Assembly: GCA_945861925.1 (NCBI GenBank)
Contig: CAMAWO010000005.1
Span: forward strand, 1-40,346
Origin: Bifidobacterium breve
GTDB taxonomy: Bacteria; Actinomycetota; Actinomycetes; S36-B12
Direction of reading: 5' to 3'
Length of the DNA stretch: 40,346 nt
Shown: in pieces, positions 1-40,346 of the stretch
Layout: each line of letters opens with the position of its first letter
Numbering within the stretch: the first letter of the stretch is position 1
Program-made: the position numbers and the translations under genes
Notes under the pieces: generated by a model
Told to the model about the DNA's origin: nothing
The model's input: only the letters and a program-made list of their open reading frames with translations
Databases searched by the model: none

Positions 1-1
1 A

Positions 2-247
2 TCGTCGGGCGTCTACCGAGTAGGAGCGAAGTTGCTGCTCGCCCCGGGTACGGCGAAGACCAACCTCGGACAGTCGATTAGCTGGTCGGTCACCTCGGGT
101 GGCAAATCCTGCAAGATCAAGCGGGCCGGTGGCAACGTCAAAGTGACTCTCGTAAAGAAGGGCTCTTGTCAGGTGACGGGCTCCGCTCCGTCAGTGCCGG
201 GGCAGTGGGCTGCATTCACCATCGGCAGGACCTACACCGTCCGCTAG
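2..247 (+). CDS. C-terminal fragment of an unidentified protein truncated by the window edge
   Basis: Open frame runs from base 2 (SSGVYRVGAKLLLAPGTAKTNLG...) to TAG at 245-247; no diagnostic motif recognised. Confidence 0.5.
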   Translation, partial: SSGVYRVGAKLLLAPGTAKTNLGQSISWSVTSGGKSCKIKRAGGNVKVTLVKKGSCQVTGSAPSVPGQWAAFTIGRTYTVR

Positions 248-264
248 TGCGGGCCGCACAGCAC

Positions 265-333
265 CGAACATGCGCGTTACTGTCGCGAAACCTCGCTAGA
301 CCGGCGGTTTCACGACAGTAACGCGCATGTTCG
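265..333. repeat. Near-perfect inverted repeat (28-nt arms, 13-nt loop), copy 1 of a two-copy family
   Basis: Left arm 265-292 CGAACATGCGCGTTACTGTCGCGAAACC and right arm 306-333 GGTTTCACGACAGTAACGCGCATGTTCG pair at 27/28 positions. Lies between convergent CDSs. Confidence 0.9.
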
Positions 334-359
334 CGTTGCAGGGGTGAGTGCCGGGGCGA

Positions 360-1112
360 TTACGCGCGCGGCGGCACCCTCAGGGTGGTCATGCCGCCGT
401 CGACCCTAAGGATCGTTCCCGTGGTGGACGATGCAGCCGGCGAGGCGAGCGAGCAGATTGCATGCGCAACCTCAGGTGCCGTGACGAGCCGGCCAAGTGG
501 CTGGCGTGCCTTAAGTGCGGCGGCGGCTTCGTCCGGTGAGGGTGCAGCCTCGAGGATCCGGGCTACCCACGGAGTGTCGGCTGTGCCGGGGGCCACCGCG
601 TTCACCCGGATGCCCTCGGCCACGTGGTCTGCCGCCATGGCGAGCGTGAGCGCGGCAACCGCTCCCTTGGTAGCGCTGTAGAGAGCACGTGACGGCACAC
701 CGACGAACGCGACGGCTGAGCAGGTGTTGATGATGACCGCGTGCTGCGACCGCCGTAGGTGCGGCAGGGCCGCCCTCGACACGCGGGCCATGCCGATAAC
801 GTTGACGTCGAGCACGTGCATCCACTCGGCATCGTCATTCGCCGCGACGTCGCCCGCCGCTCCGATGCCGGCATTGTTCACGACGATGTCGATGCCGCCG
901 AACGCTCCCACCACCTCGTCGATGGCACGGTCCACGCTCGCGGAGTCGGTAACGTCGCACACCACCGCCCGCACGCCGAACGGCGCCCCCTCGATACTGC
1001 GGTCGAGGATGGCAACCCTCGCGCCCCCTTCGAGGAGCAGCGCGGCAGTTGCCGCACCGAGACCACTCGCGCCCCCGGTTACGAGCGCCACCAGTCCGTC
1101 GAACTCAGTCAT
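360..1112 (-). CDS. SDR-family oxidoreductase
   Basis: N-terminal VTGGASGLGAATA (TGxxxGxG), NNAG, YSATKGA (YxxxK), C-terminal DGGMT. Confidence 0.93.
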   Translation of the reverse strand: MTEFDGLVALVTGGASGLGAATAALLLEGGARVAILDRSIEGAPFGVRAVVCDVTDSASVDRAIDEVVGAFGGIDIVVNNAGIGAAGDVAANDDAEWMHVLDVNVIGMARVSRAALPHLRRSQHAVIINTCSAVAFVGVPSRALYSATKGAVAALTLAMAADHVAEGIRVNAVAPGTADTPWVARILEAAPSPDEAAAALKARQPLGRLVTAPEVAHAICSLASPAASSTTGTILRVDGGMTTLRVPPRA

Positions 1113-1126
1113 TTGCGTTTCCCATC

Positions 1127-2143
1127 TCAGATTCGCGGATCGACGAGTGTCTTCGGGCCGAGCCCGGCACCGGCCGGACGCTCCCCGGCCAGCACTGCGG
1201 CGACACCATCAAGGCCCACGGTCGCCGAGACCAGCGGCCGGGGGTCGACCGCGCCGGAGGCGAAGCGCTCGATCGTGCCCGCCATACCAGGCGAGGCACT
1301 GAGCACGCCGACGGCGGTGACGTCCTTGAGCGCTAGGCGGCGCGAGTCGACATGACTGTGACTCCCAGCGAGGCCGACGAACACCACTCGCTTGCCCGGC
1401 TCGACCAGGTCGACCGCGAGTGCGGGCAGGGAGGGTGCATTGGATGCGTCGATGACGGCGTCGAAGGCCAACTGCGGCAGCGACTCCTGCGTCCAACTGC
1501 TCTCGAAGCCGAGGCTGCGAGCGAAGTCAAGGGACCGCGGAGAGCGACCCATGAGGTGCACCTCGGCGCCACCCGCACGGGCGAACATCGCGCAGAGGAG
1601 CCCGATCGTGCCAGCCCCGAGCACGAGCACACAATCACCTGGGCCGACTAGTGCGCCCTGAACGGAGCGAAGGGCATTACCCGCCGGCTCGATGATCGCG
1701 CCCGCATCGTCGTCGATGGAATCCGGTAGGGCATGCAGCGCGAAAGCAGGTACGGCCAACTGCTCGGCGAGCGCACCCGGCTGGCCACCACGCACCCCGA
1801 TCTCGGTTCGGGCATCGCACACGTGCTGCCGCCCGCTCGCGCATCGCGCGCACGTCTGGCAGCCGAGCATCGTGTCACCGGTTACCCGCCGGCCGAGCCA
1901 CGAGGCATCAACCCCCGGGCCGACCGCCGACACCGTGCCCATCCACTCGTGGCCCAGGCGCATCGGGAACTGCGCGTGCCCATCGTGGAGATACTGCATG
2001 TGACCGGTGAAGAACTCGACATCGGTACCGCAGACACCAGCCCGCTGGACGTCGACGACGACCTCGCCAGGCCCGGCAACGGGCGCATCGACCTCGTAGA
2101 CCGCAGCCTCGCCAGGGCCGGTCACGACGAAGGCCCGCATCAT
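1127..2143 (-). CDS. Zn-dependent medium-chain alcohol/polyol dehydrogenase
   Basis: GVCGTDVEFFTGH, LGHEWMGTV, structural-Zn CxxCxxC region (CQTCARCASGRQHVC), Rossmann GAGTIGLL. Start placed at internal MMRAF; the upstream part of the ORF overlaps the next gene. Confidence 0.9.
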   Translation of the reverse strand: MMRAFVVTGPGEAAVYEVDAPVAGPGEVVVDVQRAGVCGTDVEFFTGHMQYLHDGHAQFPMRLGHEWMGTVSAVGPGVDASWLGRRVTGDTMLGCQTCARCASGRQHVCDARTEIGVRGGQPGALAEQLAVPAFALHALPDSIDDDAGAIIEPAGNALRSVQGALVGPGDCVLVLGAGTIGLLCAMFARAGGAEVHLMGRSPRSLDFARSLGFESSWTQESLPQLAFDAVIDASNAPSLPALAVDLVEPGKRVVFVGLAGSHSHVDSRRLALKDVTAVGVLSASPGMAGTIERFASGAVDPRPLVSATVGLDGVAAVLAGERPAGAGLGPKTLVDPRI

Positions 2144-2148
2144 CGCGG

Positions 2149-3009
2149 TCAACGCGGCGCGAGAACGTTCTGGCGCTGAGCACCGAGGCCGTCGATGCCG
2201 AGCTCCATGACATCTCCGGGCTGCAGGAACACTGGCGGCTTGCACCCGATGCCAACGCCGGGAGGGGTGCCCGTGTTGATGAGGTCGCCCGGCTCAAGGA
2301 CGAGGAACTGGCTGAGGTACTGCACGATGAAGTAGGCGTCAAAGACCATCGTGGCGGTCGAACCAGTCTGCCTGCGCACTCCACTTACGTCGAGCCACAT
2401 GCCAAGGCTGTTCACGTCGGCAATCTCGTCAGGTGTCACGAGCCACGGGCCTGCCGGGTTGAAGGTCTCGGCTGACTTGCCCTTCGACCACTGGCCGCTG
2501 CGCTCCATCTGAAAGGCGCGCTCACTCACGTCATTCACGACAACGAACCCGGCGATCGCTGCGCGGGCCTCGTCCGGCGAGTCAAGGTAGCTGGCCCGCT
2601 TGCCGATGACGATGCCGAGCTCAACCTCCCAGTCGGTTTTGGTCGAGCCCCGCGGGATTCGCACATCGTCATTCGGGCCAATGAGGGTGTTCGGTGACTT
2701 GGTGAACAGGATCGGCTCGTCGGGCACAGTCTGACCGGTCTCGGCCGCGTGGTCGCTGTAGTTCAGCCCGATGCAGAGGATCTGATGCGGACGCGCGAAG
2801 GGTGCGCCAATCCGCTCACCGGCGAATCGTGACACCTGTCCGGCGGTCGCGCGCTGCTCGACGGTCGGCCTGATGCGGTCGATGCCACCGCTGCCGAAGA
2901 ACCGCTCGTCGAAGTCGGTGGCGAGGTCGGATACGTCGACATAGGTTCCGTCATCGATACGGACGACCGGCTTCTCACTGCCGACATTGCCGATGCGCAT
3001 GAGATACAC
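2149..3009 (-). CDS. Fumarylacetoacetate hydrolase (FAH) family protein
   Basis: ILCIGLNYSDHAAE, DWEVELGIVIGKRA, GFVVVNDVSER, INTGTPPGVGIG. GTG start at 3009 preceded by GGAG. Confidence 0.9.
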   Translation of the reverse strand: MYLMRIGNVGSEKPVVRIDDGTYVDVSDLATDFDERFFGSGGIDRIRPTVEQRATAGQVSRFAGERIGAPFARPHQILCIGLNYSDHAAETGQTVPDEPILFTKSPNTLIGPNDDVRIPRGSTKTDWEVELGIVIGKRASYLDSPDEARAAIAGFVVVNDVSERAFQMERSGQWSKGKSAETFNPAGPWLVTPDEIADVNSLGMWLDVSGVRRQTGSTATMVFDAYFIVQYLSQFLVLEPGDLINTGTPPGVGIGCKPPVFLQPGDVMELGIDGLGAQRQNVLAPR

Positions 3010-3053
3010 AGTGACTCCTTCGTTAGGTAATCGAAACGGGAGGACGTTGAGAT

Positions 3054-3944
3054 TCAATCGGACGAGACACGGACCCACGGTGAGACCTCAGCACCCTGGA
3101 CCTCCACCCGGGCCGTGAAGATGCGTCCAGAGTCCGGGTACTCACTTAACTCCTCGGGAGTGAGCCCACGGCCCGCCGTTGTGATGACAAGGATGTCACG
3201 CTCAGGGCCGGCGAAGGCGACACTCGTCGTTTGGAGCGCTGCGACACGTACGACGGCTACGAGGTTTCCGTCGGGACTGAATCGCCGCACCTCGCCACGC
3301 CCATAGACGGCGATCCACAGGTGATCCTCGGCGTCACTGCACATGCCATCCGGATACCCGTCTTCAATACGGACGAACGTCGATCGCTCGCCGACGGCAC
3401 CGGTCGAGGGGTCGTAGTCACGCACCCAAACGACGTGGCGAAATGAATCAATGCTGTAACAGCGTGTGCCATCGCACGACCAGGCGAGACCGTTCGACAG
3501 GCCAAGCCCAGCGTCAATCGTGGTGACCGACCCGTCATGCTCGATCCGTTTCAGCCACTCCTCCTGATTTCTGTCCGCAGTCGGGCAGGTGCCGACCAGG
3601 AATCGGCCGGCCGGGTCGGTCTTGCCGTCATTCAGGCGCCGTTGCTCGGTGTCCGGGATGACTCTCATAACACTCGAGCGGCTCCCATCCGGGTCAACCA
3701 CAACAAGGTCGCGCTCCGCCGCCACGAGCAGGCGCCCGTCAGCTGCAACAGCCACCGCACCGACAGTGCCGGGGAATTCGAGCCGGTCCTCGACCGTCAC
3801 CCGCTCCCCGTCGAGACGTCCGATGAGCACCGCACCGTCATCGATATCGATCCATAGGAGTCGCTCGCGGGCACCGTCCCAAACCGGGCCCTCACCAAGC
3901 AGGAATCGCTCCGCGCTCGCGGGCATCGCCTCGAGGGCCTTCAT
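3054..3944 (-). CDS. SMP-30/gluconolactonase family sugar lactonase
   Basis: LGEGPVWDGARERLLWIDI, LNDGKTDPAGRFLVGT, GLSNGLAWSCDG, PDGMCSDAEDHLWIA. Confidence 0.9.
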   Translation of the reverse strand: MKALEAMPASAERFLLGEGPVWDGARERLLWIDIDDGAVLIGRLDGERVTVEDRLEFPGTVGAVAVAADGRLLVAAERDLVVVDPDGSRSSVMRVIPDTEQRRLNDGKTDPAGRFLVGTCPTADRNQEEWLKRIEHDGSVTTIDAGLGLSNGLAWSCDGTRCYSIDSFRHVVWVRDYDPSTGAVGERSTFVRIEDGYPDGMCSDAEDHLWIAVYGRGEVRRFSPDGNLVAVVRVAALQTTSVAFAGPERDILVITTAGRGLTPEELSEYPDSGRIFTARVEVQGAEVSPWVRVSSD

Positions 3945-4021
3945 GGGAGGCTTGGATTGGCCGGTGGCGTATGGTCCATAACGCTTCGAATGCTAGATGA
4001 CCGCTCGGGCAAGGGGATGCG

Positions 4022-5740
4022 ATGGCTCAGGATCTTCGAAGTGCTGAGTGGTACGGCGGCACCGACCGCAATGCCTACATCCATCGAGCGTGGATGCGCC
4101 GTGGCCTGCCCGCCGATGCCTTTTCAGGTAGACCCCACATCGCGATCGCGAATACGGCGTCTGACCTCACCCCTTGCAACGCTCATCTGAACGAGGTCGC
4201 TGCGGCCGTGCGCGACGGAATTTTCGAGGCAGGTGGCATTCCGCTCAATCTGCCCGTGGTGTCGCTTGGTGAGACGCAAGTCCGGCCGACCGCCATGCTC
4301 TGGCGAAACATGGCGGCGATGGCGACCGAGGAGATGCTGCGCGCCAACCCGATCGATGCCGTCGTGCTGCTCGGCGGTTGCGACAAGACGATCCCTTCGC
4401 TCCTCATGGCAGCGGCCTCGGTCGACCTGCCTGCCGTGGTCGTGCCGGGCGGGCCGATGCTCACCGGCACCTTTCGTGGCGCCCCACTCGGGTGCGGCAC
4501 CGATGTGTGGCGGCTGAGCGAAGAGGTCCGCGGGGGCAGCCTCTCCCAGGACGACTTCCATCGATCCGAGTCATCAATGATCCGAAGTCGCGGGCACTGC
4601 AACACGATGGGTACCGCCTCGACGATGGGTCTCCTCGCAGAGGCGCTCGGCACCGTGCTGCCTGGGCTCGCTGGCACCCCGGCCCCTGACAGTCGGCTGC
4701 TCGAGGGCGCCCACGCGACCGGAAGGCTCGCCGTCGAGCTCATCGAAGCCGATCGCCGGCCGAGCACCATCCTGACGAAGGCGTCATTTCACAACGCGAT
4801 CGTGACCCTCGCCGCGATAGGTGGCTCGACAAACGCTGTCGTCCATCTCCTTGCAATTGCGGGACGCCTCGGCGTTGATCTCACCTTGGACGACTTTGAC
4901 GTGATCGGCGCTGGTGTGCCGCTGCTCGTCAACCTTCAGCCCGCCGGCAGGTACCTCATGGACGACCTCTACAGGGCGGGCGGTCTGCAGGCCGTCCTCG
5001 GACAGGTCATTGATCTACTCGACCCGGAAGCGATCACCGTAACCGGCAAGCCGCTCGTGGACTATCTCCACGACACCCAAATCTGGGACGCCGATGTCAT
5101 TCGTCTCCGCAGTGAGCCGCTCATCGCCGACGCTGGGATCGCGGTCCTCCGTGGCAACCTCGCCCCAGGCGGCGCGCTCATCAAGCCGGCCGCGGCCTCA
5201 CCCCACCTACTGCAGCATCGGGGCCGCGCGGTCGTGTTCGACAGTATCGAGGACATGCGCGCCCGGATCGACGATCCCGAGTTGGATGTCGACGCCGACT
5301 CGGTGCTCGTGCTCCGCGGCTGCGGACCAAAGGGTTACCCCGGCATGCCCGAGGTTGCCAACATGCCACTGCCGCGCAAACTTCTCGAACAGGGCGTGCG
5401 CGACATGGTGCGAGTCTGTGACGGGCGCATGAGCGGCACCGCCTACGGCACGGTCGTGCTTCACGTGACCCCGGAGGCTGCTGTCGGCGGGCCGCTCGGC
5501 ATTGTCCAGACTGGCGACATCATCATCCTCGACGTCGCCAGCAGACGTCTCGAGTTGGACGTTGCCGAAGACATCCTAGCTATGCGTGCCCCGACACAGG
5601 CAACCATGGATGGCTACGCCAACCCGGCCCGCGGGTGGGAGCGGCTCTATGTCGACCATGTGCAGCAGGCCGATACTGGCGCCGATCTCGACTTTCTCGT
5701 CGGAGGCAGCGGATCCGCCGTGAGCCGCGAATCGCACTGA
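4022..5740 (+). CDS. IlvD/Edd family dehydratase (sugar-acid dehydratase type)
   Basis: GGCDKTIPSLLMAAAS, GHCNTMGTASTMGLLAEALG, GGSTNAVVHLLAIAGR, DGRMSGT. Neighbouring lactonase and FAH suggest sugar acid rather than branched-chain amino acid substrate. Confidence 0.9.
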   Translation: MAQDLRSAEWYGGTDRNAYIHRAWMRRGLPADAFSGRPHIAIANTASDLTPCNAHLNEVAAAVRDGIFEAGGIPLNLPVVSLGETQVRPTAMLWRNMAAMATEEMLRANPIDAVVLLGGCDKTIPSLLMAAASVDLPAVVVPGGPMLTGTFRGAPLGCGTDVWRLSEEVRGGSLSQDDFHRSESSMIRSRGHCNTMGTASTMGLLAEALGTVLPGLAGTPAPDSRLLEGAHATGRLAVELIEADRRPSTILTKASFHNAIVTLAAIGGSTNAVVHLLAIAGRLGVDLTLDDFDVIGAGVPLLVNLQPAGRYLMDDLYRAGGLQAVLGQVIDLLDPEAITVTGKPLVDYLHDTQIWDADVIRLRSEPLIADAGIAVLRGNLAPGGALIKPAAASPHLLQHRGRAVVFDSIEDMRARIDDPELDVDADSVLVLRGCGPKGYPGMPEVANMPLPRKLLEQGVRDMVRVCDGRMSGTAYGTVVLHVTPEAAVGGPLGIVQTGDIIILDVASRRLELDVAEDILAMRAPTQATMDGYANPARGWERLYVDHVQQADTGADLDFLVGGSGSAVSRESH

Positions 5741-5792
5741 CACCGGATTCGCGGAGTGCTCGACCGCTCGAGCACGCCGATAGCCTCAGGCT

Positions 5793-6725
5793 GTGAAACG
5801 TTGGGTGGTTCTTGCGGCGCCGGTCGTGTTCGTGCTGCTGTGGAGCACCGGCTTCGTCGGCGCCCGCTACGGACTCCCCTACGCACCACCGTTCACCCTG
5901 CTCGCCGTACGAATGGTGATTGCCGCGGCCGCTCTCGCAGTCATGGCAGCGGTCGTTCGATCCGCCTGGCCGCGGCGAACGGATGCCTACCGTCAATCCG
6001 CCGTCATCGGCGTCCTCCTCCACGCGGGCTACCTTGGCGGTGTCTTCTACGCGATCAGCGTCGGCCTCCCGGTGAGCGTTACGGCTCTCGTCGTGTGCCT
6101 ACAGCCGGTGGTGGTCGCAATCCTCGCCGGACCCACCCTCGATGAGCGGCTCATTCCGCGCCAGTGGTTCGGCATTGCCCTTGGGCTCGTCGGTGCACTG
6201 CTCGTGCTCACTCCCGGCGTACTCAAGCAGGGTAGCCCGGACGCATACCCGCCCGCAGCCGTCGCAGCCGTTCTCATTGCGCTGGGCTCCGCCGCCGCGG
6301 CCACCCTGCTCCAGAAGCGTCATGGCGCAGGCATCGCGATGTTGCCCGGCACCGCAGTGCAGTACGCCGCTGCCGCGGTCGTGCTCGGCGCTCTCGCGCT
6401 GTCGACGGAGGACATCGCAATCGACTGGACCCCGGCATTCATAGGTGCCATGGCCTGGCTCATCGTGGCTCTGTCGATCGGGGCGGTCCTCATCATGTTC
6501 TGGCTGCTGCGCGTCGGTACCGCGACTGGGGTTTCGAGCCTCTACTACCTCGTTCCACCCGTCACCCTCTTCGAGGCATACATCCTGTTCGGGGAGCGAC
6601 TCTCGCCGCTGTCCCTTGGCGGATTCGGCATCGCCACAATCGGCGTGGCGCTTGTCCGCCAACAGACCCGGGCCGGTGACGCCGAGCCCGATGTCGAGGC
6701 CATCTCGACAGATACGACCGCCTGA
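5793..6725 (+). CDS. EamA/DMT-family transporter
   Basis: About ten hydrophobic segments; LLWSTGFVGARYG start and LFGERLSPLSLGGFGIATIGVALV repeat end. Confidence 0.85.
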   Translation: MKRWVVLAAPVVFVLLWSTGFVGARYGLPYAPPFTLLAVRMVIAAAALAVMAAVVRSAWPRRTDAYRQSAVIGVLLHAGYLGGVFYAISVGLPVSVTALVVCLQPVVVAILAGPTLDERLIPRQWFGIALGLVGALLVLTPGVLKQGSPDAYPPAAVAAVLIALGSAAAATLLQKRHGAGIAMLPGTAVQYAAAAVVLGALALSTEDIAIDWTPAFIGAMAWLIVALSIGAVLIMFWLLRVGTATGVSSLYYLVPPVTLFEAYILFGERLSPLSLGGFGIATIGVALVRQQTRAGDAEPDVEAISTDTTA

Positions 6726-6727
6726 AG

Positions 6728-7366
6728 GTGGCTGATATCGAGCCGTCGACACCGGCGGGAGTCATCGCTGCGATCGTCGCCCTCATCTCGGTCTCAACCG
6801 AGCGGGTGCGCGTCGCGATCGATGGTGCGCCCGCGTCAGCGCCGGAGAGACTCGCCGCCGAGGTCGTCGAAGCCCTCGCTCCTAGGCGTGGGGTTCTTGT
6901 TCGTGCGGATCACTTCTGGCGTCAGGCCAGCCTTCGATTTGAGGACGGACGCCACGACGCCGACGCGTGGCTCGATGGGTGGCTCGACGAGGCTGCGCTG
7001 CGCCGTGAGGTGCTCGACCGGTGCCTCGAGACCGGGCGGGTCCTGCCCGCGCTGCGTGACCCGGCCACCGACCGCTCCCTGCGCCCTGCGCTTGTCGAAC
7101 TGCCACCCGACGGGGTCGTCGTGGTGGCCGGCTCAGCGCTGCTCGGCCGCGGACTGCCCTTCGACCTCGCGGTCCACGTCCATATCTCCGATGCCGCCCT
7201 CGCAAGGCGAACGCCCGAGGATCAGTCGTGGACCCTGCCAGCCCTCGCGCGCTACCAGCGTGAGCGCAACCCGACGACGCTGGCCGACCTCGTCGTGCGG
7301 GCAGACGACCCCGTCCATCCCGCCCTACTGGCGCGCCCGCCCCGAACGTGCACGTTACTGTCGTGA
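6728..7366 (+). CDS. Uridine kinase-like protein with degenerate P-loop
   Basis: VRVAIDGAPASAPERLA where a GxxxxGKT/S would be expected, then uridine-kinase-like RADHFWRQ, LDEAALRREVLDR, RYQRERNPTTLADLVVRADDP. Confidence 0.65.
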   Translation: MADIEPSTPAGVIAAIVALISVSTERVRVAIDGAPASAPERLAAEVVEALAPRRGVLVRADHFWRQASLRFEDGRHDADAWLDGWLDEAALRREVLDRCLETGRVLPALRDPATDRSLRPALVELPPDGVVVVAGSALLGRGLPFDLAVHVHISDAALARRTPEDQSWTLPALARYQRERNPTTLADLVVRADDPVHPALLARPPRTCTLLS

Positions 7367-7411
7367 AACCCGGCCGTTGCGGCGATTTTGCGACAGTAAT
7401 GTGCATGCTCG
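7343..7411. repeat. Imperfect inverted repeat, copy 2 of the family at 265-333
   Basis: Left arm 7343-7370 CGAACGTGCACGTTACTGTCGTGAAACC; right arm 7384-7411 reads CGAGCATGCACATTACTGTCGCAAAATC on the other strand. Same 28-nt arms and 13-nt loop. Confidence 0.87.
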
Positions 7412-7427
7412 ATTGAGTCGACCTCCG

Positions 7428-8159
7428 CTACGACTGACCAGAGACGCGCACACCATCGGCAACCTCAACCGACAATTGGACATCTGTGCCGGCCACGCAC
7501 GAGATCACGTGCCCGCCAGCCGTGCGGTCAGCCGTGATCCCGTGCAGGTGCAGGCCCGGGGCTCCGGTTCCTGCGAGGTCGGGTCCGGTGCGAAAGCCCA
7601 CGAGCACAGCGCGTCTCGAACCGAGATTGAAAAGTGTCTGCGTTGCCACAACGGTCGCGAGGGTGGGGTACGGCTCCGTCTGGGCGGGCACACTTCGGGT
7701 GACGAGGTTCGTGAACGTTCCCCTCACCCGCACCGAAACCATCCCATTCGAAGTAGCGGCGAGAGCATCGACGAGGGCGGGCAGGCCAGAGCAGAGGGTT
7801 CCCGGCGGCACAGGTGCGGATCGATCGGGATCGAAGCGAACAGTCTGGAGGAAGGGCGTGGTGGCGGCAGGTGATGCGACTGCGGGAACTCCATCGGTGC
7901 CGACCCGGTAGACCACCCCTCCGATCATCACAAGCTCGCCGTTGAGGTGATCGAATGTTCCGAGGCCCAGTGTCATGCCGGCAGTCGCGGGACCGATAGG
8001 CGCAAGGCCGTCATAGTCGGGCTTCACGAGATAGTCGTAGGTTCCCACCTGCGAGACCCACCCATCGCCTGTCGTGGCCGCCACCGGCGGCGCCAATGGA
8101 GTGAGTGCGAGGAGCGCGAGCATCGTCCCGACGATCACAAATCGAGTAGCCTTGTTCAT
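7428..8159 (-). CDS. budA: Secreted alpha-acetolactate decarboxylase-like protein
   Basis: Signal peptide MNKATRFVIVGTMLALLALTPLAPPVAA; LGLGTFDHLNGELVMIGGVVYRV and GLHLHGITADRTAGGH (HxH...H metal-ligand arrangement of AlsD/BudA). Confidence 0.78.
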   Translation of the reverse strand: MNKATRFVIVGTMLALLALTPLAPPVAATTGDGWVSQVGTYDYLVKPDYDGLAPIGPATAGMTLGLGTFDHLNGELVMIGGVVYRVGTDGVPAVASPAATTPFLQTVRFDPDRSAPVPPGTLCSGLPALVDALAATSNGMVSVRVRGTFTNLVTRSVPAQTEPYPTLATVVATQTLFNLGSRRAVLVGFRTGPDLAGTGAPGLHLHGITADRTAGGHVISCVAGTDVQLSVEVADGVRVSGQS

Positions 8160-8402
8160 GTCCTAACCATCCCATTCGTCGGGGGTGTAACCATCCCCGG
8201 GGAGAACATTGGCTCCAAAACCTCTGGCAGTTCATTGTTGACGCCCAAGGACTGCCCTGCCACCGGAAGGGTGGATCGTCTTGCCTGAACCCGGCACCAC
8301 GCAACGCCTCTTGCTGCGAGAGCGGTCGATCATCCTTGACTTTGGCGGTGCCGAACCCGGTCTCCCGGGTGGTGCACGGCCATAGCCACTAGCATCAATG
8401 GA

Positions 8403-9356
8403 ATGAGTATCAACCACTCTGTCACGGGTCAACGAGGTCAAAAGCTACGTGGTCGCGTCGCATACCAATCCACGCAGATTGCCCGCGTGCTCGTCCTCGC
8501 CGCCGCAGTCACGCTGGCCGCTTGCGGCACCAACACAGGGATCGAGGTGGTGCCACCATCCGTAACGCCTGCGGCAGACGGGCAGGGTTCTGCGCAGCCC
8601 ATAAGCGGAGCTGAAGTGGCCGGTCATATCCACAACCTCGTCTACGACGGCCGCACGCTTTTGATCGGCACCCATGAGGGACTGTGGGGTCAAGCTCCCG
8701 GTTCGAAGCCTGTTCTGGTGTCCGTCGAACCCTTCGATGTCATGGGCCTCACCAACGCAGGGAACCGCTGGCTGGCCTCGGGGCACCCCGGTATGGGGAT
8801 GGACGCACCCGCTGACCTCGGACTCCTGCAATCCACCGACCAGGGCCAGACCTGGACGGAGTTGTCACTCGGCGGAGAGGTCGACTTCCACCGCCTCGCC
8901 GCATCGAGCGCAGTCATCGTTGGCCTCAATGCCCACGAAGGGCGCCTGCTGCGGTCCGACAACGGCGGCACTGCCTGGACTGACCTCGGCGTGCCCGGCC
9001 TCTACGATCTCGCCGTCAATCCCGCCGACCCGGCAGTCATTGTCGGCACGACCGAGAACGGACCTGTTCGTAGCATCGACTCCGGTGCCAGTTTCCAGCC
9101 AGTGGCAGCCGCACCACTGCTCGCCCTCCTCGCCTGGACCGGGGGCGCCCTGTACGGCGCAGGCGTGGACGGTCAGATTCATGTGTCAACGGATGAGGGC
9201 GTCACCTGGAAGACTTTGGGTTCCCTGCCGTCGCAGCCCTCAGCGCTCGCAGCTACGGGGACCATCGTCGCCGCTCTCGTAGGAGACACCATCCTTGAGT
9301 CGGTTGACGGCGCCAAGTCCTTCACCCCGAGGCTCACGGAACTGGGCGCCCATTAG
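8403..9356 (+). CDS. Lipoprotein with BNR/beta-propeller repeats (F510_1955-type glycosylhydrolase-like)
   Basis: Lipobox VLAAAVTLAAC; repeated Asp-box-like LQSTDQGQTWTEL, LRSDNGGTAWTDL, HVSTDEGVTWKTL. Confidence 0.8.
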   Translation: MSINHSVTGQRGQKLRGRVAYQSTQIARVLVLAAAVTLAACGTNTGIEVVPPSVTPAADGQGSAQPISGAEVAGHIHNLVYDGRTLLIGTHEGLWGQAPGSKPVLVSVEPFDVMGLTNAGNRWLASGHPGMGMDAPADLGLLQSTDQGQTWTELSLGGEVDFHRLAASSAVIVGLNAHEGRLLRSDNGGTAWTDLGVPGLYDLAVNPADPAVIVGTTENGPVRSIDSGASFQPVAAAPLLALLAWTGGALYGAGVDGQIHVSTDEGVTWKTLGSLPSQPSALAATGTIVAALVGDTILESVDGAKSFTPRLTELGAH

Positions 9357-9442
9357 GCTCACAATTCATAGAGTGGTCTTTGGTTGACCGAGCCGAGATG
9401 GTCTTGGGAAATCAGCGTCACAGAAGGGCCCCCGCTCATTCC

Positions 9443-9835
9443 ATGAGTGCGTCAGACGAGGTTCGAAAGGCGACGGATTATCTGGCCAACGGCCATCCGC
9501 GCCGGTCACTCAGCGCGGCCTGGCGAGCCGCCGACAGCTCGCTGCGTGAAGGTGACGCTGATGCGCTTCGCGCCATCATCGCCATGTGTGACGAACTCGT
9601 CGAGCATCCTGATAGGCGCGTCGCCAATGATGCTCGACAGCTCTCCTCGTATTGCCAACACACGCTCGACGGGGCCGGTGGAGGTGTCGAGTCCCACACG
9701 ATCATCGCGCGCCTATCACGAATGAGGCAGCCCAAACGGGTCTGCCCTGACTGCGCCGAGAAGGTACAGCAGCGAGCTCGCGTGTGTCGGTTCTGCGGCT
9801 TTCGGTTCCCAGACCTCGCTGACCCATCCACGTGA
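9443..9835 (+). CDS. Small protein with C-terminal zinc ribbon
   Basis: CPDCAEKVQQRARVCRFCGFRF (CxxC...CxxC). Start at MSASDEV is a choice; an upstream start at 9380 is possible. Confidence 0.65.
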   Translation: MSASDEVRKATDYLANGHPRRSLSAAWRAADSSLREGDADALRAIIAMCDELVEHPDRRVANDARQLSSYCQHTLDGAGGGVESHTIIARLSRMRQPKRVCPDCAEKVQQRARVCRFCGFRFPDLADPST

Positions 9836-9951
9836 GGCCCGGCGGGGGACAGCACCATTGCCGCACAACCCGCCTTGTTCATCGGGCGCCTCGCTCCGGA
9901 CGTGCTACGTTGCGCACGGCTTGAGGAAGCGCAATGAGCGGAGGGTAGGCG

Positions 9952-10788
9952 TTGTACCTTTCACTTGCCCTTGCAAGTGCGTGCCTTACCGGCCTGTGGG
10001 GGTTCGGCACCGGCCAGTCCGGTCGTCGAATGTCGATCTACTTCGTGATCCTCGTGAGCGCCTCCACCGCCATCCTCACGTATGTCACCCTCGGCCTGGC
10101 CACCCACAACTTCGTATTCGATACCCGAGACGTCGTCGCTGGGCTGTCCGGGGGGGTCCTCAATTTCATCGGCACGATCCTGCTTCTCAAGGCCCTTGCG
10201 ACGGGCAAGATGGGGGTCGCGAGCGGGGTTGTTCCCTCCTACGTCCTCATCCCTATCGCATTTTCGCTCATCATCGGTGAATCGCTCGGAGTTCTTCCAG
10301 CAGTTGGCATGGTGGTCATCGTGCTCGGCATCGCGCTTTTCTGCCTGCCAGGCTGGCGGAAAGGGGGTGGCAGCGGCGACACCCTGCGACCGATCTTCCT
10401 CGCCCTTGGCGCGGCGGGACTCTTCGGCCTCGCGATCGTGGTGCTCGACATCGGGTCACGAGCGAACATCTACGCAACACTCACCCTCGCGCAGTGCCCT
10501 CAGGTCGTCGTGACGAGCGTGATGGTCCTGACTGCAAAGCGATATCGAGGCACCAGCCCCCGCGATATCGGCATCCTCGTCGGCTCGGGCCTCGCCCTAG
10601 GGCTCGCAAACCTTGCGTTCTACGCGGCCGCCGTCGAGGGCAACGTCGGCATCGTCTCCGTGCTTCGGTCACTGAGCCCAATCGTCACCGCATTCCTTGC
10701 ATTCTTTATCCTGAAGGAAGCCCTACGCAGAACTGAAATCCTCGCCCTCATCGTGGTCCTCATCGGCACCGGCATGGTGCTCGCCTGA
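9952..10788 (+). CDS. EamA/DMT-family transporter
   Basis: Multiple TM segments in two repeats; C-terminal SPIVTAFLAFFILKEALRRTEILALIVVLIGTGMVLA. Confidence 0.85.
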   Translation: MYLSLALASACLTGLWGFGTGQSGRRMSIYFVILVSASTAILTYVTLGLATHNFVFDTRDVVAGLSGGVLNFIGTILLLKALATGKMGVASGVVPSYVLIPIAFSLIIGESLGVLPAVGMVVIVLGIALFCLPGWRKGGGSGDTLRPIFLALGAAGLFGLAIVVLDIGSRANIYATLTLAQCPQVVVTSVMVLTAKRYRGTSPRDIGILVGSGLALGLANLAFYAAAVEGNVGIVSVLRSLSPIVTAFLAFFILKEALRRTEILALIVVLIGTGMVLA

Positions 10789-11255
10789 TCTGACCGGACC
10801 GGACCGTGTAGGAACCATCCCGACCCGCCGGCCGCTCGAACCCCGAACCCCGAACCTAAGGATTGACAGCCTTTTCGACCACACCGCAGTCCGCCCAGGC
10901 AGACCACCTAGGCCCACCGAGACAGGATCACCGCCCCGCACATGAAAAGGCCATATGAGGGCCCACGTTCTTGGTCACACGGTCCAAATTTCACGCCGAC
11001 AGGTACTCGCATAGCGGCTCGCAGACGATCTCACTTGACGTCTTGCGATCAGCCTTGAAGCCGACGCGTCTACGGATTCCACTCACCCACTGCAGCACTC
11101 GCCCTCGTCATGCTGTCCCGCGGCACAATCCAACTCCCACACGGACGAGCCCCCGGATGACCCACGCTCACGCCGGGCCAGTCGGAAATGTCTGGGGCGG
11201 GAATCCGTACGCATTGCCAACGCGTGCCTGTCCTGATTCATCTGGTTCGCTTCAC

Positions 11256-11290
11256 AGCCTCGTCCAAGGCTGAATCCAGTCCTAGATTCA
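11256..11290 (-). terminator. Two consecutive short hairpins at the end of the MFS gene
   Basis: AGCCT-N6-AGGCT (11256-11271) and TGAATC-N8-GATTCA (11271-11290); the second overlaps the stop codon. No U-tract. Confidence 0.35.
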
Positions 11291-12712
11291 GGTTGCACTG
11301 TCCACGGCGGCAGCGCTCGTGGCACGCAGGTGAACGGTCGGTAGCCGCAGAGAAAGGACGACGGCGCCAGCCATCACGAGTGCAGCAGCGAGAAACGTGG
11401 CCTGGGTCGCGCTGGCCAGCGACTCTGCTGATGGCAGGTCACCAGGGCTCGTGTTAGGGGCACCGGTCAGGGCCAGACCCCAGACCAGTCCGAACGCGGT
11501 CGCCCCGAAGGTGCTACCCAGCGACCGGGCCAGGGAGGCGGTGCTCGTCACGACGCCGATGTCCCGCGGCGCCACCGCGCTCTGCGCGGCCACCGTGAGC
11601 ACCGGGATTATGGCGCCCAACCCGGCCCCGACAAGGGTCAGGCCGACCGCTGCCCGTGCGTAGGGCGTGTCCACGCCGAGGCGGGACAGCACGAGCAGTC
11701 CGAGCGTCGCAGTGATGGTCCCAACTATCGGGTAGGCCCGGTAGGTGCCCGTGCGACTGATCAGGCGCCCAACCAGTACGGAGGCGATCAGCACGCCGCC
11801 AACGAACGGCAGCAGCTGCACCCCGGATGCGGCAGGTGTCGCGCCCAAGACTCCCTGCAGGTAGGCGGGGGCGTAGACGATGGTGCCCAGGGTGACGAGC
11901 CCGACGATCAACCCGAGGCTTGCGGTGACGCGTACCACCGGGTGGTTGACGACTCGAAGTGGCAGGAGGGGCTCCACCGACCGTCGTTCGATCCGAAGAA
12001 AGGCGACCGTAGAGAGAAGCCCCACCCCAATGAGCGTGATCGTGCTGACCGTCGGCGATCCGCTCGCCGGGTCTGCGCTCAGGAGGCCAAGCATCACACC
12101 ACCGACCGCGACGACCAAGAGCAGTGCCCCGAGCCAGTCGACGCGGCCGGCGCCGGTCGGTCGCGGCAGGCGGAGCACGAGAGTGATGGTCAGCAGGGCC
12201 AGTAGCCCGAGCGGGATATTGAGGTAGAAGATCCAGCGCCAGGATGCGGCCTGGGTGAGGGCGCCGCCCACGACGGGCCCCAGCACGCTCGCCAGGCCGA
12301 AGGCCGCACCGAACAGGCCCACGAAACGGCCGCGCTCGCGCGGGCTCACCAGGTCGGCAACCGCTGCGAACACCAGGACAACCATGCCGCCGCCACCCAC
12401 GCCCTGGAGTGCGCGAGCGGCGACAAGACCCGCGATGTCCGACGCGAACCCCGCCCACAGTGAGCCCGCGACGAACACGATCACCGCAGCCTGCAGCAGC
12501 GGTCGGCGGCCATGCAGGTCAGAGAGCTTGCCCCATACCGGGGTGCTCACCGTGGCGGTGAGCAGGTAAACGGACATCACCCAGGTGAGCGCGGCGCTAG
12601 TGCCCATTTCTGCGCTGATGGTCGGCAGGGCGGTCGCCACGGCGGTCTGGTCGAGGGCTGCGAGCAGCAGGCAGAGCAGCAGCGCACCCAACGTGGTGGA
12701 GCGGCTCCTCAT
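11288..12712 (-). CDS. DHA2 (EmrB/QacA-type) MFS exporter
   Basis: LDQTAVATALPTI, GKLSDLHGRRPLL, ALQGVGGGGMV, FGLASVLGPVVGGAL; ATG overlaps the hemCD stop. Confidence 0.9.
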   Translation of the reverse strand: MRSRSTTLGALLLCLLLAALDQTAVATALPTISAEMGTSAALTWVMSVYLLTATVSTPVWGKLSDLHGRRPLLQAAVIVFVAGSLWAGFASDIAGLVAARALQGVGGGGMVVLVFAAVADLVSPRERGRFVGLFGAAFGLASVLGPVVGGALTQAASWRWIFYLNIPLGLLALLTITLVLRLPRPTGAGRVDWLGALLLVVAVGGVMLGLLSADPASGSPTVSTITLIGVGLLSTVAFLRIERRSVEPLLPLRVVNHPVVRVTASLGLIVGLVTLGTIVYAPAYLQGVLGATPAASGVQLLPFVGGVLIASVLVGRLISRTGTYRAYPIVGTITATLGLLVLSRLGVDTPYARAAVGLTLVGAGLGAIIPVLTVAAQSAVAPRDIGVVTSTASLARSLGSTFGATAFGLVWGLALTGAPNTSPGDLPSAESLASATQATFLAAALVMAGAVVLSLRLPTVHLRATSAAAVDSAT

Positions 12713-14376
12713 GCGCGGCCGGCCGAGCCGAGGAGGCCCGCAACGGCTCGCGCCACATCCGCGGAGGAGGGGGAAGCGGCTACGGCGGCGACGGCCAGGC
12801 CGGTGTCGGTGGCGGCTTCCGCGGTGGTGCGACCCGCGCAGACGATGGGGACAGTGGCCGGCACCTGGGCGTGGGCGATGAGGGCGCGCACCGCACTCGG
12901 GGACCGGACGACGACCGCCGAGACCTGGCCCTGCTCGATCATGTCTGCGCTGGCCGGCCGCTCGGGCACGGTGGAGGTCAGGTAGACCACGCCCTCATCC
13001 ACCTTCCAGCCGAGATCACGCAGGCCGTCGGGCAGCGTTCGCAACGCTAGGTTGCCTCGCGGGAACAGGGCTCGGCCCGGGGTGACGCCGGCCAGGTCTG
13101 CAACGAGCCCGCGTGCAGAGGCCTCCGACGGAACGCGGACCTCGCCGAATCCGAGGTCGCGCAGAGTGGCTGCGGTGCGCTCACCGGTGGCGGCGGCACG
13201 AACACCCGCCGCGGCTGCCACGGCAACGGCTTCGGCGAGACCGGCGCCCTTCGCAGCGGTGAGCCACGAGGGGACCGTCATCGGCGACGTCGCGACCAGC
13301 CACGTGCGCTCGGCTAGGCCCGTGTCGGCGGCACAGGCCCGCAGCAGCGCGACAAGGGACGCGGCGTCCGCGCCGTCTGTCATGGGTGTGATGCGCACGT
13401 AGGGCTCGGTGATGCTGGCAATTCCGTATGCGTCGAGGCTCTCGGCATCGGACTCGTTGCCCTCGGATCGGATGAGCAGGACGGGCCGCTCGCTGCCGGC
13501 AAGGACAGCCGATGCCCGTAGTCCAAGCGCCCGTGCCTTGGCCACATCCGCTGGAGCGCAGGCCTCAACGAGATCCGCCATGGTGTGGCGGCCGTGAATC
13601 GTCAGCTCCGCGCGCAGGCGCAGCCGCCCCGACTCATATGTCGCCAGCGCGGCGACGGCGGTCGTGCAGGTCGCGTTGATGCCCACCAGGACATGGCGCT
13701 CGGCAGAGGTGACCAGCCGGGCCTGCGGGTCGTCGATGGTCGCCACCAGTGCGCGCATATCGGCGTCGTCCTCCCGGCACTCGACCGCGAGGGCTCCCTG
13801 CGCCGGGGCGGGCAGCAGGTCGTCGAGGATCTCAGCGATCTCGGTCGTGCAGCCGATGCGGGTGAGGCCGGCCACGGCGAGAATCGTGGCATCGACCTCG
13901 CCGTCGCGCACGCGGCCGATCCGGGTGTCGACGTTCCCGCGGATGGGAGTGAGGACGAGATCGGGTCGCTGGCGTGCGAGCGCAGCCGCCCTGCGTGGCG
14001 ACGACGTGCCGACGGTCGACCCGGAGGGCAGGTCGGCGAGGCACAGGCCGTCACGGCTGACGAGTGCGTCGCGCGGGTCGGCCCTGACCGGTACCGCAGC
14101 AAGGACGATTCCCGGCTCAGGTGCGCTGGGCAGGTCCTTGAACGAGTGGACGATGACATCGACCTCGCCCGCGAGCAGGGCACGGCGCAGGGTGGAGACG
14201 AACAGGCCCGGCGAGCCGGGCTGGTTCAGCGGCTTCGTGGTGTCGTCCCCGGGCGTGCGCACGAGCACCTCAAGCCATGGGCGCTGCGACGATTCGGCCA
14301 GGGCGGCCCCCACAATCGCCGACTGGGTCCTGGCCAGCTTGCTCGCACGGGTGCCGAGTCGGATCGGCTCAGTCAC
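12709..14376 (-). CDS. hemC-hemD: Porphobilinogen deaminase / uroporphyrinogen-III synthase fusion (HemC-HemD)
   Basis: HemC: RLGTRASKLARTQ, DVIVHSFKDLP, GTSSPRRAA, RGNVDTRIGR, PAQGALAVECR, cofactor Cys in LVGINATCTTAVAAL. HemD: PVLLIRSEGNESDAESLDAYGI, GERTAATLRDLGF, CAGRTTAEAATDTGL. GTG start at 14376 overlaps the hemA stop. Confidence 0.9.
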   Translation of the reverse strand: MTEPIRLGTRASKLARTQSAIVGAALAESSQRPWLEVLVRTPGDDTTKPLNQPGSPGLFVSTLRRALLAGEVDVIVHSFKDLPSAPEPGIVLAAVPVRADPRDALVSRDGLCLADLPSGSTVGTSSPRRAAALARQRPDLVLTPIRGNVDTRIGRVRDGEVDATILAVAGLTRIGCTTEIAEILDDLLPAPAQGALAVECREDDADMRALVATIDDPQARLVTSAERHVLVGINATCTTAVAALATYESGRLRLRAELTIHGRHTMADLVEACAPADVAKARALGLRASAVLAGSERPVLLIRSEGNESDAESLDAYGIASITEPYVRITPMTDGADAASLVALLRACAADTGLAERTWLVATSPMTVPSWLTAAKGAGLAEAVAVAAAAGVRAAATGERTAATLRDLGFGEVRVPSEASARGLVADLAGVTPGRALFPRGNLALRTLPDGLRDLGWKVDEGVVYLTSTVPERPASADMIEQGQVSAVVVRSPSAVRALIAHAQVPATVPIVCAGRTTAEAATDTGLAVAAVAASPSSADVARAVAGLLGSAGRA

Positions 14377-15622
14377 GCTCGGGAGCGCCCACATCGATGC
14401 CGAACAGCGTATGCACGGCTCGCGTGTATTCGGCGAAGTCTCCCGTCCGCGCGAGCTCCTGGGCGCGAACCGATGGGGTGTGCAGGATGACATTGGACAC
14501 CCGGTTGAGGGACTTGGCGACCTCCTCCGCGGTGTCCGGGTCGACACGGTGACGGATGCGCTCGATCTCCTCGCTGATGATGCTCATGACATGCGAGCGC
14601 ATGGCCACGATGGCATGGTCGGCGCTGCGTCCGGACTCGAGCTCCTCAAAGGAACGGACCGCGGTCAGCACAATGTCCTGTGCCTCAAGGATGGCGGACG
14701 AGTGCTCGCGCGGTGCGAACTCATGGATGACGTTCAGGTCGACGAGGTCGATGTTGGGCATGACGCGGACGTCGGGTGCGACATCGGGTGACAGCGCTAG
14801 GTCCATGACCGGCAGGACCCGGTCGCGCGCCGCGCCGGACGCCTCGATGAGCGCCTGGTCGATGAGCGGGTGAGGCGCCCCGCTGCAGGCGACCACCACG
14901 TCGGCAGTCCCGAGGAAGGCAGCGAGGCCGTCGATCTCCACTGTCTGCACGTCGTGGGACTGCGAGAAGTGCGCGGCGCGGCCAGAGGAGGAGAAGATGC
15001 CGATGTCGCTGCAGCCCCGGCGCTGCAGCGCTGCGACGACAACGCGGGCGTAGGAGCCAGTGCCGAGCACGAGGGCCCGGCTGCCGGCGACGTGTCCATG
15101 GCGCTGCTCCACGATGTCGAGGCCCACGCTGACGATGGAGCGGCCGGCCGCTCCGAGCCCGGTCGAACTGGTGACGGACTTCGATGTCGTGAGGGCGCGC
15201 TGCATAAGCCGCTCGAGGGACGGTGTCGTCGTTGCCTCGCGCTGCCCGATGGCCAAGGCCTGCCGCACCTGGCCGGCGATCTCGTCCTCACCGACGACCA
15301 TCGACTCCAGGCCCGAGGCGACGGAGAACAGGTGCTGGGCGACCGACGTGCCCACGACCACACGCATGGCGTCCACGACGAAGCTCTTATCGAGCCCAGC
15401 GAGTTCGGCGACGGTGTCGGTCGTGGTCTCGACTGCATCGTGGAACCGTCGAAGGTCGAGGTAGATCTCAAAGCGGTTGCACGTCGACAGTACGACAGCC
15501 CCGGCGAAATCATCCCCCGACTGCACGAGGCGCTGCGCGAGCCCATTCTTGGCGGCAACTAGGCGATCGAGTTCATCGAGGGTGACGTCGTGATGACTCG
15601 TACCGATGAGCACCATGACCAT
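14369..15622 (-). CDS. hemA: Glutamyl-tRNA reductase
   Basis: GTSHHDVTLDELDRL, VVLSTCNRFEIY, GLESMVVGEDEIAGQVRQAL, Rossmann VLGTGSYARVV. Confidence 0.95.
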   Translation of the reverse strand: MVMVLIGTSHHDVTLDELDRLVAAKNGLAQRLVQSGDDFAGAVVLSTCNRFEIYLDLRRFHDAVETTTDTVAELAGLDKSFVVDAMRVVVGTSVAQHLFSVASGLESMVVGEDEIAGQVRQALAIGQREATTTPSLERLMQRALTTSKSVTSSTGLGAAGRSIVSVGLDIVEQRHGHVAGSRALVLGTGSYARVVVAALQRRGCSDIGIFSSSGRAAHFSQSHDVQTVEIDGLAAFLGTADVVVACSGAPHPLIDQALIEASGAARDRVLPVMDLALSPDVAPDVRVMPNIDLVDLNVIHEFAPREHSSAILEAQDIVLTAVRSFEELESGRSADHAIVAMRSHVMSIISEEIERIRHRVDPDTAEEVAKSLNRVSNVILHTPSVRAQELARTGDFAEYTRAVHTLFGIDVGAPERD

Positions 15623-15678
15623 GGTATTGAATCCTACGCACTGCTCGGGGCCTCGCATTCTTTGGATAGATTGCCTGC
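15623..15678. promoter_or_regulatory. Compact divergent promoter region between hemA and hemE
   Basis: Toward hemA (minus strand): TAGGAT-TCAATACC-ATG. Toward hemE: TAGATT-GCCTGC-ATG. Both give a TAnnnT -10-like hexamer 6-8 nt before the start codon and no Shine-Dalgarno. Confidence 0.4.
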
Positions 15679-16749
15679 ATGCATAGTCAAGCGGCCCTGC
15701 CGCCGACGCACCCGCTTGTCGACGGCCGAACCTCGCAATCCGTACTCGTGCAGGCCTACCAAGGGATTCGGCCGCAGCGGCGGCCCATATGGATGATGCG
15801 ACAGGCCGGGCGATCCCTGCCGGAGTACCGCGCTGTCCGGGCTGGGATTCCCATGCTCGAGTCCTGCCTGCGCCCCGAGCTCGTGACGGAGATCACCCTG
15901 CAGCCGGTACACCGACACGGTGTCGACGCCGCCATCTTCTTCAGCGACATCGTCGTTCCCCTCAAGCTCGCTGGGGTCGATGTCGACATCGTCGCCGGTG
16001 TGGGACCGGTGATGGGGGCCGCTGTGCGCACGCGCGATGACGTCCAGCGACTCCGACCGCTCGAGGAAGGTGCGCTGGAGCCGATCGTCACCGCCGTCGG
16101 CCTACTGACCACCGAGCTCGGCAGCACGCCCCTCATCGGTTTCGCCGGCGCCCCGTTCACCCTCGCGTCGTACCTGATTGAGGGCCGGCCCTCGCGCGAC
16201 TACGTCCACACCAAGGCGATGATGCGCGACGATCCGGAGTCATGGGAGGCCCTACTCACCTGGGCGGCCGGGGTCACCGGCTCGTTCCTGCGCGCGCAGG
16301 CGATGGCCGGGGCAAGTGCTGTGCAGCTGTTCGACTCATGGGCAGGAGCGCTGTCCCTCGACGAGTATCGGGCCTTCGCGGCGCCCTACTCGGCCGCGGT
16401 GATGGCTGCCGTGAGCGACCTTCCCGTTCCGCGTGTCCACTTCGGCACCCGCACGCGCGACCTGCTCGTCGCCATGCGTGACGTGGGCGCGACCGTCATG
16501 GGCGTTGACCAGCACACCCCTCTTGACGTGGCGAACGACCTGCTCGGCGGACGCACCCCGCTGCAGGGCAACATCGATCCCGACCTGCTGGCAGCCGACT
16601 GGGACGTCCTGGCTGATCACACCCGCGACGTCCTGCGCCGCGGACTGGCTGCACCTGCCCACGTGGTCAACCTCGGCCACGGGGTGCCCAAGGACGCCGA
16701 TCCCGACGTCCTGACGCGGCTGGTGGCGCTGGTCCACGAAGAGGGGTGA
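15679..16749 (+). CDS. hemE: Uroporphyrinogen decarboxylase
   Basis: PIWMMRQAGRSLPEYR, GFAGAPFTLASYLIEG, LFDSWAGALS, LQGNIDPDLL, NLGHGVPKDADPD. Confidence 0.96.
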   Translation: MHSQAALPPTHPLVDGRTSQSVLVQAYQGIRPQRRPIWMMRQAGRSLPEYRAVRAGIPMLESCLRPELVTEITLQPVHRHGVDAAIFFSDIVVPLKLAGVDVDIVAGVGPVMGAAVRTRDDVQRLRPLEEGALEPIVTAVGLLTTELGSTPLIGFAGAPFTLASYLIEGRPSRDYVHTKAMMRDDPESWEALLTWAAGVTGSFLRAQAMAGASAVQLFDSWAGALSLDEYRAFAAPYSAAVMAAVSDLPVPRVHFGTRTRDLLVAMRDVGATVMGVDQHTPLDVANDLLGGRTPLQGNIDPDLLAADWDVLADHTRDVLRRGLAAPAHVVNLGHGVPKDADPDVLTRLVALVHEEG

Positions 16750-18113
16750 TCGTGGCCCGCACGGTCGTCGTAGTTGGCGGAGGCGTGGCCGGCCTGGTGG
16801 CCGCGCGCCAACTGGCGCGCGAAGGTCATCGCGTCACGGTTCTCGAGGCATCCGACCGCACAGGCGGTGCGCTGCGCTCGGCAACACTCGCTGGCGTCGA
16901 GATCGACGCGGGCGCGGAGGCCTTCGCCGTCACCCGACCCGAGACGCGGAGCCTCATCGACGAGCTCGGCCTCGCAACCGACGTCGTCACACCCCGTCGT
17001 TCCGACGCTCGGCTGCTGCTGCTGGACGACACGTATGCCATGCCCCACGCGATGCTCGGTGTGCCCACTGACCTGTCGGCGCCCAGCCTCATCAACATCC
17101 TCGGTGAGGCGGCCGCAGCATCGGCCCGCACCCTCGACAGCCGAGCTCCGGGCCCGCTCGACCCGGCGATCACCCTCGGAGCCCTCGTCCGTGAGCGCAT
17201 GGGCGACACCGTCGCCGACCGCATCCTTGCGCCCGTCGTCGCCGGGGTGCATGCCGCCGACCCGGACCTCGTCGAGTGCGAGGCCGTGATCCCTGGCCTC
17301 CTGCGGGCACTGGCCGAGACCAGGAGCCTTGCTGCGGCTGCAGCCCGGCTGCGCTCGGCATCGGGGGTGCCCGGAGCCGCGATCGCGGGGCTACGAGGTG
17401 GGATGACCACCCTCATCAAGGCCCTCGACCAGGACGCGAGTCGGCTTGGGGTCGACGTGCGGGTCGGATCCCCGGTGCACGGGGTTGCCCGTCGGTCGAC
17501 CGGGTGGTCGATCCAGGTCGATGGCGACACACTGCAGGCCGACGACCTCGTGATGGCCGTCGACGCCCCTACCGCGACCCGGCTGCTCGACACCGAGCCG
17601 GGGCCGCGCGAGGCGCTGGCCCGGATCGCCGTGGGAGACGTCGTCGTCGTGGCGATGGTCCTCGCTGCACCTCAGCTCGACGACGACCCCGTCGGCTCCG
17701 GCCTTCTGGTCGCCCCCGGCCACCCGAGCGTCGTTGCGAAGGCACTCACCCATGCCAGCGCCAAGTGGGCGTGGATCCGCGAGGCGTACGGTCCGGGTCG
17801 CCATCTCGTCCGGCTGTCCTACGGCCGCGACGGGCGCGTGCAGGAGAGCATTGAGGACCTCCCGGCCATCGCTCGGGCCGACGTGTCGACGATCTTCGCC
17901 CTCGACGAGCCGGACGTCATCGACCTGCGCATCGCCCGGTGGGACCGCTCACTCGTCTTCCCACGCACCGGACATCGACAGGCCGTGGCGGGGGTGCGCG
18001 AAGCGGTGTCGGCCACCCCCGGGCTCGCCGTCATCGCTGCCGGCATCGGCGGCAACGGCCTCGCCGGGACCATCGCGCTCGCGCACTCGGTGTCCGAGCA
18101 ACTCGAGCGCTGA
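16746..18113 (+). CDS. hemY: Coproporphyrinogen III oxidase / protoporphyrinogen oxidase family flavoprotein
   Basis: FAD-binding VVGGGVAGLVAARQLAREGHRVTVLEASDRTGGALRS; C-terminal AAGIGGNGLAGTIALAHSV; operon position before hemQ. Confidence 0.92.
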   Translation: MIVARTVVVVGGGVAGLVAARQLAREGHRVTVLEASDRTGGALRSATLAGVEIDAGAEAFAVTRPETRSLIDELGLATDVVTPRRSDARLLLLDDTYAMPHAMLGVPTDLSAPSLINILGEAAAASARTLDSRAPGPLDPAITLGALVRERMGDTVADRILAPVVAGVHAADPDLVECEAVIPGLLRALAETRSLAAAAARLRSASGVPGAAIAGLRGGMTTLIKALDQDASRLGVDVRVGSPVHGVARRSTGWSIQVDGDTLQADDLVMAVDAPTATRLLDTEPGPREALARIAVGDVVVVAMVLAAPQLDDDPVGSGLLVAPGHPSVVAKALTHASAKWAWIREAYGPGRHLVRLSYGRDGRVQESIEDLPAIARADVSTIFALDEPDVIDLRIARWDRSLVFPRTGHRQAVAGVREAVSATPGLAVIAAGIGGNGLAGTIALAHSVSEQLER

Positions 18114-18139
18114 TCACCACTCGATGACAGACTAGGGCG

Positions 18140-18838
18140 GTGACCACTGACGAGCGTGAGCGCGTGTCCGCGCGGGAGATCAACGACACCATCCGCTACA
18201 CCTGCTGGACCGTCTACCGGCGCACCGGCGCGGTGCCACCGCAGGGAGCGCAGGCGGACCTGGAATCGGTGATCGCCCAGCTCGAGTCCGCTGACGTCGT
18301 GATCCGTGGCCTCTACGACGTGAGCGCGCTGCGCGGCGACGCCGATTTGATGGTGTGGATGCACGCCCCAGCGGCCGAGCAGGTGCAGCAGGGGCTGCGC
18401 CAGTTGCGCCGGTCGGCCTTGGGTGCCTCGATGGAGCAGACATGGTCGGCGATGGGCCTGCACCGGCCCGCCGAGTTCAACAAGGGCCACGTCCCAGCCT
18501 TCATGGCCGGCAAGGATCCGCTTGAGTGGGCGACGGTGTACCCGTTCGTCCGCTCGTACGAGTGGTACCTGATCCCGGATGAGGAGCGCCGGGCCATGCT
18601 GGTCGAGCACGGGATGATGGGGCGCGACTACGGCGGCATCCTGTCGAACACGGTCGCCGCCTTCGCGCTTGGCGACTACGAGTGGATCCTTGCCCTGGAA
18701 TCGGACGAGCTGCACGAGACCGTCGACATGATGCGGCACCTGCGCAGCTCGCAGGCGCGGCGCCATGTGCGTGAGGAGATCCCTTTCTACACCGGTCGTC
18801 GCATCGATGCTGCCGCCGTGGTGGAGCTGCTCACGTGA
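18140..18838 (+). CDS. hemQ: Coproheme decarboxylase (chlorite dismutase-like)
   Basis: RGLYDVSALRGDADLMVWMHA, EWATVYPFVRSYEWYLIPDEERRAMLVEHGMMGRDY. Confidence 0.94.
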   Translation: MTTDERERVSAREINDTIRYTCWTVYRRTGAVPPQGAQADLESVIAQLESADVVIRGLYDVSALRGDADLMVWMHAPAAEQVQQGLRQLRRSALGASMEQTWSAMGLHRPAEFNKGHVPAFMAGKDPLEWATVYPFVRSYEWYLIPDEERRAMLVEHGMMGRDYGGILSNTVAAFALGDYEWILALESDELHETVDMMRHLRSSQARRHVREEIPFYTGRRIDAAAVVELLT

Positions 18839-19890
18839 ACTACGACGCGATCCTCCTCGCCTCCTTCGGCGGGCCCGAGGGTCCTGACGAGGTCATGCCC
18901 TTCCTCGAGCGCGTCACGGATGGGCGAGGAGTCCCGCGTGAGCGGCTCGAGGCGGTGTCCCACCACTACATGGCGCTGGGGGGCGTGAGTCCCATCAACG
19001 CGCAGAATCGTGAGCTGCTCGGACACCTGCGAGCGATGATGGACCGACGCGGGATCGACGTTCCGCTGTTCTGGGGCAACCGCAACTCCGCTCCCTTCTT
19101 CGTCGACACACTGCGGGAGATCCACGCCGCGGGACACCGTCGCCTCCTGGCAATCGCCACCAGTGCGTACTCCTCCTACTCGGGCTGCCGGCAGTACCGG
19201 GAGAACCTTGCCGTCGCGATGGATGAGGCGGGTCTGACAGGGGAAATTGAGATTGCCAAGGGGCGCCCCTACTACGGGCGCTCGGGCTTCGTCGATCCGT
19301 TCGTCGACGGCGTGGTCGACGCGCTCGACGGCGTCACGGATCCGGCTTCGGTGCGGGTGCTGTTCACCACCCATTCGATCCCCGCGACCATGGCCGAGTC
19401 CGCCGGCCCCGACGAGTTGCGCCATGGCCTCCCCGGCCTGTACGAGCGCCAGCACCTCGACGTCGCGCAGCGGGTGATGTCCGCTGTCGAGGACAGGACG
19501 CAGCTGAACCCGATCGACTGGCGGCTGGTATTCCAGTCCCGAAGCGGACCCCCGCAGGTGCCGTGGCTCGAGCCCGATATTGGCGACGCCGTGCGAGCAT
19601 CATCGGCCGACGGGATGTCCGCGGTTGTCGTTGTCCCGATCGGCTTCGTCAGCGATCACGTCGAGGTCGTCTGGGACCTCGACCACGAGGCGCGGGAGAT
19701 CGCCGAGGAGGTCGGGATCACGTTCACCCGGGTTGCCACGCCGGGCGTGGACCCCCGCTTCGTCGGAAGCCTCGTCGACATGATGTCCGACGCTCTCGAC
19801 GGGCAGCCGACCTCGCCCGACTCGGGCCTGTGCGCGCTAACGTGCTGCCGCAACGCACGAGCCGATCTGCCCGTCGTAGCCGGCTGCTGA
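18835..19890 (+). CDS. hemH: Coproporphyrin/protoporphyrin ferrochelatase
   Basis: ILLASFGGPEGPDEVMPFL, YSSYSGCRQYREN, FTTHSIPATMA, GFVSDHVEVVWDLDHEA; Cys-rich tail LCALTCCRNARADLPVVAGC. Confidence 0.94.
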   Translation: MNYDAILLASFGGPEGPDEVMPFLERVTDGRGVPRERLEAVSHHYMALGGVSPINAQNRELLGHLRAMMDRRGIDVPLFWGNRNSAPFFVDTLREIHAAGHRRLLAIATSAYSSYSGCRQYRENLAVAMDEAGLTGEIEIAKGRPYYGRSGFVDPFVDGVVDALDGVTDPASVRVLFTTHSIPATMAESAGPDELRHGLPGLYERQHLDVAQRVMSAVEDRTQLNPIDWRLVFQSRSGPPQVPWLEPDIGDAVRASSADGMSAVVVVPIGFVSDHVEVVWDLDHEAREIAEEVGITFTRVATPGVDPRFVGSLVDMMSDALDGQPTSPDSGLCALTCCRNARADLPVVAGC

Positions 19891-19913
19891 ACTGCGGCTA
19901 GGCTCCCACGATC

Positions 19914-20885
19914 ATGGATATCACCGAGCGACCACGGCGCCTGCGGCGCACTCCCGCTATCCGGCGGCTGGTGCGCGAGACGCACCTTGCTGCGGCCGAC
20001 CTGATCCTGCCCGTCTTCGTCCGCGAGGGCGCCACCGCACCGATCCCGATCAGCTCGATGCCCGGGGTCGTTCAGCACACCCGGGACTCGCTGCGCCGGG
20101 CGGTCACCGAGGCGGCCGAGGCCGGAGTGGGCGCGGTCATGATCTTCGGGGTGCCGGCGGTCCGTGACGCCTGCGGCGACGCGGCGATCGCCCCGAACAG
20201 CATCCTCGCCGAGGCCGTGCGCTGGGCGAAGGACGCGACGGGCGACGATTTGCCGGTCATCGCCGACCTGTGCCTAGACGAGTTCACATCGCACGGTCAC
20301 TGCGGTGTGCTGGATGACCGGGGGCAGGTCGACAACGACGCCACCCTCGCCGTGTACCAGCAGATGGGGCTCGTGCTCGCGGATGCCGGATCGGACATCC
20401 TTGGCCTCAGCGGCATGATGGACGGCCAGGTCGGTGCCGTGCGTGCTGCCCTCGACGCTGCCGGTGACACCGACACCGCCCTCCTGGCATACGCCGCGAA
20501 GTACGCCTCGGCGATGTACGGGCCCTTCCGCGAGGCCGTCGAGAGCCAGCTGCAAGGGGATCGCCGGAGCTACCAGCAGGATCCGGGAAATGCGGTCGAG
20601 GCCCTGCGCGAGGTACGCCTCGACGTGGCAGAGGGTGCGGACATCGTCATGGTCAAGCCGGCACTTCCCTACCTCGACATCATCGCCCGGGTCAGCGACG
20701 AGGTGGATGTCCCCGTGGCCGCGTACGTCGTGTCCGGCGAGTTCTCGATGGTCGAGGCCGCTGCGGCCGCGGGCATGATCGACCGCGACCGGGCCATCCA
20801 CGAGATCCTCACCAGCGTCAAGCGTGCCGGCGCCGGCATCATCGCGACCTACTGGGCGACCGAGGTCGCCCGCGCGCTCCGCTAG
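19914..20885 (+). CDS. hemB: Delta-aminolevulinic acid dehydratase
   Basis: [77 protein letters not shown]. Confidence 0.96.
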
Positions 20886-20930
20886 CCGCACCCGCATCGA
20901 CAGCCCATCCGCATCGCAGGAGGAGGACCC

Positions 20931-22229
20931 GTGGCACCGAGTTCCGAAGAGTGGTTCGCCCGCGCGCAGCACGTCATCCCGGGGGGCGTGAGCTCGCCTG
21001 TCCGAGCCTTCCGTTCTGTGGGCGGCACGCCACGCTACGTCGCCCATGCCCGCGGATCGCGGATCACCGATACCGAGGGCCGGGAGTACGTCGACCTTGT
21101 CGGCGCGTGGGGGCCGATGATCCTCGGCCACGCCCACCCGGTCGTCGTCGCCCAGGTGGCTGAGGCAGTCGCGGGCTCCGCGTCCTTCGGCGCCCCATGC
21201 CCGCCCGAGGTCGAACTGGCCGAGGAGATTGTCAACCGCGTGGCCCCGGTGGAGCGGGTGCGATTCACCAACTCGGGCACCGAAGCCGTCATGACCGCCA
21301 TCCGCATCGCGCGCGCGAGGACCGGTCGCAACGTTGTTGTGAAGTTCGCCGGCTGCTACCACGGCCACACCGACTCGCTCCTGGTCGCTGCCGGTTCCGG
21401 AGTCGCCACCCTCGGACTGCCGGACTCGCCCGGCGTCACTCCGGGTACGGCCCAGGACACGCTGGTCCTGCCTTACGGTGACATCGCCGCCCTCGAGGCG
21501 CTGTTCGCCGCCCGCGGAAGCGAGATCGCCTGCGTCATCACCGAGGCGGTGCCGGCGAACATGGGGGTGGTGCTCCCGCCGCGCGGATTCAATGCGCGCC
21601 TAGCCTCGATCACCCGGGAGCACGGCGCCCTGTTGATCCTCGACGAGGTCATGACGGGCTTTCGAATGTCGGCAGACGGCTGGTGGGGACTTGAAGGGGC
21701 CGTCGAGGGGTGGGAACCAGATCTGTTCACGTACGGGAAGGTCATCGGCGGAGGCATGCCGCTGGCCGCCGTTGCCGGTCCGGCGGAGATCATGGACCTG
21801 CTCGCCCCCGCCGGCCCGGTCTACCAGGCCGGCACGCTGAGTGGGAATCCCGCTGCGACCACAGCAGGCCTCGCCACCCTGCGCCTGTGCATCCCGCAGG
21901 TGTACGCGCACCTCAATGCGACCGCTGATGCGGTTCGCGGGATCATCACCGAGGCCCTGGCCCGGCACGGTGTCGTCCATCAGGCACCGCAGGCCGGCAA
22001 CCTGTTCAGCTTCTACTTCACCGCAACGCCGGTCCGAAACTACGACGACGCTCGCACGCAGAACACGGCTGCCTTCGCGGCCTTCTTCCACACAATGCTG
22101 GACGAAGGTGTCTGGCTGCCGCCATCGGCGTATGAGGCCTGGTTCGTCTCGGCTGCGCACACAGACGACGATCTTGCGGTCATCGAATCTGCAGCCAACT
22201 CAGCCGCTGCAGCGGCCGCGAAGGCCTGA
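20931..22229 (+). CDS. hemL: Glutamate-1-semialdehyde 2,1-aminomutase
   Basis: [80 protein letters not shown]. Confidence 0.96.
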
Positions 22230-22257
22230 CACCGCGACCGGAGCCGTCGCTTCGGTG

Positions 22258-22437
22258 TTCGCGGGGTTCCCTTTCCCACCTGACGTGATCCTCTTGCCGA
22301 GCGCCGCATCGATGTCGATCACGAGACCTCGTCCCGGTGGATGCAGTGGTTCACGCCGCTGCTGATTGATGCGGGCCTCGCGTGCCGGCACCCGGTCACG
22401 GTCCGCTGGTTCGTCCCTGCGGGCGGGGCAGCCGGCT
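22258..22437 (+). pseudogene. IS6-family transposase remnant with frameshift and internal deletion
   Basis: FAGFPFPPDVILLP, then in another frame ERRIDVDHETSSRWMQWFTPLLIDAGLACRHPVTVRWFV. This matches the IS6-type pattern FPxxVILL...ERGIxVDHxTxxRWVQxFTPLL...RWxVDETY. Confidence 0.7.
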
Positions 22438-22471
22438 GAGGGGGGTGAGCGCTAACGTGCATTCATGACGT

Positions 22472-23860
22472 ATGGCGGAGGCCCGACGCGTGACTAGCCC
22501 CACAAACCCGCCCGGACACGGGGTGTCCCTGCGCGAGGCAACCCGCGTGTGGGCCTATGTCGGCATCAACAGCTTCGGCGGTCCGGCGGGGCAGATCTCG
22601 GTGATGCACCGTGAGTTCGTCGAGCGACGCGGCTGGATCAGTGAGCATCGTTTCCTCAACGCACTGAACTACTGCATGATCCTGCCCGGACCCGAGGCCC
22701 AGCAGCTCGCCACCTACATCGGTTGGCTCATGTACGGCACTCGTGGCGGTGTCATCGCCGGGAGCCTGTTCGTCATCCCCGGGTTCGTCGCGATGCTCAT
22801 CCTTGCCGCCGCCTACGCCCTCTTCGGAGACGTCACCTGGGTCGAGGGGCTGCTGTTCGGACTGCAGGCAGCCGTCGTCGCCATCGTCATCGAGGCTGTG
22901 ATCCGCATCGGCAAGCGCACGCTGCGCAGCCGAGCACTGCAGGTCACGGCCGCGGTGTCGTTCGTTGCCATCGCATTCGGCAGAGTCCCCTTCCCCTACA
23001 TCGTTGTTGTAGCGGCACTCGCCGGTTGGCTCATCGGTCGACAGAAGCCCACATGGTTCCCGCTCGGCGGGCACGGCGGAGGTGGTTCGACCGACGGACA
23101 GCCGGCGCTTCTCTCAGACGATGAGGCCATCACCGCCGGCGCCACTCGCTCAGCCATGCGCGCCGCCCTCGTTTGCGCCGCTATGTGGCTGCTGCCGGTC
23201 GCCGCCATCGTCATCATCCTCGGCGCCGAGAACGTCTTCGCTCAGGAGGCGATCCTGTTCTCCAAGAGCGCACTCGTCACCTTCGGAGGTGCCTACGCCG
23301 TCCTGGGGTACATCACCCAGGAGGCGGTCAACCGCTACGGGTGGATCACCCCTGCGGACATGATTACCGGACTTGGCCTCGCAGAAACCACGCCAGGACC
23401 CCTCATCATGGTCGTGCAGTTCGTCGGGTTCCTCGCGGCGTACAACTCACCCGGGGACCTGCCTCCCCTCGTCGCCGGGTTCCTCGGGGCCATCCTCACG
23501 GTCTGGGTGACCTTCGTTCCGTGCTTCATGTTTATCTTCCTCGGCGCCCCCTATGTTGAACGACTCCGACACAACACCTCCCTAAGCCATGCCCTCACGG
23601 CTGTCGGTGCATCGGTCGCCGGAGTCGTCCTCAGCCTCGCGCTGTGGTTCGCCCTCCACACCGCCTTCGACACTGTCAACGACACGGCGCTCGGACCCCT
23701 CACCATCCCCATCCCGACGCCGAGCAGCCTCAACCTCGCGTCAATCGCCATCTCCGTGGTCGCAGCCATTCTGGTGTTCAGGTTCAGGATCGGGACCGTG
23801 AAGGTACTCGCCGCATGCGCTGGCCTCGGCGTCGTCTTCACCCTCGTGAACTGGGCCTAA
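22472..23860 (+). CDS. chrA: Chromate-transporter (CHR) family protein
   Basis: NSFGGPAGQISVMHREFVERRGWISEHRFLNALNYCMILPGPEAQQLATYIGW, repeated as SALVTFGGAYAVLGYI...GLGLAETTPGPLIMVVQFVGF. Confidence 0.93.
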   Translation: MAEARRVTSPTNPPGHGVSLREATRVWAYVGINSFGGPAGQISVMHREFVERRGWISEHRFLNALNYCMILPGPEAQQLATYIGWLMYGTRGGVIAGSLFVIPGFVAMLILAAAYALFGDVTWVEGLLFGLQAAVVAIVIEAVIRIGKRTLRSRALQVTAAVSFVAIAFGRVPFPYIVVVAALAGWLIGRQKPTWFPLGGHGGGGSTDGQPALLSDDEAITAGATRSAMRAALVCAAMWLLPVAAIVIILGAENVFAQEAILFSKSALVTFGGAYAVLGYITQEAVNRYGWITPADMITGLGLAETTPGPLIMVVQFVGFLAAYNSPGDLPPLVAGFLGAILTVWVTFVPCFMFIFLGAPYVERLRHNTSLSHALTAVGASVAGVVLSLALWFALHTAFDTVNDTALGPLTIPIPTPSSLNLASIAISVVAAILVFRFRIGTVKVLAACAGLGVVFTLVNWA

Positions 23861-24165
23861 CGCGCGCATTCACCTGTTCCTGTTCTCACTGATGAGAAGC
23901 CTCGTCTGATTCGACCTGTGACGGGCCACGACCCTCGGGGTGGGCAGGCAGCTCAGCAGGGCAGCGGGGTGTTTCGGGTCCGTGCCGACCCACCCCAAAA
24001 CCGACAGATGCTCACGAAGGAATCCTCACGGGGCGTTTGGTGGGGCTCACGCCGGAGCGGCTCGCCTGACCTGACTGGACCGTGGAGGAAGTACCCCGGC
24101 CGGTCAGAAAGGACCTGACGCATCACAAGGGACGGCGGCGGACGCCCAATGCGTAGCACGCCACC

Positions 24166-24417
24166 TCACCCCAACTTCTTCACGAACTTCTCCAGAGCCT
24201 CCCGAGCCAGAGTCGACACAGTCACACCGCGTGCCCGCGCGATCGCCTCAGCCTCGTCCCGTAGCTCCGGCGAGACACGGAAGCCCGCATGCGGCGAGTT
24301 GGACGCACGGCCGCTCAAAGAGGGACGTCCTCTGCGGGGGAAGGACACCGCGCCGCGCCCAGCGAGCACGGTCCCGTCCTTCAACGTCACGGGTCCATTG
24401 GACTTGCGCGCAGTCAT
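24166..24417 (-). CDS. RHH/CopG-like antitoxin (copy 1 of a three-copy TA family)
   Basis: MTARKSNGPVTLKDGTVLAG...GRPSLSGRASNSPHAGFRVSPELRDEAEAIARARGVTVSTLAREALEKFVKKLG. Confidence 0.65.
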   Translation of the reverse strand: MTARKSNGPVTLKDGTVLAGRGAVSFPRRGRPSLSGRASNSPHAGFRVSPELRDEAEAIARARGVTVSTLAREALEKFVKKLG

Positions 24418-24610
24418 GACCGCTTCCGCTCGTCGTACAGAGCCCTGAACTTTGGCCGCAGGTCCATCGCGCGGATCATGACGAGCACCCCGTCCTGCTC
24501 CTCGACGATCCTTTCGACGACAGGCGGGTTGGCAAACACTTGCCGGGCGCGAGCTTTGCGGATCTTGTGCCTGCGGGCCGAATGTGAACTCGACGCGCAC
24601 TCGTTAAATA
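24414..24610 (-). pseudogene. Damaged cognate toxin of copy 1
   Basis: EFT and SARRHKIRKARARQVFANP fall in different frames; the middle DERLVFxGDDExGR block seen in the other copies is missing, leaving VERIVEEQDGVLVMIRAMDLRPKFRALYDERKRS. Confidence 0.55.
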
Positions 24611-24896
24611 TTGTGGAACAGAAATTATCCGTCAAGGTCAGTGGCAACGACGCTGGCGCAGGGGAGGGAGCCTGGGCATCGTCCGACAGGTTCGCATGAG
24701 CGGGTGACGTATTCATGCCCCATGCTCGCATCGTCTTGCGAGCTGACCGAAGGTGACTCATGCGGATGCCGGTTGCGACTCCCGCCAAGGCGATTGCCAA
24801 GACAGTGAGGTCGTCGCTGAGCCCGCGTCGGGGTGCGTGAGTCGGCCGAGACGTAGTAGGCGACGAGAACCTTCTCGACCGAGTGATTGCCGACGG

Positions 24897-25133
24897 CCTG
24901 TCGCGGGAAAGTGGTCTCCACACTGTCAAATGCTGCGTCGTCGGCTTCGAACTCCTGCGCTAGGCGGGCCGCAACGTCTTCGGTGATCACCTAGCCGTCT
25001 GGCGTGGTCCTAGCAGTCCACCGACCGTCGACACCGCCATCACCTCGAGCACCCGGCCAGACTCATCATCCCCATGGAAGATGAGTCGTTCCTGCCGTCC
25101 TTGCTCAGCAGGTTCCGCTACCCGACACTGGAC
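24897..25133 (-). pseudogene. Degenerate third copy of the TA locus (toxin middle fused to antitoxin N-terminus)
   Basis: QERLIFHGDDESGRVLEVMAVSTVGGLL followed directly by ITEDVAARLAQEFEADDAAFDSVETTFPRQAVG. Nucleotides 24904-25022 closely match 31904-32022, and 25039-25130 match about 32130-32240. Confidence 0.7.
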
Positions 25134-25152
25134 GCGCTGCTAGGTTCCCGAT

Positions 25153-26469
25153 ATGTCGACCACGATCGCCACCGACCTCGCGCGCCTGGACCGCCTACCC
25201 CGCTGGCCCTGGACGAATGGTCTGCTCGCAAACCTCGGTGGCTCGTTCTTCTTCGCTTTCTTCGACATCGTGGTCATCGGCGCAGCCCTGCCGGTCATCA
25301 TCACCGATTTCGACGTGAGCGCGTCTGCAGCAGCGTGGGCCGTGACCGTCAGCCTCATCGGTCTGGTCGTCGGCGAGTTCCTAGGCGCGACCCTCGCCAC
25401 GCGAAAGGGCCGGGTCTTCACGCTCAGAACCGCACTGTGGGTCTTCAGTATCGGCATGATCCTCAGCGCCTGCGCTCCCGGACTCGGCTGGCTCATCGTC
25501 GCGCGATTCATCGCGGGCATCGGGACCGGCGCCGATATCGCAGTCGCTGTCACCTACATATCGGAGATTTGCCCGGCGCGTATGCGGGGCAAGATCACCG
25601 GATTCACCACCGTCTGCGGATATGTCGGCATCGCCATCGTGCCGTTTCTCGCCGCTATCCTCCTTCCCCAGTTCACCTGGGGCTGGCGCGTGCTGTTCGC
25701 CTTCGGTGCACTCGGTGCAGTCGTCCTCGTTCTCACGCGCCGTCACATGCCGCCCTCGCCACGATTCCTCGCCGATCATGGCGAGGAGCAGGAGCTCTCA
25801 GCACTCGTCGATCAGGCGGAGGCCCGGGTGCGCGCCAAGGTCGGCGAACTGCCCCCGCTCGCTGAATCGTTGTCGGTCGATCGACCCGACTCTGCGTCGA
25901 CAGGGAAGCGTCGTTGGGCGCTCCTCGCAGTGCTCGCCATCGCGTGGATCTTCTACTACTTCGGCAACTACGGCTGGCTCGTCGCCGCTCCCACCATCCT
26001 CACCCAGAACGGATTCGGCCTCGCGAGTTCTTTGGCGTTCATCGCGGTTGCCAACCTCGGACTCATCGTCGGCGCCATCGGTGCGTTTGTTATCTCTGAC
26101 CGCTTCGAGCGCAAGCGAATCCTCCTCCTTGCCCTCCTTGTCTGGGCGCTGTCCCTTTCGGCCATCGGCATCATCGGCACGCAGGCGTCAATCGCGATCT
26201 TCGGATTCATCGCCGCCTTCACGATCGGACTCGTCGTCCCGACGTTCTACACCTACACAGCAGAGAACTTCAGCAATCGGATGCGCCCGGTGAGCATGGC
26301 ATTCACCGACGGCATCGGTCACCTCGGTGCGGCCGCAGCACCCATCATCCTCATCGGAATGACGCTGCAGAACGCGTTCCTCGCTATGGCCGGATCCGGT
26401 CTCGTGACAGCGGCGCTCCTGCTGCGATCACGCAGGACGAAGGGACGAACACTTGAGGAGCTAGCCTGA
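25153..26469 (+). CDS. MFS transporter (sugar/metabolite:H+ symporter type)
   Basis: 12-TM pattern; FFDIVVIGAALPVI, ARFIAGIGTGADIAVAVTYISEICPARMRGKITGF, GRTLEELA end. Confidence 0.9.
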   Translation: MSTTIATDLARLDRLPRWPWTNGLLANLGGSFFFAFFDIVVIGAALPVIITDFDVSASAAAWAVTVSLIGLVVGEFLGATLATRKGRVFTLRTALWVFSIGMILSACAPGLGWLIVARFIAGIGTGADIAVAVTYISEICPARMRGKITGFTTVCGYVGIAIVPFLAAILLPQFTWGWRVLFAFGALGAVVLVLTRRHMPPSPRFLADHGEEQELSALVDQAEARVRAKVGELPPLAESLSVDRPDSASTGKRRWALLAVLAIAWIFYYFGNYGWLVAAPTILTQNGFGLASSLAFIAVANLGLIVGAIGAFVISDRFERKRILLLALLVWALSLSAIGIIGTQASIAIFGFIAAFTIGLVVPTFYTYTAENFSNRMRPVSMAFTDGIGHLGAAAAPIILIGMTLQNAFLAMAGSGLVTAALLLRSRRTKGRTLEELA

Positions 26470-26525
26470 GCGAACGCCAGCCCTCCTCGACGCTGAAGGC
26501 GCGATTCGACCGATCGGTGATTCCG
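26440..26525 (+). repeat. 86-bp imperfect direct repeat, copy 1 (3' end of MFS gene plus downstream)
   Basis: Aligned without gaps to 27434-27519, 69/86 identical by eye; both encode GRTLE(E/D)LA* plus about 60 bp downstream. Confidence 0.85.
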
Positions 26526-26710
26526 CTTCCGTCGGGTCGATCACTCGCGCAGTCGAATCTCCATCTCGAAGCATCACTGTCGCGGGACCGCCCTCTGTCA
26601 CCGCCACTCATCCGGGGAGGTTGGCGTGCGCGGGGCATTTCCGGGGCCATTTTGAGACCTCCGTGGACTGGACGAGTCCAAACGTCCAGGGGTGAGGGGT
26701 CCCTCCGGGA

Positions 26711-27130
26711 TCAGGTCGGCTTCCACGGATCGACGAGGGTGATCCCGGTGTGCTCGAAGTCCTTGACGTTGCGGGTGGCCAACGTCGCGTGGTGGGCGCC
26801 GCAGATGGCGGCGATCTGCGCATCGAACCCGTCGATAGGCAGTCCCCGCTGGTCGCGGCGATGGACAAGCGACGCGTAGGCGGCCGCTGCGTCGTGGTCG
26901 AAGGGGATCACATGATCCTCGAACGCGGTGAAGATGTCCGTGGCTGTCCTTCGGAGCATGACCTTGCGCTGGCCCTCGGGGAGCCGTTCGATGCCGTAGA
27001 GGATCTCGGCCACCGTGATCGACGTAGTGAACAGTTCTCTCGGGCTCTGTCCCAGCACCCATTCGCGCACGACGGCCGACGGCGACGGCTTCATCAACTC
27101 GGAGACGACGTTGGTGTCGACAACGATCAT
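26711..27130 (-). CDS. vapC: PIN-domain toxin, VapC/FitB type
   Basis: MIVVDTNVVSELMKP, SITVAEILYGIERLPEGQRK, GLPIDGFDAQIAAICGAHHATLATRNVKDFEHTGI. Confidence 0.92.
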   Translation of the reverse strand: MIVVDTNVVSELMKPSPSAVVREWVLGQSPRELFTTSITVAEILYGIERLPEGQRKVMLRRTATDIFTAFEDHVIPFDHDAAAAYASLVHRRDQRGLPIDGFDAQIAAICGAHHATLATRNVKDFEHTGITLVDPWKPT

Positions 27131-27372
27131 GCCGACAGGTCTGCCGCCCGAGCCGGCGTCGTCCGAGCCGGGACCTCGAGATCGACGCCGCCGAGATCGC
27201 CAAAGCGTTCCATCAGGGTGACGAGCAGGCCCGGATGCTGGTCCGGCGCCGTGACCGCCTCCACCAGGATCGCGCGGATCTCAGACTCCATCGAACGACC
27301 GTGGGAGGCGGCCCGCATGCGCAGGCGCTCCTTCACGTCGTCGTCCAGGTTTCTAATACTCACAGCGGCCAT
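27127..27372 (-). CDS. vapB: RHH antitoxin, VapB/FitA type
   Basis: MAAVSIRNLDDDVKERLRMRAASHGRSMESEIRAILVEAV; stop overlaps the vapC start. Confidence 0.88.
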   Translation of the reverse strand: MAAVSIRNLDDDVKERLRMRAASHGRSMESEIRAILVEAVTAPDQHPGLLVTLMERFGDLGGVDLEVPARTTPARAADLSA

Positions 27373-27398
27373 CAGCCACCCCCATTCTGCCATCAATG

Positions 27399-27416
27399 CT
27401 AGCACTTGCGTGCCAA
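27399..27416. promoter_or_regulatory. Short palindrome upstream of vapB, possible TA autoregulation operator
   Basis: CTAGCAC-TTGC-GTGCCAA about 27 bp upstream of the vapB ATG. Confidence 0.35.
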
Positions 27417-27433
27417 GACAACGGGAGAGAGAG

Positions 27434-27519
27434 GAGGGCCGAACGCTTGAGGATCTGGCCTGAGCGAGGGTCAGCGCTACTCGATGCTGGAGGTGCGATT
27501 CGACTGTTCGCTGATCCCG
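27434..27519 (+). repeat. 86-bp imperfect direct repeat, copy 2
   Basis: See 26440-26525. Confidence 0.85.
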
Positions 27520-27788
27520 GGTAAGACGACCGTGGCCGTCGTGAACACCGTCCTGCCCTTGACGGTCTTCGGGGCGCTCAGCGTGACGATCTCCTTGTAG
27601 CGGTGGAACATCCCGGTCGTCCTCTCCTTGAGCGAACCCCAAGATGTCCACTTGAGCGGCTCGTGCGAGGTGAACGCTCCACAGTCATATGCCGGACGGG
27701 ACCGCGGGGGGGTGCTTGCCCACTTCAACTACGGCTACCCCGTGTCACCTCAATTACCGACAGGACCGTATGCCGATCACATCGTCTG

Positions 27789-30164
27789 TCAAGGACAGGA
27801 TCGAGAATGGAGGGGCTCGGTGAAACCGAGTGACCGGTAACCCTTCATCCGCTTGGGTAGCGACGACGCCAGGACCGGGACAAGCTCGTCCACGTAGTCG
27901 TGGACCTCGGCGTGGTCCTTTCCCGGCCAGGTGCGAAGGATGCGCCCGGTGTATTGGACGACGCGACCCTTGAACGCGATCGGTGCGGCCAGGAACAGGG
28001 TGTCCAGTCGCGGACAGTCGAATCCTTCGCCGACGTAGGGTCCCGTCGCCACGATCAGCAGGGGTGCGGCATCGTTGGCGTTCGCGCCAAGCCGCTGCAT
28101 CGCATCGGCTCGCTCGCGTGCCTTCAACCTGCCGGTGAGCACGATGGGGTCCAGGCCCTTCGCCTTGAGGAGGTCCGCGACGCGGTCGACGTGCGCCGTC
28201 CACTGCGTGAGAACCATGCAGTTGCGCTGACGGTCCAAGGCTGTGATCACGTCCGCGACGACCTGTTCGATACGCGCCGGGTCGGCGATCAGGTCCCGGT
28301 AGATGGCGGCCATGCCCCCGGGCGCCTGGCGGTCGGCGTCACCGACATACCGGAAACCGGTCGTGTGGAGGTGGAGCACCCTGTCGATCCCCGATCCGTC
28401 ATTCTCGTCGGTTCCCGGTAGCTGGCCTACCGCCGGCAGGACGACATCGATGACATGCCGGACGGGGCCGAGTTGCTGGGCGATCAGGTCATCGAGCCGG
28501 TCTCGTCGGTATGGGGTCGCGGTCAGTCCGATCCAGTACCGGGCGGGGATCTGCTTGACCACGGCCTCGAACGCCGCGGCGGGGATGTGGTGGCACTCGT
28601 CCACGATCACCTGCCCGTAGCCCTCGGTGATCATGCGTACGTCGCCGCGTCGCGCCAGCGTCTGGAGCGTGGCGATGTCCACCTGATGCGAGCGCCTGGT
28701 GCGACCCCCGCCGAGCTGGCCCGCCTTGACGCCGAGGAGCTCTCCGATGCGGGCCCGCCACTGGTCGGCGAGCGCCTTGCGGTCGACCAGGACGAGGGTC
28801 GACGTCTGGCGCCGGGCGATCAGCGCGCACGCCATAACCGTCTTGCCCGCTCCCGGTGGCGCCACCAGGACGCCGAGGTCATGCGGCTCCAGAGCATCGA
28901 GTGCGCGGGCCTGCGCCGGTCTGAGGGTGGCAGTGAACACCACTTCGATCGCGGCACCGGTCACCGTCTCGTCGGTCATCTCGATCGTGGATCCCACCTC
29001 TTCGGCGAGGGCCTCGACCATCCCGAGGAGTCCGCGGGGCAGGACGAGGTCTCCCTCGAGGGTCTCATCGAAGGACCGGATGAACCGCGGGATGTTCCAC
29101 GTTGAGCGTCGCTGGCGCTGCCGTTCGTCGAACTCGGGATTTCGCAGGCTGGCTGCGTGCATGAGCGTGGACGCGAGCGGCGGGGTCAGATCCTCGCCGC
29201 GGACCACGATGGTGGCGCCTTTGACGACGCGGATGAATGCGGGCGTAGGAACCTGAATGCGGGTCGCGCGGGCCGGGGAGATCCTGGCCGCCCGCGTCCC
29301 GACGGAGGGATCACCGAGCCGGCCCACCGCACGCGAGACCTCCCGCGGTGACATCCGGTCAAGCGTCGACAGGTACGCCCACTGGTCGTCGTGGGGCTCC
29401 ATCGTCGCCAGGTCGAGGAACACCGTTGTCCCACGCCGCCGGCACGTCCCCTGCAGCGGCGCGGCGATCAGATTGCCGAAACCGCCGACGGGAAGGACGT
29501 CCTGGCTGGGGAACAGCCGGTCGTACGCGGCCAGGCTCATCCGCCCGCGGATGGCCATCGCCTCGCGCACCAGACCCATGCCCAGGCGTCGCGCCTCCTG
29601 CGCCCCGATCGCGTCCACGAAGAACACCCAGACGTGAGCACCAAGCCCGGACTGGCTCACCTCCAGAGCAGCGGGCACGCCCTGCGCACGCGCCGCCTTG
29701 AGGTAGGCAAGCGCATCGAGCATGGCCTGCCGGCCATCGAAGTCGGCAGCCAGCCAGTTCGTGCGATCACCGGGAAGCAATGGGTACAGCCCGATGTGCC
29801 GCTGGCCCGCCAGATGCTCGGCGATCACCTCGGGAGTCAGCGCCAGATGCCTGACCGAGCTGCGATCCATTCCCTTGCGCCAGCCGCCTTCGACCGCAGG
29901 CATCCAGCCCGCCTGACCGGAACGCGCGTTGTTCCAGCGCACGGCGTAGACATCGGCCCGCGCCCGGAAGAGGTCGCGGAAGAAGTCCACCTTCGCGCGA
30001 GCCTCACTCGCCTGACTCAGAATTCGCGGATGCGTCGAAGCCTGCTGCTCCGGCGATGGTGGGGCAACCTCCTGCGGCGTCATACGAAGCAACCCGATGA
30101 GTCGTGCGTTCTCCGACTTCAGGCGCGCCACCTCGGCGCTCAGCGCCGCAAGGTCAGGCTCCAC
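27789..30164 (-). CDS. TOTE-like archaeo-eukaryotic primase fused to SF2 helicase
   Basis: Primase: [10 protein letters not shown] (DxD), [15 protein letters not shown] (SxH-like), [22 protein letters not shown]. Helicase: [46 protein letters not shown]-terminal coiled coil. GTG at 30164 preceded by TACTCT-GCGGTC. Confidence 0.88.
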
Positions 30165-30316
30165 GACCGCAGAGTAGCTCCGCGATCGGTCACCCCGTCC
30201 GCCGTTGCGTGATACCGGGCGCCGGGCACCGTTGTGTGGGGTGACGGGACCGTACGATGTCGTCGTGAGAATGCTCATCAAATCTCAGTCGTCGCCCTCT
30301 TCGACGGCGGGAGTGC

Positions 30317-31370
30317 ATGATGGCCACTAATCGGCAGCGCTGGCAGGCCGCCAGCCGCACCCGCAACAGCGCACTGCAGTCGCTGCGCGGAGCCCGACAG
30401 CAGCACACCACCACCGGGACCTTGGGCTTGCCATCCTTGACGGTGGCCGGATGGCTGCGCCGCTGGCTCGAGGACGTCGCCCGGCCCACCGTCCGCCTTT
30501 CGACGTGGCGCGACTACGTGACCCCGGTCCGCCGGCACCTGATCCCGAGCCTGGGCGGCCAGAAACTGGCGCGGCTGACGCCCGGCGACGTCCGAGCCAC
30601 GCACCAGCGCGTCGGTGTCCGTGTCCGCGGTGAACAAGGCGCACCGGGTGCTTCGCCCGGCACTGTCCGATGCCGAGCGCGAGAGCCTCGTCGGCGCAAC
30701 GCCGCCCGCCTCGTGCGCACGCTCACGATCGTGTCACCGCGCCGCGCCCTGTCGGCCGGCGACGTCCGGCGGATCCTGGCCGCATCCAGGGCCCAACCGC
30801 GGGACTCCCGGTGCATCGCGGCGCTGCTCACCGGGGTGCGGCAGGGAGAGTTGCTGGGGTTGCAGTGGGACCGGGTCGACCTCGATGCCGGCACCGCAGA
30901 CCTCGCGTGGCAAGTTGCATGCGCTGGGCTACCTGCACGGCCGCCGCCGCCGATCCACGGGCCATGGATGCGGGAAGCCGCGTGCCGGCTCCCACCCCGG
31001 CCCAAGAGCTCCGCCGGGAGGCGCGTCATTCCCCTGCCGCCGATCCTCGTCGACGCCCTCAGGCGACGCGCCATGACCCCTCCCCCTTCGGGCTGGTGTG
31101 GTCGACCAGCGACGGCGGACCGATCCTCACCCGCGACGACCTCGCGGCCTGGCACGCCCTCCTCCAGTGCGCAGGCGTGCCCCGCTGCCCTCTGCACGCG
31201 GCCCACCACGCCACCGCGACACTGCAGTAAAAACAACCTCCGGATCGACATCACCGTCATCCAGTCGATCGTCGGCCACGCCCAGCCCCTGACCACCCAG
31301 CGCCCGAAAACACGCCGACCTGACGATGAGTGAGAATGCCCTCACCCGGCTCGCCGACCACGCCACCTGA
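30317..31370 (+). pseudogene. Phage-type tyrosine integrase, frameshifted and catalytically dead
   Basis: N-terminal TVAGWLRRWLEDVARPTVRLSTWRDYVTPVRRHLIPSLG. SAVNKAHRVLRPALSDAERESLVG lies in another frame. LLTGVRQGELLGLQWDRVDLD; HAAHHATATL in a third frame; IVGHAQPLTTQRP; HADLTMSENALTRLADHAT* in a shifted frame. Confidence 0.85.
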
Positions 31371-31378
31371 CCCGCGCG

Positions 31379-31402
31379 CGATGGGTACAGCGATGGGTAC
31401 AG
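31379..31402 (+). repeat. 12-bp perfect tandem duplication
   Basis: CGATGGGTACAG CGATGGGTACAG just after the integrase remnant. Confidence 0.85.
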
Positions 31403-31461
31403 GGGACTGCACCCTAGGTCAATGCGAGACGCCGAAAAACCTAGCACTGCAATGGCTTTGC

Positions 31462-31506
31462 TGGTGGGTCGCGACGGGCTCAAACCGACAACCTACGGTT
31501 TACAAG
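31462..31506 (-). other. tRNA-Thr(TGT)-like 3' half, probable attachment site
   Basis: Minus strand CTTGTAA-ACCGT-AGGTT-GTCGG-TTTGAGC-CCGTC-GCGACCC-ACCA has the segment lengths of a tRNA from anticodon loop to CCA; no 5' half is adjacent. Confidence 0.65.
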
Positions 31507-31728
31507 AGGATTCAGGCGAAAGTCCCACATCCCAAAACGAGTGCAAAAAAGGACCAAGGAAGGACCACAAGCAGCGACCGTCGAAATAGACAGATCACCT
31601 GCATGGAATCGAAGCGCTCACCCCCAAGGGCGCTCACTCGGTGGCCCAGGATCTGCACGTGGAATCCTGCCGTCAAGGGTGCCACGCTCGACAATGATGG
31701 CGGGCCGGGACGGGGACAACTTCAGTGC

Positions 31729-32043
31729 CTATCCAGCCTTCTTGACGAGCTGCTCCAGCGCCTCGCGCGCCAGAGCCGACACGGTGGTCCCACGGTCAAC
31801 TGCGAGGCGCTCGGCCCGTTCTCGCACTGATGGGGACAGGCGGAACGTCACTTGCGGCGAGGTACCCGAACCTCCTGCAAGCGAAGGCCGGCCGGCCTTT
31901 CGAGGGAAAGTGATCTCCACACTCTCAAGTGCGGCGTCGTCGGCTTCGAACTCCTGCGCCAGGCGGGCCGCATCGTCTTCGGTGATCACTTGGCCGTCTG
32001 GCGTGGTCCATGCGGCGGTCATTGCCGCCTTCTTGCCGCTCAT
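31729..32043 (-). CDS. RHH/CopG-like antitoxin (copy 2 of the TA family)
   Basis: MSGKKAAMTAAWTTPDGQVITEDDAARLAQEFEADDAALESVEITFPRKAGRPSLAGGSG...FRLSPSVRERAERLAVDRGTTVSALAREALEQLVKKAG. Confidence 0.7.
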   Translation of the reverse strand: MSGKKAAMTAAWTTPDGQVITEDDAARLAQEFEADDAALESVEITFPRKAGRPSLAGGSGTSPQVTFRLSPSVRERAERLAVDRGTTVSALAREALEQLVKKAG

Positions 32044-32290
32044 CGCTTCGCCTCCTCGTACAACGTCCGCCATTTGGGTCGCAGATCCATCGCACGGATC
32101 ACCAGCAGTCCGCCGCCCGTCCGCACCGACATCACTTCGGGCGCCCGGCCAGACTCATCATCTCCAAGGAAGACGAGCCGTTCCTGCAGTCCATGCTCAG
32201 GAGGCAGAATCGCCTCCGCTACCGGGTCGGCGAGGACCTGACGTACTCGGCCCGCCCGATCCGGTGCTTGCGCGCCGACTGAGTGAACTC
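32040..32290 (-). pseudogene. Frameshifted cognate toxin of copy 2
   Basis: EFTQSARKHRIGRAEYV breaks frame near 32231-32248, then VRQVLADPVAEAILPPEHGLQERLVFLGDDESGRAPEVMSVRTGGGLLVIRAMDLRPKWRTLYEEAKR*. Confidence 0.65.
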
Positions 32291-32743
32291 GATTAACACT
32301 TGCTTATTTCGCACGACGTAATGGTTCCTGTCTACCCTGGGAAGCGGTGCTGCCCGCGATGCCGAACCGAAGGAACCGCGAGATGATCGAGGTCACGGAG
32401 AGGATCCACCACTACCCAGATTGACTCCAGCGTCACCGCGCCGACGAATACAGCGGAAACCGCTGATGCGCCGGCCCAGTTGCTCGCGGAGAGTTATACC
32501 CGTACCTCAAGACACGAGATTGCTGCAAATCCTGTAGGTGGTGCCTCAAGATCGCATGGAGAATCCATTCCGACCTTCAGGTTGCGGCTCCGGGTACGTC
32601 TGGATTCGCCCCAGCGGCTTGTTGCCTATCAGGAAGTCTCGTGAGACTCGGCGACATCCACACACATACTGAGAGACAACGGGACAGCGGCGGCGAAGAC
32701 GGCGATCGTCTGAGCGGAGAGTTCCAACACGTTCAATTTGGAC

Positions 32744-33076
32744 CTACATACCATCGTTGCCTGTCGATGGCATAACCGAGTCGATCGCGTGCATTACTTG
32801 ATCGACGGTCGGTGATCCGGCCAGTCCATCGGGCGTGGCATAGAGACGGCAGGACAGGCCTATGGGGGAGGCAGGGTCGGCGAAGAGGTCGCGACCGTTG
32901 ACAAGAATGGTCGGGGAGCCGTGAAAGCCCACCGCTTGTGCCTGCTCCCACGTATCGATCACTTCGTGGGCCACGTCGGTAGCGGGGAGCCCCAACCGGC
33001 TCAACGCCAAGCGCACGCTCTCGTCGGCCAACTCCCAATTGGGGCAGTCGTCCATGTACTGCACAGCGATCCGCAC
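32744..33076 (-). CDS. Thioredoxin-like fold protein
   Basis: MRIAVQYMDDCPNWELADES...AVGFHGSPTILVNGRDLFADPASPIGLSCRLYATPDGLAGSPTVDQV; cis-Pro-like GSPTILV. Confidence 0.6.
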   Translation of the reverse strand: MRIAVQYMDDCPNWELADESVRLALSRLGLPATDVAHEVIDTWEQAQAVGFHGSPTILVNGRDLFADPASPIGLSCRLYATPDGLAGSPTVDQVMHAIDSVMPSTGNDGM

Positions 33077-33504
33077 TCGACCAGACTACGCGGACCGTGG
33101 ATCAGCCCCCTTGAGGTTGTTGATGTCGCAGCCGTCGGAGGCGGCATCAACACTCAATCACCGGCGGCAAGCGCGCACCCCCGCATCCAGGGACATTCAC
33201 CTCGGGCCGCAATCCGTCGCTTGGCCACCTCGACGAATGTCAGGCCGACTGTCGACCGGGTGCGCTACCGGACTCATCCCTCGAGAACCCCCTCGGTCTG
33301 GGCCTGACCCGCCGTCTCGGACACACTCGGCGAGGGCTGGGACCTGGTCCCCGCGGTTGTGCGGATCCTGCGAGCGCGGTGGTCGCTGCGACCTAGGCGC
33401 CGACGGGCTGACCAGCCTCGCTTGCATTGGCAGGAAATGGTTCGATCAAGAGTCTGCGCGCGATTGGTATGGACCCGCGGGCAGCCAGCGTCTACTGTCG
33501 CCGT

Positions 33505-33669
33505 GTGGAGTTGATTCTGGGCGGTGTCGTGATCGCCTTCCTCGTGTTCATAGTCGTGGGGGCTGTCACCGGCCGCGTGAAGGTGCAGTCTTGCTGCTCG
33601 CTCTCAGCAACCGATCCTCGACGCGACCTGCGGATGACGACGGCTTTCGAGGACGAGCCACGGCGGTAG
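33505..33669 (+). CDS. Small single-TM actinobacterial protein
   Basis: VELILGGVVIAFLVFIVVGAVTGRVKVQSCCSLSATDPRRDLRMTTAFEDEPRR; GTG start. Confidence 0.55.
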   Translation: MELILGGVVIAFLVFIVVGAVTGRVKVQSCCSLSATDPRRDLRMTTAFEDEPRR

Positions 33670-33709
33670 GGCGCACCAGGCCCCCCTTCGAGTCCCCATA
33701 TCGTCGCCA

Positions 33710-35272
33710 TCAGCCTCGCCTCAGTCGACGCGCACCACCCGCAACGATTGACAGGAAACCCAAAGCGGCAAGCACCACGCCGAGATGGCCCCCGAACCGC
33801 ACCGCAACAGTCACGTCCGTTGCGACGGGGACGTCCCTCTGGCGCCACCCGGCTTGCCCGTCCGCCACGCTGTCGAGCACCGTGCCGTCAGGTCCGATGA
33901 TGGCACTGACCCCCGTGGTGGACGCGACCAGGACCGAACGGGAGGTCTCCAAGGCGCGGAACCGTGCGATCGCCAGCTGCTGCATCGGCTGGGCCGTGCC
34001 GCTGTAAGTCGCGTTGTTGGACGGTATGGCTAGGACGTTTGCCCCGGCGAGGACCGCGTCCCGGACAGCACCGTCGAAGGCAACTTCGTAGCAAATCAGG
34101 ATCCCGACCTTCGCGCGATCGGAGGTCAGGACGGGGCCGTCGTCGCCCGGGAGGAAGTCGCGGGCCACCTGGGCGAAGCGTCCCGCCAGAGGGCCAAGAA
34201 GGTCTCTGCCGGGGACATACTCCCCGAACGGGACCAGGATTCCCTTGGTGTAGGTGCCGCTAGGCCCGGACTCCGGCGACCATAGGATCGCTTGGTTGCG
34301 CGCACCGTTCGCTGGTGCAGCCGTGGTGGCTCCAACGATCACGGGCGCGCCGATCGCCTTCACTGCTTCGTCGATCGATGCCCGGACCGCCGGGTCGGAG
34401 GCCGGGTCGATGTCCGTGGAGCTTTCCGGCCAGACCACGAGGTCGGGCCGGCCGGCCACTTGCGAGGCAAGGGCACGGGTCTGCTCCACGTGCGCGGCCA
34501 GCACCGCGCGCGCCTGAGCCTTCCCTTCCGGCCCAGGCTGTGGACCGCCCTGGACCACTGCGGCAACGATGGTCGGACCCGAGCCCGCGGACTCCGGCGT
34601 TTCGCCTGGGTCGTCGGCGAGAATGCCCACGACGACCCCTGCCATGAGTATGAATCCGACCGCGGCAGCCTTGCGGGCGCTGTGACGCGCTAACAGGAAG
34701 GCCGCGGCTACGAGGGTCCCAGCCGTCAGGGCGAGGTACGTCAAGGCGTATACGCCCAGGTATGGCACCAGACCCGCCGCGGGGCTATCGACGGCAGCGA
34801 AGCCGACGCGGGCCCATGGGAAGCCTCCGAGGGGCCACTGAGAGCGCAGCCACTCCTGCAACACCCATACGGCGGGGACGAGCAGGACCCACATGCGCAG
34901 GCGCATGGTCAGCGACAAGGCCACCATCATTGCGGCCCACCAGGCGGCAAAGAGGGCCATCATGCCGATCAACGCATCGGCACCTACGCCTGCCAGCCAG
35001 TTCAGGCTCACTACCGCGAAGACGGCACCGGCTATTGCTCCGAGTATCAGGGCCTGCCGAGTGCTGCTGTCCCGTACGCCGAGGACGAGGCAGGCACCCG
35101 CGAAGGGGACGACCCACCACCATCCGGTGTGGGACGTCGAGGCTGCCATGAGGACGGAGCCGACGCAGATGGCGGCTATTCGTACCGCCCACCTCGGTCT
35201 GTCTGATGGGGTGGGGCGCCTCAGCCGGGCCGTGGCTGCCGACGTGGACAGCATCTTGGTTGTCACGGGCAC
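33710..35272 (-). CDS. lnt: Apolipoprotein N-acyltransferase
   Basis: N-terminal TM region; nitrilase-like domain with VVWPESS, KGILVPFGEYVPGR, ILICYEVAFDGAVRDAV, SNNATYSGTAQPMQQLAIARFRALE. Confidence 0.93.
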   Translation of the reverse strand: MPVTTKMLSTSAATARLRRPTPSDRPRWAVRIAAICVGSVLMAASTSHTGWWWVVPFAGACLVLGVRDSSTRQALILGAIAGAVFAVVSLNWLAGVGADALIGMMALFAAWWAAMMVALSLTMRLRMWVLLVPAVWVLQEWLRSQWPLGGFPWARVGFAAVDSPAAGLVPYLGVYALTYLALTAGTLVAAAFLLARHSARKAAAVGFILMAGVVVGILADDPGETPESAGSGPTIVAAVVQGGPQPGPEGKAQARAVLAAHVEQTRALASQVAGRPDLVVWPESSTDIDPASDPAVRASIDEAVKAIGAPVIVGATTAAPANGARNQAILWSPESGPSGTYTKGILVPFGEYVPGRDLLGPLAGRFAQVARDFLPGDDGPVLTSDRAKVGILICYEVAFDGAVRDAVLAGANVLAIPSNNATYSGTAQPMQQLAIARFRALETSRSVLVASTTGVSAIIGPDGTVLDSVADGQAGWRQRDVPVATDVTVAVRFGGHLGVVLAALGFLSIVAGGARRLRRG

Positions 35273-36744
35273 GGCGAGCGCCTGCGCACAGACGTTTGTG
35301 CCACGGCCAGCGTGAAGGGCCGCTCCGGGTCATCGATGCTTCGCGCGTGCGCAACTCGTAGCCCCAGGGCCCGAGCCGCTCGGTCATGTAGGCGGTCAGC
35401 GTCGGCGGACCCATGCAGCATGATGACGCGGCAGTCCTCGCTTGCGATACGCAGTAGTGGGGCCAAGGCATCGTGGATCGCGCGCTCGCCCACCAGGTAG
35501 TACAACACCTCTGCCAGCACGATGCAGTCGACGCGGCCGTGCAGCGACTCAGGCAGCTCGCCGTACGCCTCAGGACCGATGACACGCACGTTGCTGAAGT
35601 CGCGAGTCCGTTGGGTGGCAATGCGGACGGCCACCGTCGACACGTCCGATCCGATGACGGTGGAGGCGGGAAGTTGACGTGCGAGCGCGATGAGGTTGTG
35701 TCCGTCGGCGCACCCCACCTCGACGATCACGCCTGCGCTGCTCCCCACCTCGACGAGGAGAGACTCCTGTTTGCGCCTCTCATAACCAAGCTGTTGATAG
35801 CCCCACGGGTCGTCGGAGAGGTAGAACATCAGATTGAATGCTCGGCGCCGCGCCTTGTCACGGACCCGCAAGGGCATGAGACTGATGGCACCGAACAGCG
35901 CGCGGTGCAGCACGCGTCCTCCGTCGGTCGTGGCTGGAGCATCGCCGGAGGGAGGTGCCGGGTGCGTGTAGCGCGCTATGCCCATCGCTGCGGCCGCCGC
36001 GATCAACGATCCTGCGCGCCAGATGAGCCACGCGGCTAACCCCACGTCGATGCGCACACCGATCCAGGTGAGCGGAACGAGGAACGCGGCATCCGCGAGC
36101 CCGATGCCACCTGGGAGCGGAGTTATCCGGATCGCGAGCCGGGTCGCCAATGCGATCGCCGCCACTTCGACGATGCTTATCCCAGTCAGACCGGCCGTGT
36201 GCACGACAACAGCCACGGAGACAAGTACCGCGAAGGCCGCGTTCGCCTCCACGAATGCGCTCGAAGCGAGCAGGTGAACGCCTCGTCGAGTCAAGAGCGA
36301 TCGGGTGGCCGCAGAACGGGAGGTCCGCACCGCATGGAGCACCGCCGTGGTCGCCGCAACACTGGCTAAGACGACAACCAAGGTGGGCGAAGGAGCATGG
36401 CCGGTCGTCGCGAGCGCGACGGCACCCAACAGTCCCACGAATGCTGCGGCGATGAGGACACCGGCCAGCTGGGCCTGCTGTTGAGGCGCGCGGTCGTTAT
36501 CCGCGACCGGCGTGTCAATCGCAGCAATCCACTTTCCGCGCCGCAGCGGCGCCTTCACGACGTATGTCTCGTCGTGGGCGGCCGCGACGAAGGCCGCACG
36601 CCAATCAAGAGCCGGCTGGATCGCTCGGCTGCGCACCGCCGAACCCGTCGCCTGAGCGCCGACCACCGCTGCGGCTGCAACGCCGAGCATGACGTCCGAT
36701 CGCAGGGCGAGGATCGCTGCGTCTGCGAGGGTCCAGGTGCTCAT
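35263..36744 (-). CDS. Membrane protein (UPF0104/LPG-synthase-TM-like) fused to class I SAM methyltransferase (NodS-like)
   Basis: N-terminal TM segments with ITPLPGGIGLADAAFLVPLTW. C-terminal DDPWGYQQLGYERRKQESLL...VIVEVGCADGHNLIALARQLP...DCIVLAEVLYYL. Start at MSTWTLAD overlaps the upstream stop. Confidence 0.78.
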   Translation of the reverse strand: MSTWTLADAAILALRSDVMLGVAAAAVVGAQATGSAVRSRAIQPALDWRAAFVAAAHDETYVVKAPLRRGKWIAAIDTPVADNDRAPQQQAQLAGVLIAAAFVGLLGAVALATTGHAPSPTLVVVLASVAATTAVLHAVRTSRSAATRSLLTRRGVHLLASSAFVEANAAFAVLVSVAVVVHTAGLTGISIVEVAAIALATRLAIRITPLPGGIGLADAAFLVPLTWIGVRIDVGLAAWLIWRAGSLIAAAAAMGIARYTHPAPPSGDAPATTDGGRVLHRALFGAISLMPLRVRDKARRRAFNLMFYLSDDPWGYQQLGYERRKQESLLVEVGSSAGVIVEVGCADGHNLIALARQLPASTVIGSDVSTVAVRIATQRTRDFSNVRVIGPEAYGELPESLHGRVDCIVLAEVLYYLVGERAIHDALAPLLRIASEDCRVIMLHGSADADRLHDRAARALGLRVAHARSIDDPERPFTLAVAQTSVRRRSPCP

Positions 36745-37880
36745 CAGCCGATAACCCGGCCCACGCCGGAGAACCGCTCCTTGTACCAGGGGCCGAGGAA
36801 GTCGATGATCTCGACGCCATCTGAGGGGTTGGAGGCGCTGACCATCTTGCCGTTGCCTACGTAGATCGCCACGTGTCGGGCGCCACTTCCGAAGTAGAAG
36901 ACCAGGTCCCCAGGCTGAATCTCCGATACCGGTACGCGCTGCGTCTGGTCCCACTGCGTATAGCTCAGGGCGGTCAGCCCGACACCGGACTTCGCCCAGG
37001 CGGCCGAGGTGAGCTTCGAGCAGTCCCACGAGTCCGGCGGGCGGGCGCTATACGAGTACGGCTCACCGACTTGCGCCAGCGCGTACTGGACAGCGGCCTG
37101 TGCGCGCGATCCACCGCTGTAGCCGCCACCCGAAGCGGCGGCACCGTCTGGGGAGGTGGTCCTGCCACCTTGGCGACTCGGATCGCTGCCGCCAGACGCA
37201 GCCTCGGCCGGGCCGGCAGCAGCGGCTTGGCGTGCTTCCTCTCTTTGCTGCTGTGCGCGCTCGGCCTGAACTCGGGCGAGCAGTTCCCTGTCCTCCTGTC
37301 GGAGATTGTCCAGAATGGACTGCGCCTGCCCGAGCCGCTCGGTAACGCGCGCCTCGGCTGAGCTCATTTCCGCCTCAAGTGCCTCGGCCTGAGCCTCCTG
37401 GTCGGACGCTTCAGCCTCCGTCTGGGCGAGGCGCAGTCGCGCCGTCTGCGCCTGCCTGATCTGCGCCGCCTGGGTCAACGCCACCTGGTCCATCACAGAG
37501 GCCTGCGCGAGGAACTCAACCGGATCCTCAGCCAGTAACAACTTCAGCGCTGGGTCGATCCCGCCCGAGGCGTATAGGGAGCGCGCGAGGTCTCCCAGCA
37601 CGGCCTGCGTCTGATTCAACTCCTTTCGTTGGCTCTGGAGTTCCCCCTGCACCGAATCCAGCTTCTGCCGAACAGCCGTCAACCGATCGGCTGCCCGCGA
37701 GGCCTCCTCATGCGCTGCGCCCGCCTGCATCTCGAGATCGCGGACCAGCACCTCCACCTCTTGAATGTCCGCCTGCGGAGCTGCCATCCCCGAAGTGGAG
37801 CCGAGCGCAACAGCAGCGAAGGACAAGACGACCGTCGCCACCGCGGCGACGATACGCCGACCGAGAAGGGACTGGGGCAC
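36744..37880 (-). CDS. NlpC/P60 peptidoglycan hydrolase with N-terminal coiled coil (RipA-like)
   Basis: Signal peptide; long heptad region; VQYALAQVGEPYSYSARPPDSWDCSKLTSAAW (catalytic Cys), GDLVFYFGSGARHVAIYVGNGKMVSA (His). Confidence 0.92.
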   Translation of the reverse strand: MPQSLLGRRIVAAVATVVLSFAAVALGSTSGMAAPQADIQEVEVLVRDLEMQAGAAHEEASRAADRLTAVRQKLDSVQGELQSQRKELNQTQAVLGDLARSLYASGGIDPALKLLLAEDPVEFLAQASVMDQVALTQAAQIRQAQTARLRLAQTEAEASDQEAQAEALEAEMSSAEARVTERLGQAQSILDNLRQEDRELLARVQAERAQQQREEARQAAAAGPAEAASGGSDPSRQGGRTTSPDGAAASGGGYSGGSRAQAAVQYALAQVGEPYSYSARPPDSWDCSKLTSAAWAKSGVGLTALSYTQWDQTQRVPVSEIQPGDLVFYFGSGARHVAIYVGNGKMVSASNPSDGVEIIDFLGPWYKERFSGVGRVIG

Positions 37881-37926
37881 GGAGATGCTCTCCTATCGTC
37901 GGGGCAACGCTCGCGAGCGTCGGGGT

Positions 37927-37959
37927 CCGCTCCAACTGTGTGACGGAGCAGGTTTTTTT
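37927..37959 (+). terminator. Possible intrinsic terminator, plus strand
   Basis: GCTCC-AACTGTGTGAC-GGAGC-AGG-TTTTTTT. Confidence 0.45.
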
Positions 37960-38111
37960 AGTATGCCGGGGGCAGTGCAGTGAACTCGCGGACCTTTGGT
38001 CAAGGTTCGATGAAGACCTCGTTCGACCGTGAGGAGTGAGTTGGACGGCAAGAAGCACGCGTGAGGCTGGCGGCTCGCGTAGAAGGCGGGTCTAGTCCCA
38101 CGAGCGGAACC

Positions 38112-38747
38112 ATGGCAGTCACAGGGATGGACGTGACGTCGCAGGACCTGACGCTGCACTGCTTCCTGGAGGTCAGCGCCGGCGATTGGGCGCCCGCCTT
38201 GGCCTTCTGGCTGGGTGTTCGACGGCGACTGCGGGACGACGTGGGGATCCCTGTTCGCCGCGAGTTGCACGCGGTTGACTTCCTGTCCGGCCGAGGTAAC
38301 CCGTCCTTGGAGTCGAGCTGGAATCGGAGCAAGGCCGAGCGGCTTCGGGCCCGACTGCGGCTCGTGGAAGCGGTCGCTGGGGTGCCGATCTCGTTGAGCA
38401 TTACCTACGGCGATGGTGGTCAACGCTCAGCGGTGTACAGGGCCGGGTTGAACGACTTGGACCGACGCCTGAGTAGGTCCCTGGACCACGGGCTTGTCAT
38501 GGTCGACGGCGACGGGACGGACCCCGCCTACCCGGACGCCCATCGCGAGCTCGACCTGCGCAGCCGCCGGGTCGTCGAGGATCCCTGGCGTCAGGGCTCG
38601 AACAGCAATCAGTGGATCGTGACTGCCAACTTCGTCGCCTACCTGGCATTCCAGGACCTGCGCCGGAACAAGCCGGCGCTCCAGGGGTGGTACGCGCAAT
38701 ACTTCAGTGACCAGAACGTGCACGGCGGTCCCCGCCGGTTCAGTTGA
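38112..38747 (+). CDS. DUF3800-like protein, N-terminus apparently degenerate
   Basis: VRRELHAVDFLSGRG, VYRAGLNDLDRRLSRSLDHGLVMVDGDGTDPAYPDAHRELDL, NQWIVTANFVAYLAFQ; the usual N-terminal DE-S/A-GD motif is not visible. Confidence 0.6.
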   Translation: MAVTGMDVTSQDLTLHCFLEVSAGDWAPALAFWLGVRRRLRDDVGIPVRRELHAVDFLSGRGNPSLESSWNRSKAERLRARLRLVEAVAGVPISLSITYGDGGQRSAVYRAGLNDLDRRLSRSLDHGLVMVDGDGTDPAYPDAHRELDLRSRRVVEDPWRQGSNSNQWIVTANFVAYLAFQDLRRNKPALQGWYAQYFSDQNVHGGPRRFS

Positions 38748-38789
38748 ATCCCCGGAGCCCTCCCCACCTGGGCTTGCTGTCATCTGGGG

Positions 38790-39150
38790 CGCGCGCACCT
38801 GCTGGTCGACAGCGACGGCGAGAGCATCGGCGATGAGGGCGTGCGACGCTGCATCGGTTCCCGGCAGAAGTGCGCGCAGGGCCGCACGGTCGCTGGCCGC
38901 TGGCAGCGGCCACCACCAACTGCGGATCCCCGTGCCATCGACGACGCTCATCCCGGGAACGAACCGGCCGGCGTCGACAAGGGCCCCTGCCAGTTCAGTC
39001 ACCTCGGCCAGCAGCGACGCCGGGAGTTCTCCACCGTCCACGCCGCCATTCTGGCAAAGCGCTGCTGGCCGCAGGAACCCGGTCGAGTCGCGAAGGGCTC
39101 GCTCCGGTCGGCTTCTCGTTCCGCACTCGGGGTAGGGCATCCACATCGGG
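38790..39150 (-). pseudogene. Fragment resembling the N-terminal region of an actinobacterial SNF2-family helicase
   Basis: Minus-strand ALRDSTGFLRPAAL...GGELPASLLAEVTELAGALVDAGRFVPGMSVVDGTGIRSWWWPLPAASDRAALRALLPGTDAASHALIADALAVAVDQQVR; no helicase motifs follow. Confidence 0.35.
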
Positions 39151-39189
39151 TTCCCAGCTGGGATCGATGCGTCAAGGGAGAGTTCGGCA

Positions 39190-39413
39190 GGGGTGCTCGG
39201 TTCGAGGAACTCGACGATGACGTCCTGATGTCGCGCCTGTTCACGGCCGCAGAAGTCGAGGTCGCACGACTCGCGCTGACGCAGTTTTCGGGGACCGACC
39301 TCGACGTCGTCGTCCGCGGCCTGGGGCTTGGCTTCACCGCCCTGACGGTGCCGGCGGATCCGCGGGTGCGATCGATGGCCGTCGTCGAGGCGCTCGGCCC
39401 GGTGAAGCGCTGG
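39190..39413 (+). pseudogene. Truncated spermidine-synthase-like fragment
   Basis: FEELDDDVLMSRLFTAAEVEVARLALTQFSGTDLDVVVRGLGLGFTALTVPADPRVRSMAVVEALGPVKRW, then runs into the IS remnant. Confidence 0.5.
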
Positions 39414-39574
39414 ACCCAGCGGAACAAGGTGACGTGATCCACGTCGATGCCGCGCTCGTTGATGCGGCTCCGGAGGACCTCCAACAGGATCACATGAGAA
39501 GGGAACCGGAACCCCTCGAACGCCGAAGGGGCCCGCACGAGCGGCCTCGGGCGATCCGTCAACGCAACAGTGCC
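39401..39574 (-). mobile_element. 5'-end remnant of an IS6-family element
   Basis: Minus-strand FEGFRFPSHVILLEVLRSRINERGIDVDHVTLFRWVQRFT (39520-39401). Upstream GGCACTGTTGCG (39574-39563) resembles the IS6/IS26 terminal repeat start GGCACTGTTGCAAA. Confidence 0.75.
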
Positions 39575-39690
39575 GCGAGGCGCAGTCAGACTCATAGGAA
39601 CGGGCTAAAGAAGGTGCTAAAACCTCATAATCGATGGATTCTGACAGTTCACACATCGCTGATAGTTATTGGTATCGCACGACTATTTGA

Positions 39691-39734
39691 AGGTGGTTCG
39701 CCGGGGGCTCGGACCCGAACCTACGGATTATGGG
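39691..39734 (-). other. Degenerate tRNA-like 3' half, possible attachment-site scar
   Basis: Minus strand CCCATAA-TCCGT-AGGT-TCGGG-TCCGAGC-CCCCG-GCGAACC-ACC; T33 and part of the T-stem pairing are lost. Confidence 0.4.
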
Positions 39735-39873
39735 CCTGCGGACCCTCCCCATGCATGAGAGCCGCAATTCAGTGCTATCCGGCACTTTCACGCCGCTGAG
39801 GCTCACGCATGCCCACCCATGCCCACCCAGGCTCAGGAAGAAAGGGCCAGCGCAACGGGTGCGCTCGGCGGCA

Positions 39874-40344
39874 TCAACGTTGGAACACCGTCAAGTGGGG
39901 GAGCACCTTGCCACATGCCTGGACGATGTCGCGGGCCTTGTCCAGGTCAGCGAGGACGACATCGGGCTCGATCTGGGTGTCCGGGTCGGGGTACTCCGTG
40001 TCGTTCCTGGTGCTCCGCATGCGTGGCACGGGACGCAGGAGGGCGCCCATGGACCCGGCGAACTGAGCGAGGGCGGCCTGCTCCACGGCGACGTGGCCGC
40101 CGGCGCGGGTCGGTCGCAGTCCCTGTGCCTGGAGCAGGGAGCTCAACGCTTTGCGGACGCCGTCCCACAGGTTCGCGTACGCGGAGTACCAGCGGCCCGA
40201 GGACGCCGCATCGCTGGCCGTGTCGATCGCTTCCTCAGCCTGGGCAAGCAGCGCATTCGCGAGGTCCATCGACGCCGTGACGATCTCCAACTCACGGCGA
40301 TCGAGCATCGCGACGATCGTGTCCCGACCGGGTGCCCAACTCAC
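39874..40344 (-). CDS. HEPN-like domain protein (SAV_6107-type), possibly truncated by the window edge
   Basis: ANALLAQAEEAIDTASDAASSGRWYSAYANLWDGVRKALSSLLQAQGLRPT...MRSTRNDTEYPDPDTQIEPDVVLADLDKARDIV. Confidence 0.55.
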   Translation of the reverse strand: MSWAPGRDTIVAMLDRRELEIVTASMDLANALLAQAEEAIDTASDAASSGRWYSAYANLWDGVRKALSSLLQAQGLRPTRAGGHVAVEQAALAQFAGSMGALLRPVPRMRSTRNDTEYPDPDTQIEPDVVLADLDKARDIVQACGKVLPHLTVFQR

Positions 40345-40346
40345 GA

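Follow-up and report, generated by a model that had tools for sequence, protein, structure and literature searches.

The gene at positions 27789-30164 on the minus strand of the window (the whole 40,346-nucleotide stretch analyzed here) encodes an archaeo-eukaryotic primase (AEP)-helicase that is under purifying selection and that, judged by its sequence, belongs to the already described non-CRISPR Prim-Pol-helicases, a gene class which is common, sporadic and horizontally moved. We tentatively regard it as an accessory, horizontally moved enzyme with a role in conflicts between DNA elements or in defence, a reading to which we give slightly less than an even chance.

The coordinates and strand given in the preliminary description were correct. 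The open reading frame runs from 30164 to 27789 over 791 codons with no stop or frameshift; it starts with a GTG at 30164, has a GGAG ~13 nt upstream, and an alternative in-frame TTG start at 30281 would yield a product of 830 aa. The 791-aa protein comprises a short N-terminal coiled coil, an AEP-TOTE primase domain and an XPB/RadD-like SF2 helicase, and it is probably able both to unwind and to copy DNA. Its elements, all on the minus strand, are the following:

27789..30164, minus: AEP-helicase CDS, 791 aa, GTG start, intact
30075..30164, minus: N-terminal helix, residues 2-27, coiled-coil-like (predicted helix from AF2 plus heptads)
29334..29993, minus: AEP-TOTE primase domain PF22548, residues 58-277 (Pfam)
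29736..29744, minus: motif I DFD, catalytic D141 and D143 (homologue alignment)
29634..29651, minus: motif II S172-GLGA-H177 (homologue alignment)
29412..29414, minus: motif III, third Asp D251 in FLD (aligned with FVD of 7nqd)
28506..28928, minus: N-terminal lobe of the SF2 helicase (ResIII), XPB/RadD-like, residues 413-553
28839..28847, minus: Walker A GKT, residues 440-442 (homologue alignment)
28590..28601, minus: Walker B DECH, residues 522-525 (homologue alignment)
27933..28241, minus: C-terminal lobe of the helicase, residues 642-744 (Pfam)

The claim that one polypeptide combines a primase and a complete SF2 helicase was borne out by Pfam, which returned AEP-TOTE at 1.1e-72 together with ResIII (2e-25), DEAD (8.5e-9) and Helicase_C (2.1e-5). 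The PF22548 match, a check that had been proposed, scored 244.7 bits against a curated cut-off of 27 and covered positions 2-228 of 230, nearly the whole domain. Motifs I (DhD), II (sxH-like) and III (hD) of the archaeo-eukaryotic primase superfamily are all present, as D141/D143, S172/H177 and D251. The third Asp, which the first reading of the sequence could not place, is taken to be D251 because this residue aligns with the FVD of the solved Marinitoga Prim-Pol 7nqd; solved relatives of the domain are the Marinitoga CRISPR-associated Prim-Pol cores 7nqd/7nqf. D141 is retained in 46 of the 49 homologues aligned, as are D143 and H177, and position 251 is D in 41 and N, G or S in 5, with a Gly in one MAG copy; D260 (DQW) is likewise conserved in 46.

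On the helicase side, Walker A and B are joined by TAT at 548-550, TGxxxGEGFD and QxxGRxxR at 737-744, so that motifs III, V and VI of an SF2 helicase are also in place, and the nearest solved structures are XPBII (2.5e-17), XPB/Rad25 and RadD. The alignment of homologues thus agrees with the earlier statement that all key motifs, the catalytic Asp, Ser and His residues as well as those of the helicase, are intact. The N-terminal translation shows a heptad-like LxxLxxExxRLxxExxRL, and AF2 predicted a helix over residues 2-27 with a block pLDDT of 69-79, the rest of the model being poor. The full-length prediction, made with 8 input sequences, reached a mean pLDDT of 47 and was set aside for fold searches.

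Three further genes flank the AEP-helicase:

27127..27372, minus: intact FitA-like RHH antitoxin, encoded downstream of the AEP-helicase in the same orientation (PF22513, 2.7e-20)
26711..27130, minus: FitB/VapC PIN toxin, intact (PF01850, 4.7e-15)
30317..31333, plus: tyrosine integrase, divergent, degenerate, its core split across frames

The locus had been called a decayed island, which holds for the broken integrase and for RHH/Brn-like fragments at 24.2-25.1 kb and 31.7-32.2 kb but not for FitA and FitB. Near-duplicates at 24894-25112 and 31893-32204 (117 nt at 91% and 101 nt at 85%) are RHH/Brn-like antitoxin-toxin remnants and bracket the MFS-FitAB-AEP-helicase-integrase segment. Direct repeats of 85 nt (81%) at 26441-26525 and 27435-27519 correspond to the 3' end of the MFS gene and bracket FitAB, suggesting a duplication or insertion event. 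Of conserved core blocks, the analysis found just one nearby, the heme cluster, which extends to hemL at ~22.2 kb; synteny with one same-genus genome ends with hemL, where that contig stops. A direct-repeat search found no CRISPR-like array between 22.2 and 33.7 kb, no cas gene was recognised among the neighbours examined, and the Pfam-scanned neighbours of the AEP-helicase contained no TPR-OB/CSD partner. Likewise, a nuclease partner is absent from the window, as first described. The remark that the gene stands alone is right for this locus but misleading for the family, whose members recurrently lie beside toxin-antitoxin (TA) genes, five of them directly downstream of AbiEii.

The suggestion that the gene is selected for function was supported by a 97%-identical copy in the same-genus sister genome G003 (L032, CAMDKQ010000124.1). 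When the window gene was compared with this single copy by the Nei-Gojobori method, dS was 0.079 and dN 0.0156; the resulting dN/dS of 0.20 for the whole gene, with 0.08 for the primase and 0.19 for the helicase, indicates purifying selection. The two genomes share a block of FitB-FitA-AEP-helicase-start of integrase at 93-95% DNA identity and differ outside it. The exact host is uncertain because the assembly that holds the window is fragmented and slightly contaminated (334 contigs, 87.6% complete, 6.2% contaminated).

Non-CRISPR CAPP homologues most often have the Prim-Pol plus helicase architecture and are typically found in MGEs and transposable elements (PMC8211822, Nat Commun 2021). Like CAPP_A type 3, the window protein fuses a Prim-Pol to a helicase, with a PADLOC PrimPol match of 2.3e-73, but unlike CRISPR-linked CAPP its gene adjoins FitAB and a dead integrase. 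The catalytic core of MpCAPP (PDB 7nqd, 7nqe, 7nqf) aligns through motifs I, II and III (E 1e-9), whereas MpCAPP carries an N-terminal TPR, lacks an SF2 helicase and is associated with Cas1-Cas2. The same domain family and layout occur in the RefSeq 'TOTE conflict system archaeo-eukaryotic primase domain-containing protein', a name which is borne by E. coli island homologues and which was taken from the domain and does not imply a tested system. The label 'uncharacterised system' therefore fits the function but not the architecture, which has been described (PMC8211822) and named by RefSeq; a literature search on the exact family name returned no match.

The AEP-helicase was found in 28 of the 397 sampled genomes of the phylum and matched 311 plasmid records, 91 of them over at least 80% of the query. 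With an E. albertii plasmid homologue (38% identity to the window protein) as query, 683 of 5,426 complete E. coli genomes had a DNA match over at least 80% of the homologue and 1,155 more had a partial one; several of the partial matches inspected were remnants or degraded copies. Two scans of viral contigs yielded no relative, and the matches listed for phage records extended over roughly the helicase half alone, at 25-30% identity.

A genome-neighbourhood survey, as had been proposed, placed the homologues in mobile elements and defence/TA clusters. In a control comparison of 18-20 actinobacterial genomes, 147 PADLOC models were matched near the gene and 25 elsewhere (131 ORFs each, control ORFs from the same genomes, threshold 1e-10), figures that give a direction and not a gene count, as the models overlap. 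The Pfam families repeated near the gene were AbiEii (4), AbiEi (3), integrase (3), Fic (2) and ParE (2), none of which was among the control's listed families; PIN was equal (3 vs 3). Annotated plasmid neighbours included CBASS, a type I RM set with a nucleotidyltransferase and a Mov34 protein, TIGR02677/78/80 genes, TA genes (RES-Xre, ParDE and HipA among them), Tn3 genes (a Tn3-like DUF4158 in one), triple tyrosine recombinases and single integrases. Plasmids of Escherichia albertii and Pantoea (L077 8379-14316 and L160 7379-11286) carry the gene with a recombinase on one side and, on the other, a Tn3 transposase or the N-terminal part of one.

E. coli islands located at different sites carry the gene after yfjI (DUF3987) and gp2/yfjJ at nearly fixed spacing, and in K-12 CP4-57 abpB-abpA occupy this position. 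AbpAB acts against phages and reportedly responds to ssDNA-protein complexes (PMC10732053). It resembles the E. coli homologues in its place after yfjI-yfjJ and in containing a helicase but consists of two genes (nuclease and helicase) on the opposite strand with no primase, and we claim no homology.

In the mechanism that we propose, the XPB/RadD-like helicase would load on unusual DNA, whether ssDNA, branched DNA or the replicating DNA of an invader, and would move along it or open it with energy from ATP hydrolysis. The Prim-Pol domain fused to it would then lay primers or copy the exposed strand, and the outcome would be either disrupted replication of the invader or a signal to a neighbouring toxin. 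We infer the enzyme activities, the substrate and the defence outcome. For a role in conflict speak the intact triad and SF2 motifs, the dN/dS of 0.20, the sporadic distribution and presence on plasmids, the place held by abpBA in K-12 and the association with MGEs, TA and defence genes. Against it counts that mobile elements gather TA and defence genes in any case, that degraded copies are numerous in E. coli, and that in Pseudomonadota the gene often adjoins recombinases or a Tn3 transposase; we hold the defence or conflict reading with reserve because this adjacency fits service to the element about as well. The class is widespread (E. coli genomes, plasmids of several phyla) and its enzyme architecture is confident; the abpBA position in E. 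coli and the AbiE adjacency in Actinomycetota lead to two ideas open to direct test: that the protein defends on its own, or that it partners a TA system. Either one, if true, would mean that primer synthesis is used in bacterial immunity outside CRISPR.

The main rival, which we judge rather unlikely though a serious contender, is that the protein maintains its carrier element, priming or restarting its replication or turning incoming ssDNA into dsDNA once transfer has taken place, with no anti-phage role. The direct contact with triple tyrosine recombinases, the position between recombinase and Tn3 transposase, the Tn3-like DUF4158 neighbour at another locus, the integrase beside the gene in Paraburkholderia and, degenerate, in the window, and the nearly fixed spacing after yfjI and gp2 would all suit such a role, and AEPs are common MGE replication enzymes (PMC5862659). 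However, the helicase belongs to the XPB/RadD/UvsW-like SF2 enzymes and not to the hexameric helicases of replication, many carriers possess replicons of their own, the gene is also found far from replication genes in TA/defence clusters, and in the window selection persists despite the dead integrase.

An improbable further reading makes the AEP-helicase the DNA-sensing or DNA-copying third component of toxin-swapping TA cassettes, in which DNA sensed or made during invasion would release the linked toxin. The linked modules do vary: AbiEi-AbiEii in several actinobacterial lineages, FitAB here, XRE/ImmA/PIN in Pseudonocardiales and, in Kribbella, a nucleotidyltransferase with a small partner. 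In our survey of Actinomycetota, an AbiEii gene immediately precedes the AEP-helicase in the same orientation, at a distance of no more than ~100 nt, in 5 of the 34 genomes with the AEP domain (L115 = G137, L116 = G234, where AbiEii is partial, L119 = G152, L128 = G127 and L008 = G070), and in G003, G262 and G254 it is a few kb away at most; at the separately fetched locus L034, AbiEi-AbiEii is downstream. Random placement would give ~0.03 cases of immediate adjacency, an expectation that leaves island clustering out, and three of the five observed cases belong to one family, so that the cases are not all independent. A tree of 43 rows requires at least 4 changes between the AbiE-linked proteins and rows with other TA genes, forced by well supported branches, and the AbiE-linked proteins are also scattered among the unlabelled rows, so the AbiE link arose repeatedly or was often lost. 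AbiEi, AbiEii and the AEP-helicase may form an operon; titles and abstracts pointed to no paper that connects AbiEii with a primase-helicase.

More doubtful still is a chromosomal role in DNA-damage tolerance, in which an enzyme acquired by transfer would serve the host through repriming and fork remodelling. Prim-Pols elsewhere reprime past lesions and the nearest solved helicases, XPB/Rad25 and RadD, are repair enzymes, but the gene is sporadic, mobile, often lost and located near toxins and MGEs, and its own genome holds one copy of the family along with other XPB/RadD-like helicases. Finally, membership of a strict TOTE system (TPR, OB, TBP, Effector; PMC12458937), implied by the first description and favoured by the name and score of PF22548, is very improbable, since the TBP family (PF00352), of which a very divergent member could escape the search, had no match in the own genome or in the 33 further actinobacterial genomes that carry the AEP domain, and the domain alone, not the system, is thus shared.

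Two gene sets recur near the AEP-helicase in Pseudonocardiales. An XRE regulator, an ImmA/IrrE peptidase and a third small protein come after the AEP-helicase in three Pseudonocardiaceae genera (L035 12572-14406, L036 12529-14363, L038 12421-14249); the third protein has no Pfam match and is PIN-like by eye. Directly upstream of the gene (L034 869-2415, L035 8405-9942, L036 8398-9929) lies a conserved pair encoding proteins of ~120 aa and ~390 aa, also without a Pfam match. We considered this pair as an obligate operon partner and dropped the idea, as the 390-aa family is absent from the own genome and occurs in just 3-4 of the 34 carriers, on other contigs where seen. The ~390-aa family is itself widespread, and in Trichormus it comes after an HNH gene.
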